Part shown: positions 1-64,000 of the stretch, piece by piece | Position numbering within the stretch: position 1 is the stretch's first letter | Layout: each line of letters opens with the position of its first letter | DNA from: Paludibacteraceae bacterium | Lineage (GTDB): Bacteria > Bacteroidota > Bacteroidia > Bacteroidales > Paludibacteraceae | NCBI GenBank assembly: GCA_017962085.1 | Contig: JAGCWA010000017.1 | Coordinates: 1-64,000 of the forward strand | Length of the DNA: 64,000 nucleotides | Direction: 5' to 3' | Notes under the pieces: model-generated | The model's input: only the letters and a program-made list of their open reading frames with translations | Database searches by the model: none | Told to the model about the DNA's origin: nothing | Position numbers and translations under genes: made by a program

Positions 1-44
1 CTCCGGCCTCCGCCCGGGGGGCTTTTCGTTTCCGAAAGCGGGTG

Positions 45-76
45 CAAAAGTACGGCCTTCCGCGCTTCCCGCCAAA
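45..76 (-). promoter_or_regulatory. Strong leftward promoter, stable-RNA-like
   Basis: Read on the minus strand, a TTTG (-33) and TACTTTTG (-7) are separated by 20 bases, close to the Bacteroidota consensus. The text after the -7 box (GCACCCGCTTTCGG, then a GC-rich stretch) resembles leaders of rRNA or tRNA operons in this phylum. The transcript would leave the window at its left edge. The promoter reading is well supported by sequence. The stable-RNA target is an inference. Confidence 0.55.
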
Positions 77-326
77 CTTTTTCACATCTTTTTTCGTGGC
101 TTTTTTACAACGCGCTGTGTTTCAGGGAGAAAAAATTTAGGTCATCGCAAGATACAAACAAGGAATTTCATGTTCATACACCCCAATGACCACATTTGGA
201 CCTATATTTCATGCCCTCAACACAGAAAGAAGGTGGCGCACTTACCCACAAGTCCGCCACCACTCCGTGATTCCTATATCCGTGATTCGAGTAAATCAAC
301 CTACTCACTCACTCCTTCCGAACAGG

Positions 327-632
327 TTATTCGACCTCGAAATCCAAGCATTTCCTGTCGGCGGTGAAAGGACGCACCTTCGTGTCCGCCACCTGCACAT
401 GGGCAGGATGCACCGCATACGCCTTCAAAGCCTCAAAGCTCTCCAAGGTTGAGTCCAACATCACATCGACATTGGATGTAGGCAAGCCATTGACATTCAC
501 CTTCACATCGATCAAACCAGGGACAACCCCCTTCAATCCTTCCAAACCAGCTTTGATGCCTGCCTTAATCTCCTCTTTCTCAGACGCTGAGAAGGTGTCC
601 TTCAACGTCCACAAAATAACATGCTTTACCAT
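327..632 (-). CDS. Dabb-family stress-responsive alpha/beta barrel protein
   Basis: A protein of about 101 residues beginning MVKHVILW. The opening beta strand with KHVILW, the central helix ending LKGVVPGL and the late VHPAHVQVADTKVRP segment match the Dabb (stress-responsive A/B barrel) family. These are small dimeric ferredoxin-like-fold proteins, usually without a known substrate in bacteria. A longer frame reaches 677, but the internal ATG at 632 gives the family's usual start and length. No signal peptide is visible, so it is probably cytosolic. It stands alone, with no operon partner. The function is not predictable beyond the fold. Confidence 0.85.
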   Translation of the reverse strand: MVKHVILWTLKDTFSASEKEEIKAGIKAGLEGLKGVVPGLIDVKVNVNGLPTSNVDVMLDSTLESFEALKAYAVHPAHVQVADTKVRPFTADRKCLDFEVE

Positions 633-768
633 AATGTCTACCTTAATTAAATTCTTCTTTCCCGCAAAGATACTCAAAAGAACCCTTTGGTTGAATTAAA
701 CTTATCATGAAAAGTGGCGCTTATCCCTAGTTTTTAGTATTCCAACAACGTGAAAATAAAACATTAAA

Positions 769-1224
769 TCACTCCACATTCTTTTTTTTATCTTTCAACG
801 TCACATTCACTGTAATAGATGTTTTCCCCTCGTACCACCCATGTGCACCCTTAAAATGCAACTGATTTTCTGGTATAATAGTATCAAACGGTTCATATAG
901 TGTCGTATCGCCAACAAATCTGAAGGGATACCCATCATTACCCCAACCAAGGCTATATAAATCCTTCATCACCCGATAAGTCCCTTCTTCGTCCGTAAAA
1001 GTCAAGGTTCTGACATGTTCTACGGAATCATGATACATTGATAGACTGTTGATTTTAACCTCAGATAAACATTCACCTCTCTCGTTCACCACTTTACCCC
1101 TCATGTCAAAATCAGCAGTAGGCGTCCCATACATGCCTCCGCAACCTGAAATGCTAGAATATCCTAAGATTCCAAGCACCATTTTTAAACCCATTTGGAA
1201 AAATCGACCGAACATTTCTTTCAT
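769..1224 (-). CDS. Putative lipoprotein of the radical SAM-associated type
   Basis: About 151 residues with a lipoprotein signal sequence: a hydrophobic stretch ends in SISGC, and the Cys near residue 29 is the likely acylation site. The mature start (GCGGMYGTPTADFDMRGKVV) resembles Bacteroidales lipoproteins annotated as radical SAM-associated putative lipoproteins, which share a C..MYGTPTA-type motif followed by a short beta-sandwich domain. The rest looks like one carboxypeptidase-regulatory-like beta domain (KVVNERGECLSEVKI). No radical SAM gene lies nearby, so the usual partner is absent from the visible context. The start at 1224 was chosen over 1242 because it gives a compact signal peptide. 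The family assignment is from memory of the motif, and the function is unknown. Confidence 0.6.
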   Translation of the reverse strand: MKEMFGRFFQMGLKMVLGILGYSSISGCGGMYGTPTADFDMRGKVVNERGECLSEVKINSLSMYHDSVEHVRTLTFTDEEGTYRVMKDLYSLGWGNDGYPFRFVGDTTLYEPFDTIIPENQLHFKGAHGWYEGKTSITVNVTLKDKKKNVE

Positions 1225-1599
1225 AACAAAATAATTTAGCATTCAAATACTTTCACCACAAAAGCAAACAATGCTACAAATATATACAAAAAACGTATAT
1301 TCGACATAAATTTTACATTTTTTTATTGCCCCAAAAATTATAATGGTCAATGTAATGTTATAATACACATTATATAAAATAAAGGATTCTATTTCCGCAT
1401 CTATACATATCATATAATTGACAATAGATAATAAACGTACAAAATACTCATTTTACTATATAGTTATATGTATATTTTACATTTTTTTATTACTTTTGAG
1501 GGCAATTCACAATGAACGGCTTTTCATCATTCGACTTAATAGGTTCGAGCGAGTGTTGAAAATTAAAATAATAGAACCTTCGCTTTAATATTCAATATC
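1225..1599. other. AT-rich intergenic region without recognised gene
   Basis: About 375 bases, very AT-rich, between a minus-strand lipoprotein gene and a plus-strand lipoprotein gene. It must contain both divergent promoters. TATATGTATATTTTAC and a run ending TTACTTTTGAG near 1491-1500 resemble -7 boxes for the rightward gene. No ORF with plausible codon use and no stable hairpin was seen. Confidence 0.5.
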
Positions 1600-2541
1600 A
1601 TGAAAAAGAGATACATTTTATTGGGTTTCATTTGTGCACTAACATCATGTAAATCAGCCATTGACAAATCCATCACCGAACCCCTTAGCAATAAAGAAAT
1701 GGTCGAAATATGCAAGGATTATAGCGACCTGAATTTAGAAAAACCTCTCGCATATATTGGATCAGAAGAGTCATATCTAAGACATCTCGCTAAGGATCTA
1801 TACCTAAAATATGCGGACGTGACCTATCGCGATATTATAAAATACCGTGAAATGGCAACGGACACAAATAGGCTAAAGGAGCTTAAAGAAAAATACGACC
1901 AGTACGCCAATGTATGTTGTGATTCCGCATGGAAGAAGATAACCGACATCCGCGAGAGCATAAAAAGAGACACATCGTTCAATAAATATGCAAAAATATA
2001 CTATACCCTGGGAGAATCAGAAGATCGATTTCATTGCCCACCTAGAAAACGCAAAACTATAAATGCCAATATTGATCTCTATGATAATGAGATAACACGT
2101 TTTGGAGGAATTGTAAGTATAGCGTCAAAAGAAGGAGCCAGTAATCCAATTATCAAATTCCATATTTATGATGCCTATGTTGATCGATATGGTTGTAGTT
2201 TCTCTAGGAACCCAGCATATGATGAGGACACCTTGGATTACGTCAGTGGTGAATATGATTACGCATTCAATATCCTTTGGGTGGAAAAGGGAGGCGAAAC
2301 ACTATACACATCCAAGGAATACTGGGATCTACTTAAATCAAATAGTAAGCCCATATTGTTCAGTTATTCTTTTTACGACTCGTATTTCGTAAGGGATATA
2401 GCCATAAACGACAAACAATTATTTAAAATCACAAACATCGACATCAAAAGCCGAAAAGCTTTCACGGATTCCCTTTTATTCGAGCAAATGAACGAGAGAA
2501 CCAGAAGAGCGGGAGAATTCTATTTAACCTTAAAACAATAA
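1600..2541 (+). CDS. Hypothetical lipoprotein, 313 aa
   Basis: The N-terminus MKKRYILLGFICALTSCKS is a short type II signal peptide with lipobox LTSC, so the product should be a membrane-anchored lipoprotein after cleavage before Cys17. The mature part is mixed alpha/beta and rich in Tyr, Lys and Asp, with an alpha-helical N-terminal half (residues 40-130) and a beta-rich C-terminal half (150-300). I recognise no domain. The gene is more AT-rich than ychF and mnmA downstream, suggesting accessory origin. Neighbours give no functional hint. Confidence 0.7.
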   Translation: MKKRYILLGFICALTSCKSAIDKSITEPLSNKEMVEICKDYSDLNLEKPLAYIGSEESYLRHLAKDLYLKYADVTYRDIIKYREMATDTNRLKELKEKYDQYANVCCDSAWKKITDIRESIKRDTSFNKYAKIYYTLGESEDRFHCPPRKRKTINANIDLYDNEITRFGGIVSIASKEGASNPIIKFHIYDAYVDRYGCSFSRNPAYDEDTLDYVSGEYDYAFNILWVEKGGETLYTSKEYWDLLKSNSKPILFSYSFYDSYFVRDIAINDKQLFKITNIDIKSRKAFTDSLLFEQMNERTRRAGEFYLTLKQ

Positions 2542-2579
2542 AAAGGATATAGAAAGATTTACAATTTACTATTGACTCT

Positions 2580-2607
2580 TTTGAGAGAAGAAATTTATGT
2601 ATATTTG
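2580..2607 (+). promoter_or_regulatory. Promoter for a short hairpin transcript
   Basis: TTTG at 2580-2583 and TATATTTG at 2600-2607, with a 16-base spacer, give a Bacteroidota-type promoter. The spacer is slightly shorter than the usual 18-20. Transcription would start near 2612-2615, immediately before a strong hairpin. Confidence 0.5.
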
Positions 2608-2611
2608 CAGT

Positions 2612-2653
2612 GACGACGGTTGCGTGAAGCCCTTCTTCACCCCGTCGTTTTTT
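2612..2653 (+). ncRNA. Candidate small hairpin RNA or terminated leader
   Basis: A compact hairpin: outer stem ACGACGG (2613-2619) with CCGTCGT (2642-2648), inner stem GTGAAG (2624-2629) with CTTCAC (2635-2640), then six T. With the promoter just upstream this would give a transcript of only about 40-45 nt ending in an intrinsic terminator. It may be a small RNA, an attenuated leader of ychF (start 2839) or a relic of a mobile unit. No known RNA family was recognised. Confidence 0.4.
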
Positions 2654-2838
2654 ATCCTGTTATGCATATTTTACCATTTACAATTTACTATTGACTCAAT
2701 ACCTATCGCCCAAACAAATTCATCCACAACACTCTGAAAACACCCCGCAAAACAAATAATCAACCATGAAAAAGGGTAAACTAAAAAAGAATAGGTATCT
2801 TCGCGGAAAGAATTAAAAGAAATAATACATAACAAAAT

Positions 2839-3939
2839 ATGGCATTACAATGTGGCATCGTGGGGTTGCCTAACGTAGGAAAGTCAACCCTTTTCAACTG
2901 TTTATCCAACGCGAAAGCGCAAGCGGCTAATTTTCCATTCTGCACAATAGAGCCTAACGTGGGCGTGATCACCGTGCCCGACGAGCGCCTCAACAAACTG
3001 GCGGAGATCGACCATCCGCAACGTGTCATCCCTACCACGGTGGAGATCGTGGACATCGCGGGTCTCGTGAAGGGAGCCAGCAAGGGAGAGGGCTTGGGCA
3101 ATAAGTTCCTCGCCAACATCCGCGAGACGGACGCCATCCTCCACGTGCTCCGTTGCTTCGACGACGAGAACGTGACACATGTGGACGGCAGCGTGGACCC
3201 TGTGCGCGACAAGGAGATCATCGACATGGAGCTCCAACTGAAAGACTTGGAGACCGTCGAGAGCCGCATCCAGAAAGTACAGAAGCAAGCCCAGACCGGA
3301 GGCGACAAGACCGCCAAGGCAGTGCTGGACATCCTCCTGAGATACAAGGCCGCATTGGAGGCTGGCAAGTCTGCCCGTACCGTGGAGCTCACCAAAGAGG
3401 AGAAACCGATCGTCAAGGACCTCTTCCTCCTCACCACCAAGCCTGTCCTCTACGTCTGCAACGTGGACGAGGCCAGCGCCGTCAGCGGTAACAAATATAC
3501 CCAAGCGGTAGCGGAGGCTATCAAGGAGGAGAAGGCTGACATGCTGATCGTGGCGGCCGCCACCGAAGCGGACATCGCCGAACTGGAGACCTACGAGGAG
3601 CGCCAGATGTTCCTCGAAGAGGTGGGACTGAAGGAGTCGGGCGTGGCCAGACTGATCAAAGCAGCCTACAAGCTGCTGGACCTCCAGACCTTCTTCACCT
3701 CAGGAGCGGACGAGACCCGCGCATGGACCTTCCGCCGCGGCATGAAGGCTCCGCAATGCGCCGGCATCATCCACACGGACTTCGAGAAGGGATTCATCCG
3801 CGCCGAGGTCATCAAATACGAGGACTACGTGGCCTTAGGCTCCGAAGCAGCCTGCCGCGAAGCTGGTAAGATATCCATAGAGGGAAAAGAATACATCGGA
3901 CAGGACGGTGACATCATGCACTTCCGTTTCAACGTCTGA
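2839..3939 (+). CDS. ychF: Redox-regulated ATPase YchF (Obg-like)
   Basis: 366 residues, the usual YchF length. The G domain shows the P-loop GLPNVGKSTLFNCLS (residues 8-22), switch region TTVEIVDIAGLVKGASKGEGLGNKFL (G3 DIAG near 72) and a YVCNVDE motif in place of the canonical NKxD, which explains the ATP rather than GTP preference known for this family. The C-terminal TGS-like domain ends FRAEVIKYEDY...GDIMHFRFNV, the normal YchF ending. The family binds ribosomes and is linked to translation and stress responses. It is followed 20 bases later by mnmA, probably in one transcript of housekeeping genes. Confidence 0.97.
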   Translation: MALQCGIVGLPNVGKSTLFNCLSNAKAQAANFPFCTIEPNVGVITVPDERLNKLAEIDHPQRVIPTTVEIVDIAGLVKGASKGEGLGNKFLANIRETDAILHVLRCFDDENVTHVDGSVDPVRDKEIIDMELQLKDLETVESRIQKVQKQAQTGGDKTAKAVLDILLRYKAALEAGKSARTVELTKEEKPIVKDLFLLTTKPVLYVCNVDEASAVSGNKYTQAVAEAIKEEKADMLIVAAATEADIAELETYEERQMFLEEVGLKESGVARLIKAAYKLLDLQTFFTSGADETRAWTFRRGMKAPQCAGIIHTDFEKGFIRAEVIKYEDYVALGSEAACREAGKISIEGKEYIGQDGDIMHFRFNV

Positions 3940-3959
3940 GAAATAACTCCTCGGCAACC

Positions 3960-5045
3960 ATGAGCAAAGGGAAAGTCTTAATGGCCATGAGCGGAGGCAT
4001 CGACAGCACGATGTCCGCCATCCTACTCCAAGAGCAGGGCTACGACCTGGTTGGGGTCACCTACCGCACATGGGACAGCATGAAGGAGAGCTGCCTCGCC
4101 AAGGAGAAGGGCTGCTGCACCATAGACGCTATCATGGAGGCCAAACGCATGGCCGAAAGCCTAGGGTTCGAACATCACATCGTCGACCTGAGGGAGAACT
4201 TCCGGGAATCGGTCATCCAGAACTTCATCGACGAATACATGGCGGGACGCACCCCCAACCCGTGCGTCATCTGCAACGCCACCATCAAATGGGGCAAACT
4301 GGTGGAGGTGGCCGACCAAATGGGTTGCGACTACATCGCCACCGGCCATTATGCACAGATCAAGGAGGAAAACGGCCACCACTACCTCTGCAATGCGGTG
4401 GACAACCTCAAGGACCAAACCTATTTCCTCTGGCGCATCAAGGAGGAGTTCCTCTCACGGACGCTCTTCCCGCTGGGACAATACACCAAACAGGAGGTGC
4501 GGGCCATGGCCAAACAGAGAGGGTACGAGAAGCTATCCACCAAGACCGAAAGCCAGGAGATCTGTTTCATCCCCAACGACGACTACCGTGAATTCCTGCA
4601 GACCAACGTGGAAAACTATGCGGAGCGGTGCGTTCCGGGACACTTCGTCGACATGCAGGGACGTAAGATAGGCACCCATGAGGGATTCCAGAACTACACG
4701 ATAGGACAGCGCAAAGGCTTACGGGTCGCCTTCGGAGAACCCCGCTACGTGGCAGGTATCAACGCCAAGAAAAATACAGTCAAGCTGGGCACACGGGAGG
4801 ATTTGCTGAGCGATAAACTGGAAGCGAGAGCTTGCCAGTTCACCGACCTCGAAGCATTGCAGAACAACCCCAACGTCGAGGCCCGCATACGGTATAAAAG
4901 TCCGGCAACACCCGCCACCATCGAGACGGACGGTAACAAGATGAAGGTACACTTCGCCCAACCCGTCTGGGGAGTTACGCCAGGACAATCCGTCGTCCTC
5001 TACCAAGAGGGCAAGGTAATCGGTGGCGGCGTGATCGTGAAATAA
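3960..5045 (+). CDS. mnmA: tRNA-specific 2-thiouridylase MnmA
   Basis: 361 residues. The enzyme adenylates and then thiolates U34 of tRNA(Lys, Glu, Gln) in the cytosol. Visible landmarks are the PP-loop AMSGGIDSTMSA (residues 9-20), the catalytic Cys in NPCVICN (about residue 101), TGHYAQ, and the second catalytic Cys in the ESQEICFIP segment (about residue 200). The C-terminal beta-barrel follows (YTIGQRKGL...GGGVIVK). Length and motif order are normal. It lies directly downstream of ychF and shares its GC-rich codon use, so the pair is probably co-transcribed. Confidence 0.97.
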   Translation: MSKGKVLMAMSGGIDSTMSAILLQEQGYDLVGVTYRTWDSMKESCLAKEKGCCTIDAIMEAKRMAESLGFEHHIVDLRENFRESVIQNFIDEYMAGRTPNPCVICNATIKWGKLVEVADQMGCDYIATGHYAQIKEENGHHYLCNAVDNLKDQTYFLWRIKEEFLSRTLFPLGQYTKQEVRAMAKQRGYEKLSTKTESQEICFIPNDDYREFLQTNVENYAERCVPGHFVDMQGRKIGTHEGFQNYTIGQRKGLRVAFGEPRYVAGINAKKNTVKLGTREDLLSDKLEARACQFTDLEALQNNPNVEARIRYKSPATPATIETDGNKMKVHFAQPVWGVTPGQSVVLYQEGKVIGGGVIVK

Positions 5046-5199
5046 TTTCAGACTACCTAACCTATTCAATATCAACAAAAAACGACTAACCAAATTGTTT
5101 CTTCGAGATATAATTCCCTCTGGAAAACCACACAACGGCAACAGAAATCAACGGAATATCTACCCTACCACCATCACACAAAAAATTAATTATAGCCTT

Positions 5200-5261
5200 A
5201 TTGGCATTCCACACAAAAAATCCATATCTTTGTCTTGAGGCAAGGGAAGAACCGTTGCCTC
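5200..5261 (+). promoter_or_regulatory. sod promoter with hairpin at the mRNA 5' end
   Basis: The -7 box TATCTTTG lies at 5225-5232, with a weak -33 (ATTGG at 5200-5204) about 20 bases upstream. The transcript would begin almost exactly at a stem GAGGCAA (5237-5243) paired with TTGCCTC (5255-5261). A 5'-terminal hairpin of this kind often stabilises mRNA. There is no T-run after it, so it is not a terminator. Confidence 0.6.
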
Positions 5262-5287
5262 GATTCATTCACTTAAAACAAACAAAT

Positions 5288-5884
5288 ATGGCTAGCCAAA
5301 AATTTGAATTGATGACACTCCCCTACGCCGCCAATGCGTTGGAACCAGTTATCAGCCAGCAGACCATCGCCTTCCACCATGGGAAGCACCTGCAAGCTTA
5401 CGTGAACAACCTCAATGCACTGTTGCCCGGCTCGGGCTTCGAAGAGACGCCGCTCGTGGAGATCGTCAAGAAATCGACTGGCGGAATCTTCAACAACGCA
5501 GGACAAATACTGAACCATGAGCTCTACTTCGGACAGTTCCGTCCGGCTAAAGCGGACAACCAGCCTGCGGGAAATATCGCCAATGCGATCACCAGGGACT
5601 TCGGGTCGTTCGACGCCTTCAAGGAGGAGTTCCAGAAGAAGGGCGCTACCCTATTCGGCTCCGGCTGGGTGTGGCTCTCCGCGGACGCTAATGGCAAGCT
5701 CGTCATCACCCAAGAGGCGAACGCCGCTAACCCCGCAAAGCAAGGACTGAAACCCCTGCTGACCTTCGACGTGTGGGAGCACGCCTACTATTTGGACTAT
5801 CAGAACCGTCGTCCGGACCACCTCGCCGCTCTTTGGTCAATCATCGACTGGCAAGTCGTGGAGCAACGGTATAATGCGAAATAA
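5288..5884 (+). CDS. sodB: Iron/manganese superoxide dismutase
   Basis: 198 residues. It dismutates superoxide to oxygen and peroxide. Metal ligands are visible: His in AFHHGKHLQAYVNNLN, His in ILNHELYF, and Asp/His in FDVWEHAYYLDYQNRRPDHLAALW. The Gly/Gln signature GSGWVWL is present. The start at 5288 (MASQKFEL) follows a normal leader. A longer frame from 5201 would run through the promoter hairpin and is rejected. No signal peptide is visible, so it is cytosolic. Metal choice (Fe, Mn or cambialistic, as in several Bacteroidota) cannot be read from sequence by eye. A strong terminator follows. Confidence 0.96.
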   Translation: MASQKFELMTLPYAANALEPVISQQTIAFHHGKHLQAYVNNLNALLPGSGFEETPLVEIVKKSTGGIFNNAGQILNHELYFGQFRPAKADNQPAGNIANAITRDFGSFDAFKEEFQKKGATLFGSGWVWLSADANGKLVITQEANAANPAKQGLKPLLTFDVWEHAYYLDYQNRRPDHLAALWSIIDWQVVEQRYNAK

Positions 5885-5936
5885 CCAGCATAGAGTATCA
5901 GTGCAATAGGCTGGTAAACAGAACTATACAAGATGG

Positions 5937-5985
5937 GGTTGAGTGGGTGGCCGTTACGCTGTCCACTCAACCTTTTTCTTTCGAG
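5937..5985 (+). terminator. Intrinsic terminator of sod
   Basis: GGTTGAGTGG at 5937-5946 pairs with CCACTCAACC at about 5962-5971, followed by TTTTTC. Ten perfect base pairs and a T-run 50 bases past the stop codon. Confidence 0.85.
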
Positions 5986-6036
5986 GCAAGATTACACTCA
6001 CGGCGGTTTTTACTTACTGTATTAGATATAATATAA

Positions 6037-6062
6037 CATTTACTATTTAACGATTTACGATT
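6037..6062. repeat. AT-rich intergenic repeat word
   Basis: ACATTTACTATTTAACGATT followed by TACGAT, a member of the same AGTAAAT/ATTTACT family as 2557-2578. It lies in the 374-base gap between sod and the M60-like gene, which otherwise holds only the sod terminator and the promoter at 6140. Confidence 0.45.
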
Positions 6063-6139
6063 CCATAAACGCAGAACGAATATTCACCTTCTGCCTCATC
6101 TAAATGAAAGGGTCATGTTACACACTTGAAAAATTTTTT

Positions 6140-6193
6140 TATCTTTGTTACGAGAGGGAAACTGCTTTGCCGATGGTAGCTCCTCTCTTTTGT
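6140..6193 (+). promoter_or_regulatory. -7 box plus hairpin ahead of the M60-like protease gene
   Basis: TATCTTTG at 6140-6147 is a good -7 box. No clear -33 is visible. The transcript would open with GAGAGG (6152-6157) pairing with CCTCTC (6182-6187) and then TTTTGT, giving an attenuator-like or stabilising hairpin in the leader of the gene that starts at 6259. Confidence 0.5.
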
Positions 6194-6258
6194 AAAAGTG
6201 GCATATCACAACTTTTTATTTCTTGGTTTTTAGCAGTCTATAAATAAAGCATAAGCGT

Positions 6259-9200
6259 ATGAAAAAACTTTTTACCAAAATAACCACTACGCTATTCTCC
6301 GTCATGGCATGTTGCGCCATGGATGTCTGGTCGATGAGCACATTCCATGTGGAAGAGGCTGGTTCCCTATCCTCCCTCTTTTCCCCAGGCGACAAGGAGG
6401 TGAAGATCACGGGTTCCATCAACGGAACGGACGTCAAATACCTTCGCCAGCTAATCGACGAGGGGTCGGTCACGTCGCTGGACCTCTCCGAAGTGGCGAT
6501 CGTGAGCGGTGGGGACGCCTATTACGAAAACCACCGGACAAGGATGAATGCCATCGGGGAGGCTATGTTCACGGAATGCTCGAACCTACAGTATGTAGTG
6601 CTTCCCCAATCGGTCACGAAAATCTACGCCAACGCCTTTTCCCACACGGGTCTGAAGGAAGTTGTCATCCCTCAAAATGTCGAGTCGATCGGTATGGATG
6701 CCTTTGCCTATTGCGAGGCGCTGCACACTGTCGTCATCGGGGCCAATGTCACATCCCTGGCGCAAGGCGTATTCTATAGCTCCTCCGTCAAGGTCGCCTA
6801 TGTCATACCGATGTATCCTCCACAGATCGACAATTACCTCTTCTCTTCCGAACCGGACATCCTCGTCTATTCGGAGATGGAGAACACCTATAAAGGGTCC
6901 GAATGGAACGAGTTCGGCACCATCAAGGGTACCTTGGACGAGTACTATGCGCAAGAGAAGGACCCGCTGCTCATCCTGCGTTCAAAGCTTGGCACCTACT
7001 TCAAAGATGCGGCCTGCACGGAACTGAGGGACGAATATGCCGCGATGGGCGATAATGATCTCTCCCAAGCGATGAAGGGAAGCGAAATACCTGATGGGAT
7101 CATTGCTATTGCCTTGAAAATCAAGAATAATGATTGGGATAAGTACGAAAAGGATTTCAGGATCCATGATTATGCGGCCTATAGCGACGCCAACTATTGG
7201 AACAACTTGCTCATGAGTTCCAGTGGCTCATACATGGGTAATCCGACGGGTATCTACTCGGCGGATAGTGAAACCATCTACGTCTTCGTGGATCAAGATG
7301 TACCGAGCGACGCGACGCTCTACTTCGCGGGATGTGTCGGCAACGCCCTCATCTCAAATGCGAAGGCAGGCACAAGGCTCTCCAAGGGAGTGAACATCAT
7401 CGATGGACGGAAGGATGCCCTCTACTATATCGTCTATACCGCCGATACCCGCTCGATGACGAAGAAGCTCAACGAGTGGCCTACCCTCAAGATCCATGTC
7501 GAGGGTGGCGTGGTGAATGGTTACTATGATTTGGCGCGCCATAACGATGCCGAGTACGTGGAGTTGTTAGGCAACGCCACGCATGAGCTCTTCACCGTCA
7601 AGGGGGCGGAGACGCTGCTCAACTTCAGGACCTCCTCCTATCGGGAGCTCTTCCCTTCCTCCATCGACAAGGATGTCATCTGGTTTGATAGCCTCACCGT
7701 GTGGGAGAAGGAGCTGATGGGTATCTGCGAGTCGGTGGCCACCGGACAACGGGCCAATCCGCCCTACAACCTGACGGGCGGCGAATCTTACTTCCCGATC
7801 TACTACAACAACCCGAACTTCGCCATCGAAGGGGACGAATCCGACGATGGATACGCGAACTCCACCACCTACCGCACATCCTACAATTCGGTGGATTGCA
7901 TCTCCAAAACATTTGACGTGAGCAGGGAGGATCATGATGATTGGTGCGCCGGACACGAATGTGGACACAACAACCAGCAAGCCATCAACCTGGAAGGTTG
8001 CACGGAGGTTTCGAACAACCTCTTCTCCAACGTGATCTGCTTCCTTGACGGACGCACCACCTCCAAGGGATTGTCGCTCTCCACCACGATGAACGACTAT
8101 GTGCACCATACGCCGTACTTCATACGAAACGTTTCCAGCATGATGAGGATGTATTACCAATTGTACCTCTACTACCATCAGGCAAGGAAGAACACTTCGT
8201 TCTACCCGACGCTCTTCCAGGAGTTGCGTAAGGATCCTTTGGAACTTTGGGATAATACGAACAATAGCTCGCTGAAGTTCGTCCGAAAGGTTTGCGAGGT
8301 GGCGCAGGAGGACCTGACCGACTTCTTCACCGTATGGGGATTCTTCGAGCCTTGCAGCCTGACCATCGACGACTACGGGGTCCGTTCCATGGAGGTGCTG
8401 CAGGAAGACATAGACCGGACGTTGGAGGAGATCTCACAATATCCGAAGAAGAACAGGGAGATCCTTTTCGTGGAAGACCGCGCTGATTATGTGTTGACCA
8501 CCGACTTCCTGACAACGCCAGGCGAGAAGCGAACGGGTTCGGAGATGGTCGGCCTCTACGCTAACCTGGGACAGTTCACGGACTACATTTCGGAGGTGGC
8601 GGAGCCTTCCGAGTATACTTATATGCAGGCGGATTCCTTCTATGCCATGACGGGTACGGGGGGCATAGGCTTCTTGGTGCAGGACAAGGAGGGCAAGATG
8701 CTCTACGCCTCCAACACGCTGAGTTTCTGCCTGCCATCCTCCATCGGAAAGGATTTCTCCATCTACTCCGTCGATGCAGACGGCACCCTGCATGAGGTGA
8801 CCAAGCAAGAAGGCGGGAAGGAGGTCGTCCACCTGACAGAGCCAGGCACTTTGTCCGATTCCCTTACCTCCCAAGCCATAAAGGCTGTCATCACTGGTCC
8901 GCTCAATGGTACTGACGTGCAGTACCTCCGCAAGCTGATCAACGAAGGGAGGTTGCAGTCGCTGGATCTCTCCGGGGCGACGATCGTGAGCGGGGGCGAT
9001 GCCTATTACGAAGACCACATGACCACTACGGATATGATTGGGGACGACTTCTTCTACGAGTGCACAAAACTTGTTTCAGTAGTCCTGCCTCAGTCCGTCA
9101 CCACCATCGGGCAACAGTCGTTTAGCCACTCAAGCCTGCTGGGAGCAGTGATACCGGACAGTGTCACCACCATAGGATTCGATGCGTTCGCCTACTGCGA

Positions 9201-9588
9201 CCAACTATCGAAAGTGGTGATCGGCTCCGAGGTGAAGAATATCCAGCAAGGGGCATTCTATGAATCGGCGGTGAAGGACGCCTACGTTAAGGCGACAACT
9301 CCACCAAGCATTGCCAGCTATCTCTTCTCGTCCCATCCGACTATCCATGTCTATGCCGAATCGCTTGCCGATTATGAGGCATCCGGCTGGGCGGAATACG
9401 GCACGTTGGTGGGAGATCTGGACGACTCTATCTTCACCGAGCCGACACAGGTGCAGCAACCGATCAGCGACGTGACGAACACTTTGGAGGATAATATCCT
9501 CTATGACCTATTCGGACGTAGGGTGGTGAACCGACGCTATTCGACGCTATACCTATGGAATGGCAAAAAAATCGTCTTGACGAAATAA
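6259..9588 (+). CDS. Secreted M60-like metallopeptidase flanked by BspA-type leucine-rich repeats
   Basis: 1109 residues with an N-terminal signal peptide (about residues 1-25). Residues 35-240 form an LRR_5/BspA-like block (LPQSVTKIYANAF, IPQNVESIGMDAF). The middle holds a peptidase M60/enhancin-like domain with zinc motif HECGHNNQQ near residue 565 and a downstream Glu in NLEGCTEVSNN. Residues 870-1060 repeat the N-terminal block almost module for module (both carry NGTDVxYLR and IVSGGDAYYE). The end, YDLFGRRVV...LYLWNGKKIVL, is the short C-terminal tail common in secreted Bacteroidales proteins. M60 enzymes generally act on glycoproteins such as mucins. The substrate here is an inference. 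A TonB-C gene follows after 43 bases. Confidence 0.85.
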   Translation: MKKLFTKITTTLFSVMACCAMDVWSMSTFHVEEAGSLSSLFSPGDKEVKITGSINGTDVKYLRQLIDEGSVTSLDLSEVAIVSGGDAYYENHRTRMNAIGEAMFTECSNLQYVVLPQSVTKIYANAFSHTGLKEVVIPQNVESIGMDAFAYCEALHTVVIGANVTSLAQGVFYSSSVKVAYVIPMYPPQIDNYLFSSEPDILVYSEMENTYKGSEWNEFGTIKGTLDEYYAQEKDPLLILRSKLGTYFKDAACTELRDEYAAMGDNDLSQAMKGSEIPDGIIAIALKIKNNDWDKYEKDFRIHDYAAYSDANYWNNLLMSSSGSYMGNPTGIYSADSETIYVFVDQDVPSDATLYFAGCVGNALISNAKAGTRLSKGVNIIDGRKDALYYIVYTADTRSMTKKLNEWPTLKIHVEGGVVNGYYDLARHNDAEYVELLGNATHELFTVKGAETLLNFRTSSYRELFPSSIDKDVIWFDSLTVWEKELMGICESVATGQRANPPYNLTGGESYFPIYYNNPNFAIEGDESDDGYANSTTYRTSYNSVDCISKTFDVSREDHDDWCAGHECGHNNQQAINLEGCTEVSNNLFSNVICFLDGRTTSKGLSLSTTMNDYVHHTPYFIRNVSSMMRMYYQLYLYYHQARKNTSFYPTLFQELRKDPLELWDNTNNSSLKFVRKVCEVAQEDLTDFFTVWGFFEPCSLTIDDYGVRSMEVLQEDIDRTLEEISQYPKKNREILFVEDRADYVLTTDFLTTPGEKRTGSEMVGLYANLGQFTDYISEVAEPSEYTYMQADSFYAMTGTGGIGFLVQDKEGKMLYASNTLSFCLPSSIGKDFSIYSVDADGTLHEVTKQEGGKEVVHLTEPGTLSDSLTSQAIKAVITGPLNGTDVQYLRKLINEGRLQSLDLSGATIVSGGDAYYEDHMTTTDMIGDDFFYECTKLVSVVLPQSVTTIGQQSFSHSSLLGAVIPDSVTTIGFDAFAYCDQLSKVVIGSEVKNIQQGAFYESAVKDAYVKATTPPSIASYLFSSHPTIHVYAESLADYEASGWAEYGTLVGDLDDSIFTEPTQVQQPISDVTNTLEDNILYDLFGRRVVNRRYSTLYLWNGKKIVLTK

Positions 9589-9631
9589 TCCATTGTTGGG
9601 GCGAATCAGCAAACAACTAAAACGGTCACAC

Positions 9632-10369
9632 ATGGCAAAAGGGAAATCATTATGCAAGCTTCTCAAAAAGATTCGGGAGCAGATCGCGGAGGCCAATGGC
9701 ATCGACTATTCTCCTAGAGAGTGTACGTTCGAGGGAGATTGCAAGGGCACATGTCCTGCATGTGAGCGGGAAGTGGGGTATCTCGAATCGCAGTTGAGTC
9801 TGAAGCGGAATATGGGCGTTCCTATCAAGATCATAGGTTTGTCGGTCGCTTTGGCATCAGGGGCGGCGTGCACTTCGGACCTGCCGAAGGCCTGTTCGTC
9901 GGATTCGGTGGATTATGTTGATGTTAATGGCGATATGGAACCTGATTCTGCTGATAATCAAATATATAGTGAAGAATCTCCGGACTCGTTTCCTTCAAGC
10001 CAATACAACGGAGATGAGGAAGAAGACATGGAAGGTGATATTATTATTAAAAAAACGGATAAGGAAGCTCAGTTTCCGGGAGGCAATGAATTCTTAAAAT
10101 CTTTCCTTAAAAAGAACGTATATTATCCACAGGAAGCAATAGAAAAGGGGATCGAAGGTAGGGTTGTTGTTTCATTTGTGGTGGATAAACATGGCCACAT
10201 TTCGAATGTGGAGGTTGTCCAATCTGCTGATCCGCTGTTGGATACGGAGGCGGTGAGGGTGGTCCGATCAATGCCTAAATGGATTCCAGCGGAAATGGAT
10301 GGGAAGGCGGTTCGGTCTATCTTTTTTTTACCAGTTAATTTTAGCTTATCGAATGAATCTGAAAATTAA
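9632..10369 (+). CDS. Cys-cluster protein with TonB C-terminal domain
   Basis: 245 residues from the ATG at 9632. Residues 7-53 carry five cysteines with spacing C-x22-C-x5-C-x3-C-x2-C (ending GTCPACE), the same module found at the start of the two OmpA proteins at 58709 and 59466. A hydrophobic stretch (residues 66-80, IKIIGLSVALASGAAC) follows, then a low-complexity acidic linker. The TonB C-terminal domain spans about 148-243 (QFPGGNEFLKSFLKKNVYYP...VRSMPKWIPAEMDGK). Topology is inferred as cytosolic Cys cluster, one membrane span, periplasmic TonB-C. The SGAAC could also be a lipobox. No ExbBD genes are near. It probably energises or links outer-membrane proteins, but the partner is unknown. 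Confidence 0.75.
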   Translation: MAKGKSLCKLLKKIREQIAEANGIDYSPRECTFEGDCKGTCPACEREVGYLESQLSLKRNMGVPIKIIGLSVALASGAACTSDLPKACSSDSVDYVDVNGDMEPDSADNQIYSEESPDSFPSSQYNGDEEEDMEGDIIIKKTDKEAQFPGGNEFLKSFLKKNVYYPQEAIEKGIEGRVVVSFVVDKHGHISNVEVVQSADPLLDTEAVRVVRSMPKWIPAEMDGKAVRSIFFLPVNFSLSNESEN

Positions 10370-10394
10370 GGTCTAAATATTTGTACGTGACAAG

Positions 10395-10877
10395 ATGGAA
10401 TCATTATTGCTAAAGAACATATGTTTGTCTGTAATCCTGGCAATGGGAACGCTCTGTTATGCGGAACCATTCGTGGCAGATACAACGAAGAGGGTATCTC
10501 CGCAATCGCCCAATGATAACATCGCCCTGCGGAAAGATTCCGATAGTGCGGTGATTAGGGAGGATAGCGTTTATCGACATGTGGATAAAAAGGCCCAATT
10601 CCCGGGAGGCCCTGATTCTTTGAAATCTTTCATGGAAAGGAACCTTATTCTTCCTCCTTTGCTGGAATGTTATCAAGGGTCGGTTTTCGTTCGATTCATA
10701 GTAGAGAAGGATGGTTCTATTTCGGATGTGAAGGTTATACGATCTCTGGAACCTCTGATAGATGACGAAGCGGTGAGGGTGGTCCGATCAATGCCTAAAT
10801 GGATTCCGGCGGAAAAGGATGGGAAGGCGGTTCGGTATCGCTTTATGTTGCCGGTTAAATTTGGATTATATCGATAG
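10395..10877 (+). CDS. Secreted TonB C-terminal domain protein
   Basis: 160 residues: signal peptide (MESLLLKNICLSVILAMGTLCYA), a short Ser/Asp-rich linker, and a TonB C-terminal domain from about residue 65 (KAQFPGGPDSLKSFMERN) to the end. It lacks the five-Cys module and the membrane span of its upstream neighbour, so it would be a free periplasmic TonB-C domain or an anchored fragment. Its last third is nearly identical in DNA to the neighbour while the first part has diverged, indicating tandem duplication followed by local gene conversion. It starts 25 bases after the preceding stop, so the two are likely co-transcribed. Confidence 0.75.
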   Translation: MESLLLKNICLSVILAMGTLCYAEPFVADTTKRVSPQSPNDNIALRKDSDSAVIREDSVYRHVDKKAQFPGGPDSLKSFMERNLILPPLLECYQGSVFVRFIVEKDGSISDVKVIRSLEPLIDDEAVRVVRSMPKWIPAEKDGKAVRYRFMLPVKFGLYR

Positions 10878-10911
10878 GGAGACGAAGGCCTATTTATTAT
10901 AGAAAATTCAC

Positions 10912-10989
10912 TTATCTCGATAAAAATGTAGTTCGTTCACACTTTTATCGAGATAAAAATGTAGTTCGTTCACACTTTTATCGAGATAA
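10912..10989 (+). promoter_or_regulatory. Three phased palindromic operators ahead of the DUF4143 ATPase
   Basis: TTATCTCGATAA at 10912-10923 and TTATCGAGATAA at 10945-10956 and 10978-10989 are spaced by exactly 33 bases, three helical turns. The first is the reverse complement of the other two. The sequence between them (AAATGTAGTTCGTTCACACT) is also repeated. The last site sits near the expected -33 position of a promoter whose -7 box, TATACTTG, is at 11013-11020. This arrangement looks like cooperative repressor binding, although the binding protein is not identified. Confidence 0.6.
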
Positions 10990-11046
10990 TTTTATTATAG
11001 AAATTTTTTTTGTATACTTGCAGTCTGAAATACTATAACAATCAAT

Positions 11047-12363
11047 ATGAAACGGACTGCGATACAACAACTTTATGAATGGAAAAACCAGAAGAAACGC
11101 AAGCCCCTTATTATGCGTGGCGCCAGACAGGTCGGCAAAACATGGATGATGAGGGAGTTTGGGAAGGAAGCTTTTGCGGAAACCATTTACATAAATTTTG
11201 AAAATGAACCACGTTTCAAGAGCCTTTTCATACAAGACTACAACACAGAACGTATTCTTTCCATCCTACAAATTTATCATGGGAAGAGGATAGATCCAGC
11301 CGATACGCTAATCATCTTTGACGAAATACAAGCTGCGGAGGGAGGTATCACGTCCCTAAAATACTTCGCTGAAGACGCCCCGCAGTACGCTATTATAGCG
11401 GCTGGGTCGTTGTTAGGTATTTCACTACATCATCAATTATCCTTTCCTGTTGGTAAGGTCTCGTTCCTTGACTTACATCCGATGTCATTTGAGGAATTTC
11501 TTATGGCAAATGGAAAGGAACTTTTGGTGGAAACGATGAAGAATCAACAATGGGAAGTGTTACAACCGTTTCACCAAGAATTGCTTGATCTGTTGCGGAC
11601 ATATCTATTCGTAGGGGGAATGCCAGAGGTGGTACAGAAGTGGGTCGACACACATAATTTTCATGAGGTACGGAATATACAACATGAAATATTACATTCC
11701 TATCAAGCAGATTTTTCCAAACATGCTCCGAGAGAACAATTACCTCGTATGGAGATGGTGTGGGATAGCCTTCCTTCTCAATTAAGCAAGGAAAACAAAA
11801 AGTTTGTGTACGGTATTATCCGGGAAGGAGCTCGCGCCAAGGATTTTGAATTGGCTATAATGTGGCTATGTGATTGCGGATTGATATTGCGGTCTCATCG
11901 TGTGAGTGCGCCAAGAATGCCGCTTAAGGCTTATCAAGATATGCAGGTCTTCAAACTTTATATGCTGGATGTAGGATTACTGTCCGCCTCGGTTGGATTA
12001 GATGCCAAGACACTGATTGATGGTAATGCCATCTTCACAGAATTCAAGGGGGCACTGACGGAACAATACGTTATGCAAGAGTTAACCACCTTGCAACCTG
12101 ATTATGTAGGTTATTGGACCAATGAACGAAGTACTTCAGAGGTGGATTTTATCCTGCAACAATATGGCTATGTAATCCCTATAGAAGTGAAATCAGGAGA
12201 AAATCTGCGTTCCCGTAGTTTCACCCTTTTCTGCAGGACTTACACGCCTGAGAGGGCAATCAAAACTTCCCCCCTACCATATCATGCTGATGAAAAGATT
12301 CATAATGTGCCGTTGTATGGCTTGAAGACATTTTGCTCCTGCCTCAACAACCATATCCATTGA
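11047..12363 (+). CDS. AAA ATPase with DUF4143 domain
   Basis: 438 residues. The Walker A motif GARQVGKTW (about residues 24-32), Walker B LIIFDEIQ (about 93-100) and a sensor segment IIAAGSLLG define the AAA_14 ATPase. The C-terminal DUF4143 domain (about 200-370) ends with EVDFILQQYGYVIPIEVKSG, a PD-(D/E)xK-like arrangement (D...EVK) typical of the family. These proteins are common and multi-copy in Bacteroidota and archaea. Their role is not established, and links to mobile elements or stress have been proposed. It is flanked upstream by three palindromes and is convergent with the next gene, 19 bases apart. AT-rich relative to core genes. Confidence 0.88.
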   Translation: MKRTAIQQLYEWKNQKKRKPLIMRGARQVGKTWMMREFGKEAFAETIYINFENEPRFKSLFIQDYNTERILSILQIYHGKRIDPADTLIIFDEIQAAEGGITSLKYFAEDAPQYAIIAAGSLLGISLHHQLSFPVGKVSFLDLHPMSFEEFLMANGKELLVETMKNQQWEVLQPFHQELLDLLRTYLFVGGMPEVVQKWVDTHNFHEVRNIQHEILHSYQADFSKHAPREQLPRMEMVWDSLPSQLSKENKKFVYGIIREGARAKDFELAIMWLCDCGLILRSHRVSAPRMPLKAYQDMQVFKLYMLDVGLLSASVGLDAKTLIDGNAIFTEFKGALTEQYVMQELTTLQPDYVGYWTNERSTSEVDFILQQYGYVIPIEVKSGENLRSRSFTLFCRTYTPERAIKTSPLPYHADEKIHNVPLYGLKTFCSCLNNHIH

Positions 12364-12382
12364 TGCATGTATTCTATGTACC

Positions 12383-14485
12383 CTATGGCAACCTCCTCAC
12401 CATCCTCACACTGCCGTCGCTCATCTTCACAAGATTAATGCCTTGTTGCAATGAAGGGATTTGTATGCCTAACATCGAGTAGTAGGCGATTGGACAGGGC
12501 TCTTCGGAAGAATATGTCAATACGTTTGTGGCTTCCTCTATTAGTTCATATCCTGTGCGTTCGGATGTGATATGGATATTAAACACGAAGGTGGCCACCG
12601 CTGTTTTCCCTCCCTTCTGATATTTGATGGCTTGACGGATCGTATAGTTGGAACCGTTCGCCACCTTGCCCGGATATTGCCCAAGGGAGAACGTGAGGCT
12701 GTTGGCGTCGAACTCGCTGAAGACGTAGCCGGAGGCATAATCGCAACGGTTGCCGGAGGCGGAGAACCAATGTCCGTAACCATTCGCCGAGGAGGCGGAG
12801 TTGTTGATCACCCCGTTGGCATCGACCGCATAGAACATGGCATGTCCATCGGTTGGTCCCGAGCTTGTCCATTGCGTGAGAAGGGTACCCACTGCGGAGG
12901 CTTGCATCTGGAAGGCCGTTCCAAGGTTGGATGCCGCAGCTCCTTCCACCTTCAGGGTTATGCCTTGGTAAACGCTTGATGAGGCAGGGAAATATACGTC
13001 GTAGGAAAGCTCCACATCCTTGATCTCCTCCGTGTCGGAGATGTTAGCCGCTCCCCAAATGTTAGTGCCTTTGAATTCAACGGTATAGGGCCATTGGTCA
13101 TCGTTCGTGATCTCCTCGTCCCACTTATGCTGAATGTATGCGGAAGGAGAAGGCGAAATGACCAGGAACAGTTTCTTCACCCCTTCGGGCACCACGCAAC
13201 TCGCCACACCTTTCACCTCCGCATTGGCATCGGAACTGGTGCAATAGACCTCCTCGTCATAAAAATATCTCCTTGAACCATCCGCCATAAGCGCCACATA
13301 GCCTAAGTGAAAACCGCGGGATGAGTATTGGCTGAATGTATTATAAGCTGATACATTGGCGGTTACGAACCGTTCCCCGTTAAAATATTGTTTCGCGTCC
13401 CCTTTGGGAAGAGATGCGCCCTTCGCCAGTGAGGTGAAATCGACGGATACTTCAGTGCCCGCCTTCGGTACATTGAGCTGGATGATATTGAAGCCAGTGC
13501 TTTGCGGGCAACTGCTGTACGTCACCTGATACTTAGCTGCCCCGAGCGCAATGTAATCATAGCGGAGCGTGCCGATGTAATCATCCGCCTCATCCCGCAC
13601 ATTATCCATGTCCACCGTAGCCATCTTCATGGCATAAAGGAAATACTCCATATAGAGGTCGGAAGCATCCATGTTCATCATCTTCATAAAGCTCTCGTTC
13701 GGGTCCGCCCCATAACCAGGGTTGAAGCGCCACAGTTCACCTATGACATCGATACCATATTTTCCGGTGAGGTAATAGTGCCACCAATAAGACTGGTACC
13801 TGTGCCACTCGTGCGTCATCGCATAATTGTGGGTATTCATGAATAGATTCCAGCTCTGCTCCCACTTCAATGCGGGATAGGACTGGTTGGCCTGCCATTG
13901 GGCGGTCTGCTCCCAGAAGGTGGAACCGCTGCCGATGGCGGTCCGGAAGCCTGAATAACCTTTCAGGTCTGCATATACCTGATATTGAAAAGAGTGTCCA
14001 ACCTCATGAGCGACGGAATGTCCGACAGGCTTGCTGGTGCTTGGACTGAGCCAGAGGGCACCGATGACATCGTCATATCCGCCACCATAGCACATCCATT
14101 CGGTGGTATGGTTCAGTAGGACCATCATCTTGTATTTTGAGACATTAGAATTGCCTTCGTCACAGAAGCCTAGCTCATCAATGTTCTTGGCATAGAAGCC
14201 TTCGCATTTTTTCAGTAGGTCGTCAATATCCACCCGATAGGTTGAAGGCGCGTTCGTAGGGTTTGTATTGCCGTAATATTTGTCCCAATAAACAATGAAG
14301 TTATCACTCTCCTTCGAACGGGACTTGGACCATGTGTATTGGTTGTTGGGATCGTTCTCACTATAGATCATAGTGTCGGTCCGATTCTTCCACTCCCGGG
14401 GAATGTAAAGGCTCTTTTGCGCGAAAAGAGACACCGGGAAAAGGAAGGATGTCCATGCGAGGATTGCTATCGTAAGTGCTTTCAT
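12383..14485 (-). CDS. Secreted DUF6055-like metalloprotease-fold protein
   Basis: 700 residues with signal peptide MKALTIAILAWTSFLFPVSLFAQ. The N-terminal domain (about 35-330) carries a zinc-type motif HEVGHSFQYQ near residue 160 and downstream WEQTAQWQA, which resembles DUF6055 proteins and other gluzincins. A beta-rich middle (330-480) is followed by a domain around 490-660 similar to DUF4859 (VYFPASSSVYQGITLKVEG). The terminal YYSMLGIQIPSLQQGINLVK resembles the short sorting or anchoring tail of secreted Bacteroidales proteins. It is the second HExxH secreted protein in this stretch after the M60-like enzyme. Activity and substrate are unproven. Family names are from motif recognition only. 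Confidence 0.7.
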   Translation of the reverse strand: MKALTIAILAWTSFLFPVSLFAQKSLYIPREWKNRTDTMIYSENDPNNQYTWSKSRSKESDNFIVYWDKYYGNTNPTNAPSTYRVDIDDLLKKCEGFYAKNIDELGFCDEGNSNVSKYKMMVLLNHTTEWMCYGGGYDDVIGALWLSPSTSKPVGHSVAHEVGHSFQYQVYADLKGYSGFRTAIGSGSTFWEQTAQWQANQSYPALKWEQSWNLFMNTHNYAMTHEWHRYQSYWWHYYLTGKYGIDVIGELWRFNPGYGADPNESFMKMMNMDASDLYMEYFLYAMKMATVDMDNVRDEADDYIGTLRYDYIALGAAKYQVTYSSCPQSTGFNIIQLNVPKAGTEVSVDFTSLAKGASLPKGDAKQYFNGERFVTANVSAYNTFSQYSSRGFHLGYVALMADGSRRYFYDEEVYCTSSDANAEVKGVASCVVPEGVKKLFLVISPSPSAYIQHKWDEEITNDDQWPYTVEFKGTNIWGAANISDTEEIKDVELSYDVYFPASSSVYQGITLKVEGAAASNLGTAFQMQASAVGTLLTQWTSSGPTDGHAMFYAVDANGVINNSASSANGYGHWFSASGNRCDYASGYVFSEFDANSLTFSLGQYPGKVANGSNYTIRQAIKYQKGGKTAVATFVFNIHITSERTGYELIEEATNVLTYSSEEPCPIAYYSMLGIQIPSLQQGINLVKMSDGSVRMVRRLP

Positions 14486-14604
14486 GCCGATTCGTACTAC
14501 TATGGATAATTAATACAAGGAAGAGCCGCAACCCCTTTGCGAAGGATGTAAACGACTCACGTATGTAAAGTTATTATAAAAATGGAAATCTGCCAACTCA
14601 TCTT

Positions 14605-14639
14605 TGCAACTGGGTTGCAGAAATCATACTCTACTTTTG
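14605..14639 (+). promoter_or_regulatory. Promoter and palindromic operator of the metal efflux gene
   Basis: A perfect hexamer palindrome TGCAAC-TGG-GTTGCA (14605-14619) sits just upstream of the -7 box TACTTTTG (14632-14639), where a repressor would block polymerase. The downstream gene is a Cu/Zn efflux permease, so a metal-responsive regulator is a reasonable inference. The regulator gene is not in view. Confidence 0.4.
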
Positions 14640-14662
14640 TATCAAACAAAAAAGGATAAGTT

Positions 14663-16000
14663 ATGAGTGAGATTTTACATTTAATGAATGAGATGTCCCC
14701 CTATCTGTTGCTGGGATTTCTGCTTGCCGGGCTGATGCATGCCTTCATCCCTGGACGATTCTACACGAAGTATTTAGCGGACGACTCTTTCGGGTCTGTC
14801 CTCCGCGCCGCCTTGTTCGGCATACCGCTACCGCTATGTTCCTGCGGCGTCATACCGACCGCCATGTCCATCCGCAAGGAGGGCGCATCCAAGGGCGCTG
14901 TCACGTCGTTCCTGATCTCCACGCCTCAGACGGGTGTGGATTCCATCATCGCCACCTATAGCCTCATGGGATGGGCCTTCGCCATCATCCGTCCCATCGC
15001 GGCGCTGGTCACGGCCATCTTCGGCGGTTCCATGGTGAATATCTTCGCCAAGGAGAAGGCGGAGCATGCCCATTCAACGGAACACGCACATGAGGACTCC
15101 CACGCCTGTTGCCACGAAGAGTCGTGCGGTTGCGGCACACACTCCCATGAACACTCCTCCTTCGGTGAGAAGATAAAGGAGGCGCTGATCTATGCCTTCC
15201 AAGAGATGATGGAGGACATCGGCAAGTGGCTGATGATCGGACTCATCGTGGCGGGACTCATCACGGTGTTCGTGCCGGACGAGGCTTTCGCGGTCTTCAA
15301 GGGAAACACCTTCGCCTCCATGCTGCTGGTGATCTGCATCGCCATACCCATGTATCTCTGTGCGACGGGCTCCATACCGATCGCTGTGGCATTGATTCTG
15401 AAAGGACTCACGCCTGGTGCGGGACTGGTCTTGCTGATGGCGGGTCCGGCCTGTAACATGGCCTCCATCCTCGTCGTCCGCAAGGTGCTTGGCACACGTA
15501 CGCTGGTTACCTACCTCGCATCCATCATCGTAGGCTCCATCTGTTGCGGCATATTCATCGATTACCTGCAATTCCATGGTATCGTGGACTTCCTCTCAAA
15601 CCTTGTCGGCAGTGCCGCCTTGCACGAGGAGGGCGACTCCTGGTTCTCATGGGCATGCACGGCGGTGCTCATCCTCCTGCTGATCAATGCGCTCGTGTTG
15701 CCTAAGTTAGGAATCGGTCACCACCACGCCCATGCGCATTGCTGTTGCGGCGAAGAGGGTCATTGTGACCATGAGAAGGCGCACTCCTCCAACCACTCCC
15801 ACTACCACATCAAGGGAATGACTTGCAATCACTGCAGGGAGGCGGCGGAGAAGGCGTTGCGAGCTGTCGAGGGGGTCGTTTCCGTCACGGTGGACTTGGC
15901 CAGCGGAGAGGCGCATATCGAGGGCGACGCCAAGACGGAAGACCTGCGTCGGGCATTGGAGGAGATCGGCTTCGCACTACACGAGGAAGAAGCCATTTGA
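14663..16000 (+). CDS. SO_0444-type Cu/Zn efflux permease with C-terminal HMA domain
   Basis: 445 residues. It belongs to the DUF318/permease family, with about eight membrane segments in two blocks (residues 8-130 and 185-350), each with a conserved core (FGIPLPLCSCGVIPTA; CIAIPMYLCATGSIPIA). His/Cys-rich cytoplasmic loops lie near 132-172 (HAHEDSHACCHEESCGCGTHSHEH) and 353-385. The C-terminal heavy-metal-associated domain (about 388-440) contains GMTCNHC, the metal-binding CxxC. Together this matches the SO_0444 family Cu/Zn efflux transporters. It should export thiophilic metal ions across the inner membrane. A palindrome overlaps its promoter. It is followed by nudC on the same strand. 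Confidence 0.87.
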   Translation: MSEILHLMNEMSPYLLLGFLLAGLMHAFIPGRFYTKYLADDSFGSVLRAALFGIPLPLCSCGVIPTAMSIRKEGASKGAVTSFLISTPQTGVDSIIATYSLMGWAFAIIRPIAALVTAIFGGSMVNIFAKEKAEHAHSTEHAHEDSHACCHEESCGCGTHSHEHSSFGEKIKEALIYAFQEMMEDIGKWLMIGLIVAGLITVFVPDEAFAVFKGNTFASMLLVICIAIPMYLCATGSIPIAVALILKGLTPGAGLVLLMAGPACNMASILVVRKVLGTRTLVTYLASIIVGSICCGIFIDYLQFHGIVDFLSNLVGSAALHEEGDSWFSWACTAVLILLLINALVLPKLGIGHHHAHAHCCCGEEGHCDHEKAHSSNHSHYHIKGMTCNHCREAAEKALRAVEGVVSVTVDLASGEAHIEGDAKTEDLRRALEEIGFALHEEEAI

Positions 16001-16059
16001 GTATTCGATTCATTTGTCGTACATTTGTGTGGAAAATGAATCTCAGATGTTGGTAATGT

Positions 16060-16836
16060 ATGGCAATAATAGTGAATCCTAAGGAATCGGGTAGCGCATG
16101 TTTCGCATTGTCGGGAAAGAATCTCCTGCTAAAGGAGGGGGGAAAAGCTCTATCTTTCCATGACTTGTGCGAGTTGAAGGCTAAATTCGTTGAGGCTGAT
16201 TTCTTCGACGAGCCATCCTTCGGTGTCTGTGCGATAGACCTTGGCGAGGGGAAGGATTTCCCGGGGGGCTATGAGTTGAAGACGATCCGCCAATACTTCG
16301 CGGAGCATGCGGAGGAGGACTCCTTCCGTTTGGCCCGCGCCCGCGCGTTGCTCGCATGGCGCAGGGATTGGAAGTTCTGCGGCAAATGCGGCAGCCCCCT
16401 CCAGGATCATGCGGAACTCACCGCAAGGGAATGTCCCCACTGCGGGAAGGTCTACTTCCCCCGCATAGAGCCTTGCGTCATCGTGCTGGTGAACCGTGGC
16501 GACAAGATACTATTGGCCCGTCACATGCAACGCAACCAGGACATATACGCCTGCATCGCGGGCTTCATGGAGGTGGGCGAATCCGCCGAGCACGCTGTGC
16601 GCCGCGAGATCATGGAGGAGGTAGGCATAACGGTGAAGAACATACGCTACCGGGGCAGTCAGAGCTGGCCGTTCCCCGACCAACTGATGCTGGCCTTCAC
16701 CGCCGAATACGAGAGCGGAGAGATCAAACTGCAAAAGGATGAACTGTCGGATGCCCGCTGGTTCGACAGGGAGAATTGCCCGGCGAGCCCGCAACCAGGC
16801 TCTATCGCTTACAAACTGATTCACAATGAGATATAG
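16060..16836 (+). CDS. nudC: NAD(+) diphosphatase / NADH pyrophosphatase NudC
   Basis: 258 residues. It hydrolyses NAD(H) to NMN(H) and AMP and, in characterised relatives, removes NAD caps from RNA. The zinc ribbon is visible at about 108-130 (FCGKCGSP...CPHCGKVYFPR). The Nudix box GFMEVGESAEHAVRREIMEEVG is at about 168-190. The family-specific SQSWPFPDQLM (consensus SQPWPFPxS) follows at about 207. The N-terminal domain is short and divergent, as usual. It begins about 60 bases after the efflux gene and may share its transcript. Confidence 0.93.
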   Translation: MAIIVNPKESGSACFALSGKNLLLKEGGKALSFHDLCELKAKFVEADFFDEPSFGVCAIDLGEGKDFPGGYELKTIRQYFAEHAEEDSFRLARARALLAWRRDWKFCGKCGSPLQDHAELTARECPHCGKVYFPRIEPCVIVLVNRGDKILLARHMQRNQDIYACIAGFMEVGESAEHAVRREIMEEVGITVKNIRYRGSQSWPFPDQLMLAFTAEYESGEIKLQKDELSDARWFDRENCPASPQPGSIAYKLIHNEI

Positions 16837-16955
16837 GAAATGACCCATCTAAAGGCCTTCGATGATTTTTATCGTAAAAAACAATTATTTTTAGTATGTT
16901 TTTTTGATTAAGATTTGTAATTTTGAACATTAAAAAAACCAAAAATTACTAAGAA

Positions 16956-17390
16956 ATGAAACTTTTAGATGAATTCAAAGAGTTTGCCATGAAGGGCAAC
17001 GTCATCGACATGGCTGTCGGTGTGATTATTGGAGGTGCGTTCGGTAAGATCGTCTCCTCATTGGTTTCTGATATCTTCATGCCATTGGTCGGTTTGGCCG
17101 TGGGTGGTGTGGACTTTAGCGGTTTGTTCATCCAATTGGGTGGCGACCAGAAGTATGACACAATTGCGAAAGCCCAGGAGGCAGGTGTTGGAACATTAAA
17201 CTACGGAAACTTCCTGCAGGTTACATTCGACTTCCTGATCGTGGCAATCTGCATCTTTGCGTTCATCAAATTAATTAACGCCCTGAAGAGAAAGAAGGAG
17301 GAAGCCCCTGCCGCTCCTGCTCCTGCGCCAGAGCCAACAAAGGAGGAGATCCTGTTGACGGAGATCCGCGACTTGTTGAAGAACAAATAA
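16956..17390 (+). CDS. mscL: Large-conductance mechanosensitive channel MscL
   Basis: 144 residues. A homopentameric inner-membrane channel that opens under hypoosmotic shock. The N-terminal amphipathic helix and first membrane span ([37 protein letters not shown]) are the family signature. A periplasmic loop is followed by TM2 ([24 protein letters not shown], about 88-112), then a charged and Ala/Pro-rich linker and the C-terminal helix [17 protein letters not shown]. Length is normal. An AT-rich leader of about 120 bases precedes it, and a terminator follows. Confidence 0.96.
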
Positions 17391-17410
17391 TCATAATGTC
17401 TATATAGAAT

Positions 17411-17443
17411 GAGGGAGGTCGTATAAGGCCTTCCTCGTTTTTT
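17411..17443 (+). terminator. Intrinsic terminator of mscL
   Basis: GAGGGAGGTC pairs with GGCCTTCCTC (two G-U pairs), followed by GTTTTTTG. It lies 20 bases after the mscL stop and 20 bases before argB. Confidence 0.75.
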
Positions 17444-17462
17444 GTTGTATAAGTTTTTTCGT

Positions 17463-18230
17463 ATGGAGAAGTTGACGGTTATAAAGGTCGGCGGCAAGAT
17501 CGTCGAAGAGGAGAGTACATTGAAGCAATTGCTGGAGAGGTTCTCCAAAATTGAGGGGAAGAAGGTGTTGGTACATGGAGGCGGACGTTCCGCCACGGCT
17601 ATCGCCACAAAACTGGGCATCGAAAGCAAGATGGTGGACGGACGACGCATCACGGATGCGGAGACGCTGAAGGTGGTGACGATGGTCTACGCTGGCTTGG
17701 TGAACAAGAACATCGTAGCGAGCTTGCAGGCTTTGGGCCTGAACGCCTTGGGTCTGACGGGCGCCGATCTGGATTATATGCGTTCGGACAAGCGTCCAGT
17801 GAAAGAGGTCGATTACGGTTTTGTCGGAGACGTGAAGGCAGTGAACGCTTCCCTCTTGGCGGATCTGATCGGCAAAGGCGTGGTACCGGTATTGGCTCCT
17901 CTAACACATGACGGAAAAGGTAACATGCTGAACACCAACGCAGACACCATCGCAGGCGAAGCCGCAAAGGCACTGTCACGCTTCTTTGAAGTCACCCTGG
18001 TCTACTGCTTCGAAAAGAAAGGTGTATTGCTCGATGAGCAAGACGATGATAGTGTAATCCCTGAAATAACCCGCCCTACCTTCGAGGAATATGTGCAGAA
18101 GGGCATCATCCAAGGCGGTATGATCCCTAAACTGGAGAACTCCTTCGCCGCCATCAACGCAGGCGTCTCCAAGGTGGTCATCACCAAGGCGGACGAGCTG
18201 GGCAAGGATTCAGGAACAGTGATTCGATAG
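17463..18230 (+). CDS. argB: Acetylglutamate kinase
   Basis: 255 residues from MEKLTVIKVGGK. Second step of arginine biosynthesis, phosphorylating N-acetylglutamate in the cytosol. Motifs of the amino-acid kinase family are present: KVGGKIV (residues 7-13), LVHGGGRSA (about 37-45, the GG loop), DGRRITDAETL, NADTIAGEAAKAL (nucleotide and substrate site) and the C-terminal IQGGMIPKLENSFAAINAGVSKVVI. The start at 17463 was preferred over 17442 because the extra residues precede the first beta strand. No other arg genes are adjacent, so it is an isolated biosynthetic gene. Confidence 0.94.
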   Translation: MEKLTVIKVGGKIVEEESTLKQLLERFSKIEGKKVLVHGGGRSATAIATKLGIESKMVDGRRITDAETLKVVTMVYAGLVNKNIVASLQALGLNALGLTGADLDYMRSDKRPVKEVDYGFVGDVKAVNASLLADLIGKGVVPVLAPLTHDGKGNMLNTNADTIAGEAAKALSRFFEVTLVYCFEKKGVLLDEQDDDSVIPEITRPTFEEYVQKGIIQGGMIPKLENSFAAINAGVSKVVITKADELGKDSGTVIR

Positions 18231-18281
18231 GAGTTTTACTCCGATCGAACCGCTACGAGGGGATAATGGGGGATAAGCTAA

Positions 18282-19550
18282 TTACTTCTTCGGTAGCGGT
18301 ACGCTGATTTTGTAGAAATTGTGATAATGGGGGATTTTTGTGCCTTGCGCACCAAACAATTTCTCAGACTCTTTCTGCAATTCACAATCTTGGCCAGGAT
18401 ATAGAATAATGCATCGTGGCGAATAATCTTCAGGAAGCCCAGGCAACAGTCTTTCGTCACGTGCATTACCACTTATCTCACGGATATCATTAATATCCGC
18501 ATGGTTTTTGTTTTGATAATCAGGTTTATACTTTGCGTCAAGAATTAATTTCTCTTCACGAATCACGAAGTCTGCTACCTGACGTCCATAAAAGCCACGC
18601 TTCTGAAACAGGACCTCGTTCACGCTATTCTCCTTCAACTTACTCCACACCCACATCTCGTACAACCGCGCCATATCAATCCAAAACGGAGGTGTGGCAT
18701 TGTATTCTTCATCGTTGGCGTTGGTAACACTGTAATCAAACCGACGCAATAGCATTTTTGCCACACGGATGGCCTCTCGGTACTCCTTGAAAAGCTTATT
18801 GGTCGCCAAATGCTGAATCTGATAGGGCTCAATATCATCAGATATATGTCCGAACCTGGATTTCAGGAGATTCAACAAAAGTGGTATATCTGTTTTTGAA
18901 AGTTGTCGCTGCAGACTTGTCCATTTCGCCATGATACGCTCGCAAAAAACCAGCGCACGCTTCAGCAAACGGTTTTCGGGCGTGTCGTCAGTATATTCCT
19001 GAAACTGACAATAGATACGGTCCTGTCGTTGCTGAAACACATTTTGTTGCAAGTGTCGTCCCATCATAATCCGCCCCTTCACCTTCGCCTTCATGTTCTC
19101 TTCACGTGTGATGTAGTCCTTCTTCAACCCACGTTTCACCAGACGGTCGAGCAACGATAGGTAGTGCAGAACCAACAAAGGGGTAAGTTGATTAAGGCAC
19201 ACCGGAGTTTGGATGGCAGGCTCATCGAATCGTATGCCATAACAATCTGAAAAATAATCCGATTCATTTTGCGAATCTACCTCCAAGGCCGCCAAGAACA
19301 TCTTCACGAAATCAGTATCTTCAACCTTTGGTGTAACCACCACCGCCAATTCATCTCTGATTAACCATGAGGCACCAATGAAGTAGGAGGCACGATAATT
19401 TTGATCGATACCTAGATATTGCGGGGCGGACATGTATTGGGTCGGGACACCAACAAATTTTACGGATTGTAATTGTTCCGTATATTGCTCTTCCCAATCT
19501 GATGATTCATTAAGCGACTGATGTTCAATTATCTGTATCGTTTGCATCAT
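18282..19550 (-). CDS. mcrC: McrC-type component of a McrBC restriction system
   Basis: 422 residues. McrC supplies the nuclease of the McrBC modification-dependent system, acting with the McrB GTPase. The C-terminal PD-(D/E)xK nuclease is visible as VADFVIREEKLILDAKYKPDYQ (D...DAK, about residues 330-350). The N-terminal half has the beta-rich McrC region (QYLGIDQNYRASYFIGASWLIRDELAVVVTPKV). Length is close to that of other McrC proteins. The start overlaps the end of the BRO-N gene by 26 bases, so the three genes mcrB, BRO-N and mcrC form one operon read leftwards. AT-rich, in keeping with an acquired defence module. Confidence 0.87.
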   Translation of the reverse strand: MMQTIQIIEHQSLNESSDWEEQYTEQLQSVKFVGVPTQYMSAPQYLGIDQNYRASYFIGASWLIRDELAVVVTPKVEDTDFVKMFLAALEVDSQNESDYFSDCYGIRFDEPAIQTPVCLNQLTPLLVLHYLSLLDRLVKRGLKKDYITREENMKAKVKGRIMMGRHLQQNVFQQRQDRIYCQFQEYTDDTPENRLLKRALVFCERIMAKWTSLQRQLSKTDIPLLLNLLKSRFGHISDDIEPYQIQHLATNKLFKEYREAIRVAKMLLRRFDYSVTNANDEEYNATPPFWIDMARLYEMWVWSKLKENSVNEVLFQKRGFYGRQVADFVIREEKLILDAKYKPDYQNKNHADINDIREISGNARDERLLPGLPEDYSPRCIILYPGQDCELQKESEKLFGAQGTKIPHYHNFYKISVPLPKK

Positions 19551-20385
19551 CGTCCTTAGTTTTATCTATCTGTCTCAATCCCTTTTTGGCATTCAATGGG
19601 GTCACTACCGAACGTCCCAATTGCTTTTCCAGTTCCTCACGTGCGGAACGTGCCACCCTACCTCCTTTATGTGCCACGTTCATGTTCTCTCCGAATGTTT
19701 CAGGTTTTTGTGCTTTCGACAAATCAGTGGTAGCAGCCTCTGCCAACATGTTGAGAATTAATTCGGTATTAGTCATGTTATCACGAAGATTCTCCTTCTT
19801 CAACCCTTTGAATTGCTTATACTCCTTGGTTGTTTTCCCGCTCCAAGTTTTTGTGATAATATCGGTCAGCGTAGCAAATTGAGCCCCCTCTTCCACTCCA
19901 CGTCGTTTCCATTCCTCGGTTAGTTCCTTGCGTACCTCGATAGATTTCAGTCGCTGGTTAATCCAATTATCAGAATACCCCAAACGTTTGTAATCGAGCA
20001 TGGCTTGTTCTATGGAAAGTTCAGGATCCTGCATTTGGTCAATTCGATTGCTTGCCACCTGCGCCATCCATAGCTTGAATGGTTCAGCCTTAGGAGACGG
20101 AATGGATTGGATGATACGGAAAATCTGTTCTAAATCAGCCACATCGGTTAGACGTTTTTTGCCATCATCCGCTTGTAATTTCAACTGGCTACAATTTGTA
20201 GCCGTTTCATTGCCCTCTTTTTTCAAACGTGTTTTAAGGACACTCCAGTACTTTCGTGGATTGTCGCTGTCAGTTAATATTCCGACAACGTCAATCACTG
20301 AGAAATACCATTTCTCCTTCTCGTCGTCCCATGCGGTACGAACTTTCTTTTTTTCAAACAATTGAATAGCTTGTTTCTGTGTCAT
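19525..20385 (-). CDS. BRO-N domain (DinD/antirepressor-like) protein within the mcrBC operon
   Basis: 286 residues. The N-terminal BRO-N domain (about 1-110) includes WYFSVIDVVGILTDSDNPRKYWSVLKTRLKKEG and LEQIFRIIQSIPSPKAEPFKLWMAQVAS. The C-terminal helical region (120-260) resembles DinD-like proteins, including the NMTNTELILNMLAEAATTDLSKAQKPETFGEN segment. Related proteins occur as phage antirepressors and DNA-damage-induced factors. It sits 25 bases after mcrB and overlaps mcrC, so it is translated with the restriction system. A regulatory or DNA-recognition role within it is inference. Confidence 0.8.
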   Translation of the reverse strand: MTQKQAIQLFEKKKVRTAWDDEKEKWYFSVIDVVGILTDSDNPRKYWSVLKTRLKKEGNETATNCSQLKLQADDGKKRLTDVADLEQIFRIIQSIPSPKAEPFKLWMAQVASNRIDQMQDPELSIEQAMLDYKRLGYSDNWINQRLKSIEVRKELTEEWKRRGVEEGAQFATLTDIITKTWSGKTTKEYKQFKGLKKENLRDNMTNTELILNMLAEAATTDLSKAQKPETFGENMNVAHKGGRVARSAREELEKQLGRSVVTPLNAKKGLRQIDKTKDDDANDTDN

Positions 20386-20410
20386 GATTCATTAGTAACT
20401 ATAAAAACAG

Positions 20411-22891
20411 TCATTCTCCCATTTCATTAGGTTTTGTAGTGACACGCCACGTTCCCACAAACTCCTCCATTCCCATGCCCGAATCAATCATCTTCGCATT
20501 GACGATTCCATCCTTGATGTATTCATTCAGCAGCGGAAGAATTTCGTACTGCCATCGTAATTCCAGTTCGGCATCATCTTTTGCGAAGAAATAGCTATGA
20601 CCCACCATCAGATCCTCAAAATCCATTTCAGTTTTGTTCTTCCTGATGAACAATTCAACGGCCTCAAAAAGTTTCACCTGTTTAGAATCTGCGCCATATC
20701 TCTCCACCAATAGATTCTTATCCGCCCTCAACGTCACGAAAGCGAACCTTCGTCTTACAGCATAGTCAATATTGCCCACGCTACGGTCGGTGGTGTTCAT
20801 GGTACCGATGATGTAGAGGTTGGACGGCACGCCAAAAGTCTCTTTCGAATAGGGCAATGTGACCTTGATCGGGTGTTCTCCACCCATGCGCTTGTCCGCC
20901 TCCAATAGGGTAATCAATTCACCGAAAATCCTCGACACATTGCCACGGTTGATTTCATCGATGACGAGGACATAGTTCTCATATTGTTCAACTGAATCCG
21001 CTATCTCATCTATAAGTTTTTCTTGAACGGGTTCCTCTGGTTCTGATGAATGAGGAGACGATGCGATGACACGTTTAGCTCTATTTAGCATCTCTTGCAG
21101 CATAGCACCATAATACATATAATCAACCGTATTAGTTTGGCCCTTCGTGAGGTTCGTAATTATTTTAAAGAAATCGTCCCGCCCATAAATGTTTATATCA
21201 TAAGTATTTCTCCCTAAGAAATAATCATAATACAATTCTAAATTGCTTTTATTGATGGTCTTAGGATGTTCACCAAAATACAGATTACTGTATTCATATT
21301 TAACTGGAATAAGACTACGTCTAAAAGGCAATGCCTCAATCGTTTTGTTCTTTATATCCTGCTCAACGGATTTATACACATTCTCAAAGTCAGTATCTTT
21401 AAGAAAATTCTTGATGGTTGATGATGTCACTGCAGCTACAAATGTTGGCCTTTTTTTTACCAAAACATCTGTTCCTTTTGACGCATTACTACACATCATT
21501 TTAAAAACACCATCCTCAACCTCATATCTGACTGCTCCATTTTCTGTTTTGGGTTTTATCCCCTCCACAAAATCCTCATAGTCCATTGACTGATGGAAAG
21601 TGCAGAAACCAATACGTCCATCTTTTTGAAGTTCTTCGTAGCGTTTCATAAGGTCTGCATGTTCAGCGGGAACCTCCTCGCCACAAATACTCAATGCTAA
21701 AGCCGCTGTATTATATGTTTTCCCTGTGCCCGGCGCACCTTGTAGGATAATGTTTTTCTTGATGTCTATGATTTTATTATATTTTTCGATATTATTATCC
21801 ATACCTCCAACTAATTGTTTAATTGTTTTCCCTGCTAATTTGTCTAATTCAATAAGTTCTGCAATAACATTATCAGCGACGTCATTTATATCGCCTTTCA
21901 TCTCATACCCCTCATCATTCATTCTAAAACCACTATAATCCCAAGAAAATTCATGAATACCTGAAACATTCTTTAAAGCATCTGCATAACGTTCAGAGGT
22001 TTGTTTATTCTCTAGATGAATCTCAACATAAATACGATTTTTCTCATGCCCAACATCACCATTGCCATCAGCACAAAACTCATAATGACATTCACTTGTT
22101 GCTCCAAATTGATCTGAGAGAATCCAAGCATATTTTTTATATACTTTCTGTTCTTTCGTAGAAAATCCAACGTCTCTTAACTTGGACTTAACAATCGAAC
22201 AGAAATCATTAAATTTAAATGACTTCGATTCTTTCCAGGCATCATAAGAAATCACCACAAAAAGATATTCAATTGGCTTATCCTGTCCTAGTTCCTCTTT
22301 TACAACTTGCAGCAAATTTAAATAAGATTCTGCGCTATCCACATTGACGACAATGCCATGGTTCTCCAAGTAACTAACATTCCTACTATCTAACGCAATA
22401 TAATTCTTTGCTTTACACCAGAACAAAGGCATCGTACATTCTGCCCTTCTTTTGGCAATATTATAGTAACTGAACCACGGATTTAAATCACCATTCATCA
22501 TTGCTTCATATGCATTCCACAGTTTTTCGCAACTTTCAGAAAGGTTATTCCAATCATAAAAAAACATTCTTGCATAGTTCAAAACTGGTATCCCATCAAA
22601 ATCAGAAGGAACGTCAGATTGAATTACAAACAAGTTTTTTATCCTTTCCAATATCTTTATCCTATTATTCGGAGACAAACTACCACGATTAAACATACCC
22701 ATAAACGTGAATGGATCAATATCATCTATCTTTTCCGATTTGTCTTGCAAATGTAAATAGTCGGAAAATTCCCTCAATCCATTTTCCGCAAAGATGAATT
22801 CAATTAAAGGTTTTCTATCAACCTTATAGCTCAGTAGTTTTTCAGCCAATTCCGTGTAAAACGGAATCCAAGTAAAATTATGTTCTTCCAT
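20411..22891 (-). CDS. mcrB: McrB-type AAA+ GTPase
   Basis: 826 residues from MEEHNFTW. McrB recognises modified DNA through its N-terminal region and translocates with its GTPase motor. The N-terminal part (1-370) is a DNA-binding or unknown region with an MrcB/DUF3578-like stretch (DVGFSTKEQKVYKKYAWILSDQFG, about 245). The AAA+ motor holds Walker A GAPGTGKTYNT (about 397-407), Walker B YVLVIDEINRGNVSRIFGELITLLE (about 650) and the McrB signature TMNTTDRSVGNIDYAVRRRF (about 706). The ATG at 22891 is preferred over upstream TTG 22924. A promoter lies about 50 bases upstream. Confidence 0.88.
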   Translation of the reverse strand: MEEHNFTWIPFYTELAEKLLSYKVDRKPLIEFIFAENGLREFSDYLHLQDKSEKIDDIDPFTFMGMFNRGSLSPNNRIKILERIKNLFVIQSDVPSDFDGIPVLNYARMFFYDWNNLSESCEKLWNAYEAMMNGDLNPWFSYYNIAKRRAECTMPLFWCKAKNYIALDSRNVSYLENHGIVVNVDSAESYLNLLQVVKEELGQDKPIEYLFVVISYDAWKESKSFKFNDFCSIVKSKLRDVGFSTKEQKVYKKYAWILSDQFGATSECHYEFCADGNGDVGHEKNRIYVEIHLENKQTSERYADALKNVSGIHEFSWDYSGFRMNDEGYEMKGDINDVADNVIAELIELDKLAGKTIKQLVGGMDNNIEKYNKIIDIKKNIILQGAPGTGKTYNTAALALSICGEEVPAEHADLMKRYEELQKDGRIGFCTFHQSMDYEDFVEGIKPKTENGAVRYEVEDGVFKMMCSNASKGTDVLVKKRPTFVAAVTSSTIKNFLKDTDFENVYKSVEQDIKNKTIEALPFRRSLIPVKYEYSNLYFGEHPKTINKSNLELYYDYFLGRNTYDINIYGRDDFFKIITNLTKGQTNTVDYMYYGAMLQEMLNRAKRVIASSPHSSEPEEPVQEKLIDEIADSVEQYENYVLVIDEINRGNVSRIFGELITLLEADKRMGGEHPIKVTLPYSKETFGVPSNLYIIGTMNTTDRSVGNIDYAVRRRFAFVTLRADKNLLVERYGADSKQVKLFEAVELFIRKNKTEMDFEDLMVGHSYFFAKDDAELELRWQYEILPLLNEYIKDGIVNAKMIDSGMGMEEFVGTWRVTTKPNEMGE

Positions 22892-22938
22892 TGATATTTT
22901 CTTAACATTACAGGAAACGAACAACGTTTCTCAGAATA

Positions 22939-22969
22939 CAAATATACATTTTTCCCTCTCACCGAAAAA
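22939..22969 (-). promoter_or_regulatory. Promoter of the mcrB operon
   Basis: On the minus strand TTTT (-33) and TATATTTG (-7) are separated by 19 bases. The predicted start lies about 40 bases before the mcrB ATG at 22891. Confidence 0.6.
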
Positions 22970-23139
22970 CATTCAGCCTCAACACGACGGAATAATCCTA
23001 CTGAAAACTTTTTATAAATACGGCAAAAGTTTTCAGTAGGGAAAGCATGGTTCAGAACAGAAACAAGCATAATAATTAAGCAAGGCACATCCTTGTTCCA
23101 TATAGACATAAGGCAGATATTGACGGCCTCCACGCATTT

Positions 23140-23176
23140 CGTTTTTTGAGGTCGCAAATTGCGACCTCAAAAAACG
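23140..23176. repeat. Free-standing perfect hairpin, relative of the ORF6N hairpins
   Basis: CGTTTTTTGAGGTCGCA (23140-23156), AAT, then TGCGACCTCAAAAAACG (23160-23176): 17 perfect base pairs around a three-base centre. The core TCRCA-AAT-TGYGA is the same as in the hairpins inside the three ORF6N genes that follow. No T-run lies after it on either strand, so it is not a normal terminator. It is the main feature of the gap 22892-23208. Confidence 0.85.
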
Positions 23177-23208
23177 GTTCAAGGTGAATTTTTTGCACCA
23201 TGAAACTA

Positions 23209-24078
23209 TCATATCACTTTAGCCAAAATATCAGATATAAACCCCGCATCAAACAGTTCGAAGGCAAAGCATTTCTTGCCAAGGTCTTTAAGCGAAGCGC
23301 CGAGGTGGTAGAGAATACTGTTGTCGATAATCAGGAAGCGGTCATGCATCGAAGTGGTGTGCCTTACCGTAAGTGTAGGGTACTGCGCATTGAAGCTGCG
23401 GACATCCTGCGCTGTCAGCCTCGTGGTGGGCAAAGTGTAGATGGTGACGTCCACGCCGTTGCTCTTGGTCGAAAGGCGTTCGAGCACTGTGATATCCACG
23501 TAATTGTCTATCAGCACAATCTCTTTCTGGGCTTGCGCAATAAAGCCCTGGAATTTAGCGTACGCATCGAATATCTGGCCTTGAAAGAAGATACCTTGGG
23601 TATCATCGATTTTATATCGGTCCATTCGTGTGAATAACTCATCAATACGCTTGTCAGATTCTATACGATGTATCTCAAGCGAGTCGAGTCGCTGGAAGAT
23701 CTGCGCATTCGACAAAAGGAATTTGCGCATGGCGACAAAAGCCTTGATAATCTGAATACTTGCAGTAACAGCTGTATCGCTTTTTAATACAGCGGAAAGC
23801 ATTGCAACTCCTTGTTCCGTAAATGCAAACGGTCTTTTCCTAAGACCCATCTTAATTGAATTGGATATCACAAATTGTGATTTCCATTTTTCAAACTCGT
23901 CTTTGTTTAACTGAAAACAAAACTCATCAGGGAAACGCTCCATATTGCGCTTTACAGCCTGATTCAAAATTCTTGTCTCCACTCCATACAGTTCAGCTAT
24001 GTCTCGGTCTAACATAACCTGCTGGTTACGAATCACCAATATTTTGTTTTGGATGATTGCTAATTCTTTATTTTCCAT
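23209..24078 (-). CDS. ORF6N domain protein with PLD-like C-terminal domain, copy 1
   Basis: 289 residues from MENKELAII. The N-terminal ORF6N DNA-binding domain (about 8-95) shows VIRNQQVMLDRDIAELYGVETRILNQAVKRNMERFPDEFCFQL, a variable segment with SQFVI, then FAFTEQGVAMLSAVL. A helical linker follows. The C-terminal domain (about 175-289) has IFDAYAKFQGFIAQAQKEIVLIDNYVD and MHDRFLIIDNSILYHLGASLKDLGKK, resembling half of a phospholipase D/nuclease fold with H-x-R-x4-D in place of HxKx4D. Two paralogues lie immediately upstream in the same orientation. The role is unknown, and a DNA-binding nuclease or regulator is inferred. The ATG at 24078 was chosen over 24096. Confidence 0.82.
   Translation of the reverse strand: MENKELAIIQNKILVIRNQQVMLDRDIAELYGVETRILNQAVKRNMERFPDEFCFQLNKDEFEKWKSQFVISNSIKMGLRKRPFAFTEQGVAMLSAVLKSDTAVTASIQIIKAFVAMRKFLLSNAQIFQRLDSLEIHRIESDKRIDELFTRMDRYKIDDTQGIFFQGQIFDAYAKFQGFIAQAQKEIVLIDNYVDITVLERLSTKSNGVDVTIYTLPTTRLTAQDVRSFNAQYPTLTVRHTTSMHDRFLIIDNSILYHLGASLKDLGKKCFAFELFDAGFISDILAKVI
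23862..23886. repeat. Degenerate hairpin inside ORF6N copy 1
   Basis: ATCACA-AAT-TGTGAT at 23867-23881, flanked by GGA and TCC that pair across one mismatch. It occupies the same codon positions (SQFV) as the longer hairpins in copies 2 and 3. Confidence 0.6.
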
Positions 24079-24100
24079 TACAGATAAAAATTTCAATTTA

Positions 24101-25030
24101 TTACATCACCTTCTCTAGAATATCAGGGATGAAGCTTGCGTCAAACAGGTCGAAGGCGAAACATTTCTTCCCCAAGTCCTTGAGTGATGCGCCAACATGG
24201 TAAAGAATGCTGTTGTCGATGATTAGAAACCGGTCATGCTTTTGTGAGGTGTGTTTTACTGTCAATGTGGGGTACTGGGCGTTGAAGCTACGAATATCCT
24301 GTGCGGTCAGTCTTGTGTTGGGCAAGGTGTAGATGGTGACATCCACGCCGATGTTTTTGGTCGCCAGTCTTTCAAGCACAGACAAATCCACATAATTGTC
24401 TATCAATATAATCTCCTTCTGAGCCTGACTAATAAAGCTTTGGAATTTAGCGTATGCATCAAAGATCTGGCCTTGGAAGAAGATGCCTTGGGTGTCATCG
24501 ATTTTGTACTTGTCCATCAAAGAAAACAATTCCGCAATTTGCTTATCGTGTTCTTTGTGATGGATGTCAGACTCTATGAGGTGTTTTTGAATGGTGTCGA
24601 TTTCTGCGAATAAACAGGCGTTATTATGCAAAAAACTTCTCATTTCACGGAAAGCTCGCATTATAAAAATGCTTTGTTGGTCGGCAAGGTCACCACGCAA
24701 AACCGTGGCAAGCATATAAATTCCTTGTTCAGTAAAAGCATTCGGCATTTTCCTTATACCACCCCAACTTGAAGTCACAAATTGTGACTTCAAGTTTAAA
24801 ATATCATATTGCGATTTTACCATATCCAATTCTTCACGTGTCAGTTGAAACATAAAATCGGGAGGAAAACGATTTATATTCCTTTTGACTTGTTGATTGA
24901 GAGTTTTCACTTCATATCCATAAATCTCAGCCAAATCACTATCAAGCATCACTTGGACTCCACGGATTGTGTAGATTCTCCCTTTGAAATCATCTACGCT
25001 GTGTATTGCTAATTCTTTCTTTTCCATCAT
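24101..25030 (-). CDS. ORF6N domain protein with PLD-like C-terminal domain, copy 2
   Basis: 309 residues. The ORF6N domain is at about 15-115 (TIRGVQVMLDSDLAEIYGYEVKTLNQQVKRNINRFPPDFMFQL, later NAFTEQGIYMLATVL). The middle region (125-175) differs from copies 1 and 3, but the C-terminal domain from KYKIDDTQGIFFQGQIFDAYAKFQ to the end is nearly the same, with HDRFLIIDNSILYHVGASLKDLGKKCFAF. This is the most divergent N-terminus of the three, so the copies share one effector domain with different DNA-recognition heads. It starts 18 bases after copy 3 ends and is likely co-transcribed. A 14-bp-arm hairpin lies in its variable segment. Confidence 0.82.
   Translation of the reverse strand: MMEKKELAIHSVDDFKGRIYTIRGVQVMLDSDLAEIYGYEVKTLNQQVKRNINRFPPDFMFQLTREELDMVKSQYDILNLKSQFVTSSWGGIRKMPNAFTEQGIYMLATVLRGDLADQQSIFIMRAFREMRSFLHNNACLFAEIDTIQKHLIESDIHHKEHDKQIAELFSLMDKYKIDDTQGIFFQGQIFDAYAKFQSFISQAQKEIILIDNYVDLSVLERLATKNIGVDVTIYTLPNTRLTAQDIRSFNAQYPTLTVKHTSQKHDRFLIIDNSILYHVGASLKDLGKKCFAFDLFDASFIPDILEKVM
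24766..24796. repeat. Perfect hairpin inside ORF6N copy 2
   Basis: AACTTGAAGTCACA (24766-24779), AAT, TGTGACTTCAAGTT (24783-24796): 14 perfect pairs. It encodes NLKSQFVTSS on the minus strand. The outer arm sequence differs from copy 3 but remains fully complementary. Confidence 0.85.
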
Positions 25031-25048
25031 AGATATTTTTTCAATTTA

Positions 25049-25951
25049 TTATATCACTTTAGCCAAAATATCAGGTATGAAACCCGAATCAAACAATTCG
25101 AAGGCGAAGCATTTCCTGCCAAGGTCTTTGAGTGAGGCGCCGAGGTGGTAGAGAATACTATTATCGATAATCAGAAAGCGGTCATGCATTAAAGTGGTGT
25201 GTCTTACCGTAAGTGTAGGATACTGTGCATTGAAACTACGGACATCTTGCGTTGTCAGCCTCGTGTTGGGCAAGGTGTAGATGGTGACGTCCACACCGCT
25301 GTTCTTGGTCGAAAGGCGTTCGAGCACTGTGATGTCCACGTAATTGTCTATCAGCACAATCTCTTTCTGGGCTTGCGCGATAAAGCTCTGGAACTTAGCG
25401 TACGCATCGAATATCTGGCCTTGGAAGAAGATGCCTTGGGTGTCATCAATTTTGTAACGATCCATTCGTGTAAATAACTCATCAATACGCTTATCAGATT
25501 CTATACGGTGTATTTCAAGCGAGTCGAGCCGTTGAAAGATTTGCGCGTTCGACATGAGGAATCTACGCATAGCGACGAAAGCATCCATAATTTTGACACT
25601 GACTTGAACTGCTGTTGGACTACGCAACACTGATGATAACATTGCAACACCTTGCTCTGTGAAAGCATAAGACAAATACTTAGAATGTTTGCCTCTTAAA
25701 TTGTCCGTGTCATTCTTCTTTAAGGTCACAAATTGTGACCTTAAAGAAGAAGAGTCGATTTTAGACTGTTCTTCTTTGGTCAGTTGGAACATAAATCTAT
25801 CAGGAAACCTATCGGCATTTCTTTTTACCGCTTGGTTCAAGACTTTCGTCTCCACTCCATACAGTTCAGCTATGTCTCGGTCTATCATAACTTGTTGGTT
25901 ACGAATCAGTAAGATTCTGTTTTGGATTGTCGTCACTTCAATTGGTATCAT
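25049..25951 (-). CDS. ORF6N domain protein with PLD-like C-terminal domain, copy 3
   Basis: 300 residues, the first gene of the three-copy array. The ORF6N domain is at about 8-110 (LIRNQQVMIDRDIAELYGVETKVLNQAVKRNADRFPDRFMFQL, then a variable hairpin segment LRSQFVTLKKND, then YAFTEQGVAMLSSVL). The helical linker and PLD-like domain closely match copy 1 (LMHDRFLIIDNSILYHLGASLKDLG). DNA of the last 500 bases is roughly 90 percent identical to copy 1 by eye, showing recent duplication or gene conversion. It lies in an AT-rich island next to mcrBC. Neighbours suggest defence or phage-derived regulation, which is inference. Confidence 0.82.
   Translation of the reverse strand: MIPIEVTTIQNRILLIRNQQVMIDRDIAELYGVETKVLNQAVKRNADRFPDRFMFQLTKEEQSKIDSSSLRSQFVTLKKNDTDNLRGKHSKYLSYAFTEQGVAMLSSVLRSPTAVQVSVKIMDAFVAMRRFLMSNAQIFQRLDSLEIHRIESDKRIDELFTRMDRYKIDDTQGIFFQGQIFDAYAKFQSFIAQAQKEIVLIDNYVDITVLERLSTKNSGVDVTIYTLPNTRLTTQDVRSFNAQYPTLTVRHTTLMHDRFLIIDNSILYHLGASLKDLGRKCFAFELFDSGFIPDILAKVI
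25713..25751. repeat. Perfect hairpin inside ORF6N copy 3
   Basis: TTCTTCTTTAAGGTCACA (25713-25730), AAT, TGTGACCTTAAAGAAGAA (25734-25751): 18 perfect pairs. It encodes SSSLRSQFVTLKK on the minus strand. Confidence 0.88.
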
Positions 25952-26150
25952 TGTACTTATAGCTTTTGTTAGTCAAAAAATCAGGTATTGATCAGAAAAA
26001 ACAGACAGTAATTTATTTTACATGTCAAAGATACGCATAGTTACGGGAAAAGCAAACAATATTATTTATTAAATTAACCATATCCATCCTATTGAAAACA
26101 ATAGATGAATATGATTGTAAGGGGAAATAACTACAATAGGAATTTTTCTG

Positions 26151-26260
26151 TTCCAGCCCTTCAGGCTGAGGGGTCATGTGGATCATCCTTACCCACGGCG
26201 GTGCCATGGGCTATATATGTTGCAGCCTTTCAGGCTGATGTGTCTTTGCCAATCAATTCG
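26151..26260. repeat. Intergenic multi-hairpin repeat, copy 1
   Basis: CAGCC-CTT-CAGGCTG (26154-26168), CCCACGGC-GGT-GCCATGGG (about 26192-26210, one G-T) and CAGCCT-TTC-AGGCTG (26223-26237) follow one another in the gap 25952-26252 after the ORF6N array. The second part, from GGGCTATATATGTTGCAGCC to CCAATCAATT, recurs in diverged form at 28378-28432. REP-like sequences of this style are common in Bacteroidota. Confidence 0.6.
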
Positions 26261-26804
26261 AGGGAGACGATATCACCTTCCTAAAACGGAACATGCCGTC
26301 ATGATCATCCGTCCCACACTCAGGATCATTGGGGTCTGGATGATGGCTATTGTAGAACTCAACGATATGAAAGCCGCAACGGTTCACATAGAAATGGATG
26401 TTGCGTTTCTCAAAATAGGGCGTTACGGTTTCCCATACCCTGATTTCGGGATGCATCCGCTCGATAGCCTTCCATGCGGAAAAGCCTATGCCTCGACTAT
26501 GGACATGGGGCAAAACAAAGAGCAAATCCAAATGACCAATGTGCGTCTCTTCATCTATACAAATGACCACGCCTCCCACCTTCTTGCCATCACAGATAAT
26601 ACGGTACGTCTCCGCACCCTCCGCATCAATAGAACTCTCAATGGCTTCTCTGCCGATAATTTCTCCTTCCCCATCAAGGTGGTCATCCCGCATACCAAAC
26701 TCCTGCGTCGCACCGTATTTAAACGCTTCTTGATTGTCACGGATAAATTGTTCCCGATCATCGTCTTTTAATGATTCAAGTGCTATGTCTGTCGGCCTTT
26801 CCAT
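26253..26804 (-). CDS. GNAT family N-acetyltransferase
   Basis: 183 residues. The GNAT core is visible: beta strand GAETYRIICDGKKVGGVVICIDEETHIGHLDLLFVLPHVHSRGIGFSAWKAIERMHP, in which HSRGIGFSAW corresponds to the acetyl-CoA-binding Q/RxxGxG/A loop (about residues 101-110). It ends with a late strand and NRCGFHIVEFYN, typical of motif B. The substrate is not predictable. It is cytosolic, with no signal peptide. It lies between the ORF6N array and the AlbA_2 gene on the same strand, 23 bases after the latter. Confidence 0.85.
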   Translation of the reverse strand: MERPTDIALESLKDDDREQFIRDNQEAFKYGATQEFGMRDDHLDGEGEIIGREAIESSIDAEGAETYRIICDGKKVGGVVICIDEETHIGHLDLLFVLPHVHSRGIGFSAWKAIERMHPEIRVWETVTPYFEKRNIHFYVNRCGFHIVEFYNSHHPDPNDPECGTDDHDGMFRFRKVISSPSN

Positions 26805-26827
26805 ATTAATTCGTTTTTTACATTCCT

Positions 26828-28192
26828 TTAGTTTTCTTTTTCAATCACTTCCCAGTAACCATTCTTGTCAGAACCAATACGAATAACCACATCAAGTTCT
26901 TGCAAATGTTTCAACATCCGAGCAATTGTTCGCCTTGAAGATTGGGTCAACTCCGCATATTGCTCATACGAATAGTTAGGATATTCAGCTATCATCTTTA
27001 ACAACTCCTTCTCCTTTTCAGCGAGAATATTTACAGTGCCATTTACAGTGCCATTTACAATGCCATTTACAGTGCCATCCATCAAATCCGCATTCGACAT
27101 GTTATCTTTTTCCTTCCACGCATACGGAACTGTCATACGAATGTAATTGCCACCAAACTCAAAGTTTTCCCGTCCGTAGATGCGCATGATGCGGTTCATA
27201 CCCGAACCAAGTGCCTCCACCATCTCCACATCACGGAAGACTCTCATAAGTTCTCGATTACGTGGCATACTCACACCACAAAAGAAGTCCTCCTTGGTCA
27301 ATCCCAAAGGAATCTTTCCAATAGAGGTAATCTCCAATCTATCCGAGAAAAGTTCAATCTTTGATGGCGCACCATAAAAATAATCATTGTGCACAATGGC
27401 ATTGATAACTGCCTCACGAACAGCGATTTTATCCCATTGAGGTGTGTCAATACGCCTTTTCGAGGTAATCACGGAAGATATTTTATTCTCAACATCAAGT
27501 TTATCAAGAACCCTCTGTGTGGCTGTAATCAAACTACAGTAGCCATACTCATTGTTGGAGATTAGCTCGTAACGGTCTGTCCCTGCGTATTTTGCCAACT
27601 TCATTGAATTGCTATTCTCATCTGCAAGCAGATATGCAACATAATTGTACTTTCCATCATCGGTCATCAGATCAAGTGTACGAATGAAATTGTCGTTAAG
27701 TTGGAATCCCTTTTCTGTGTAATAAATTTTGAGTTGCACAAATGTCAGATCTTGTCGTGGTGAAACCACATTTTTTAACGAATTATGCACCTTACGTGCG
27801 TAAAAATCTTCTATTTGTGCATTTGTCATCGGTTCCGCTGCTGTTCCTACACGCATAAAACACCCTTTTTCAGACAATCCATATTTCGTTTTGTAATAGG
27901 GCTTCTCACTTCCACTGGCCACAAAAATCTTGATGACTTCTACATTGTCAATTGTTTCAATCATCACATCAAACAATCCCATAGGAGATGGGGAAATACC
28001 ATTACGAATACGATCTTTGATTCGAAGTATATCTCCATCAATGTCTTGTACACCAACGGGTAATCCGTCATCATCAATTCCAATATAAAGTATGCCACCC
28101 TCACGATAATTGAGGAATGCCACCACTTCGCGCTCTATGTCAAGATCACGAGTCAATTCACGCTTAAATTCTATTCGATTTGTTTCAATCAT
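26828..28192 (-). CDS. Schlafen AlbA_2 / HATPase_c_4 ATP-binding regulator
   Basis: 454 residues. The N-terminal AlbA_2 (Schlafen-like nucleic-acid-binding) domain is at about 5-125 (ETNRIEFKRELTRDLDIEREVVAFLNYREGGILYIGIDDDG). The HATPase_c_4 region is at about 255-380 (REAVINAIVHNDYFYGAPSKIELFSDRLEITSIGKIPLGLTKEDF, EALGSGMNRIMRIY). A low-complexity linker NGTVNGIVNGTVNGTVN (about 373-390) leads to a C-terminal winged helix (about 395-454). These proteins were once annotated as RecG-like regulators and are widespread in accessory regions. The DNA- or RNA-target role is inferred. Confidence 0.85.
   Translation of the reverse strand: MIETNRIEFKRELTRDLDIEREVVAFLNYREGGILYIGIDDDGLPVGVQDIDGDILRIKDRIRNGISPSPMGLFDVMIETIDNVEVIKIFVASGSEKPYYKTKYGLSEKGCFMRVGTAAEPMTNAQIEDFYARKVHNSLKNVVSPRQDLTFVQLKIYYTEKGFQLNDNFIRTLDLMTDDGKYNYVAYLLADENSNSMKLAKYAGTDRYELISNNEYGYCSLITATQRVLDKLDVENKISSVITSKRRIDTPQWDKIAVREAVINAIVHNDYFYGAPSKIELFSDRLEITSIGKIPLGLTKEDFFCGVSMPRNRELMRVFRDVEMVEALGSGMNRIMRIYGRENFEFGGNYIRMTVPYAWKEKDNMSNADLMDGTVNGIVNGTVNGTVNILAEKEKELLKMIAEYPNYSYEQYAELTQSSRRTIARMLKHLQELDVVIRIGSDKNGYWEVIEKEN
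27031..27078. repeat. 12-bp tandem repeat encoding NGTV in the AlbA_2 protein
   Basis: Four tandem copies of TTTACAGTGCCA (one with CAA for CAG) in frame. On the minus strand they encode NGTV units. A 12-base in-frame unit can gain or lose copies without frameshift. Confidence 0.8.
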
Positions 28193-28374
28193 ACTTTAAT
28201 AACATGTAAATATTTTCATCCATCTTGGTAGTTAGCAAACAACAAAATCAATGTTCATTTTTCAAAAAGAAAGGCTGTCACATCTCCTTCCTGCCTACAA
28301 AGGTAGCATATTTTTTGATTTGCAAAACAATGTAAAAGCAAGTACGCATATGGACTTGTCTTTGAAGTAACAGA

Positions 28375-28433
28375 CCCTTGGGCTATATTTGTTACAGTCT
28401 TTCAGACTTAGAAGTGCTTTGCCTATCAATTTC
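28375..28433. repeat. Intergenic hairpin repeat, copy 2
   Basis: TTGGGCTATATTTGTTACAG followed by TCTTTCAGACT and, later, GCCTATCAATT is a diverged relative of 26205-26260. The stem CAGCCT/AGGCTG of copy 1 is AGTCT/AGACT here, a compensatory change. It lies in the gap 28193-28499, otherwise an AT-rich region with the terminator at 28442. Confidence 0.5.
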
Positions 28434-28441
28434 CTATCGTC

Positions 28442-28477
28442 AAAAAAAATAGCGATGACACAAAGGCCACCGCTATT
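28442..28477 (-). terminator. Terminator of the esterase-GH43 gene
   Basis: On the minus strand AATAGCG pairs with CGCTATT and is followed by eight T. It lies 23 bases after the stop codon. Confidence 0.75.
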
Positions 28478-28499
28478 CTTGTCTTATACAACTTGTATC

Positions 28500-31400
28500 T
28501 TAGTACTTGATCAACCTGACGGTTTTCTCGCCATTGGAGACGAAGTATACACCTGAAGCAAGGTCTGATACGATAACCTCCGCAGACTCAGACTCGGCTA
28601 CGAATGCCTTTACCGTAACTCCAGTGGCTGATGTGATGGTGACAATATCGCCTCTATTCAATCCGCTTACAGTAACAACGTCCTTGGCAGGATTTGGCAA
28701 TACCACAAGCGAAGCGTCTTCACCCTCAATCGTTTCAGTACCTGATGGCTCTTCGTAGAACATGTTCCATGAGTCGAACGTCAACTCTCCGCTGAAAGTA
28801 AAGAACAAATCCTTCGACGTAGGAATATCGGATGTCAGATCGCAGGTGAACTCCTCGAAAGATGAGTTGGACTCAACATTCAGGTATCCGAGAACCGGAC
28901 CGTTGGCCGAACCCGTCGAAATCCTGATGGCTCCTCCACATGGCGCGGAAACACGTGCCTTGAACTTATTCACATCCTTAGCCAATACACCACATAGACC
29001 GATCCAAGATCCATTCTTACCTTTAACAGCCATATTGGTTGATTTGCCAATATAATTCACCTCAATTCCACTCTGCCATGCGAAACACTCGGCCTGAATC
29101 TCCTTGGTAGCATCCACAGGCGTTACCTGGTCGACACCCTTCGTAGTACCTGCGTCCACGCCCATAATCCTTCCTGCGGATTCATCCACATTGGCATAAT
29201 CGACGTGTGAGCTACGATATCCGCCCTCTACACCGATCTGGTTCTGTATCCACTGACTATGGTAGCAGATGTACCATTTGTCCTTGAACTTGAAGAATGA
29301 GTGGTGGTTGTTACCATTAGAACCCAACCATTTGGAAGGATTGTCGAACACCTTGCGGTCATACTTGAAACCTGTCATCGGGTTGGTGGAGATCATCGTA
29401 GAGATAACCGCATTACTGATGCCTATATTGTTGCCACCTGTGTTCCAGTTGGTACAATAGGAATATACATAGTTTTTACCAATCTTGTTGATACCTGCAT
29501 CCTCGAAGAGGTAAGGAGGATTCAACGACTGAGCCGTACCATCGATGCTGATGAAGTCTTTGCCCAACTTGGCGATACGGGCGGTACCTGGATCCGCATT
29601 CTTTCCTTGTGGCACACCACCACCGAAATAGATGTAGCCCGTACCATCGTCGTCCACAAGAACGGCTGGGTCGAACAACCACTCCACATTACAGTTCGGC
29701 ATCGAACGGGTGATCAATCCTTGTCCCTTCTTCACATCCTCCCATGGTCCGTAAGGTGTGTCGCTGGCTACGACATAGATACCGTTACCACCATTAGCAA
29801 AGTAGAGGAAGAAACGTTCCTTGCCATTCATCTTCACATGACAAGCAGTCGGCGCCCATGAGTTGCTAGCCCTGGAGATACCTCCTTGTCCAGCCACCTT
29901 CATCGGTCCGTGGTCGGTCCAGTTCACGAGGTCGGCGGAAGCGAGGCAGACAATCTCAGTGATTGTGCCATATCCATTGCTTTTGATTTTACCATTGTTA
30001 TCGTACTCGTAGATATCATGGGTCATGTAGATATAAACCGAGTCGCCATAAACCATCGCGCAAGGGTCCGCACCATAGCGTTGCGTCATGATCGGGTTGT
30101 GGTTGGTGGTAGGTTTCACCTTAGGGTTCACATTGCTTAGAGCGATGGAAGAGAAGATGGAAGCCAACTCGACAGCGTCGCGCTTTCCGACCACACAACC
30201 ATTGTCATCGTAAGGGTCATTGCCATTCGACTCGTACTTCTCGAACGACAGATAGTCGATATCAAGCCAGCTGCTGGTAATCTTCAACTGGAGCGTATGC
30301 TGGCCAGCCGAGATCTCGCTTGTGCGGGCGATGACCGTCCTGTAATCCTTGAAGCTGCCCGTATTAGGAGCGGAGATTTCACCAGTAATAGCCTTGCCAT
30401 CGATCAGGAGTTGGAAAGAAGCGGAAGCGTTATCGGTAGCGGCGGATACTGAAACCGTATACTTGGAAGTCTCCTTCACATCGACCGTATAGTTCAGCCA
30501 CTCACCCTCTTGATTGTAACCGATAGAGTAACCTGTCGCAGCCGCGTAAATATCCACGCCGTCGTTACGGAAGGCCTCGCCACGGTTTTCGGAATCCTCA
30601 TCGCTGTAAGCGACACCCTGTCCGCCGAAGTCATACTCCTCAGCCTCAACCTTGCCTGGGATGGAAACCGGCGTTCCATTGTAAGGACCATCTCCTTCCT
30701 GAACAACTGGATCCCCTGAATCTCCCGAATCTCCTGGTTCAACTGATGAAGAGCCACAATCCAAAGAGAATCGGCGAAGGAACTTCCAGATCTCACGGAC
30801 TGAATGGTACTTATCGTTTGAAGGCCAGTGTCCTTTGCCATAGATTTTGTTCAAGCAAACCTCTACGCCACACTTACCGTTTTTCCATACATAACGGGTT
30901 GCGGCACCGTCAATGACCGACTCGACGGGCTTGTTTTCACAACCGTTCGCCTTGGCCCAAGCCTCCGCCTGCGCATAAGCACCTTGCTGTTCCTGATACA
31001 TACCGTTGAAGGTACCCTTCCAAGGCTCGTAGTGCACCACGTCATCGTTATCACCATTCGTGTGAATAATTGCAATCGGACGGGAAGGCTTAGCCGTCAT
31101 GTCACCGATCGGATAGCCGGAGACTGGCGCACAAGCGGCGATCTGGTCCGCCATGTTGTTCGCCACAGAATAGGTGAGCATACCACCCATGGAGAAACCG
31201 GACATGTAGACACGCTTCAAGTCGATCTTATACTTGGAGCTCATCTCCTTGATGATCGCCTTGATGAAGGCGATATCCGCACCATTGGCGCCCAAATCCC
31301 ACGTGGATCCGTCAGACTGAGGATAGACAACGAGGAATTTCGCCGTATCGGCTACTTGATCCCAACGGGACTGTTGTTTCTGATAAGCTATATCCTGCCC

Positions 31401-31589
31401 CATACCGTGAGCGGAAATAACCATAGGTCTGTTTTCACCCATTCCACTTGGCGCATAGACATCAATGGTACGGTCCTTACCGTTCACTTTGATGGTACTC
31501 TTAACACCAGGAAGACTCTGCGCGGCGACAGATGCTGAGAACATTGCGCCAATCGCAGCCACAAGTGCAGTTTTGTAAAGTATTTTCAT
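28500..31589 (-). CDS. Secreted esterase (CE1-like) - CBM6 - GH43 enzyme with T9SS tail
   Basis: 1029 residues. Signal peptide (1-23). Residues 30-280 form a PHB-depolymerase/CE1-type esterase with nucleophile GFSMGGM (about 134-139) and a late His in YGKGHWPS, likely an acetyl or feruloyl xylan esterase. An acidic Gly/Ser/Asp linker leads to a CBM6 (about 305-450, IPGKVEAEEYDFGGQGVAY). GH43 follows (about 490-800) with RYGADPCAMVYGD (catalytic Asp region), SWAPTACHVK and VEWLFDPAVLVDDDG, typical of arabinofuranosidase/xylosidase relatives. A second carbohydrate-binding-like domain (about 815-945) and a T9SS type A sorting domain (VVLPNPAKDVVTVSG...GVYFVSNGEKTVRLIKY) end the protein. It should remove acyl and arabinosyl or xylosyl side groups from xylan outside the cell. 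Confidence 0.87.
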   Translation of the reverse strand: MKILYKTALVAAIGAMFSASVAAQSLPGVKSTIKVNGKDRTIDVYAPSGMGENRPMVISAHGMGQDIAYQKQQSRWDQVADTAKFLVVYPQSDGSTWDLGANGADIAFIKAIIKEMSSKYKIDLKRVYMSGFSMGGMLTYSVANNMADQIAACAPVSGYPIGDMTAKPSRPIAIIHTNGDNDDVVHYEPWKGTFNGMYQEQQGAYAQAEAWAKANGCENKPVESVIDGAATRYVWKNGKCGVEVCLNKIYGKGHWPSNDKYHSVREIWKFLRRFSLDCGSSSVEPGDSGDSGDPVVQEGDGPYNGTPVSIPGKVEAEEYDFGGQGVAYSDEDSENRGEAFRNDGVDIYAAATGYSIGYNQEGEWLNYTVDVKETSKYTVSVSAATDNASASFQLLIDGKAITGEISAPNTGSFKDYRTVIARTSEISAGQHTLQLKITSSWLDIDYLSFEKYESNGNDPYDDNGCVVGKRDAVELASIFSSIALSNVNPKVKPTTNHNPIMTQRYGADPCAMVYGDSVYIYMTHDIYEYDNNGKIKSNGYGTITEIVCLASADLVNWTDHGPMKVAGQGGISRASNSWAPTACHVKMNGKERFFLYFANGGNGIYVVASDTPYGPWEDVKKGQGLITRSMPNCNVEWLFDPAVLVDDDGTGYIYFGGGVPQGKNADPGTARIAKLGKDFISIDGTAQSLNPPYLFEDAGINKIGKNYVYSYCTNWNTGGNNIGISNAVISTMISTNPMTGFKYDRKVFDNPSKWLGSNGNNHHSFFKFKDKWYICYHSQWIQNQIGVEGGYRSSHVDYANVDESAGRIMGVDAGTTKGVDQVTPVDATKEIQAECFAWQSGIEVNYIGKSTNMAVKGKNGSWIGLCGVLAKDVNKFKARVSAPCGGAIRISTGSANGPVLGYLNVESNSSFEEFTCDLTSDIPTSKDLFFTFSGELTFDSWNMFYEEPSGTETIEGEDASLVVLPNPAKDVVTVSGLNRGDIVTITSATGVTVKAFVAESESAEVIVSDLASGVYFVSNGEKTVRLIKY

Positions 31590-31740
31590 AATATTAAAAA
31601 TTTGGTTTGTTTCACAATAGCCTAAAAAACTGTGTTTAACGCCTAAGATGTCACATCACAATATTGAACAACACAGTAGCGATACCCCGCCTAAACAAGT
31701 GACAAAAAAGAAGCGTATAAACTCTCATTAAATGACACGG

Positions 31741-31748
31741 CAAGTATA
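31741..31748 (-). promoter_or_regulatory. Possible -7 box of the esterase-GH43 gene
   Basis: TATACTTG on the minus strand, about 150 bases upstream of the start at 31589, with TTTTCC about 16 bases further upstream as a weak -33. The leader would be long. The rest of 31590-31826 shows no gene. Confidence 0.35.
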
Positions 31749-31826
31749 GCGCGTTTATGGAAAAGGGAAGAGTAAAATAGTTGCAAAAGGTTAGATTTTT
31801 GACTCAATCCGCACAAAACCCCACAT

Positions 31827-31857
31827 AAAAAGGGCACCACCCATCCGAGTGATGCCC
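31827..31857 (-). terminator. Terminator of korAB
   Basis: On the minus strand GGGCATCAC pairs with GTGGTGCCC (one G-T) and is followed by TTTTT. It lies about 25 bases after the korB stop. Confidence 0.85.
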
Positions 31858-31882
31858 TTCCCTATTTTTCGTCAGACGTGAA

Positions 31883-32887
31883 TTACTTCACCTCCCACGT
31901 ATCGTTCGTCATCAAAAGCTCTTGGAAGTTGTGGTACTTCTTCTTACTCTTGACATCCTCGATTTGCTCATCGACTGCGTCGTTGTAGGTCGGAGCCTCA
32001 ACGTCACGGATGACACCCAAGGCAACTGGGAAGTCTGGACCTTCCATCAACGCCAACTTCAACTGAAGGGTAGCGTCCTCGCAGTGTGCGTCATGTACCA
32101 AGAGATCCTTCTCCGTGATACCGTTCTCACCCAACTTAACCACCTTGATGTTGAAGCCATCCTGCATCAAACCGAACTCATTGTTCTCACCGAAGATCAT
32201 CGGCTTGCCATGTTGCAAGTAGATTGCATCCTTCTTACGTCCCTCTGGCGTGTAGATGCTTCCGTGGATACCGTCGTTGAACACAACGCAGTTCTGAAGA
32301 ATCTCACAAACCGAAGCACCCTTGTGCGCTTGAGCCGCCTTCAACACCTCGATGGTGCCTGGCGCATCCGTCGCAACGGCACGGGCGAAGAAATGGCCAC
32401 GTGCGCCGAAGCACAACTCAGCTGGGCGGAATGGATCCTCCACCGTTCCGTAAGGAGACGACTTGCTGACGAATCCACGTGGAGAAGTTGGAGAATATTG
32501 ACCCTTCGTCAAACCATAGATACGGTTGTTCAAGAGGATCATATTGATGTCAATGTTACGACGGTTCGCATGGATGAAATGGTTACCACCGATGGCCAAT
32601 CCGTCACCGTCACCAGAAATCTGCCAAACGGTCAACTTAGGATTAGCGATCTTCGCACCTGTGGCAATCGCAGCGGCACGACCGTGGATCGTATTCATAC
32701 CATAGGTAGCCATATAGTGAGGCAAACGGCTGGAACAACCGATACCTGAAATCACTGCTGTATCGCATGGAGCAATGCCTATCTCAGCCATTGCTTTCTG
32801 AAGTGAAGCCAAGAAAAAATGGTCTCCACAACCCGGACACCAACGTGGTTGGCCCTTCTTGAAATCTTTTGCGGTTAACTCGCTCAT
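31883..32887 (-). CDS. korB: 2-oxoacid:ferredoxin oxidoreductase, beta subunit
   Basis: 334 residues. The thiamine-diphosphate-binding subunit of a KorAB-type enzyme that interconverts a 2-oxoacid (2-oxoglutarate most likely) with acyl-CoA and reduced ferredoxin. The Cys pair WCPGCGDHFF (16-25) and GIGCSSR, the TPP/Mg motif ISGDGDGLAIGGNH (about 94-107), and NNRIYGLTKGQYSPTS (about 122-137) are all present. Cytosolic. It is placed 27 bases after korA, the normal order. Substrate specificity cannot be separated from related Vor or For enzymes by eye. Confidence 0.93.
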   Translation of the reverse strand: MSELTAKDFKKGQPRWCPGCGDHFFLASLQKAMAEIGIAPCDTAVISGIGCSSRLPHYMATYGMNTIHGRAAAIATGAKIANPKLTVWQISGDGDGLAIGGNHFIHANRRNIDINMILLNNRIYGLTKGQYSPTSPRGFVSKSSPYGTVEDPFRPAELCFGARGHFFARAVATDAPGTIEVLKAAQAHKGASVCEILQNCVVFNDGIHGSIYTPEGRKKDAIYLQHGKPMIFGENNEFGLMQDGFNIKVVKLGENGITEKDLLVHDAHCEDATLQLKLALMEGPDFPVALGVIRDVEAPTYNDAVDEQIEDVKSKKKYHNFQELLMTNDTWEVK

Positions 32888-32914
32888 AATATATTGATTT
32901 TATATCGGTTATAC

Positions 32915-34750
32915 TTATTTGTTATAAACTGCGGTGAAGTTCTCGACCAAGTCTGCTACCATGAAAGGTTGACCCTTCACCTCGTTGAACTGGTAAGGAA
33001 CGAATCCATCCACCTTCATGCGCAACCAGCCAGCCAACTGACCCATGTTTTGCTCAGCAACAACCACCTTCTTGTATTTCTTCAAGACAGCGGCAGTGTT
33101 CTTTGGAAGCGGGTTGATGTACTTGAAGTGAGCCAAAGCGACCTTCTTGCCGGCAGCCCTCATCTCGTCCATCGCAGCGTGCAAGTGTCCGTAAGTACCA
33201 CCGAAGCCAACGATCAACAACTCAGCGTCTTTCTCGTCGCCCTCAACCACCAAGTCAGGCACTTGGATCTTCTCCACCTTCTCGGCACGGAGACGAGTCA
33301 TCAAATCGTGGTTCTCAGGAGCGGTAGAGATGGCACCCGTCTTGTTGTCCTTCTCCAAACCACCCAAGATATGCTCGAAGCCCTCGCGACCAGGCACAGC
33401 CCAGTAACGTGAACCCTCCGCATTACGCATGTATGGAGTCCATGTACCCTTCATCTCGGCAGGCACATATGGAGGATTGATGGCAGGGAACTCAGCCAAG
33501 TTAGGCAACTTGAAGGCACCTGAACCATTCGCCACATAAGCATCCGTCATCAAAACCACTGGAGTCATGTGCTCCAAAGCGATCTTACATGCCATATAAG
33601 CCGCATCGAAACAGTCTGTTGGAGAGGTAGCGGCGATCACCGGCATCGGAGACTCACCATTACGTCCGAACAAGCATTGGAGCAAGTCGGTCTGCTCAGA
33701 CTTCGTAGGAAGACCCGTTGCAGGTCCACCACGCTGCACGTCCAAAACGACCAAAGGCAACTCCATGATGACAGCCAAGTTCATCGCCTCAGACTTCAAG
33801 CAGATACCAGGACCAGAAGTAGAGGTACATGCCAATGCACCAGCAAAAGAAGCACCGAGTGCAGAAGCACAACCAGCGATCTCATCCTCACATTGAACGG
33901 TTGTAACACCTAATGATTTGTGCTTGGAAAGTTCATGAAGAACATCCGTAGCAGGCGTGATAGGGTAAGAACCGAGGTAGAGCTTCAAACCAGCCTTCTC
34001 AGCCGCAGCGATCAAACCGTATGCGGTAGCCTTGTTACCATTGATATCCATATAGACACCCTTCTTAGCGGACTTCGTCTCCACCGTATAAGTGTGGGAA
34101 ACGGAAGAGTGCGTATTGTGTCCGTAATCGTAGCCCGCTTGGATCACCTTGATGTTAGACTCAGCCACACCCGGTTTCTTAGCGAACTTCTCCTTCAACA
34201 TGTTAGCGGCGATGTTGGTGTCACGGTTGAACAACCAGCAGACCAAACCGAGGGCGAACATGTTACGGCACTTCAAGATAGCCTTAGGATCCATGCCTGA
34301 ATCAGCCAAGCAATCCTTCACCATGGAGGTGATAGGAGCCGCGATGACATCGTTCTTGATGCCCATCTCAGCGATGGCGTCCAAAGTCTCGAAGTTAGCC
34401 TTCTTCAAATCAGCCTCCTTGAAAGAGTCCGTATCGATGATGATACAAGACGTAGGCTTGCAGAACTTATATTGCGTCTTCAAAGCGGCCGGGTTCATCG
34501 CAACGAGCACGTCGCACTTATCGCCCGGTGTGAAAACCTTATTAGCACCGATGTGTACTTGGAAGCCGGATACTCCCGTTAATGATCCCTGTGGGGCGCG
34601 GATGTCAGCCGGATAGTCAGGGAAAGTACAGATGTCATTACCCACTGTAGCGGAAATCGTAGAGAAAATGTTTCCAGCCAATTGCATTCCGTCACCGGAG
34701 TCGCCGGAAAAACGAACCACCACCTGGTCCAAATCTTCAACTTTTGCCAT
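32915..34750 (-). CDS. korA: 2-oxoacid:ferredoxin oxidoreductase, alpha (gamma-alpha fused) subunit
   Basis: 611 residues, the length of gamma-alpha fusions in Bacteroidota. The N-terminal gamma domain (about 7-190) begins VVVRFSGDSGDGMQLAGNIF and contains YPADIRAPQGSLTGVSGFQVH. The alpha domain begins about 230 with ATAYGLIAAAEKAGLKLYLGSYPITPATDVLHELSKH and ECEDEIAGCASALGASFAGA-like text, then TSTSGPGICLKSEAMNLAVIMELPLVVLDVQRGGPATGLPT. The C-terminus is a transketolase-C-like domain. It works with KorB in anaerobic carbon metabolism (reductive TCA reactions). A consensus promoter lies just upstream. Confidence 0.94.
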   Translation of the reverse strand: MAKVEDLDQVVVRFSGDSGDGMQLAGNIFSTISATVGNDICTFPDYPADIRAPQGSLTGVSGFQVHIGANKVFTPGDKCDVLVAMNPAALKTQYKFCKPTSCIIIDTDSFKEADLKKANFETLDAIAEMGIKNDVIAAPITSMVKDCLADSGMDPKAILKCRNMFALGLVCWLFNRDTNIAANMLKEKFAKKPGVAESNIKVIQAGYDYGHNTHSSVSHTYTVETKSAKKGVYMDINGNKATAYGLIAAAEKAGLKLYLGSYPITPATDVLHELSKHKSLGVTTVQCEDEIAGCASALGASFAGALACTSTSGPGICLKSEAMNLAVIMELPLVVLDVQRGGPATGLPTKSEQTDLLQCLFGRNGESPMPVIAATSPTDCFDAAYMACKIALEHMTPVVLMTDAYVANGSGAFKLPNLAEFPAINPPYVPAEMKGTWTPYMRNAEGSRYWAVPGREGFEHILGGLEKDNKTGAISTAPENHDLMTRLRAEKVEKIQVPDLVVEGDEKDAELLIVGFGGTYGHLHAAMDEMRAAGKKVALAHFKYINPLPKNTAAVLKKYKKVVVAEQNMGQLAGWLRMKVDGFVPYQFNEVKGQPFMVADLVENFTAVYNK

Positions 34751-34808
34751 AATAAATATTGGTCTTATTTAATAATTTTACGAATTTCGAATCCATGTTA
34801 CGAAAGCG

Positions 34809-34839
34809 CAAATTTAGGAAAATATGCACAACCTACAAA
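34809..34839 (-). promoter_or_regulatory. Consensus promoter of korAB
   Basis: On the minus strand TTTG, a 19-base spacer and TAAATTTG form a textbook Bacteroidota promoter, about 60 bases before the korA start. This is among the best internal evidence for the phylum. Confidence 0.85.
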
Positions 34840-34934
34840 AAGTTTGTATTTGTTTTGAATAAAAATCCCCCAAATCTGGCATAACATTCATTAAGACGTA
34901 TAATTATGCATACTATATGCGAAAGATTGGAGAA

Positions 34935-37049
34935 TTACTGAGGTTGAACCAACAAGCCATTTTGCCAAATACCCTTCGAGAGGATACGACCCGACATATC
35001 AGTATAGACGCCATAGCCCGATGGGACACCGTTTTTGAACTCTCCTTCGTACCGTTTGTCACCATGAATAATATACCCCTTTCCGTCCTTATAGTCCCCC
35101 GCTTGCCAAGTGCCTTCGAACTGAAGTTTTCCGTCGCTGTCATAGAGCCTGCCTTCCCCATCGGGTTTGTCGTTCACAAAATTCCCCACATACTTTCGTC
35201 CATCCTGACCGTTATAGACACCATAGCCCTCCTTCTTTCCGTCAACCTCCTTTCCATCAAAGCCCCACTTGCGGTTGTACTCGAGGATATAGAGACGATT
35301 GACATTATTGGCGGGATCCGCCTTGCCAACGGAATGGAGCACCTTGAATTTATCCGGGTACTTCTGCACTGCAGGATAGAGTGTGACATAAGCATGGCTG
35401 AACCAATTATCTAAGATGATGTTCGTGGCATTCACCCTGTTCAGATAACTGATGACCGTATCCTCTTCCGCAAAGTAAGGGAAGGAGACCGCCTTTTTAA
35501 ACCCTGAGTAGATGTAATAGAGTTCCGGCTTACGGCACACCATCCTCGAACTGTCCGGCAAATTTTTCTTGCACCAGTTCATCGCCTCGTAATAGTTCAA
35601 AATATTCGGATTGCTGATTATATTTTTGTAGTTACCCTTAGCAATATATCGAAAGTCATCCTGCGCCTTGCTCTGTAGAGGAACCAACCAAACGAATGTG
35701 GCGATAACAACGGAGACAGCAGCCAAAAGGGAAACATGAGACCTCGCCCACTCCATCTTCAACTTGCCAACGACAAACGAAACGATATTCCATATTCCAT
35801 TCACAAAAAGGAATAATATCAATGGAACAACCGGTATATAATAACGGACGCTCGTGAATTGTTCTGGCCAAACCAACAAAACACAGAATGTTATCGCCAA
35901 ATAACAGAATAGAAGGGCTCCACCCCACCCTGTATGCATAAATCCGATGATGACAAGGGCGATAACGAAGAGACCAACCATCATGTCATACCCCATGATC
36001 GGATCTTTCTTATCGAGAATCTTCGTCAACACTGTCTCCGGAATCAATCTCGCCGAATATGTCTTCACATTGTTACACACCCGCTCGGACCAATCAGACC
36101 ACGCCGCCATGACTTGACCGTCTCCATCTTTTTTCTTGAAGTCGCCAATATAATCGGTTTGTTCATGCCCAATCGCATGATTCCTCATACCCCATGCGAA
36201 CTTCGCCACACCAAAAGGCAATAGCACCAAGGCGGCCATGCATGCGTAATAACAGAGCCCTTTACGGTGCGGAATGCTTCCGGACGATTCCTCCTTCCTG
36301 ATTTTCAAGTATTTATACCCTTCCCATAATGCCAACATCATATACCATCCGAACAATGCGAGGATTAAGGAAACACCCATGGTCCGCACAAAATAAATAT
36401 AGGCAACCGACAGCAACATAATCCCTAAAGCCACATAGTCCCACTTCGAATACTCCCGGAAGGATTTCCTCCTATGCAATAGAAGGACCACCGACAAAAT
36501 CACCACGGAAAGGAACAAAAAGAGCATCTCACTCATCATGATGGTGGACCATCGCAATAAATCCTTTTGGACACAACACAAAATAATGGAGGAAAACGCG
36601 ACCACGACATTGTTCCCCGTAATCTTTTTCAACACAAAAAACAACACCAGGATGGAAAGGAACAACAAGAAGCCATTCGCCTTTTTAACGGCTTGATAAT
36701 CACCATCTCTTGAAAAATTCAATAGGACACTGATAAAAGCCGGATATCCGGGAGGGAAGTGTGTATGGGGTTTCACCTCGAAACCCATAATGTCCGAATA
36801 ACCCGTACCATTATGTAGGGATTGGCCCAAGGAATAGTATATAATATTATCACCATTCAAATCTAATTTCTTGTCGAACATCGCATCATAATTGATGTAG
36901 AAGACGACAGCGGCAACCGTCAGCAAGAATATGTGGAAGTATTTGTTCGGCAACATATTCTTTACCCTCTCCAATAAGGAAAGTGGTTTTTTAGTTTGAG
37001 CGACTTCCTTCCCTTTTACCGGCAAGGGACCCTTCTGTTTCCGATCCAT
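34935..37049 (-). CDS. Membrane glycosyltransferase-like protein fused to C-terminal MORN repeats
   Basis: 704 residues. The first 450 carry about ten to twelve membrane segments (for example YFHIFLLTVAAVVFYINYDAMF). An early Asp-rich loop DKKLDLNGDNIIYYSLGQSLHNGTGYSD and the KPHTHFPPGYPAF segment are typical of GT-C/ArnT-like (GT39/GT83) enzymes that use lipid-linked sugars. A periplasmic domain follows (about 455-590). Residues 600-690 are three to four MORN-type repeats (YVGNFVNDKPDGEGRLYD, YEGEFKNGVPSGYGVYTD). A GT-C/MORN fusion is unusual. It lies 27 bases after the FAD oxidoreductase gene, in an apparent operon with it and with the remnant MBOAT gene, so cell-surface glycan or lipid modification is likely. 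Confidence 0.78.
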   Translation of the reverse strand: MDRKQKGPLPVKGKEVAQTKKPLSLLERVKNMLPNKYFHIFLLTVAAVVFYINYDAMFDKKLDLNGDNIIYYSLGQSLHNGTGYSDIMGFEVKPHTHFPPGYPAFISVLLNFSRDGDYQAVKKANGFLLFLSILVLFFVLKKITGNNVVVAFSSIILCCVQKDLLRWSTIMMSEMLFLFLSVVILSVVLLLHRRKSFREYSKWDYVALGIMLLSVAYIYFVRTMGVSLILALFGWYMMLALWEGYKYLKIRKEESSGSIPHRKGLCYYACMAALVLLPFGVAKFAWGMRNHAIGHEQTDYIGDFKKKDGDGQVMAAWSDWSERVCNNVKTYSARLIPETVLTKILDKKDPIMGYDMMVGLFVIALVIIGFMHTGWGGALLFCYLAITFCVLLVWPEQFTSVRYYIPVVPLILFLFVNGIWNIVSFVVGKLKMEWARSHVSLLAAVSVVIATFVWLVPLQSKAQDDFRYIAKGNYKNIISNPNILNYYEAMNWCKKNLPDSSRMVCRKPELYYIYSGFKKAVSFPYFAEEDTVISYLNRVNATNIILDNWFSHAYVTLYPAVQKYPDKFKVLHSVGKADPANNVNRLYILEYNRKWGFDGKEVDGKKEGYGVYNGQDGRKYVGNFVNDKPDGEGRLYDSDGKLQFEGTWQAGDYKDGKGYIIHGDKRYEGEFKNGVPSGYGVYTDMSGRILSKGIWQNGLLVQPQ

Positions 37050-37076
37050 ATCTATAACCTGTTTCTAATCGTATCG

Positions 37077-38561
37077 TCAATAAACCTTTTCGTGGTACCT
37101 CTGCTCCGTATTGACCAACCATATATTGTCTTTGCCCAATATATGATTCTCAACATTGGAGACAGCCTCCATCGCAGTCAGCATAGAGTGGTCCATATTG
37201 TTGTACTTATGCTGCCCATTCCTTCCTATACAATACAGATTCTCTATCGTGTCCAGGAATCTCCTGACCTCCTCCAACTCACCATAGGAACCAAAATAGG
37301 CAGGGTATGCTTTCTTCACCTTCACCTGATGGGCATCTATCACCGACTCCCTCTTGAGCATGTCAATATTCTCCATCTCGCCAATCGCCATCTGAATGAA
37401 GTCCTCCTCGCCCATGTTCCATAGTTCGTCGTTCTCGTCACAAAAATACTCCAATCCGATCCAAACCGTATGCTCGGGATCTTTCACAAGGAAAGGAGAC
37501 CAGTTGTTGAAAATCTGCAACCTACCCACCTTGACATCCCTCTCCTGAATATAAATCCACGTGTCCGGCAACAAATTGGCGCCCTTCTCCTTCAGGAACT
37601 CCAGTTTATTCACCAGAAGTCCGACCGTGATGAAGTCCCGATAAGGCAAGTCCGCAGCAATCCGCCTGACGTTCTCAGGGACAACGATACCCTCCAATGC
37701 GGCGACTAAATCCTTAATCGACATGGAGGAGAAAAAATAGTCGCACACCTCATTCGTCCACTCACCGTTCGAACCGACAATATCCACGCTTCGCACTCGG
37801 TTCCCATCCACATGGATCTTCCGCACAGATTGGCCTTTCCGTAACTCAGCTCCCTTCCTGACAACATCCTCCGCCACACACTCCCATAGCTGGCCAGGAC
37901 CATACTTGGGATACCGGAAACTCTCAATCAGGGAGGCCTCCACCTCTTTCGACCGGTCTTCCCCCCTAGTGCTCTTTCGAAAATAATCTTCCAGCACTAC
38001 GGGAAGAGAGAGCCCCTTGACTCGTTGCCTTCCCCAGTCCGCACATAATTCGGAAGGATGCTTGCCCCACACCTTCGTGGTATAGTCCTCAAAGAACAAT
38101 TCATATAATGGACGACCAAAACGGTTGATGTAAAAATCCTCTAAAGTTAATTCCTCCGTAGGGAACAATCTGGCCCTTATATAACCAAGGCCTATCCTCA
38201 ACGCATTCCTAAGCCCCAGATTCAGGAAAGTATCCTTCGATAATGATATCGGATAAGAAAAGAATTTCCGCAGGAAGTATATGTGCGACACCCTATTGAT
38301 GGTCAATAACTCCCTCTCCGAATCCTCTATCGTCTTCGTCATGATGGTCTCCCACCACCGCAAAATACGCTTGTCCTTGGAAAAAAAACGATGTCCGCCG
38401 ATGTCCAGACGGTTGCCCTTATAATTGACCGTGCGCGAAATGCCACCAACCTCCTCAGACTCCTCCACTATAACAGGATGGATTTGAGTCCTTCTCAACA
38501 ATTCGTAGGACGCAGTAAGGCCAGCAGGACCCGCACCAACAATGATAGCCTTTCCTTCCAT
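37077..38561 (-). CDS. FAD-dependent oxidoreductase, UDP-galactopyranose mutase/amine-oxidase-like
   Basis: 494 residues. The N-terminal Rossmann FAD motif is [20 protein letters not shown] (5-24), followed by [32 protein letters not shown], the pattern of NAD(P)-binding_8 proteins related to UDP-galactopyranose mutase and protoporphyrinogen oxidase. The C-terminal part has [29 protein letters not shown], closing the FAD site. In Bacteroidota such proteins sit beside surface-glycan glycosyltransferases, as here. It is cytosolic or membrane-associated. The substrate is unknown. It is transcribed with the GT-C/MORN gene (27-base gap) and the MBOAT remnant (28-base gap). Confidence 0.85.
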
Positions 38562-38589
38562 CTAAAAGCCCTTTACTGCAAGCCTTTCT

Positions 38590-39609
38590 CTACTTCTCCA
38601 TGACCGACCTCACCTGTTCAATCACAATCGGTGTATACACGGTCGTACCCTCCTTGTTGATGTGCGTCGGATCGAAGAAATATTCCGGCGAGTTGCGGAA
38701 CGCATCCAGGTGCCTATTGTCGAAGACAGGTACTCCGTACTGTGCGCACACCTCCTTTATCGCCTGCTCGGAAGCTAAGTTCCGGTTAGAAATCTCCAAC
38801 CTGACAGGATCGATCGTATCGGCCACCACATCAGGCATCTTCATCAGCGTGTCGTTCCCCTTCAGATTGCCCTTGATAGGCAGGAATCCCTGCATCGTAT
38901 CCGCACGGTTGGCGGAGCGGCTCTGCATAAGGATACTTGCGGCGACTCCATTGTAACGATACATGTTAAGCCGCATCTTCACCGCCATCGAGGCACCCTC
39001 CTTCTTGTCGAGAATCATCCTGCACGCCGCGATGCATATGTCATACGAGAACTCACGCTTCCGGAAATATTGCGGCAACTGCTTCGTCGCCCTACTGATA
39101 GGTCCGCTCAACAAGGAGGGGAAGAAGGTCACGAAGGCGAAATAGGCAAGCCAATACTTGGTCGGCTCCACCTTCCGCTGATAGATGTCGATGTCGTAAC
39201 TCAACGCCGCGAAGGTGTAGAAACTAATGCCCACCGGTAAGACGATCTTCAAGGTCGAGACACTCAGCTCGATGCCCGCCAGCGAGAACATGTCGACGAA
39301 AGACTGGATAAAGAAACCCAGGTACTTGTAATAGACAAGGATGCCTAAGTTCAGGAGAAGAACAGTCACCAACAATACCTTCCTCCGCTTTTCGCCGTCA
39401 CTCTCCGCAATCAGCTTGCCGAAGAAGAAGGAGGTTCCCGCCGTGAAAAGAAGCAACGCCATGAAACGCCAATCCCACCATGCGTAGAAAACTAAACTCG
39501 AAAGAAGAAGAAAGGCGTTCTGCCAATTTTTATCCCTGTTGAAAAAGAGCCAGTACAGCACAAAAACGACTGGCAAGAAAAAAAGATATGCAAAAGACGT
39601 TAGTGTCAT
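38590..39609 (-). pseudogene. Deleted MBOAT O-acyltransferase fused to the end of an SGNH gene
   Basis: 339 residues from MTLTSFAYLFF, open throughout. Residues 1-200 are the N-terminal part of an AlgI-type membrane-bound O-acyltransferase (YWLFFNRDKNWQNAFLLLSSLVFYAWWDWRF, LPVGISFYTFAALSYDIDIYQ, FFPSLLSGPISRATKQLPQYFRKREFSYD). The MBOAT then stops before its catalytic His region. From about 215 the sequence is the C-terminal part of a DHHW/SGNH-like protein, ending FFDPTHINKEGTTVYTPIVIEQVRSVM with the D-x-x-H dyad. MBOAT proteins are usually 450-500 residues and followed by a separate SGNH gene. An in-frame deletion that joined the two genes, near 39000-39030, is the simplest reading. It is probably inactive as an acyltransferase. 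Confidence 0.72.
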
Positions 39610-39986
39610 ATTACCTTGTAGTCGATTAAAAAAGACCCAATACGATGCTACACATACACCGACCAAAAATCATGCGCAAAGGTAAATAAAAATAACTTTT
39701 CTATATATATTTACTATCTCCTAAATTTAAAGCACATACATCCGTACCAATCAACAAATATCATGCGAATGTATGTTTTATATAAATATAAATTACTATT
39801 CGTACCTAATGAATTCATTCATCCATCCGAGACTCCTTATACAGTCTGTAGCCTCAACAGAGCCTGTTTCTCCCTTTTCCGAGAAAAATACACCATCTGA
39901 AGTCCACATGTTGAGGCTCTATATTTTGATGATTTAACGCATTGGTATACAATTAAATACGATTACGAATATATTTTAAATATAAT
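39610..39986. other. AT-rich intergenic region with a long inverted repeat
   Basis: AGCCTCAACA (39850-39859) and TGTTGAGGCT (39909-39918) are perfect inverted repeats 49 bases apart. The rest is AT-rich, with no ORF of plausible codon use. It separates the surface-glycan operon from the 39987 gene and must hold the operon's promoter. Confidence 0.5.
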
Positions 39987-40931
39987 TCATTTTTTTCTAT
40001 TCGCACCTTTCTTCTTCTTTTCATCGGATGGATCATATATATTTATCTTAGGCAAAACACAGACCATACGCCTTTCCACCTCACCATCCGCTTCCTCCAC
40101 AAACAGCTCAACTCCTAAACTCTGAACGACCTTACTCTTTTGCAGATAACGCAGTTTGGAAATATCACACAGCAACGCACCCTCATACCTGGGTTCCAAA
40201 GAAGTCTTGAAAGTATCCACACCATAGAAGGAGATAGTATGCGATACGATCTTCATCGAACCCTGATACGACTCCGCACTAGTCGACCGAGTCCGTTCCC
40301 ACGTCTCCCGCGGAACACATACGTCAAAACTAATAGGCTTGGAAATATCCATCGGAACACTGTCCAATCTCACAGGCGAGGATAATTGATGGAAGTGTTG
40401 TTTTGAGTCCGTCCCCGTATAGCGAAGGAAAATCCGCCTCTTCAAAGGGAATGAACCCATTTTCGTATAAATCACGGAATCATTATACGTGTATGAGAAA
40501 CGATATCTGGAATAACGGGTGGGCGAAATCCTACAACCATGCAAGGTGGGAGCACATAGCGCATTCTCCAAATTCCGGGGAGAGAACCCGATTTTCCCTC
40601 CCTGGACTATCAAATAACGCTTCGTGGAAGGATCATCACGAAGCAAAAAGACCTGAATCGTATCGTCCGAAATGCGCTTATACCTTAGGAAATAATCAAG
40701 CTTCGGCATTCCGTTTTTAAATTCCATAATACGATCCTCGTACAACGAGTCTGCTTGGGGAAAGAAAAATGAGGAGATATCCTTTCTTCCCTCCTTCTTC
40801 ATCGCATTTCCTTTCCTTATAAAAGTGAAAGTCGTCACTATCTTCTGATAATCAATAGTCTGCGAATAAGACTCCATGACCATCAAGAAAAAGATGGACA
40901 ATATACCAATTATTTTCACCAAGCTTCTCAT
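39987..40931 (-). CDS. Hypothetical secreted protein, 314 aa
   Basis: N-terminal signal peptide (MRSLVKIIGILSIFFLMVMESYSQ, cleaved after about residue 23). The mature part is mostly beta with charged loops and a very basic end (SDEKKKKGANRKK). I recognise no domain. It starts 15 bases after the stop of the large lipoprotein gene at 40947-43565, so the two are co-transcribed and probably work together in the envelope. Confidence 0.65.
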   Translation of the reverse strand: MRSLVKIIGILSIFFLMVMESYSQTIDYQKIVTTFTFIRKGNAMKKEGRKDISSFFFPQADSLYEDRIMEFKNGMPKLDYFLRYKRISDDTIQVFLLRDDPSTKRYLIVQGGKIGFSPRNLENALCAPTLHGCRISPTRYSRYRFSYTYNDSVIYTKMGSFPLKRRIFLRYTGTDSKQHFHQLSSPVRLDSVPMDISKPISFDVCVPRETWERTRSTSAESYQGSMKIVSHTISFYGVDTFKTSLEPRYEGALLCDISKLRYLQKSKVVQSLGVELFVEEADGEVERRMVCVLPKINIYDPSDEKKKKGANRKK

Positions 40932-40946
40932 CTGTCTATCCTCCCA

Positions 40947-43565
40947 TTAGTATTGCGTCAACACATTCCAATTCAACCGTTGACGACTCTCTTTGCTCAA
41001 GTAAGAGATGGTGACCAGCATATTGCACTTGCACGACTCGTCAGGCACGATACCAGCATCCGCAACCAACTCTTCTCCCCCAATGGAATAGGAGAACTGG
41101 GAAGACATCTCATGCCGCGGAATCGTACCCTCTTCTTGGTATTTCACCTTCACCTGTATCTCTGTGCCTGCCACTTCCTTGATGAAGCCATACTCCATGA
41201 CTCCTTCCGCCTTTCCCGTGGAGACAGATTTAGCGTACCCATTCTTCTCCAAAGAGGCTACGAGCTGATCCAACTCCGCTTTGCCAGCCTTTTGGTAACA
41301 TAGCTGTGTGAAACTGATGCCGCTCTTACAGAACTGGTAAGCCACATCAATAGGCGTGACCATCGCCGGAATCGCCTTCGACAAACATAGGTCGCTCCAT
41401 TTATGGCATGGACCCATATACAACGCAGGGACCTTGAATCTTCCCTCAACTCTCGCCGTTTGCGAATCCTTGCAGGATTTTCCTTTGCCCCTCACCACCA
41501 TATCGACCGAATTTTCGCCTCTCGACTTTATCCGTAGCTTGCAGTCGTTGAAATCATAATCCTCCACCCTGACTGATGCGTGGTGACGCTTATCCTTCTG
41601 GGAATAACTAGGAATCTCCATGTGCGCATTGCGGAAAAGAATCTTCGCCAAACCCATCGAAATGGAAGCATCCTTGCATAGATCCAGGTTTTTCGATACA
41701 GGAGTTCCCCCCGACGGATAGAGCGTCAGAGACCCGACAGACGACATGTCCTTGGAGACATCCACCGTGAGCGGCAGGTAATAATCCCCCTTCTTCTTGA
41801 ACGGTTTTATTATTTGTCCATCCGTATACTCAATCACAGCCTCTAAAGAGACGAGATCCTTTGAAGTAGGCCGGCTCGAATATTCCGATGGCTGACATAC
41901 GTAATAGTCTTTGTCAGAATGTATTCCTAGCATTATGCTGTAAGGACCTGAATTGGAGCCTTTCGAGTCAATCACCTGTACCATGGAGAAATCAAAATCC
42001 TTTGTCATGGCTGTGTCGCTACCTATCTTGGAAAGGTCTACCTCACCCACAAGCACATTCCCGCATGTGATAACATACTTATAATCAGGAACTAAATATA
42101 CATCATACGATCCATTCCTCGCGATATGAAAGGAGTGGGTGACCAATGGTCTATCCCCCTTATTACCTGCACTCGCCATAAATTTATAAGCCTGATGATC
42201 GCCTCTTATGATACCGGACAAATGCACATACTGGGACGGAACCACCACTTTCATAAGGCCATCCTTATCAAAGTCATCATATGTAAACGAATAGACGGAA
42301 CCAGGTTGATCAACTTCCCCCAGGGAGAGCCAGTATTGGATGCCCTTCATGACGCAAGAGATCTCCATTATACCATTATCGTCTGTCCGTTCACCCACCT
42401 TCACATATTTACAACCATCATCAGACCCTATCTGCATAGCGAACTGTGGCTTAGGATTCCCCTCTGAATCGACGACAAGAATACGCTTCGGCCCTACCAC
42501 ATAATCCAACTTGCAGTCACACCTGACCTCCTCCCGCGCTAGCATTGGAGGTAGACTTCCAACAAGAGAACTATCTACCCTAAATTTAACCGAATTGTTC
42601 GCTGGCACATAACCCACTGATTTTCCATCAATATCAAGGATGAAGTATTCAACAAAAGAATGATAAACACTTATTTGTGCATATGGCACCGGATTACCAT
42701 CCGCATCAGTCAAGCTAAAATATACCCTTGCGGAGACGGTCGGATGATCGCCATTCCACCACGAGAAGTGCTTGACGAATCCGTCATATCTATCGCCTTT
42801 CTTCAACGCATAGCCTTCCTCGATCCACATGCCCTTCGCCTCGTCAAAGAACCATAATGGCAACGTGTCTTTCGCTATCGATAGCAGGCTCGGCGGAATC
42901 GGATAGCTGAGCTCGGCTGGATACTCCTCCCGCAACTGCAACTTGCCTCCCTTGTCGTCCTTCATGATCACATTCACCATACCATAGGAGATGAGGGACG
43001 TCGTGTCCTGATTGCTCCTGATCGCCAACAAATCACCTCCCGGCATCTGCTGCCTGAAGTTCTTCTCCTCCGGATTCAGGTAGAGGACGTTCATGAGCAC
43101 CTCTCCCTCATACAGGCTGCCGTCCTCATGCACCAAACCATCTCCAGGAATATCCACGATCATCCCCCTGACATTCACCGTCACACCGTCCATAGCCGAG
43201 AAACGCACCTGCCGGGTATAGTCCGAATTGCCAAAACGAGACATGACGATGAGGACGCCCGTCGTGTCGTCCACCTGCTTGGAGTAGAGGAAGTCGAAAT
43301 AATCTTCCTTCTCGAACTTGATGACGTAACGGTTGCCCGACACGACTGGATTCGACAACGAGAAGTATCCCTCCTCATCGGTATAGATCACCTTGTCCGC
43401 CAAATTCACCGAGACACCCGGAAGAGGCATTCCATACTCGTCCTGCACATAACCGGACAGCCTGATATCCTTACCATCCTGATTGCCCGCCTTCTTGTCA
43501 TCGCATGACAAGAACAGAGCCAGTGCGCAAATCATCACGCCTAAAAATCGCACATATTTTACCAT
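40947..43565 (-). CDS. Large lipoprotein with carboxypeptidase-regulatory-like N-terminal domain
   Basis: 872 residues. The signal peptide ends ALALFLSCDDKK, so Cys is the lipidation site near residue 21. Residues 33-115 are a CarboxypepD_reg-like beta-sandwich (IRLSGYVQDEYGMPLPGVSVNLADKVIYTDEEGYFSLSN). Further segments around 280-330 and 365-430 look like additional beta-sandwich domains (VYFSLTDADGNPVPYAQISV; RILVVDSEGNPKPQFAMQI). No catalytic motif was seen. Probably an outer-membrane surface lipoprotein. The function is unknown, and the neighbouring secreted protein is a likely partner. Confidence 0.72.
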   Translation of the reverse strand: MVKYVRFLGVMICALALFLSCDDKKAGNQDGKDIRLSGYVQDEYGMPLPGVSVNLADKVIYTDEEGYFSLSNPVVSGNRYVIKFEKEDYFDFLYSKQVDDTTGVLIVMSRFGNSDYTRQVRFSAMDGVTVNVRGMIVDIPGDGLVHEDGSLYEGEVLMNVLYLNPEEKNFRQQMPGGDLLAIRSNQDTTSLISYGMVNVIMKDDKGGKLQLREEYPAELSYPIPPSLLSIAKDTLPLWFFDEAKGMWIEEGYALKKGDRYDGFVKHFSWWNGDHPTVSARVYFSLTDADGNPVPYAQISVYHSFVEYFILDIDGKSVGYVPANNSVKFRVDSSLVGSLPPMLAREEVRCDCKLDYVVGPKRILVVDSEGNPKPQFAMQIGSDDGCKYVKVGERTDDNGIMEISCVMKGIQYWLSLGEVDQPGSVYSFTYDDFDKDGLMKVVVPSQYVHLSGIIRGDHQAYKFMASAGNKGDRPLVTHSFHIARNGSYDVYLVPDYKYVITCGNVLVGEVDLSKIGSDTAMTKDFDFSMVQVIDSKGSNSGPYSIMLGIHSDKDYYVCQPSEYSSRPTSKDLVSLEAVIEYTDGQIIKPFKKKGDYYLPLTVDVSKDMSSVGSLTLYPSGGTPVSKNLDLCKDASISMGLAKILFRNAHMEIPSYSQKDKRHHASVRVEDYDFNDCKLRIKSRGENSVDMVVRGKGKSCKDSQTARVEGRFKVPALYMGPCHKWSDLCLSKAIPAMVTPIDVAYQFCKSGISFTQLCYQKAGKAELDQLVASLEKNGYAKSVSTGKAEGVMEYGFIKEVAGTEIQVKVKYQEEGTIPRHEMSSQFSYSIGGEELVADAGIVPDESCKCNMLVTISYLSKESRQRLNWNVLTQY

Positions 43566-43616
43566 ATTGTCACCATATTTTGTTGTTTATATTTCTAATT
43601 ATCAGATAGCTATATC

Positions 43617-44333
43617 CTAAAGCCACCGCATCACCTCCTGGAGCGCATGGATCTCATAATCCACCGGCTCCGTGGCTTGGAAGGCATCCGGATGTCGGTT
43701 GAAGAACATGGTGTGCAGACCCGCAGCCTTCGCCCCGAGGATATCCGTGGAGAAGTTGTCCCCGATCATCAGCGTCTCCGATACGGAGGCTCCCGACGTG
43801 CGGATGGCATAGTCGAAATAGGCCTGGCTCGGTTTGTTCGCCCCGGCATCCTCGGAGAGGATCACACCGTCAAAGGCATCTATCAGCCCACACGCCCGCA
43901 ACTTGCGGTACTGCACCTCGTGGAACCCGTTGCTACACATATAGAGGCCATAGCCTTTCTCTCTTAGATACGACATCAATTCATGCGCCCCATCGACCAC
44001 TCCGGGCTTGTCCGCACACATGTCCAGGAAGACATCGCTGACCTCCAAACAGTACTCCCTCGTTGGCTCGAACGGTTGGCCTTTCGCATCGCGACCTTCG
44101 GCTAACGGACGACGGAAACGCTCCACGATCAGGTAATCACGATCTATCTCTCCCTTCGCATAGGCGTCCCACAACTTCACATTGGTATCCCAATAGGAAC
44201 GATAGAACTCCTCCGGATTGGGGAAATACTTCGAGAGCTGGAAATGAGCGAACATCTCCCGCAAGGACAACTCGGCATTTCCGCGCGTGTCATATAACGT
44301 ATCATCAAAATCGATGAATAATGTCTTGTACAT
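43617..44333 (-). CDS. yjjG: YjjG-family HAD nucleotidase
   Basis: 238 residues. HAD motif I is DFDDTLYDT (7-15), motif II is MCSNGFHEVQYRKL (about 131-144), motif III Lys is in SEDAGANKPSQAYF (about 160-173) and motif IV is MIGDNFSTDILGAKAAGLHTMFFNR (about 190-214). This matches the YjjG noncanonical pyrimidine nucleotidase/house-cleaning phosphatase branch. Cytosolic. It stands alone on the minus strand, divergent from the xylanase cluster, with about 270 bases of shared upstream region. Confidence 0.86.
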   Translation of the reverse strand: MYKTLFIDFDDTLYDTRGNAELSLREMFAHFQLSKYFPNPEEFYRSYWDTNVKLWDAYAKGEIDRDYLIVERFRRPLAEGRDAKGQPFEPTREYCLEVSDVFLDMCADKPGVVDGAHELMSYLREKGYGLYMCSNGFHEVQYRKLRACGLIDAFDGVILSEDAGANKPSQAYFDYAIRTSGASVSETLMIGDNFSTDILGAKAAGLHTMFFNRHPDAFQATEPVDYEIHALQEVMRWL

Positions 44334-44543
44334 CTTTTACTCAAATAGCATATTCACAAAGATAAAAATTAAATCAAAAAAAATAATTATTCCGCAAGTT
44401 TCCTTACATCATCAATAAAATATATCTACAGAAGAGCGAAACCCACTCACAGCTTAGGTTTCGAGTATACGTCTGATTATTGTCAATAAAACAGCAACAA
44501 TAGCGTTTTTTCATTGAAAAAAACAGTTTTTTTGTACAAAAAA

Positions 44544-44573
44544 TTTGGCGGTTAATCTTTTTTTGTATATTTG
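44544..44573 (+). promoter_or_regulatory. Promoter of the CE6-GH11-CBM6-CE15 gene
   Basis: TTTG (44544-44547), an 18-base spacer and TATATTTG (44566-44573), near consensus. The start would be about 25 bases before the ATG at 44605. The rest of 44334-44543 shows no gene. Confidence 0.8.
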
Positions 44574-44604
44574 CGCCGGTTAAATAGTTGTCAATATATA
44601 GTAT

Positions 44605-47600
44605 ATGCTTATGAGAAACACGCGGACTATTTTATGGGCAGTGGCGTGTCTGCTGCTCAGTGGATTTGTGAGTGCGTATGCCGCTCCTGATCCGAATTTT
44701 CACATTTATTTGTGTTTTGGCCAGTCCAATATGGAGGGCCAAGGTGATATCGGAAGTCAAGACAGGACTGTCGATAGTCGATTCCAGGTACTCTGCTCCT
44801 ACGACAATTGCGGAAGCCGCAAAAAGGGGAGCTGGTACGACGCTACTCCCCCACTTTCTTGTTGTAGTGGGGCGCATCTCGGTCCAGTGGACTACTTCGG
44901 ACGGACAATGGTAAAGAATTTACCAGAAGAAGTCAAAGTAGGTGTGGTCGTTGTAGCCATCGCTGGATGTGACATTCAATTATTCGAAAAAGAGAATTAC
45001 AGAAGTTACCGTGCTGAATCGTATATGCAAAGTACGATCCAATCTTACGGAGGAAACCCTTACGGACGGTTGGTCGAAATGGGTAAGGAAGCCCAGAAAG
45101 TGGGCGTCATCAAAGGTATCCTTTTGCATCAAGGCGAAACAAATACGGGACAAAGCAACTGGCCTAACCGTGTGAAAGCCATTTACAATGACTTGATCAA
45201 GGATTTGGGCCTGAACGCATCCGACGTGCCTTTGCTCGTGGGTGAGGTGGTTCGTAGCGACCAAGGCGGACAATGCGGTAGCATGAACAACATCATCGCA
45301 AACGTGCCAAACACCATCCCTAACTCTTACGTCATCTCCGCACAAGGGCTCGGAAACAAGGGTGATGGCCTCCACTTCTCTTCTGCAAGCTATCGTACAT
45401 TAGGCGAACGTTACGCGACCCAGATGCTGAAGGTGTTGAAATACGAACCTTCTTCCAGCTCTAGTGAGGGCGGTTCTAGTTCTAGTGAAGGCGGATCCAG
45501 CACAAGCGAAGGCGGATCCAGCACAAGCAGCGACTGCGCTCCAGACCCATGTTCCATGAAGACTAAATATTCTGGCGGTTCTTCCATATCTGGTAACGGC
45601 GTCAAGGATATCGGCAACGGATATAACGTGGAGCAATGGCGCGATGGTGGCGGTGGAAGCTTGACCACTTTCGGAGGGAAAGCGGACTGCGCCTTCAAGG
45701 CAAGTTGGAGCAACTCGGGCGACTATTTGGCTCGCGTAGGTTATTATGACGGCTCTGCCACCAAGAAATACACAGACTTGGGTGAAATCCATGCAGTCTA
45801 CAACTACACTAAATCAGGTAACGGTGGTGGAAGCTATTCCTACATCGGAATCTATGGTTGGACAAAGAACCCACTCATTGAGTACTACATCGTGGATGAC
45901 TCCTTCACCCCAAGTGGTGGCGGTATGTTCTGGCAAGCAAGCAATAAAGGAACCTACACTGTAGATGGCGTCACATACACGTTAAAGGTGGGACAAAGAA
46001 ACAACGCTCCTTCAATCGAAGGTGACGGAAAGAATTTCCAACAAATTTTCGCCGTCCGTTCCTCTTACACTACTTGTGGACATATTAATGTCACCGAACA
46101 TTTCAAAAACTGGGAGAAACTTGGTGTGAAGTTAGGTGGCATCTATGACTGTAAAATCCTTTGCGAAGTCGGCGGCGGATCTGGTTCTATCGAGTATACT
46201 TGCGCCAGCATGTCTTGGAAAGGTCAAAAGAGTTCCCTCGGCGACCTGAGCTGTATAGGTGGCGAAGGCGGTGGCAGCAGCAGTACCACAACTCCTGATG
46301 TCCCTCAAGAACCATACAAGAGCGCTATCGAAATCCCTGGCGTCGTGGAAGCTGAATACTTCGACAAGGGCGGCAACGGAAACGCATACAACGACTCCGA
46401 TGACGAAAATGAGGGAGACGCTAATTACCGTACGGACGAAGGCGTGGATATCGTGAGGACCTCCGACGGAAGGGCCGTGGGCTACACAACTTCCAGCGAG
46501 TGGCTGGAATATACCGTCGACGTGAAGACCGCGGGCAAGTATGTGGTGGATGCTGTCGGATCCAACAAAAACGACGACGTGAAGTTCACCCTGCTCATCG
46601 ATGACAAGGAGATAGGTTCACTTTCTGGCTCAAGCACACCTGACTGGGATACTTACGAGACGATCCGAACCACAACATCTGCCATCTCCGCCGGGAAACA
46701 TATCCTCAAGGTGAAGATCGGGAACAACAACTGCAATTTGGACAAACTCACCTTCTACGTACAGGGTACCGAACCTGAAGAAGAAGGCGGCAGCAGCAGT
46801 TCCGAAGGTGGTAGCAGTTCTGAAGGCGGTAGCAGCCATGGTGGCGGCGGATCCGTCAACGAATCTGGCGTATATCCACTGAACTATTCCGTGGAGAACA
46901 CTGGCGCAGACTGCCCGGAACCTTCTTCACTGAACAAGAACAACCTGAAGTCCTGCAGAACACTGCCTAACCCATTCGAATGGGCTGACGGCAGTGGCAA
47001 GGTGACTGATTTCTGCGATTGGGCCTGCCGTCGTAACGAGATCAAGCGCGAGATCGAGTACTGGGAGATCGGCGAGAAACCTAAGTTCGATAAACTTGAG
47101 GCATCTTACTCAGGAGGTACATTGACCGTAAAAGTATACAATGGGAACAACTCGCTTACCCTTACAAGTAAGCTCTCTGTTCCATCCGGAAATGGACCTC
47201 ACCCTGTTATAATTGGTATGGATGGAAACACTGGTAGTATAAGCTCTTCTTATTTCTCTAAGTGTATCCAAGTGCCTTTTACTCACACTCAAATTGCGAA
47301 ATACAGTGGCGGATTTGATGGTTCGGGAAGAAGTCAAAGCGACCCATTCTACAAACTGTATCCGAATTCATTCAATAGTGTTGCCGACTATAGCGCATGG
47401 TCCTGGGGTATCAGCCGTTTGATTGACGGAATAGAGATTCTAACCAAAGAAGGCAAGCTGAAGGCTGACATGGGACGTATCGCCGCAACTGGTTGCTCGT
47501 ATGCCGGAAAGATGGCTCTATATGCGGGAGCATTCGACGAACGTATCACTCTGACCATCGCCCAAGAGTCTGGTGGTGGTGGTATCAACTCATGGCGTGT

Positions 47601-48348
47601 AAGCTCCGAGATTGGTTCTAGCGTGGAGGGTATCTCCAACACCAACTACGACTGGTTCCTCAACAGCTTCAAGAGCAATTTCCAATCACAGATCGACAAG
47701 TTGCCATACGACCATCATGAACTGATTGCCATGTGCGCTCCGCGTGCGTTCCTCGCATTAGGAAACCCAGACTACGAATGGTTGGGAGACCCTTCAGGTG
47801 TCGCTTCATTGAAGGCCGCGGAAGAGGTTTGGAAGGCCATGGGTATCGAAGACCGTTTCGGATATGTGGTTGAGGGCGGACACTCCCATTGTCAGGCTTC
47901 CAACAACCAGAACAAGACGGTTCAGGCGTTTATCAACAAGTTCTTGTATGGAGATAATTCTCAAAACACTAAAGTCCGTACAAGCACAGTGAACAGCAAC
48001 CACAGCAGTGGAAAGTTTGACTGGGGCGGACATAAGATCGTGAACAACGGTTGCGGTAGCACCAGCGGTGTTGAGAACGTCCTCATGGAGGGCTACTCCT
48101 TGTCCCAAAATATGCCGAACCCGACATCCGACGAGACTAGCATCGAATTCTCCATCGCCGACAACGCATTCGTCTCCATCACCCTGTACAACGAACTGGG
48201 TATGAAGGTGATGGATGTCGTTTCAGATGATTTCAGCGCAGGCTCGTATAAGGCCGACCTCTCCGTGGACGGTCTCGCTAGTGGTATCTACCACTACGTG
48301 ATGCAGGCCAACGGATTCGTCTCCAGCAAAAGCTTAATCGTGAAATAA
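44605..48348 (+). CDS. Secreted four-module xylan enzyme: CE6 - GH11 - CBM6 - CE15 with T9SS tail
   Basis: 1247 residues with a signal peptide (1-27). Residues 30-275 are a CE6/SASA acetyl-xylan esterase: FGQSNMEGQG (nucleophile Ser) and GDGLHFSSASYRTLG (Asp/His). A Ser/Glu/Gly linker follows. GH11 endoxylanase at about 315-535 has catalytic Glu in NPLIEYYIVDD and LCEVGGGSGSIEY. CBM6 is at about 570-720. CE15 glucuronoyl esterase is at about 753-1115, with GCSYAGKM (Ser), QESGGGG (Glu) and EGGHSHCQ (His). A T9SS type A domain (about 1155-1247) ends the protein. One chain would deacetylate, cut and unlink xylan from lignin esters. A promoter and a terminator bracket it. Confidence 0.9.
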   Translation: MLMRNTRTILWAVACLLLSGFVSAYAAPDPNFHIYLCFGQSNMEGQGDIGSQDRTVDSRFQVLCSYDNCGSRKKGSWYDATPPLSCCSGAHLGPVDYFGRTMVKNLPEEVKVGVVVVAIAGCDIQLFEKENYRSYRAESYMQSTIQSYGGNPYGRLVEMGKEAQKVGVIKGILLHQGETNTGQSNWPNRVKAIYNDLIKDLGLNASDVPLLVGEVVRSDQGGQCGSMNNIIANVPNTIPNSYVISAQGLGNKGDGLHFSSASYRTLGERYATQMLKVLKYEPSSSSSEGGSSSSEGGSSTSEGGSSTSSDCAPDPCSMKTKYSGGSSISGNGVKDIGNGYNVEQWRDGGGGSLTTFGGKADCAFKASWSNSGDYLARVGYYDGSATKKYTDLGEIHAVYNYTKSGNGGGSYSYIGIYGWTKNPLIEYYIVDDSFTPSGGGMFWQASNKGTYTVDGVTYTLKVGQRNNAPSIEGDGKNFQQIFAVRSSYTTCGHINVTEHFKNWEKLGVKLGGIYDCKILCEVGGGSGSIEYTCASMSWKGQKSSLGDLSCIGGEGGGSSSTTTPDVPQEPYKSAIEIPGVVEAEYFDKGGNGNAYNDSDDENEGDANYRTDEGVDIVRTSDGRAVGYTTSSEWLEYTVDVKTAGKYVVDAVGSNKNDDVKFTLLIDDKEIGSLSGSSTPDWDTYETIRTTTSAISAGKHILKVKIGNNNCNLDKLTFYVQGTEPEEEGGSSSSEGGSSSEGGSSHGGGGSVNESGVYPLNYSVENTGADCPEPSSLNKNNLKSCRTLPNPFEWADGSGKVTDFCDWACRRNEIKREIEYWEIGEKPKFDKLEASYSGGTLTVKVYNGNNSLTLTSKLSVPSGNGPHPVIIGMDGNTGSISSSYFSKCIQVPFTHTQIAKYSGGFDGSGRSQSDPFYKLYPNSFNSVADYSAWSWGISRLIDGIEILTKEGKLKADMGRIAATGCSYAGKMALYAGAFDERITLTIAQESGGGGINSWRVSSEIGSSVEGISNTNYDWFLNSFKSNFQSQIDKLPYDHHELIAMCAPRAFLALGNPDYEWLGDPSGVASLKAAEEVWKAMGIEDRFGYVVEGGHSHCQASNNQNKTVQAFINKFLYGDNSQNTKVRTSTVNSNHSSGKFDWGGHKIVNNGCGSTSGVENVLMEGYSLSQNMPNPTSDETSIEFSIADNAFVSITLYNELGMKVMDVVSDDFSAGSYKADLSVDGLASGIYHYVMQANGFVSSKSLIVK

Positions 48349-48365
48349 CTATTTTAATATTTGGG

Positions 48366-48397
48366 AAAGGGTCGTTCCAATGGGGCGACCCTTTTTC
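48366..48397 (+). terminator. Terminator of the CE6-GH11-CBM6-CE15 gene
   Basis: AAAGGGTCG pairs with CGACCCTTT, followed by TTC and more T. It lies 17 bases after the stop. Confidence 0.85.
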
Positions 48398-48794
48398 TTT
48401 GCCTACAAATGCATTAAACACTAATAGGTTTCAACCCATTATGAAATATTTGAATAAAAAATCACACAAAATATATGTTTTTTAAAAATATATTTCTATC
48501 TTTACACGCACATGCGCATGCACGCATGAGCGCAAAGGATTCTTCTGGGTTGGAAGGTTGGAAGTGAAATTATACGTGAGGAATGAGGGACTGACAACGA
48601 ATAACTTGCGCAAGCAAATTTGTTTAGTTACGTTAATTAGGTTTTCTTTTCATTATACATTCTAAACAAATCGGATATAGTAGCGGATCTCAACTAATGG
48701 TCTAAACCAATAGGCTACCACTGCCTTGAGGGAAGACTTATGACAAAGACGCATGGTATGAACTATTGTTGAACAATCATTAATACACATAATT
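48398..48794. other. Upstream region of the GH11-CBM6-CE15 gene
   Basis: A -7-like box TATCTTTA (48497-48504) is followed at once by 26 bases of strictly alternating pyrimidine and purine (48503-48528, TACACGCACATGCGCATGCA and on), a Z-DNA-prone tract, and then about 260 bases of possible leader. A small palindrome ATTGTT-G-AACAAT (48765-48777) lies near the start codon. No gene was seen. Confidence 0.5.
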
Positions 48795-51700
48795 ATGAAA
48801 CACTTATACACTATTAAACGCAAAAAGATGACGTTGTTTGACAAAGTCAGGCAACGATTAGAACTCTTCGGAATCCGAACCACTTTCACTCAACAAAATG
48901 TATTTTCAATCTTAAATCAAATAGCAAACCAAATGAACAAAAAAACATTCGAGTGGCGACGTATGGCTACGGGCGCACTCACAGCGGTTTTTCTGCTCCT
49001 TTCCGGTGTAAGCTATGCGGCTGACCCGTGTAGCGAAACAGGTAGCGGAAGAGGTATCAAAAGAACCCTCAACAACCAAAACTTAACTGGTTCTACTGGC
49101 GTGGGCAATTACCAGTTCGAAATCTGGCGTGATGGTAACGGCGGAACGCTGACCCTGTATGATAAGGACGCGGCTTTCAAGGCGGAATGGAATAATGCGG
49201 GCGACTTCCTGGGTCGTGTCGGTTTGACCTACGGCAATAAGCCTTCCGTTGACAACCTCGGCGGTAACTTGGTGGCTTACTATAACTTTGAGAAGTCCGG
49301 AGATGATGGTGGCTCCTACTCTTACGTGGGAATCTACGGTTGGATGGATAGCCCTCAAATCGAATGGTACATTGTGGAAGACTGGTTGCACAATCGTGGT
49401 ACACCGGGCGGCTCTTACATGGGCTCTAAAAAGGGTACCATCACTGTGGATGGTGAAGAATACGCAGTTTGGACGGGTACACGCACAGGTGCCTCCAAAT
49501 GGGGTAACTCTACTTTCACCCAAATCTTCAGTGTTCGTCAGAAACGTCGCCAATGTGGTACTATCCATATATCTGAGCATTTCAGACAATGGAAGAAATT
49601 GGGTATTAACCTCGGTGGCTTGATGGAGGCTCAAATTTTGGCCGAGTCCGGTGGCGGGAAAGGTTACGTTGACTTCAAATATGCGAAAATAGAAATCAAC
49701 AACGATTCTGGAGATGGAAACGATGGCGGAAGCTCTACACCAGATCCGGAGGTCCCTCAAGAACCATACAAGAGCGCTATCGAAATCCCTGGCGTCGTGG
49801 AAGCTGAATACTTCGACAAGGGCGGAAACGGGAACGCATACAACGACTCCGATGACGAAAACGAGGGAGACGCTAACTACCGTACGGACGAAGGCGTGGA
49901 TATCGTGAGGACCTCCGACGGAAGGGCCGTGGGCTACACAACTTCCAGCGAGTGGCTGGAATATACCGTCGACGTGAAGACCGCGGGCAAATATGTGGTG
50001 GATGCTGTCGGATCCAACAAAAACGACGACGTGAAGTTCACCCTGCTCATCGATGACAAGGAGATAGGTTCACTTTCTGGCTCAAGCACAACCGACTGGG
50101 ATACTTACGAGACAATCCGAACCACAACATCTTCCATCTCCGCCGGGAAACATATCCTCAAGGTGAAGATCGGGAACAACAACTGTAATCTGGACAAACT
50201 CACCTTCTATGCGCAGGGTACTGAACCTGAAGAAGGCGGCAGCAGCTCCGAAGGTGGTAGCAGTTCTGAAGGCGGTAGCAGCTCTGAAGGTGGTAGTAGC
50301 CACGGTGGCGGCGGATCCGTCAACGAGTCTGGCGTATATCCATTGAGCTATTCTGTGGAGAACACAGGAGCAGACTGCCCTGACCCTTCCTCCCTGAACA
50401 AAAACAACCTCAAGTCTTGCAAAACCCTTCCTAACCCATTCGAATGGGCAGACGGTAGCGGTAAGGTGACCGACTTCTGCGACTGGGCTTGCCGTCGTAA
50501 CGAGATCAAGCGTGAAATCGAGTTTTGGGAGATCGGTGAGAAACCTAAATTCGACAAACTGGAGGCTTCCTATTCGGGTGGCACGTTAACTGTTAAAGTG
50601 TACAACGGAAACAACTCGCTTACGTTGACAAGCAAACTAACCATCCCTTCAGGGAACGGCCCTCACCCTATCGTGATCGGTATGGATCAAAAAACAGGAA
50701 GCTTGAATGCATCACTATTCTCCAAATGTATTCAACTTCCATTCACCCACAAACAAATAGCAGGATATAGTGCCGATGGCGGTAGAAGTCAGAACGATCC
50801 GTTCTATAAACTATACCCTGGCACGTTTGACTCAAAGGCGGACTACTGCGCATGGTCTTGGGGTATCAGCCGTTTGATTGATGGTCTGGAAATCATAAAA
50901 GACCAAATCAACGCAGATCTTGGCCATATAGCGGTAACCGGTTGCTCTTACGCCGGTAAGATGGCGCTTTTCGCGGGAGCTTTCGATGAGCGTATCGCTC
51001 TGACAATCTCTCAAGAGTCTGGTGGTGGTGGAATCAACGCATGGCGTGTCTCCAAAGAGATAAACCAATCTGGTGGCGTTAATGGTGAAAAGATAGAAGG
51101 TATTGAGAACACAGAATACAACTGGTTCCTAAACAGCTTCAAGTCCAACTTCGAATCACAAATCGACAAGTTGCCTTACGACCATCATGAGTTGATCGCC
51201 TTGTGTGCGCCACGTGCCTTCTTGGCATATGGTAACACAGACTACAATTGGCTGGGTGCTCCTTCTGGCGACATGGCGCTGAAAGCAGCGGCGGAAGTTT
51301 GGAAGGCCATGGGCATAGAAGATCGCTTCGGATATGTGATCGATGGCGGACACGGCCATTGTCAGGCATCTAACAGCCAGAACAACGCCGCTAAAGCCTT
51401 TATTGAAAAGTTCCTTTTCGGGGACAATTCACAAAACACAAAGATCAGAAGCAGCAATGTCAACCCAAATTACAGCTCCGGAAAATACGACTGGGGCGGA
51501 CATACGATCGTGAACAACGGTTGCGGCGGCACCAGCAGTGTTGAGAACGTCCTCATGGAGGGCTACTCCCTGTCTCAAAACATGCCGAACCCGACATCCG
51601 ACGAGACTAGCATCGGGTTCTCCATCGCCGACAACGCATTCGTCTCCATCACCCTGTACAACGAACTGGGCATGAAGGTGATGGATATCGTTTCCGAGGA

Positions 51701-51818
51701 ATTCAGTGCAGGTGCTTATTCCACTGACTTCTCCGTGGCTCAGCTCCCAAGTGGCATCTACCATTACGTGATGCAGGCCAACGGGTTCGTTGCTAGCCAA
51801 AGCCTAATTGTAAGATAA
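48795..51818 (+). CDS. Secreted xylan enzyme: GH11 - CBM6 - CE15 with T9SS tail
   Basis: 1007 residues. A charged leader of about 45 residues precedes the hydrophobic signal segment (RRMATGALTAVFLLLSGVSYAA, about 55-76). GH11 (about 77-303) has PQIEWYIVEDW and ILAESGGGKGYVDF as the Glu sites. CBM6 (about 325-475) is almost identical to that of the preceding gene. A SSSEGG linker leads to CE15 (about 512-885) with GCSYAGKM, SQESGGGG and DGGHGHCQ. A T9SS type A domain ends it (about 914-1007). The start could be Met1, Met12 or Met47. The leader is conserved in the next gene with in-frame length changes, so Met1 is kept. It lacks the CE6 module of its neighbour. Confidence 0.88.
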   Translation: MKHLYTIKRKKMTLFDKVRQRLELFGIRTTFTQQNVFSILNQIANQMNKKTFEWRRMATGALTAVFLLLSGVSYAADPCSETGSGRGIKRTLNNQNLTGSTGVGNYQFEIWRDGNGGTLTLYDKDAAFKAEWNNAGDFLGRVGLTYGNKPSVDNLGGNLVAYYNFEKSGDDGGSYSYVGIYGWMDSPQIEWYIVEDWLHNRGTPGGSYMGSKKGTITVDGEEYAVWTGTRTGASKWGNSTFTQIFSVRQKRRQCGTIHISEHFRQWKKLGINLGGLMEAQILAESGGGKGYVDFKYAKIEINNDSGDGNDGGSSTPDPEVPQEPYKSAIEIPGVVEAEYFDKGGNGNAYNDSDDENEGDANYRTDEGVDIVRTSDGRAVGYTTSSEWLEYTVDVKTAGKYVVDAVGSNKNDDVKFTLLIDDKEIGSLSGSSTTDWDTYETIRTTTSSISAGKHILKVKIGNNNCNLDKLTFYAQGTEPEEGGSSSEGGSSSEGGSSSEGGSSHGGGGSVNESGVYPLSYSVENTGADCPDPSSLNKNNLKSCKTLPNPFEWADGSGKVTDFCDWACRRNEIKREIEFWEIGEKPKFDKLEASYSGGTLTVKVYNGNNSLTLTSKLTIPSGNGPHPIVIGMDQKTGSLNASLFSKCIQLPFTHKQIAGYSADGGRSQNDPFYKLYPGTFDSKADYCAWSWGISRLIDGLEIIKDQINADLGHIAVTGCSYAGKMALFAGAFDERIALTISQESGGGGINAWRVSKEINQSGGVNGEKIEGIENTEYNWFLNSFKSNFESQIDKLPYDHHELIALCAPRAFLAYGNTDYNWLGAPSGDMALKAAAEVWKAMGIEDRFGYVIDGGHGHCQASNSQNNAAKAFIEKFLFGDNSQNTKIRSSNVNPNYSSGKYDWGGHTIVNNGCGGTSSVENVLMEGYSLSQNMPNPTSDETSIGFSIADNAFVSITLYNELGMKVMDIVSEEFSAGAYSTDFSVAQLPSGIYHYVMQANGFVASQSLIVR

Positions 51819-51844
51819 CAATAGAACTTTCTTTATTCTTTTCT

Positions 51845-51876
51845 GAAGGGTCGTTCTCTGACGGGAACGACCCTTC
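51845..51876 (+). terminator. Terminator of the GH11-CBM6-CE15 gene
   Basis: GAAGGGTCGTTC pairs perfectly with GAACGACCCTTC (12 bp), followed by TTC. It lies 26 bases after the stop. Confidence 0.8.
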
Positions 51877-51966
51877 TTCATTACCCCTCTCCTCCTCAAT
51901 AGATGCTACATAAATAACTGAATATATGATATATACAAATAGTCCTGCAAAATTTTTCATAGGTGA

Positions 51967-52039
51967 TTTGCCGAAAAATTCACTCATTTTTGCCGAATAA
52001 CTCATATTTGGGAAAGACAAACCCACCTATATTTGCCGA
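51967..52039 (+). promoter_or_regulatory. Promoter with three phased TTTGCCGA words
   Basis: TTTG (52007-52010) and TATATTTG (52028-52035) with a 17-base spacer form the promoter of the gene at 52131. The octamer TTTGCCGA occurs at 51967, 51989 and 52032, the last overlapping the -7 box. Spacings of 22 and 43 bases are about two and four helical turns. An activator or repressor site is possible. The rest of 51877-52130 shows no gene. Confidence 0.5.
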
Positions 52040-52130
52040 TGTAGAGATGTGAAGACTTAATGATGATTTTTGAAGTATAGATGCAAAACGATATCGATTG
52101 ACCATGTGAAACCATTTAACACACTAAATT

Positions 52131-55100
52131 ATGAAACATTTTAACACTATTGAATGCAAAAAGATGACGTTACTTGACTCAGTCAAGAAACGCTTAGAAC
52201 TCTTCGGGTTCCGAACCTCTTTACAACAGAACATTTTATCAACTTTTAACCAAATAGAAAACCAAATGAACAAAAAAGCAATCGAGTGGCGACGTATAGT
52301 TACGGGCGCGCTCACAGCGGGTTTTTTGCTCCTTTCCGGTATAAGTTACGCGGCTGATCCGTGTAGCGAAACAGGTAGCGGAAGAGGTATCAAAAGAACC
52401 CTCAACAACCAGAACCTAACAGGTTCTACTGGTGTGGGTAACTACCAGTTCGAAATCTGGCGTGACGGTAACGGCGGAACGCTGACTTTGTATGATAAGG
52501 ATGCGGCTTTCAAGGCGGAGTGGAATAACGCGGGCGACTTCTTGGGTCGTGTCGGTTTGACCTACGGCAATAAGCCTTCCGTCGACAATCTCGGCGGTAA
52601 CTTGGTGGCTTACTATAATTTTGAGAAGTCCGGAGATGATGGAGGATCCTATTCATACGTGGGAATCTACGGTTGGATGGACAGCCCTCAAATCGAATGG
52701 TACATCGTGGAAGACTGGTTGCACGATCGTGGTACACCGGGCGGCTCCTACATGGGTTCTAAGAAGGGTACCATCACTGTAGACGGTGAGGAGTATGCTG
52801 TTTGGACGGGTAGCCGTACAGGTGCCTCCAAATGGGGTAACTCTACTTTCACCCAAATCTTCAGTGTCCGTCAAAAACGTCGCCAATGTGGTACCATCCA
52901 TATCTCTGAGCACTTCAGACAATGGAAGAAATTGGGTATCAACCTCGGTGGCTTGATGGAGGCTCAAATTTTGGCCGAATCCGGTGGCGGAAAAGGTTAT
53001 GTTGACTTCAAATATGCAAAGATTGAGATAAACAGCGACTCCAGCGATGGTAATGACGGTGGCAGCTCTAGCCAGGGCGGTAGCTCTAGCCAAGGCGGCA
53101 GCTCTAGCCAAGGTGGTAGCTCTAGCCAGGGCGGTAGCTCAAGCCAAGGTGGTAGCACCAGCCAGGGCGGTAGCTCTAGCCAAGGCGGCACAACTAGCGC
53201 AGAGCCAGTTGACCCATGCTCTCAAAAGACCAAACAATCCGGTAGCGCTTTGACCGTAACAAGCAATGGCGTGAAAGACATCGGAAACGGTTACAACGTT
53301 GAGATGTGGAACGAGAGCGGAAACGGTTCCGTGACTTGCTTCGGCGGAGACGCAGAATGTGCATTCAAGGCTAACTGGAACAACTCCGGTGACTACTTGG
53401 CACGTGTGGGTTACTACGACGGATCTTCCAAGAAGAACTATAAAGCTCTCGGAAACATCGTCGCTGGTTACAACTACACCAAATCAGGTAACGGTGGTGG
53501 TAGCTACTCCTACATCGGTGTATACGGATGGACTCAGAACCCAATGATCGAGTACTACATCGTAGATGACTCCTTCACTCCAAACGGAGGCGGTATGTAC
53601 TGGGGCGCTAGCCAAAAAGGTACTTACACCTTGGACGGTGCTCAATATAGATTGATGGTGGGACAAAGAAATAATGCTCCTTGTATCACAGGTAACGGAT
53701 GTAACTTCCAACAGGTGTTCGCCGTTAGAGCTAACTCCCGTACTTGCGGTACCATCAGCGTTTCTGAGCACTTCAAACAATGGGAGAAAATGGGTGTCGA
53801 CATGAGCGGTGGTATCTACGACTGTAAGATCGTCTGCGAGGTCGGCGGTGGACAAGGTTCCATCGAATACACCTACGCTTCCATGTGCTGGGATGGCTGC
53901 AAGGGTAAAGGTACTATCTGCGGAGCAGGACCTGCAACCCCTCCAGAGCCAACAGAGACAGAGGAGCCATACAAGGGAGCAATCTCTATCCCTGGCAAGA
54001 TCGAGGCTGAAAACTACGATAAGGGTGGCAACGGCTTCGGATATTACGACACGGATGATGAGAACGAAGGTGGCGAATATCGTAACGATGGTGTAGATAT
54101 CGAGGAAGGCGGAACTGGTTATGCAATCGGTCACACTACTACGGACGAGTGGTTGAAATACACTATCAACGTAGAGGAAAGCGGTTCATATGACATCTAC
54201 GCTAATACCTCAAATGGTTCTACAGATGTGGAAATCATTCTTGAATTGGACGGCAAATCATTGTGCACCTTGTCCGGTGATGGCAACGGCGGCAACGATT
54301 GGAAAACATACAAAAAGATTTCAAAGAAGAACGTTACCCTCTCTAAGGGAAGCCACACTTTGAAAATTAAGTACGGTACCATGTACTGCAACATCGATTA
54401 TGTTGAAATCGTTAAGGCAGGCACAAGCACTGAAGGACAAGAAGGCCAAGAAGGCCAAGAGGGACAAGAAGGCCAGGAAGGTCAAGAAGGTCAAACTATC
54501 GCTTCAGGCGCATCTAGCTTCTTCGATGAAAACGGCGCTTACTTCGGTCCTGATTGCGACCAAACCAACTACGAGGGTGCGTACTATACAGGTAACTACA
54601 CTAGCTTGTTCAAGTCCCACTATGGCAAAACAGACGAGGAGATCCAAGAGAAATTGGATAAGATGTGGAATCACTACTTCAAGGGAGACAACAATAGCAA
54701 GGTATACTACGACAACGGCAACGAGGCTTACATCAAGGATATCAACAACAATGATGTTCGTTCCGAGGGTATGTCTTACGGTATGATGATCTGCGTGCAG
54801 ACTGACCACAAGACAGAGTTCGACAAACTCTGGAACTGGGCTAAGAACCACATGTGGCACAAGAGCGGCGGTTGGGACGGTTACTTCGCTTGGCAACGTA
54901 ACGAAAGCGGTTCCGGTGGTGACGACAACTGCGCACCTGATGGTGAAATGTACTTCATGATGTCTCTGCTCTTCGCTGCTCACCGTTGGAACCAACAAAG
55001 CTACATGGATGACGCACAATATATCTTGAAGAGAATGTGGGATAACAGCCAACACAGCCTATTCAACCCACAATACAACGTCATCACATTCCAGCCACAA

Positions 55101-56072
55101 GGTAACGAGAACAACTTCTCAGATCCTTCTTACGATTTGCCGGCATTCGTTGATTTGTTCTCTCGTTGGTCTACGACTAACCAGAACAAGTGGAGCGCCG
55201 CAGCTAAGGCAACCCGTGACCACTTGTATAAGTCTTCGAACTCTTCCTCTGGTTTGTTCTCAGACTATAACAACTTCGACGGAACACCTCATGGCGTAAG
55301 CTATAATGGCAATGCTGAAAAGTACATGTACGACGCTATGCGTTGCGCTATGAACTTCGGTATGGACTACTATTTGTTCGGTGCGGATGCTGAACGTCAA
55401 ACAGTTATGGCGAAGAGAATCATCGACTTCTTCGAAAGAGATGGTTACCAACACGCTCGTTTCAACTGGGATGGTTCAGACCCTAAGGAATCTTATACTG
55501 TAGGTGAGGCCGGTGCTAACGCAGTAGCTTGCTACGCTTTGGTAAAAGAGTCTTCTTACCAGGATAAGATCAAGAACAACTTGAAGAACGCTTGGAACGC
55601 AAGCTTGCAGACTGGTCAATACCGCTACTACGACGGTTTGGTTCACTACTTGGCTATGCTCCACTTGTGCGGAAGCTTCAAGATCTGGAAACCTGCTCCT
55701 ACTATCAAAGAGAAGTCAATTACAGCTAACTCTTACAACGGCGTAACCTACGATACGGAAACTACTATCGACGCCTTCGAGGATTGCCAACTCTATAAGT
55801 TGACTATCAAGCCTACGGGTCCTGTAACTGGCGTGGAAGATGTTGAGAACAGCGATGCTATCGTTCTGATGCCTAACCCTGCGGAGAACTTCTTCGTAGT
55901 GAAGAGCGCAAAGGAAATCAGCAACATCGAGTTGATCAACGTGGTTGGCCAAAGCGTTTACAAACAAGCTAACGGCGACATGGTACAAATCAACGTACCA
56001 GCTGGTGCTTACATCGTGAAGGTTACTACAGTTGATGGTAACGTTTCTACTCAAAGATTGATCGTAAAATAA
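52131..56072 (+). CDS. Secreted xylan enzyme: GH11 - GH11 - CBM6 - GH8 with T9SS tail
   Basis: 1313 residues. The charged leader and signal segment (1-76) match the previous gene. The first GH11 is at about 77-303 (PQIEWYIVEDW; ILAESGGGKGYVDF), followed by a seven-unit SSSQGG linker (about 310-355). The second GH11 is at about 361-600 (PMIEYYIVDD; IVCEVGGGQGSIEY) and CBM6 at about 614-763. An EGQ repeat linker follows. GH8 is at about 790-1190 with catalytic Glu in RSEGMSYGMMI and Asp in NCAPDGEMYFM, most like reducing-end exo-oligoxylanase or GH8 xylanase. A T9SS type A tail (about 1234-1313, VLMPNPAENFFVV) ends it. Two GH11 domains in one chain recall Fibrobacter XynC. It combines endo-cleavage with oligomer trimming. 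Confidence 0.9.
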   Translation: MKHFNTIECKKMTLLDSVKKRLELFGFRTSLQQNILSTFNQIENQMNKKAIEWRRIVTGALTAGFLLLSGISYAADPCSETGSGRGIKRTLNNQNLTGSTGVGNYQFEIWRDGNGGTLTLYDKDAAFKAEWNNAGDFLGRVGLTYGNKPSVDNLGGNLVAYYNFEKSGDDGGSYSYVGIYGWMDSPQIEWYIVEDWLHDRGTPGGSYMGSKKGTITVDGEEYAVWTGSRTGASKWGNSTFTQIFSVRQKRRQCGTIHISEHFRQWKKLGINLGGLMEAQILAESGGGKGYVDFKYAKIEINSDSSDGNDGGSSSQGGSSSQGGSSSQGGSSSQGGSSSQGGSTSQGGSSSQGGTTSAEPVDPCSQKTKQSGSALTVTSNGVKDIGNGYNVEMWNESGNGSVTCFGGDAECAFKANWNNSGDYLARVGYYDGSSKKNYKALGNIVAGYNYTKSGNGGGSYSYIGVYGWTQNPMIEYYIVDDSFTPNGGGMYWGASQKGTYTLDGAQYRLMVGQRNNAPCITGNGCNFQQVFAVRANSRTCGTISVSEHFKQWEKMGVDMSGGIYDCKIVCEVGGGQGSIEYTYASMCWDGCKGKGTICGAGPATPPEPTETEEPYKGAISIPGKIEAENYDKGGNGFGYYDTDDENEGGEYRNDGVDIEEGGTGYAIGHTTTDEWLKYTINVEESGSYDIYANTSNGSTDVEIILELDGKSLCTLSGDGNGGNDWKTYKKISKKNVTLSKGSHTLKIKYGTMYCNIDYVEIVKAGTSTEGQEGQEGQEGQEGQEGQEGQTIASGASSFFDENGAYFGPDCDQTNYEGAYYTGNYTSLFKSHYGKTDEEIQEKLDKMWNHYFKGDNNSKVYYDNGNEAYIKDINNNDVRSEGMSYGMMICVQTDHKTEFDKLWNWAKNHMWHKSGGWDGYFAWQRNESGSGGDDNCAPDGEMYFMMSLLFAAHRWNQQSYMDDAQYILKRMWDNSQHSLFNPQYNVITFQPQGNENNFSDPSYDLPAFVDLFSRWSTTNQNKWSAAAKATRDHLYKSSNSSSGLFSDYNNFDGTPHGVSYNGNAEKYMYDAMRCAMNFGMDYYLFGADAERQTVMAKRIIDFFERDGYQHARFNWDGSDPKESYTVGEAGANAVACYALVKESSYQDKIKNNLKNAWNASLQTGQYRYYDGLVHYLAMLHLCGSFKIWKPAPTIKEKSITANSYNGVTYDTETTIDAFEDCQLYKLTIKPTGPVTGVEDVENSDAIVLMPNPAENFFVVKSAKEISNIELINVVGQSVYKQANGDMVQINVPAGAYIVKVTTVDGNVSTQRLIVK
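53058..53183 (+). repeat. 18-bp coding tandem repeat, SSSQGG linker
   Basis: Seven consecutive 18-base units of the form GGYGGYAGCTCTAGCCAR, in frame, with one unit changed to AGCACCAGC. They encode a flexible linker between the two GH11 domains. Copy number can vary without frameshift. Confidence 0.9.
54432..54494 (+). repeat. 9-bp coding tandem repeat, EGQ linker
   Basis: Seven 9-base units related to GAAGGCCAA encode (EGQ)7 between CBM6 and GH8. It is unlike the Ser/Gly linkers elsewhere in the same protein, which suggests the GH8-tail half has a different origin. Confidence 0.9.
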
Positions 56073-56092
56073 TCTGAGTGTTTCCTAATAGT

Positions 56093-56132
56093 AAGGGGGA
56101 GCGTCCGATCGGATGCTCCCCCTTCGTTTTTT
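56093..56132 (+). terminator. Terminator of the GH11-GH11-CBM6-GH8 gene
   Basis: AAGGGGGAGC...GCTCCCCCTT form a strong stem (inner ATCGGAT loop region), followed by CGTTTTTT. It lies about 20 bases after the stop. Confidence 0.88.
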
Positions 56133-56148
56133 ATTCTCCCCTAAGCGA

Positions 56149-56595
56149 TTACTCCTTCATATCCTTTTCATCCAAGTAGATGCAATTCATCACCTCTCGC
56201 TTATCTTTGTCATAGAACTTCAGATTCTCCTTGCCTACCTTGAACCTTACCACCTCCGGAATCGCTTGAAAAAAAGCCTCTTCTATCTTCAACTCCGGAC
56301 ATGCCTTACGTGTGGATACCACATCCGAAAAAGAGATGCTGTCCCCTACTGCCCTAAACTTGCCACTGTATTGATTACAACCGCCTCCTCCCTTTACTTT
56401 CCGATCTCCACTGAAGACGAAATAGGAGACATCCCCCTGGTTAGGATACTGCACTTCCTTCCCCTTGATGGAGGTGACCGCCCACATCTTGTCTAACAAC
56501 AACGGATTGCTATAGGGTTGCTCCACACTATGCTTCGATGTGCGACAGCTGGTTAACCCAACCAATAACACCACAAAAATGTACCGTGCTTTCAT
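56149..56595 (-). CDS. META domain lipoprotein (HslJ-like)
   Basis: 148 residues. The signal peptide ends VGLTSCRTS, so the Cys near residue 17 is lipidated. The META domain is visible: LLDKMWAVTSIKGKEV, then FVFSGDRKVKGGGGCNQYSGKFRAVGDSISFSDVVSTRKACPE, in which GGCNQYSG and STRKACPE are the family signature. Length is normal for single-META lipoproteins. In other bacteria HslJ-like proteins are associated with envelope stress or drug resistance. The role here is unknown. It is convergent with the GH8-containing xylanase gene. Confidence 0.87.
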   Translation of the reverse strand: MKARYIFVVLLVGLTSCRTSKHSVEQPYSNPLLLDKMWAVTSIKGKEVQYPNQGDVSYFVFSGDRKVKGGGGCNQYSGKFRAVGDSISFSDVVSTRKACPELKIEEAFFQAIPEVVRFKVGKENLKFYDKDKREVMNCIYLDEKDMKE

Positions 56596-57005
56596 TTCTT
56601 CTTAGATTTTTACTGTTCTTCATCGAACACAAATGTACAAAATATTGGCGACCAATGACAGCTTCCATAAATCGATCTCAGGGGATTTTCAGGACCATAC
56701 AAGCGCTTTTATCCTTCTGCGTGGATAATTGGTCGACTCGCTTCTTGGAACTCCCGTTGGAGCCCGAATAGTGGGCGCCGTGGATACATGATTTATCGAC
56801 CGATGATTACGACTCTTTCTTTTAGATGAGACATAGGGTGATTATTCGTTCCACGTTTCTCGAATAGTAAATCGTAAATTATTAAATAGTAAATCTTGTA
56901 TGCGGTAAATGAAACCGTTGTGGGCCGATGATAAAATATAGAGGATAATATTTTCCCTTTATAACGAATATTTTTTTAAATTGCGCCAAAACATAATAAA
57001 GGAAT
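56596..57005. other. Intergenic region with AT-rich repeat words
   Basis: About 410 bases. At 56863-56895 lie AATAGTAAATCGTAAATTAT and TAAATAGTAAATC, members of the AGTAAAT family. TACATTTG on the minus strand (56630-56637) is a plausible -7 box of the META lipoprotein gene. No gene or RNA was recognised. Confidence 0.5.
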
Positions 57006-58655
57006 ATGATTGACACTTATAATATTTTAGACAAGGAAGAATCTACTAACTACCATTACGTGATTCGTGATGATGCGCCTATAATACCAGCTAATGATGG
57101 ATTCTATTATAAAATGCGCGGGGAGGAGACTTACTCCAAAGCTACCAGTATTGACATCCCAGAATCTGTCATCAGAATCGAAGACAGGGCGTTTTATGGT
57201 TGCCCTTTCCTTGAAGACATAAACGTGGATGAGGGTAATTATTATTACTCAAGTATCAATGGAGTCTTATACAATAAAGACCTGACAAAACTCATTTGCG
57301 TTCCGGTACAACTCAAAGGCGATTTTGTTATTCCTAATACCGTCACTAGTATTGGAAACTGGGCGTTTGAGCGCTGCTCTTCCATTACAAACATTGTAAT
57401 CCCTGACACGGTCACCAGCATCGGAGACGGAGCATTCTACGCTTGTGGCATCACAAATATTGATATCCCGAAATCCATCAAAAGCATTGGAGAAAAAGCG
57501 TTTTATAATTGCCACTCCCTTCAAAGTATAAACGTGGAATCCACCAATCCTAAATACTCAAGCATTGACGGAATCCTATACGATAAAAAACGGACGAAGC
57601 TCATTTATGCATTAGAGAATATTACGGGGGATATTATCGTTCCAAATACCGTTAAAAAGATTCTTGACCATGCGTTCCACGGATGCTCTTCCATCAAAAG
57701 CATTGAAATCCCGGACTCCGTCACTAACATCGGAAAAGAGGCTTTTGCCGAATGCTCTTCCCTCACCTCTATCGAGATTCCGAACTCTGTCACTCACATT
57801 GACGATAAAGCATTTTATCTTTGCAATTCTCTTGCTAAGATAGAGATTCTTAATCCTTCCGTTTCCATCGGGAAAGAGGCTTTCTCTCACTGCTCTTCCC
57901 TCACGAGCTTTGTGACTTCGAATGCAACCAATAACATCGGGAAAGAAACTTCATCAAACCGCTCTTCAAAAAATGCCCCTATCATCGGTTTCCGCGCATT
58001 CTCAAACTGTATATCCCTTACAAATATTGTTATCCCGAATTCTATTACCAATATCGATGACTGCGCATTTGAGTCTTGCTTAAAGCTGGAAAACATAGAA
58101 ATCCCTGATTCGGTCACGAACATTGGACGTCGTGCATTCTCAGAATGTAAATCGATTACAAACATTGTAATCCCTGATTCGGTCACCAATATCTGTCAGG
58201 ATGCTTTCTATTTTTGCGAAAACCTAAAAAGTGTGGAAATACCCGATTCCGTCATCTCTATCGGGAAAGACGCTTTTTCATATTGTAAGTCCCTTACAAA
58301 TATCATAATCCCCAATAGCATCACTAACATCGAGTTCGGAACATTTTATGGCACAGCCATTACATCCATCAAAATCCCTGATTCGGTTACGAATATCGAT
58401 GCATTTGCCTTCTCAAAATGTACTTCCCTCGCAAAAGTTGAAATCCCTAATTCAGTGACTAGCATTGGCCATAACGCTTTCTCTCACTGTACTTCCCTTA
58501 CGAGTATTGAAATCCCTGATTCGGTAGAAAATATTAATAATGAAGCATTTAGAGATTGTGAGAAACTTGATGTCATAATCGATAATTCAGAAGACGATAT
58601 AAGGGTTGGAGAGGACACCTTCTTAGGATGTAAATCTGTTACATGGAAGAAGTAA
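57006..58655 (+). CDS. BspA-type leucine-rich repeat protein without signal peptide
   Basis: 549 residues, almost wholly LRR_5/BspA-like repeats of about 23 residues (pattern SxxSIEIPDSVTxIGxxAFxxC), roughly twenty units from residue 50 to 540. Two longer inserts (YSSINGVLYNKDLTKLICVP near 82 and YSSIDGILYDKKRTKLIYAL near 185) are typical of the family. BspA proteins usually mediate adhesion at the cell surface, but no signal peptide, lipobox or sorting tail is visible here. The start is MIDTYNILDKEE, a hydrophilic sequence. Either it is cytosolic, exported by another route, or a decayed copy. AT-rich codon use sets it apart from the xylanases. Confidence 0.8.
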   Translation: MIDTYNILDKEESTNYHYVIRDDAPIIPANDGFYYKMRGEETYSKATSIDIPESVIRIEDRAFYGCPFLEDINVDEGNYYYSSINGVLYNKDLTKLICVPVQLKGDFVIPNTVTSIGNWAFERCSSITNIVIPDTVTSIGDGAFYACGITNIDIPKSIKSIGEKAFYNCHSLQSINVESTNPKYSSIDGILYDKKRTKLIYALENITGDIIVPNTVKKILDHAFHGCSSIKSIEIPDSVTNIGKEAFAECSSLTSIEIPNSVTHIDDKAFYLCNSLAKIEILNPSVSIGKEAFSHCSSLTSFVTSNATNNIGKETSSNRSSKNAPIIGFRAFSNCISLTNIVIPNSITNIDDCAFESCLKLENIEIPDSVTNIGRRAFSECKSITNIVIPDSVTNICQDAFYFCENLKSVEIPDSVISIGKDAFSYCKSLTNIIIPNSITNIEFGTFYGTAITSIKIPDSVTNIDAFAFSKCTSLAKVEIPNSVTSIGHNAFSHCTSLTSIEIPDSVENINNEAFRDCEKLDVIIDNSEDDIRVGEDTFLGCKSVTWKK

Positions 58656-58708
58656 ACCATGCGCAAAACATAACAAGTCCTATTCCATAGGCTAAAACCA
58701 TACTGGCT

Positions 58709-59389
58709 TTATTTCTCCAGAACAGTTTTCTCCCTTATCTCCTTCTCCCTCTCCGGCGTATAGAACTCCAATGTCATACGGCTGTTTTGTTCATGTTCAG
58801 GCACAGTTTGCGCATTAGGTATAACACATTCCGTTGAACTCGCACCTATGGTTTTTAGTCGCAGAGTATCTATTCCCTTACCCATACTCAAAAGAACGTT
58901 ACGAAAACTTTTGGCATATGCTTCAGACATCTTTAAATTATACTTATCACTCCCTCGCTCATCGGTATGCCCTACCACAAGAAACGTGTCTTCCGGAAAC
59001 TTTGAAATAAATGCTGCCATCTCATCCCATTGAACCATATCCTCAGGCTTAGGCCCAATACCAAGACGATCAAAGCCATAATAGTCCCACTCGAATTTCT
59101 GCTGAACCGTGTCCCTCTCCTGAATCATCTCCTGCGCCTGTGCCTCCTGCCCGGAAAGCATGGAAGTCAGACCGGCCGCCACGCCGACCACCTTCAACGT
59201 GTGCCCTGCCATCGCCCGCAACGACAACTGCTCCTCCACATACTGACGCTCCCGCTCGCATGCTGGACAGGTCCCGATGCAGTCTCCCTCATGGGTACAC
59301 TCGACAGGCGCAAACTGGATACCGTTCAGATCGGCCACCCGCTTCCGGACCGCCCTCAATACCTCACATGTTTTCTTCCCTTTGAACAT
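58709..59389 (-). CDS. Cys-cluster protein with one OmpA C-terminal domain
   Basis: 226 residues. Residues 8-45 carry the five-Cys module C-x22-C-x5-C-x3-C-x2-C (ending GTCPACERE), then a coiled segment and a hydrophobic stretch GHTLKVVGVAAGLTSMLSG (about 61-78). The OmpA/MotB peptidoglycan-associating domain (about 110-220) includes FLVVGHTDERGSDKYNLKMSEAYAKSFRNVL and the closing NSRMTLEFYTPERE. Inferred topology is cytosolic Cys cluster, one span, periplasmic OmpA domain. It is a close paralogue of the gene at 59466 and shares its N-terminal module with the TonB-C protein at 9632. The function is unknown. Confidence 0.78.
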   Translation of the reverse strand: MFKGKKTCEVLRAVRKRVADLNGIQFAPVECTHEGDCIGTCPACERERQYVEEQLSLRAMAGHTLKVVGVAAGLTSMLSGQEAQAQEMIQERDTVQQKFEWDYYGFDRLGIGPKPEDMVQWDEMAAFISKFPEDTFLVVGHTDERGSDKYNLKMSEAYAKSFRNVLLSMGKGIDTLRLKTIGASSTECVIPNAQTVPEHEQNSRMTLEFYTPEREKEIREKTVLEK

Positions 59390-59465
59390 AGGCTCAAATA
59401 TTTTTTAGTTGTAAAAAAACAATATGGTAAATCACCCCTTATCCCTTCTCTTTTTCACGAAAGAA

Positions 59466-60521
59466 CTATTTAGGTTCAACTTCCTCCCTTATCTTCTTCT
59501 CCCTCTCCGGCGTATAGAACTCCAATGTCAAACGCCTATTTTGCGCATGTTCAAGCTCTGTTTGCGCATTGGGTACAACACAATCTTTAGGCCCCGCACC
59601 AATGGATTTTATTCGCTGAGGGTCTACTCCCCTCTCCACAAGAAGTTTACGGAGGTATTCGGCTCTAACTTCGGATAACTTGAAATTATACTTCTCACCC
59701 CCTCGCTCATCGGTATGCCCCACCACAAGAAACGTGTCTTCCGGAAACTTTGAGATAAACGTCACCATCTCATCCCATTGAGCCATATATTCAGGTCCAT
59801 GTCCACCAGTAAATTCAAAGCCATAATAGTCCCACTCAAATTTCGGTGGAATCACAGTTTTCTCCCTTATCTCCTTCTCCCTCTCCGGTGTATATAACTC
59901 CAATGTTGTTCGTCTATTTTGTTCATGCTCAGGCTCGGTTTGCGCATTGGGTATGACACATTCCGTTGAACCTGCTCCTATAGTTTTTATCCGCTGAGGA
60001 TCTATTGTTACTCTCTCCACTAAAAGGGCACGAAGGGATTCGGCTTTTTCTTCTGATAACTTTAATCTAAACTTCTCACTCCCTCGTTCGTCGGTATGCC
60101 CAACCACAAGAAAAGTGTCTTCCGGAAACTTTGAAATAAATGCTGCCATCTCATCCCATTGAACCATATCCGCTGGATAAGGCGCAGAACCACCAAATTC
60201 ATTAAACCCGTACATATCCCACTTGAATTTCTGCTGAATCGTATCCCTCTCCTGAATCATCTCCTGCGCCTGTGCCTCCTGCCCGGAAAGCATGGAAGTC
60301 AGGCCGGCCGCCACGCCGACCACCTTCAACGTGTGCCCTGCCATCGCCCGCAACGACAACTGCTCCTCCACGTACTGACGCTCCCGCTCACACGCCGGAC
60401 ACGTCCCTATGCAGTCTCCCTCATGGGTACATTCCGCAGGCACATACTGGATACCGTTCAGATCGGCTACCCGCTTCCGAACCGCCCGCAATACTTCGCA
60501 TGTCTTCTTCCCTTTGAACAT
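59466..60521 (-). CDS. Cys-cluster protein with two OmpA C-terminal domains
   Basis: 351 residues. The first 90 are nearly identical to the 58709 protein (five-Cys module, then membrane-like segment). Two OmpA-type domains follow in tandem (about 115-225 and 240-348), each with DTFLVVGHTDERG and a closing NRR-T-LE-YTPERE. The last is followed by REEVEPK. The duplication looks recent, since FISKFPEDTFLVVGHTDERG is repeated exactly. Two peptidoglycan-binding domains could give stronger anchoring. It starts 76 bases upstream of the one-domain paralogue, so the pair is likely an operon. Confidence 0.78.
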   Translation of the reverse strand: MFKGKKTCEVLRAVRKRVADLNGIQYVPAECTHEGDCIGTCPACERERQYVEEQLSLRAMAGHTLKVVGVAAGLTSMLSGQEAQAQEMIQERDTIQQKFKWDMYGFNEFGGSAPYPADMVQWDEMAAFISKFPEDTFLVVGHTDERGSEKFRLKLSEEKAESLRALLVERVTIDPQRIKTIGAGSTECVIPNAQTEPEHEQNRRTTLELYTPEREKEIREKTVIPPKFEWDYYGFEFTGGHGPEYMAQWDEMVTFISKFPEDTFLVVGHTDERGGEKYNFKLSEVRAEYLRKLLVERGVDPQRIKSIGAGPKDCVVPNAQTELEHAQNRRLTLEFYTPEREKKIREEVEPK

Positions 60522-60597
60522 GTCATAAACAATTTAGTTGGACGTATTACAAATATAAAATAATTCGCAAACTGTTCAAAATATGTATATCGCTAAT

Positions 60598-60632
60598 AAA
60601 TAGTAAATTGTAAATAGTTAAATAGTAAATAT
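60598..60632. repeat. AT-rich intergenic repeat words
   Basis: AAATAGTAAATTGTAAATAG then TTAAATAGTAAATAT, heptad-like repeats of AGTAAAT as at 56863 and, in reverse, at 2557 and 6037. Confidence 0.5.
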
Positions 60633-60646
60633 TAACATGAAGAGAC

Positions 60647-60678
60647 AAAAAAGCCCGTCAAGCAACTTGACGGGCTTT
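60647..60678 (-). terminator. Terminator of the fumarate reductase operon
   Basis: AAAGCCCGTCAAG and CTTGACGGGCTTT form 13 perfect pairs around CAA. On the minus strand the stem is followed by TTTTTT. It lies about 20 bases after the frdB stop. Confidence 0.92.
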
Positions 60679-60698
60679 ACAATTATATGGACTAAATA

Positions 60699-61460
60699 TT
60701 AATCCTTAAACTTAGCGCACAAGAACTCACGGTTCATACGAGCGATGTTGCTGATGGAGATCTTCTTAGGACACTCAGCCTCGCATGCACGAGTATTCGT
60801 ACAGTTACCGAAACCAAGCTCATCCATCTTAGCCACCATCGCCTTCACACGCTGAACTGCCTCAACACGTCCTTGTGGAAGCAAAGCGAACTGTGATACC
60901 TTAGCGGAAACGAACAACATCGCAGAACCATTCTTACATGCTGCGACGCATGCTCCACAACCGATGCAAGTAGCGGAATCCATCGCCTCATCCGCATCCA
61001 ACTTAGAGATAGGAATTGCGTTAGCGTCTTGTGCTCCACCACAATTGAAGGAAACGTAACCTCCTGCCTGTTGGATCTGGTCGAATGCGTTACGGTTCAC
61101 CATCAAGTCCTTGATAACAGGGAATGCGGCTGAACGCCAAGGCTCAACAGTGATTGTCTCACCATCCTTGAAACGACGCATGTAGAGCTGGCAAGTGGTA
61201 GCGCCTGTAGCAGGTCCGTGTGGATGTCCGTTGATGAACAAAGAACACATACCGCAGATACCCTCACGACAGTCGTGGTCGAATACGATAGGCTCCTCAC
61301 CCTTCTCAACCAATGTCTCGTTCAAGATATCCAATGTCTCCAAAAACGAAGTATCAGGTGTAGTCTCTACGTCGTTATATGTAACGAACTCACCTTTTTC
61401 TTTCGGGCCGGCCTGACGCCAAACCTTCAAGTTGACTTTCATTATATTATCTAATGCCAT
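60699..61460 (-). CDS. frdB: Fumarate reductase/succinate dehydrogenase iron-sulfur subunit
   Basis: 253 residues. It carries electrons between the quinone-linked cytochrome b subunit and the flavoprotein. The [2Fe-2S] ligands are in [12 protein letters not shown] (about 64-75, with a later Cys in TTCQLYM). The [4Fe-4S]/[3Fe-4S] ligands are in [15 protein letters not shown] (about 152-166) and [13 protein letters not shown] (about 211-223). Peripheral on the cytoplasmic side of the inner membrane. It is the last gene of the operon frdC-frdA-frdB, the normal Bacteroides order. In this group the enzyme mainly works as a fumarate reductase in anaerobic energy metabolism. Confidence 0.95.
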
Positions 61461-61481
61461 TGTTTTTTCTGTTTAAGTTGA

Positions 61482-63464
61482 TTAAGATTTATAATTACGA
61501 GTTTGAACCTTGATAGCCTCGTAAGTGAGAGGTTCCTTGATCAATTCAGGTTCCTTAGTATCGTCACCCTGGTAGTTCCAGCAACCTACGTAGAAGTAGT
61601 TCTCATCATCACGTTTTGCCTCTCCCTCTTCCGTCTGGTACTCCTCGCGGAAGTGTCCACCACAACTCTCATTACGGCTCAAAGCGTCACGGGCGATCAA
61701 CTCACCCATCGTGATGAAGTCTCTCAAGTGGAATGCTTTGTCAAGCTCGATGTTCATCGGCTCCTCAACAGTTCCAGGAACGAACAAGTTCGTCTCAAAC
61801 TCCTTACGCAAATCCTTCAACTTCTTGAGCGCTGTCTCCAAGCTCTCTTTCGTACGTCCCATACCAACATATTCCCACATGATATGGCCCAACTCCTTGT
61901 GGATGGAATCCACAGAGCGTTTACCCTTGATGTTCATGAGCTTATCCATATCAGCCTTGCAGGATTTCTCTACCTCGTCGAACTCTTTTACATCGGTAGA
62001 GATCTTAGGCCAAATCTTTTGGTCTGACAAGTAGTTCTGGATAGTGTATGGCAATACGAAGTATCCGTCAGCCAAACCTTGCATCAATGCGGATGCTCCC
62101 AAACGGTTAGCACCGTGATCAGAGAAGTTGCACTCTCCGATGGCGAACAATCCAGGAACGGATGTTTGCAACTCGTAATCTACCCAAAGACCACCCATCG
62201 TGTAGTGGATAGCAGGGAAGATCATCATCGGATTGTAATATTTCACGCCGTTGATCTCGTTAGCGAACTCGCCTGGATTAACGTCCGTGATCTCCTCGTA
62301 CATATCGAACAAGTTACCATAACGCTGGCGAACAACGTCGATGCCCAAACGGTTGATGGCCTCGGAGAAATCCAAGAACACAGCCAAACCAGTGTTGTTC
62401 ACACCGAAGCCATGGTCGCAACGCTCCTTAGCGGCACGGGATGCCACGTCACGAGGCACCAAGTTACCGAACGCTGGATAACGACGCTCCAAATAGTAGT
62501 CGCGCTTCTCCTCAGGGATGTCTGATCCCTTGATCTCTCCACGCTGCAACTTCTTAGCGTCCTCGATATCTTTTGGTACCCAGATACGTCCATCATTACG
62601 CAATGACTCTGACATCAAAGTCAACTTAGACTGCTTGTCACCGTGAACCGGAATACAAGTAGGGTGAATCTGAACGTAGGATGGGTTGGCCATGTAAGCT
62701 CCCTTACGGTAAGCGGCGATAGCTGCTGAACAGTTACATCCCATCGCATTGGTTGACAAGAAGTAAGTGTTTCCGTAACCACCTGTAGCCAATACAACTG
62801 CGTGTGCGGAGAAACGCTCGAACTGGCCAGTTACCAAGTTCTTCGCGATGATACCGCGCGCACGGCCGTCCACCATCACGATGTCATGCATCTCGTAACG
62901 GTTGAAGCTATCTACCTTGCCAGCCTTGATTTGACGGTTCAATGAAGAATATGCGCCCAACAACAATTGTTGTCCAGTCTGACCCTTCGCATAGAAGGTA
63001 CGGCTTACCTGCGCACCACCGAATGAACGGTTCGCCAAAAGACCTCCGTAATCACGGGCGAAAGGAACACCTTGCGCAACACATTGGTCGATGATGTTAG
63101 CGGACACCTCAGCCAAACGATATACGTTAGCCTCACGTGCACGGTAGTCACCACCCTTCACTGTATCATAGAACAAACGATATACGGAGTCGCCATCGTT
63201 CTGATAGTTCTTCGCAGCATTGATACCACCCTGTGCCGCAATTGAGTGGGCACGACGTGGAGAATCTTGAATACAAAAATTGAGCACATGGAATCCCATC
63301 TCAGCCAAAGTGGATGCGGCAGATGCGCCAGCCAATCCGGTTCCTACAACAATCACATCCAATTTACGTTTGTTGGCAGGATTCACAAGCTTCTGATGTG
63401 CCTTATAATTGGTCCATTTTTCTGCTACTGGACCTTCTGGAATTCTTGAATTTATTTCAGCCAT
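61482..63464 (-). CDS. frdA: Fumarate reductase/succinate dehydrogenase flavoprotein subunit
   Basis: 660 residues, the long form typical of three-subunit (type B) enzymes. The FAD-binding start is [22 protein letters not shown] (about 35-56). The [21 protein letters not shown] segment carries the His for covalent FAD. The active-site region FIQIHPTCI appears as [14 protein letters not shown] (about 265-280), and the C-terminal [15 protein letters not shown] motif is present. It reduces fumarate (or oxidises succinate) on the cytoplasmic side. It starts 30 bases after frdC and 21 bases precede frdB. Confidence 0.96.
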
Positions 63465-63494
63465 AATTATATATCTTATTTCTTTTATTACTTA

Positions 63495-64000
63495 TTAAAG
63501 ACTTTGAATGTATGCTGATACCACTACTGCGGCAAAGCCTAAACAGATCACAGTGGATGCAATGTTAGCGATACACTTCAGACGTGGAAACCATGTCTTT
63601 CCGTTCAAACCCATCGTTTGGAATGCACTCCAAAATCCATGTGTCAAGTGGAACCAAATAGCTACAAACCATACAAGGTAAACTAAACAAATGACAATAT
63701 TAGAAAACGTTGCCTTGATCAAAGCGGCACCATCAGCGAATTGTCCAGCATAATCCTCTTCCGCACCCATGATCTCAGGCAATTGCATCTTAGCCCAGAA
63801 GTGAGTCAAGTGAAGACACAAACCGACCAAGACAATGAGTCCCAACACGAGCATGTTTTTTGATGCCCACTCAACTTTGCCTGGCTGGTCTTGCTGATAT
63901 GCATAGCCCTGCTCTCCACGAGCCTTTTGGTTACGCAACGTAAGAATAGTCGCAAAGATAATGTGCAAAACAAATCCGCCCGCAAGTACCGCCGTACCTA
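63495..64000 (-). CDS. frdC: Fumarate reductase/succinate dehydrogenase cytochrome b subunit, partial
   Basis: The 3' 168 codons. The 5' end lies beyond the right edge. The frame is open to base 64000, where the sequence reads GTAVLAGGFVLHIIFATIL, matching the membrane-anchor subunits of Bacteroides-type enzymes. Several membrane segments remain (LVLGLIVLVGLCLHLTHFWA, NIVICLVYLVWFVAIWFHLTHG, ANIASTVICLGFAAVVVSAY), with His residues suited to di-haem binding (LHLTHF; FHLTHGFW). An internal TTG at 63968 is not the start. Confidence 0.92.
   Translation of the reverse strand, partial: GTAVLAGGFVLHIIFATILTLRNQKARGEQGYAYQQDQPGKVEWASKNMLVLGLIVLVGLCLHLTHFWAKMQLPEIMGAEEDYAGQFADGAALIKATFSNIVICLVYLVWFVAIWFHLTHGFWSAFQTMGLNGKTWFPRLKCIANIASTVICLGFAAVVVSAYIQSL

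Follow-up and report, generated by a model that had tools for sequence, protein, structure and literature searches.

Palindromic DNA can reside within reading frames, as exemplified by spo0J, the parB gene of B. subtilis, which contains a parS site, and by the Rickettsia palindromic elements, which are inserted within the reading frames of unrelated genes. Work on ParB and Noc reports that a palindromic site is read by two monomers and that a few residues switch the specificity, the switch including Arg-guanine versus Gln-adenine (PMC7383237). As regards the KilA-N domain, the study of its fungal relative PCG2 presents a readout by the wing and not by the helix, and remarks that little is known of the recognition sequence outside the fungal subfamily (PMC4862756). 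Among the open-licence titles and abstract openings listed, none reported an intragenic self-site for ORF6N, KilA-N or Bro-N, which is not proof of absence.

ORF6N genes of the window and their palindromes

The window, i.e. the whole stretch of 64,000 nucleotides analyzed here from a Paludibacteraceae bacterium, contains three ORF6N genes. Their three proteins all matched ORF6N (PF10543) with 112.8-119.5 bits against a cut-off of 27.8, this being the sole Pfam domain found in them, and they also matched the PADLOC phage-defence-candidate profile PDC-S05 (E 1.9e-113 to 1.1e-115). McrBC-like genes adjoin the ORF6N and Bro-N genes of the window, whose features are as follows.

25049..25951, minus strand: ORF6N gene 3 (PF10543 9.6e-33; PADLOC PDC-S05 1.9e-113)
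25817..25852, minus strand: gene 3 helix codons ETKVLNQAVKRN, a role suggested by coupling
25713..25751, no strand: gene 3 intragenic palindrome, perfect, odd (1-nt centre), 19 bp arms, half-site ..TTAAGGTCACAA
24101..25030, minus strand: ORF6N gene 2 (PF10543 7.7e-35; PDC-S05 3.9e-114)
24878..24913, minus strand: gene 2 helix codons EVKTLNQQVKRN, likewise proposed from coupling
24766..24796, no strand: gene 2 intragenic palindrome, perfect, odd (1-nt centre), 15 bp arms, half-site AACTTGAAGTCACAA
23209..24075, minus strand: ORF6N gene 1 (PF10543 5.8e-34; PDC-S05 1.1e-115), coordinates from the first ATG; the ORF list has a TTG start at 24096
23941..23976, minus strand: gene 1 helix codons ETRILNQAVKRN, putative on the same coupling
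23862..23886, no strand: gene 1 intragenic palindrome, imperfect, 11/12 pairs (arm 12, 1 mismatch)
23140..23176, no strand: fourth palindrome, perfect, 18 bp arms, TCGC flavour, inside an ORF6N remnant
19525..20385, minus strand: Bro-N gene (PF02498 2.9e-10; PDC-S13 8.1e-138)
20187..20203, no strand: Bro-N gene intragenic palindrome GGCTACAA-A-TTGTAGCC, 8 bp arms, coding for part of NETATNCSQLK

The palindromes of genes 1 to 3 had been recognized in the first-pass annotation and are real, although the perfect ones extend to 19 and 15 paired bases per arm instead of 18 and 14, and the imperfect one to 11/12 pairs instead of about 10/11. The fourth had been overlooked; it lies in a minus-strand remnant that encodes ...RFLRSQFATSKNEMRGGRQYLPYVYMEQG... 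and has lost its helix half, and its core is TCGCAAATTGCGA, as opposed to TCACAAATTGTGA in the other three, a two-sided change in the middle of the core. Gene 3 consists of the ORF6N domain and a conserved C-terminal part that bears the motif HDRFLIID, and in the Bro-N gene the helix YWSV lies upstream of the palindrome, at about 20239-20250.

The complete 3.37-Mb genome contains four copies of the 13-mer TCRCAAATTGYGA, all of them at these palindromes and thus in ORF6N genes or the remnant (4/4), and its reversed control was found 0 times in the same 3.37 Mb. When the centre base of GTCACAANTTGTGAC was left free and as many as 2 mismatches were allowed, 9 places were obtained versus 4 for the reversed control; besides the four palindromes these comprised five further places, including one exact match, that paired at only 4-7 of the 11 positions k2-k12. 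In this genome the full site is confined to the ORF6N family's own genes. Because the core occurs nowhere else, neither in unrelated genes nor in intergenic DNA, the repeated insertion of a mobile palindrome, which had been put forward previously, was rejected as unneeded in this genome. At other loci, rows of several palindromes were observed to which such insertion might apply. None of the results called for a recombination site, which had also been suggested.

Palindromes across the ORF6N family

A covarying in-frame palindrome of about 27-31 bp was present at the same place in 257 of 301 ORF6N representatives, and some ORF6N genes read it in another frame. The comparison with codon-shuffled controls that had been called for was performed on 293 homologous ORF6N domains, and the palindromes turned out to be far above them: 274 of the 293 reached a score of at least 6, and 270 of these 274 beat at least 95% of the synonymous resamplings (same protein, same centre), 224 of them beating all 200. 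With a free centre, a score of 10 was reached by 57% of the 293 observed domains versus 0.7% of the resampled ones. The negative controls were other ORFs and permuted patterns; a score of 10 was attained by 57.5% of 322 ORF6N ORFs versus 3.9% of 805 other ORFs of at least 150 aa from the same loci, a class that includes some KilA-N/ORF6N pieces, which raises its value. Among the representative domains, 18 lacked a palindrome of score 6. These data confirm family-wide the earlier proposal that the two arms covary while coding for protein and that a constraint acts at the DNA level. As a separate observation, partial Pfam matches made us suspect a frameshift hotspot at the palindrome.

Helix residues and palindrome bases

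The variable bases of the palindrome were predicted by helix residues coded about 30 codons upstream. Gln107 was accompanied by A at k4 in 117/120 cases, Glu107 by G in 91/92 and Lys or Arg107 by C in 43/47, and Lys103 was accompanied by G at k7 in all 158 cases; these pairings agree with side-chain chemistry. In a held-out set the k4 rule was right in 18/19 cases. In gene 3, where residues 103, 104 and 107 are Lys36, Val37 and Gln40 according to the translation, k4=A and k7=G are as the code predicts from Gln40/Lys36, and the same bases are predicted and found in gene 2 (Gln46/Lys42); gene 1 shows k4=A and k7=A alongside Gln40 and Arg36. Residue and base changed together about 80 times on the tree, a count that recombination and the short alignment may inflate. 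Spacing and coupling predict that residues 103-111 form a DNA-contacting helix.

Such coupling might also be expected if the helix touched the peptide encoded by the palindrome, the DNA symmetry being secondary, since k4 determines Val/Ala/Gly and k5 determines Ser/Cys/Phe when the palindrome is read in the common frame, and contacts between helix and peptide could then account for some of it. However, the synonymous Ser codons obeyed the rule (TCA 119/120 with Gln, TCG 80/80 with Glu), which was not followed by Ser codons elsewhere in ORF6N domains, and peptide contacts are blind to synonymous bases. Moreover, genes with another reading frame over the palindrome kept the same base rule in 17/18 cases. 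Coevolution within the protein only is thus very unlikely.

The same code bears on a neutral upkeep of the arms by hairpin-templated mutation, with no function. The arms of a few genes (L021, L028) extend to 22 bp, past the conserved 13-15, several palindromes in one gene can each pair well (among the matches listed), and the retention of arms by close relatives, seen among the listed 70 of 200 pairs, had drawn attention to this process. Nevertheless, under such a process the arm bases should be independent of residues encoded about 30 codons away, whereas the dependence observed is close to deterministic and in keeping with side-chain chemistry, and the high scores of ORF6N ORFs are rare in other ORFs of the same loci. 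Templated mutation was dropped once the residue-base code appeared, and we give it next to no chance.

RNA structure versus duplex DNA

Selection on DNA or RNA structure had been suggested previously, and the complementary covarying arms are indeed a classical sign of RNA structure, with the centre pair k1 being free (70%) and loop-like, as might suit an mRNA hairpin acting in attenuation, as an RNase site or in translational control. However, sense-strand mismatches at k2-k13 included 73 A-C and 28 G-U, and at k7 the proportions A-C/(A-C+G-C), 37/195, and G-U/(G-U+A-U), 12/61, were both about 19-20%. Since G-U pairs are not favoured, mRNA structure fails to explain the palindrome, whose arm bases are predicted instead by residues of the encoded protein. 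Furthermore, an Rfam search of 22500-26500 gave four matches up to E 1, all far under the gathering cut-offs, the lowest-E match having 25.1 bits against a cut-off of 75. Hence the DNA half of the suggestion stood, and the RNA hairpin was discarded as highly improbable. A two-fold site in duplex DNA, and not a hairpin, is the best description of the target.

A protein that may read its own gene

The reading that we favour, with a probability of about 0.88, is that the palindrome is a double-stranded DNA site for the ORF6N protein of the same gene and likely serves autorepression. That the ORF6N protein could have the palindrome as its own target was raised in the first-pass annotation, and it is the explanation that best suits the prediction of the bases by helix residues, with a duplex site in place of the hairpin. 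On these sequence grounds, recognition of the own site appears very probable; given such recognition, autorepression would be a rather probable outcome. According to this model, the helix E-T-x103-x104-L-N-x107-x-V-K-R-N of the ORF6N domain would enter the DNA, where in each half-site residue 107 (with 104) would specify k4 and k5, and residue 103 would specify k7. Two subunits, probably a dimer, would read one arm each, so that the same half-site is needed on both arms, and a change in helix specificity would carry both arms along. Within the same CDS, the palindrome follows the helix codons at a distance of about 30 codons and must therefore also encode protein (LRSQFVTS-like peptides). Autogenous repression seems the most likely use, with the bound protein acting from inside its own gene to block transcription. 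We infer the insertion of the helix into the groove, the dimer stoichiometry, the binding itself and the repression. A search for a solved structure of an ORF6N relative found none, the best match (E 0.011) being judged chance.

The flanks of ORF6N genes were also searched for palindromes, and 93 extra sites were found. Among the palindromes up to 600 nt from ORF6N genes and outside ORF6N-like ORFs, some of which are unrelated, upstream ones matched the neighbouring helix in 8/24 cases (10.2 expected) and downstream ones in 5/18 (6.7 expected). As the agreement of these sites with the own helix does not exceed chance, a promoter operator was rejected, and there is no promoter-side operator backing a classical autoregulatory circuit. 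Simple autorepression does not account for the noncoding rows of palindromes that differ in flavour (L174, L280). In viral contigs, matches to the ORF6N-type pattern outside ORF6N genes were partly ordinary palindromes and are given no weight here.

KilA-N, Bro-N and Rha relatives

KilA-N and Bro-N genes, which like ORF6N genes were present in many of the genomes searched, had first been chosen as negative controls and came out positive, with analogous palindromes and codes. Of the KilA-N-type phage loci, 49/79 have the site outside a KilA-N ORF, which simple autorepression does not explain. The KilA-N match of phage EW and those of two Streptococcus satellite phages are each flanked by a repressor-like gene on one side and the integrase on the other, and each of the three records has a single site with up to 7/30 mismatches, which lies within the KilA-N match; Javan97 has a second place with 8/30 mismatches. 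In Javan97 the site is upstream of the annotated CDS start, indicating that the gene is mis-annotated or broken. No clear palindrome was found in the satellite Javan559 gene annotated as KilA protein (3645-4391; best score 4), in the Rha gene of phage EW (best score 8) or in the one Rha locus examined, L406 (score 7).

These arrangements would also suit a different purpose of own-site recognition, namely the recognition of copies of the own gene on incoming related elements, so as to exclude superinfection or to let one element compete against another, the C-terminal part being a putative effector. The defence-candidate matches beside McrBC-like genes, PDC-S05 for the ORF6N genes and PDC-S13 for the Bro-N gene, point in the same direction, as does the finding that ORF6N pairs of 65-80% identity share the half-site flavour in 5/89 cases within one genome versus 336/2610 sampled pairs from different genomes (Fisher p 0.049). 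Nevertheless, this difference was gone at 60-65% identity (4/44 versus 234/3011), the own gene would be a constant target for the protein, and the PADLOC names denote candidate systems only. We regard this purpose as possible but rather unlikely.

Comparison with known systems

Our broadest proposal, a tentative one, is that ORF6N, KilA-N and Bro-N are self-addressed genes, each encoding a protein with a near-unique genomic target, the palindrome in the codons of that protein's DNA-binding domain; what is recognized would then be the gene itself. They might police their own copies on phages, satellites and islands, and coupled change of helix and palindrome might create orthogonal address types. 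If the favoured reading holds, each protein's target could be read from its own gene, which would supply numerous natural pairs of protein and site together with a ready recognition code. The coding sequence, synonymous sites included, would be held by recognition by its own product, and part of the conserved peptide motif in profile databases would really be a conserved DNA site. The function of so-called antirepressors and defence candidates would become directly testable, and each gene would record a protein and its DNA target, both changing together in evolution.

KilA-N (KilA-N/APSES DNA-binding domains) shares the intragenic palindrome feature with the two other families, ORF6N and Bro-N; PCG2 reads by the wing, whereas the coupling in ORF6N points to the helix. 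PDC-S05 and PDC-S13, strongly matched by the ORF6N and Bro-N proteins, are names of candidate profiles with neither a mechanism nor a DNA site. In contrast to the Rickettsia elements, the ORF6N palindrome belongs to a single domain family and to a single position in it. The parS and NBS sites are conserved and common to orthologues, whereas ORF6N flavours differ from gene to gene, and, unlike parS and NBS, full ORF6N sites occur in this genome only in the family's own genes. The ORF6N case resembles autogenous repressors with operators in that a DNA-binding protein neighbours its operator, in a probable feedback loop. It departs from them in that, in most members sampled, the site lies inside the codons of the protein's own DNA-binding domain, and a single ORF holds both the half-site and the helix that changes along with it.

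Palindromes in the ORF6N Genes

On its minus strand the window holds three ORF6N genes in tandem plus the remnant of a fourth, and every copy, remnant included, carries a palindrome with a one-base centre.

23209-24075, minus strand, ORF6N gene 1 (PF10543)
24101-25030, minus strand, ORF6N gene 2 (PF10543)
25049-25951, minus strand, ORF6N gene 3 (PF10543)
25713-25751, palindrome, 19 bp arms
24766-24796, palindrome, 15 bp arms
23862-23886, palindrome, 11 of 12 pairs
23140-23176, palindrome in the ORF6N remnant, 18 bp arms

The first-pass annotation had described a palindrome in each of three paralogues; these were seen again at 25713-25751, 24766-24796, and 23862-23886, but it had overlooked the fourth at 23140-23176, the core of which is altered on both sides (TCGC..GCGA instead of TCAC..GTGA). 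When the whole 3.37-Mb genome was searched, all four occurrences of the 13-mer core fell at these palindromes.

Just past the remnant lies a perfect 16-bp inverted repeat with a 12-nt loop (22997-23040), possibly a terminator, and a weak RAGATH-12 match at 25806-25878 (minus strand; 25.1 bits versus a gathering score of 75) is probably due to chance. The surroundings resemble a defence island: a McrBC-like pair (18282-22924, minus strand), made up of a PF10117 protein and an 837-aa AAA_5 ATPase with a Bro-N gene between them. A Schlafen AlbA_2/HATPase_c_4 protein adjoins the ORF6N array (26828-28192, minus strand).

The Palindrome Is Conserved as DNA

PF10543 was present in 121 of the 200 family genomes, in 58 of the 198 phylum genomes, and, for the phylum to which a Desulfuromonadales genome belongs, again in 58 of 198; the loci of this last search were left out of the main set and used as a later test. 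The main set (L001-L345) was drawn from up to 30 loci from each search, 120 stretches chosen from the family and phylum genome lists, the best 80 of 589 relatives in species genomes, and 49 relatives in viral contigs; its 343 full domains gave 301 representatives at 85% identity. An in-frame palindrome (pairing score of at least 6) was found in 257 of the 301, and palindromes were seen in Bacteroidota, Lachnospiraceae, Treponema, Omnitrophota, and others. A score of 10 was reached by 57.5% of 322 ORF6N ORFs versus 3.9% of 805 other ORFs of the same loci. With positions (k) numbered on the coding strand from the centre base towards the ends, the arms of the 257 domains paired in 93-99% at k2-k6 and k9-k12, 70% at k1, 81% at k7, 88% at k8, 86% at k13, 58-61% at k14-15, and 19-28% at k16-20. 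Several ORF6N genes in loci L276-L295 seem to be broken near the palindrome; their Pfam matches are partial and stop at about positions 51-68.

Arm complementarity was compared with synonymous controls, the check proposed in the first-pass annotation, and 270 of 274 domains beat 95% of the resamplings; therefore, the palindrome is not reproduced by synonymous resampling. RNA structure, which that annotation had offered as one cause, was rejected because A-C mismatches on the sense strand (73 at k2-k13) were not rarer than G-U mismatches (28). Moreover, a subset of ORF6N genes translates the same palindrome in another frame, giving an ELVTNCDRL-like instead of an LRSQFVTS-like peptide, and thus it is the DNA, rather than the peptide, that is conserved. 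Among close relatives the arms are mostly identical and the flanks differ.

Helix Residues Predict the Palindrome Bases

Residues at alignment columns 103, 104, and 107 of the domain (within 103-111) are the proposed base readers, and the code was tested at synonymous positions. With Gln107 the Ser codon at k4 was TCA in 119 of 120 genes, and with Glu107 it was TCG in 80 of 80; TCN codons elsewhere in these domains showed no link to residue 107 (p = 0.55). Similarly, the Lys/Arg wobble base at k7 was G in 146 of 146 genes with Lys103 and in 10 of 39 with Arg103, and other codons showed no link to residue 103 (p = 0.51). In the off-frame genes the Cys wobble base agreed with the helix every time (15 of 15), and k4 was predicted in 17 of 18, versus 12 of 18 by guessing the commonest base; at the sole miss, locus L143, the palindrome is a different one from another part of the domain. 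In a 279-tip tree built without the helix and the palindrome peptide, residue 107 changed 83 times, k4 82 times, and their joint state 84 times, versus 155-174 with shuffled bases; tree error and recombination possibly inflate the number of changes but not their coincidence.

The simplest account of these sequences is that the ORF6N protein is a DNA-binding dimer that would read an operator located within its own coding sequence. Binding to the intragenic site is, judging by the residue-base code, close to certain. Covarying arms, a length limit of 13-15 bp, and a free centre would all follow from the two-fold symmetry of such a site; longer arms, up to 22 bp, also occur and are not accounted for by symmetry. 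As for purpose, the most likely guess is that the bound protein would hold down expression of its own gene.

Sites outside the Encoding Gene

In IMG/VR, the KilA-N pattern matched 79 loci versus none for a permuted palindromic control of equal composition, and the ORF6N pattern at least 120 versus 9 for its control. The KilA-N-type site lay inside a KilA-N ORF in 30 of the 79 viral loci and outside any such ORF in 49. Among distinct sites, 9 of the 15 inside and 9 of the 37 outside were complementary at all four free pairs (chance, 1/256). In 4 of 15 outside-ORF loci inspected (among L457-L529) the site fell within a different ORF and in 11 in the gap between two ORFs, in some cases directly behind a stop codon or where neighbouring genes converge. 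In the genome studied here, full ORF6N or KilA-N sites turned up solely in genes belonging to the family. Phage EW and satellites Javan559 and Javan97 each have a single close copy, which sits within the KilA-N match. In Javan97 (L854/L869, about 5612-5989) match and palindrome reach upstream of the annotated CDS start (5752), so that its KilA-N gene is mis-annotated or disrupted.

Noncoding rows of mixed-flavour palindromes, flavour being the variable half-site base type, adjoin some ORF6N genes (L174, L280). The Flavobacterium row (L174, about 2984-3157) comprises four ORF6N-type palindromes of differing flavours after the gene, and L280 and L632 have similar rows. Palindromes near ORF6N genes and outside ORF6N-like ORFs did not match the neighbour's helix. 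A Treponema ORF6N gene (L339, about 1659-1815, minus strand numbering) has four in-frame LRSQFATS-like motifs; of its three scored palindromes, the first two fit the helix that the gene encodes but the last fails to. A further palindrome type, ATTTTGCTGA..TCAGCAAAAT, may be present in DinD-like and some Bro-N genes (L869, 1398-2252; L402).

At 65-80% identity, pairs of like flavour made up 5 of 89 same-genome paralogue pairs versus 336 of 2610 sampled pairs from different genomes (p = 0.049), a modest difference, absent at 60-65%; at 80% identity or more, like-flavour pairs predominate in both classes. Paralogues differing in flavour are expected if cross-talk is avoided.

The strongest rival, in our view, accepts the binding but gives it another purpose: the protein would recognise copies of its gene carried by competing elements. 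It is suggested by matches to the defence-candidate profiles and by the position of KilA-N genes between repressor and integrase in the records of phage EW, Javan559, and Javan97.

Relation to Known Operators

No report of such an intragenic self-site was found among the papers listed in searches of the open literature. A bolder reading, that these are self-addressed genes, is a possibility. Autogenous operators as such are already known.
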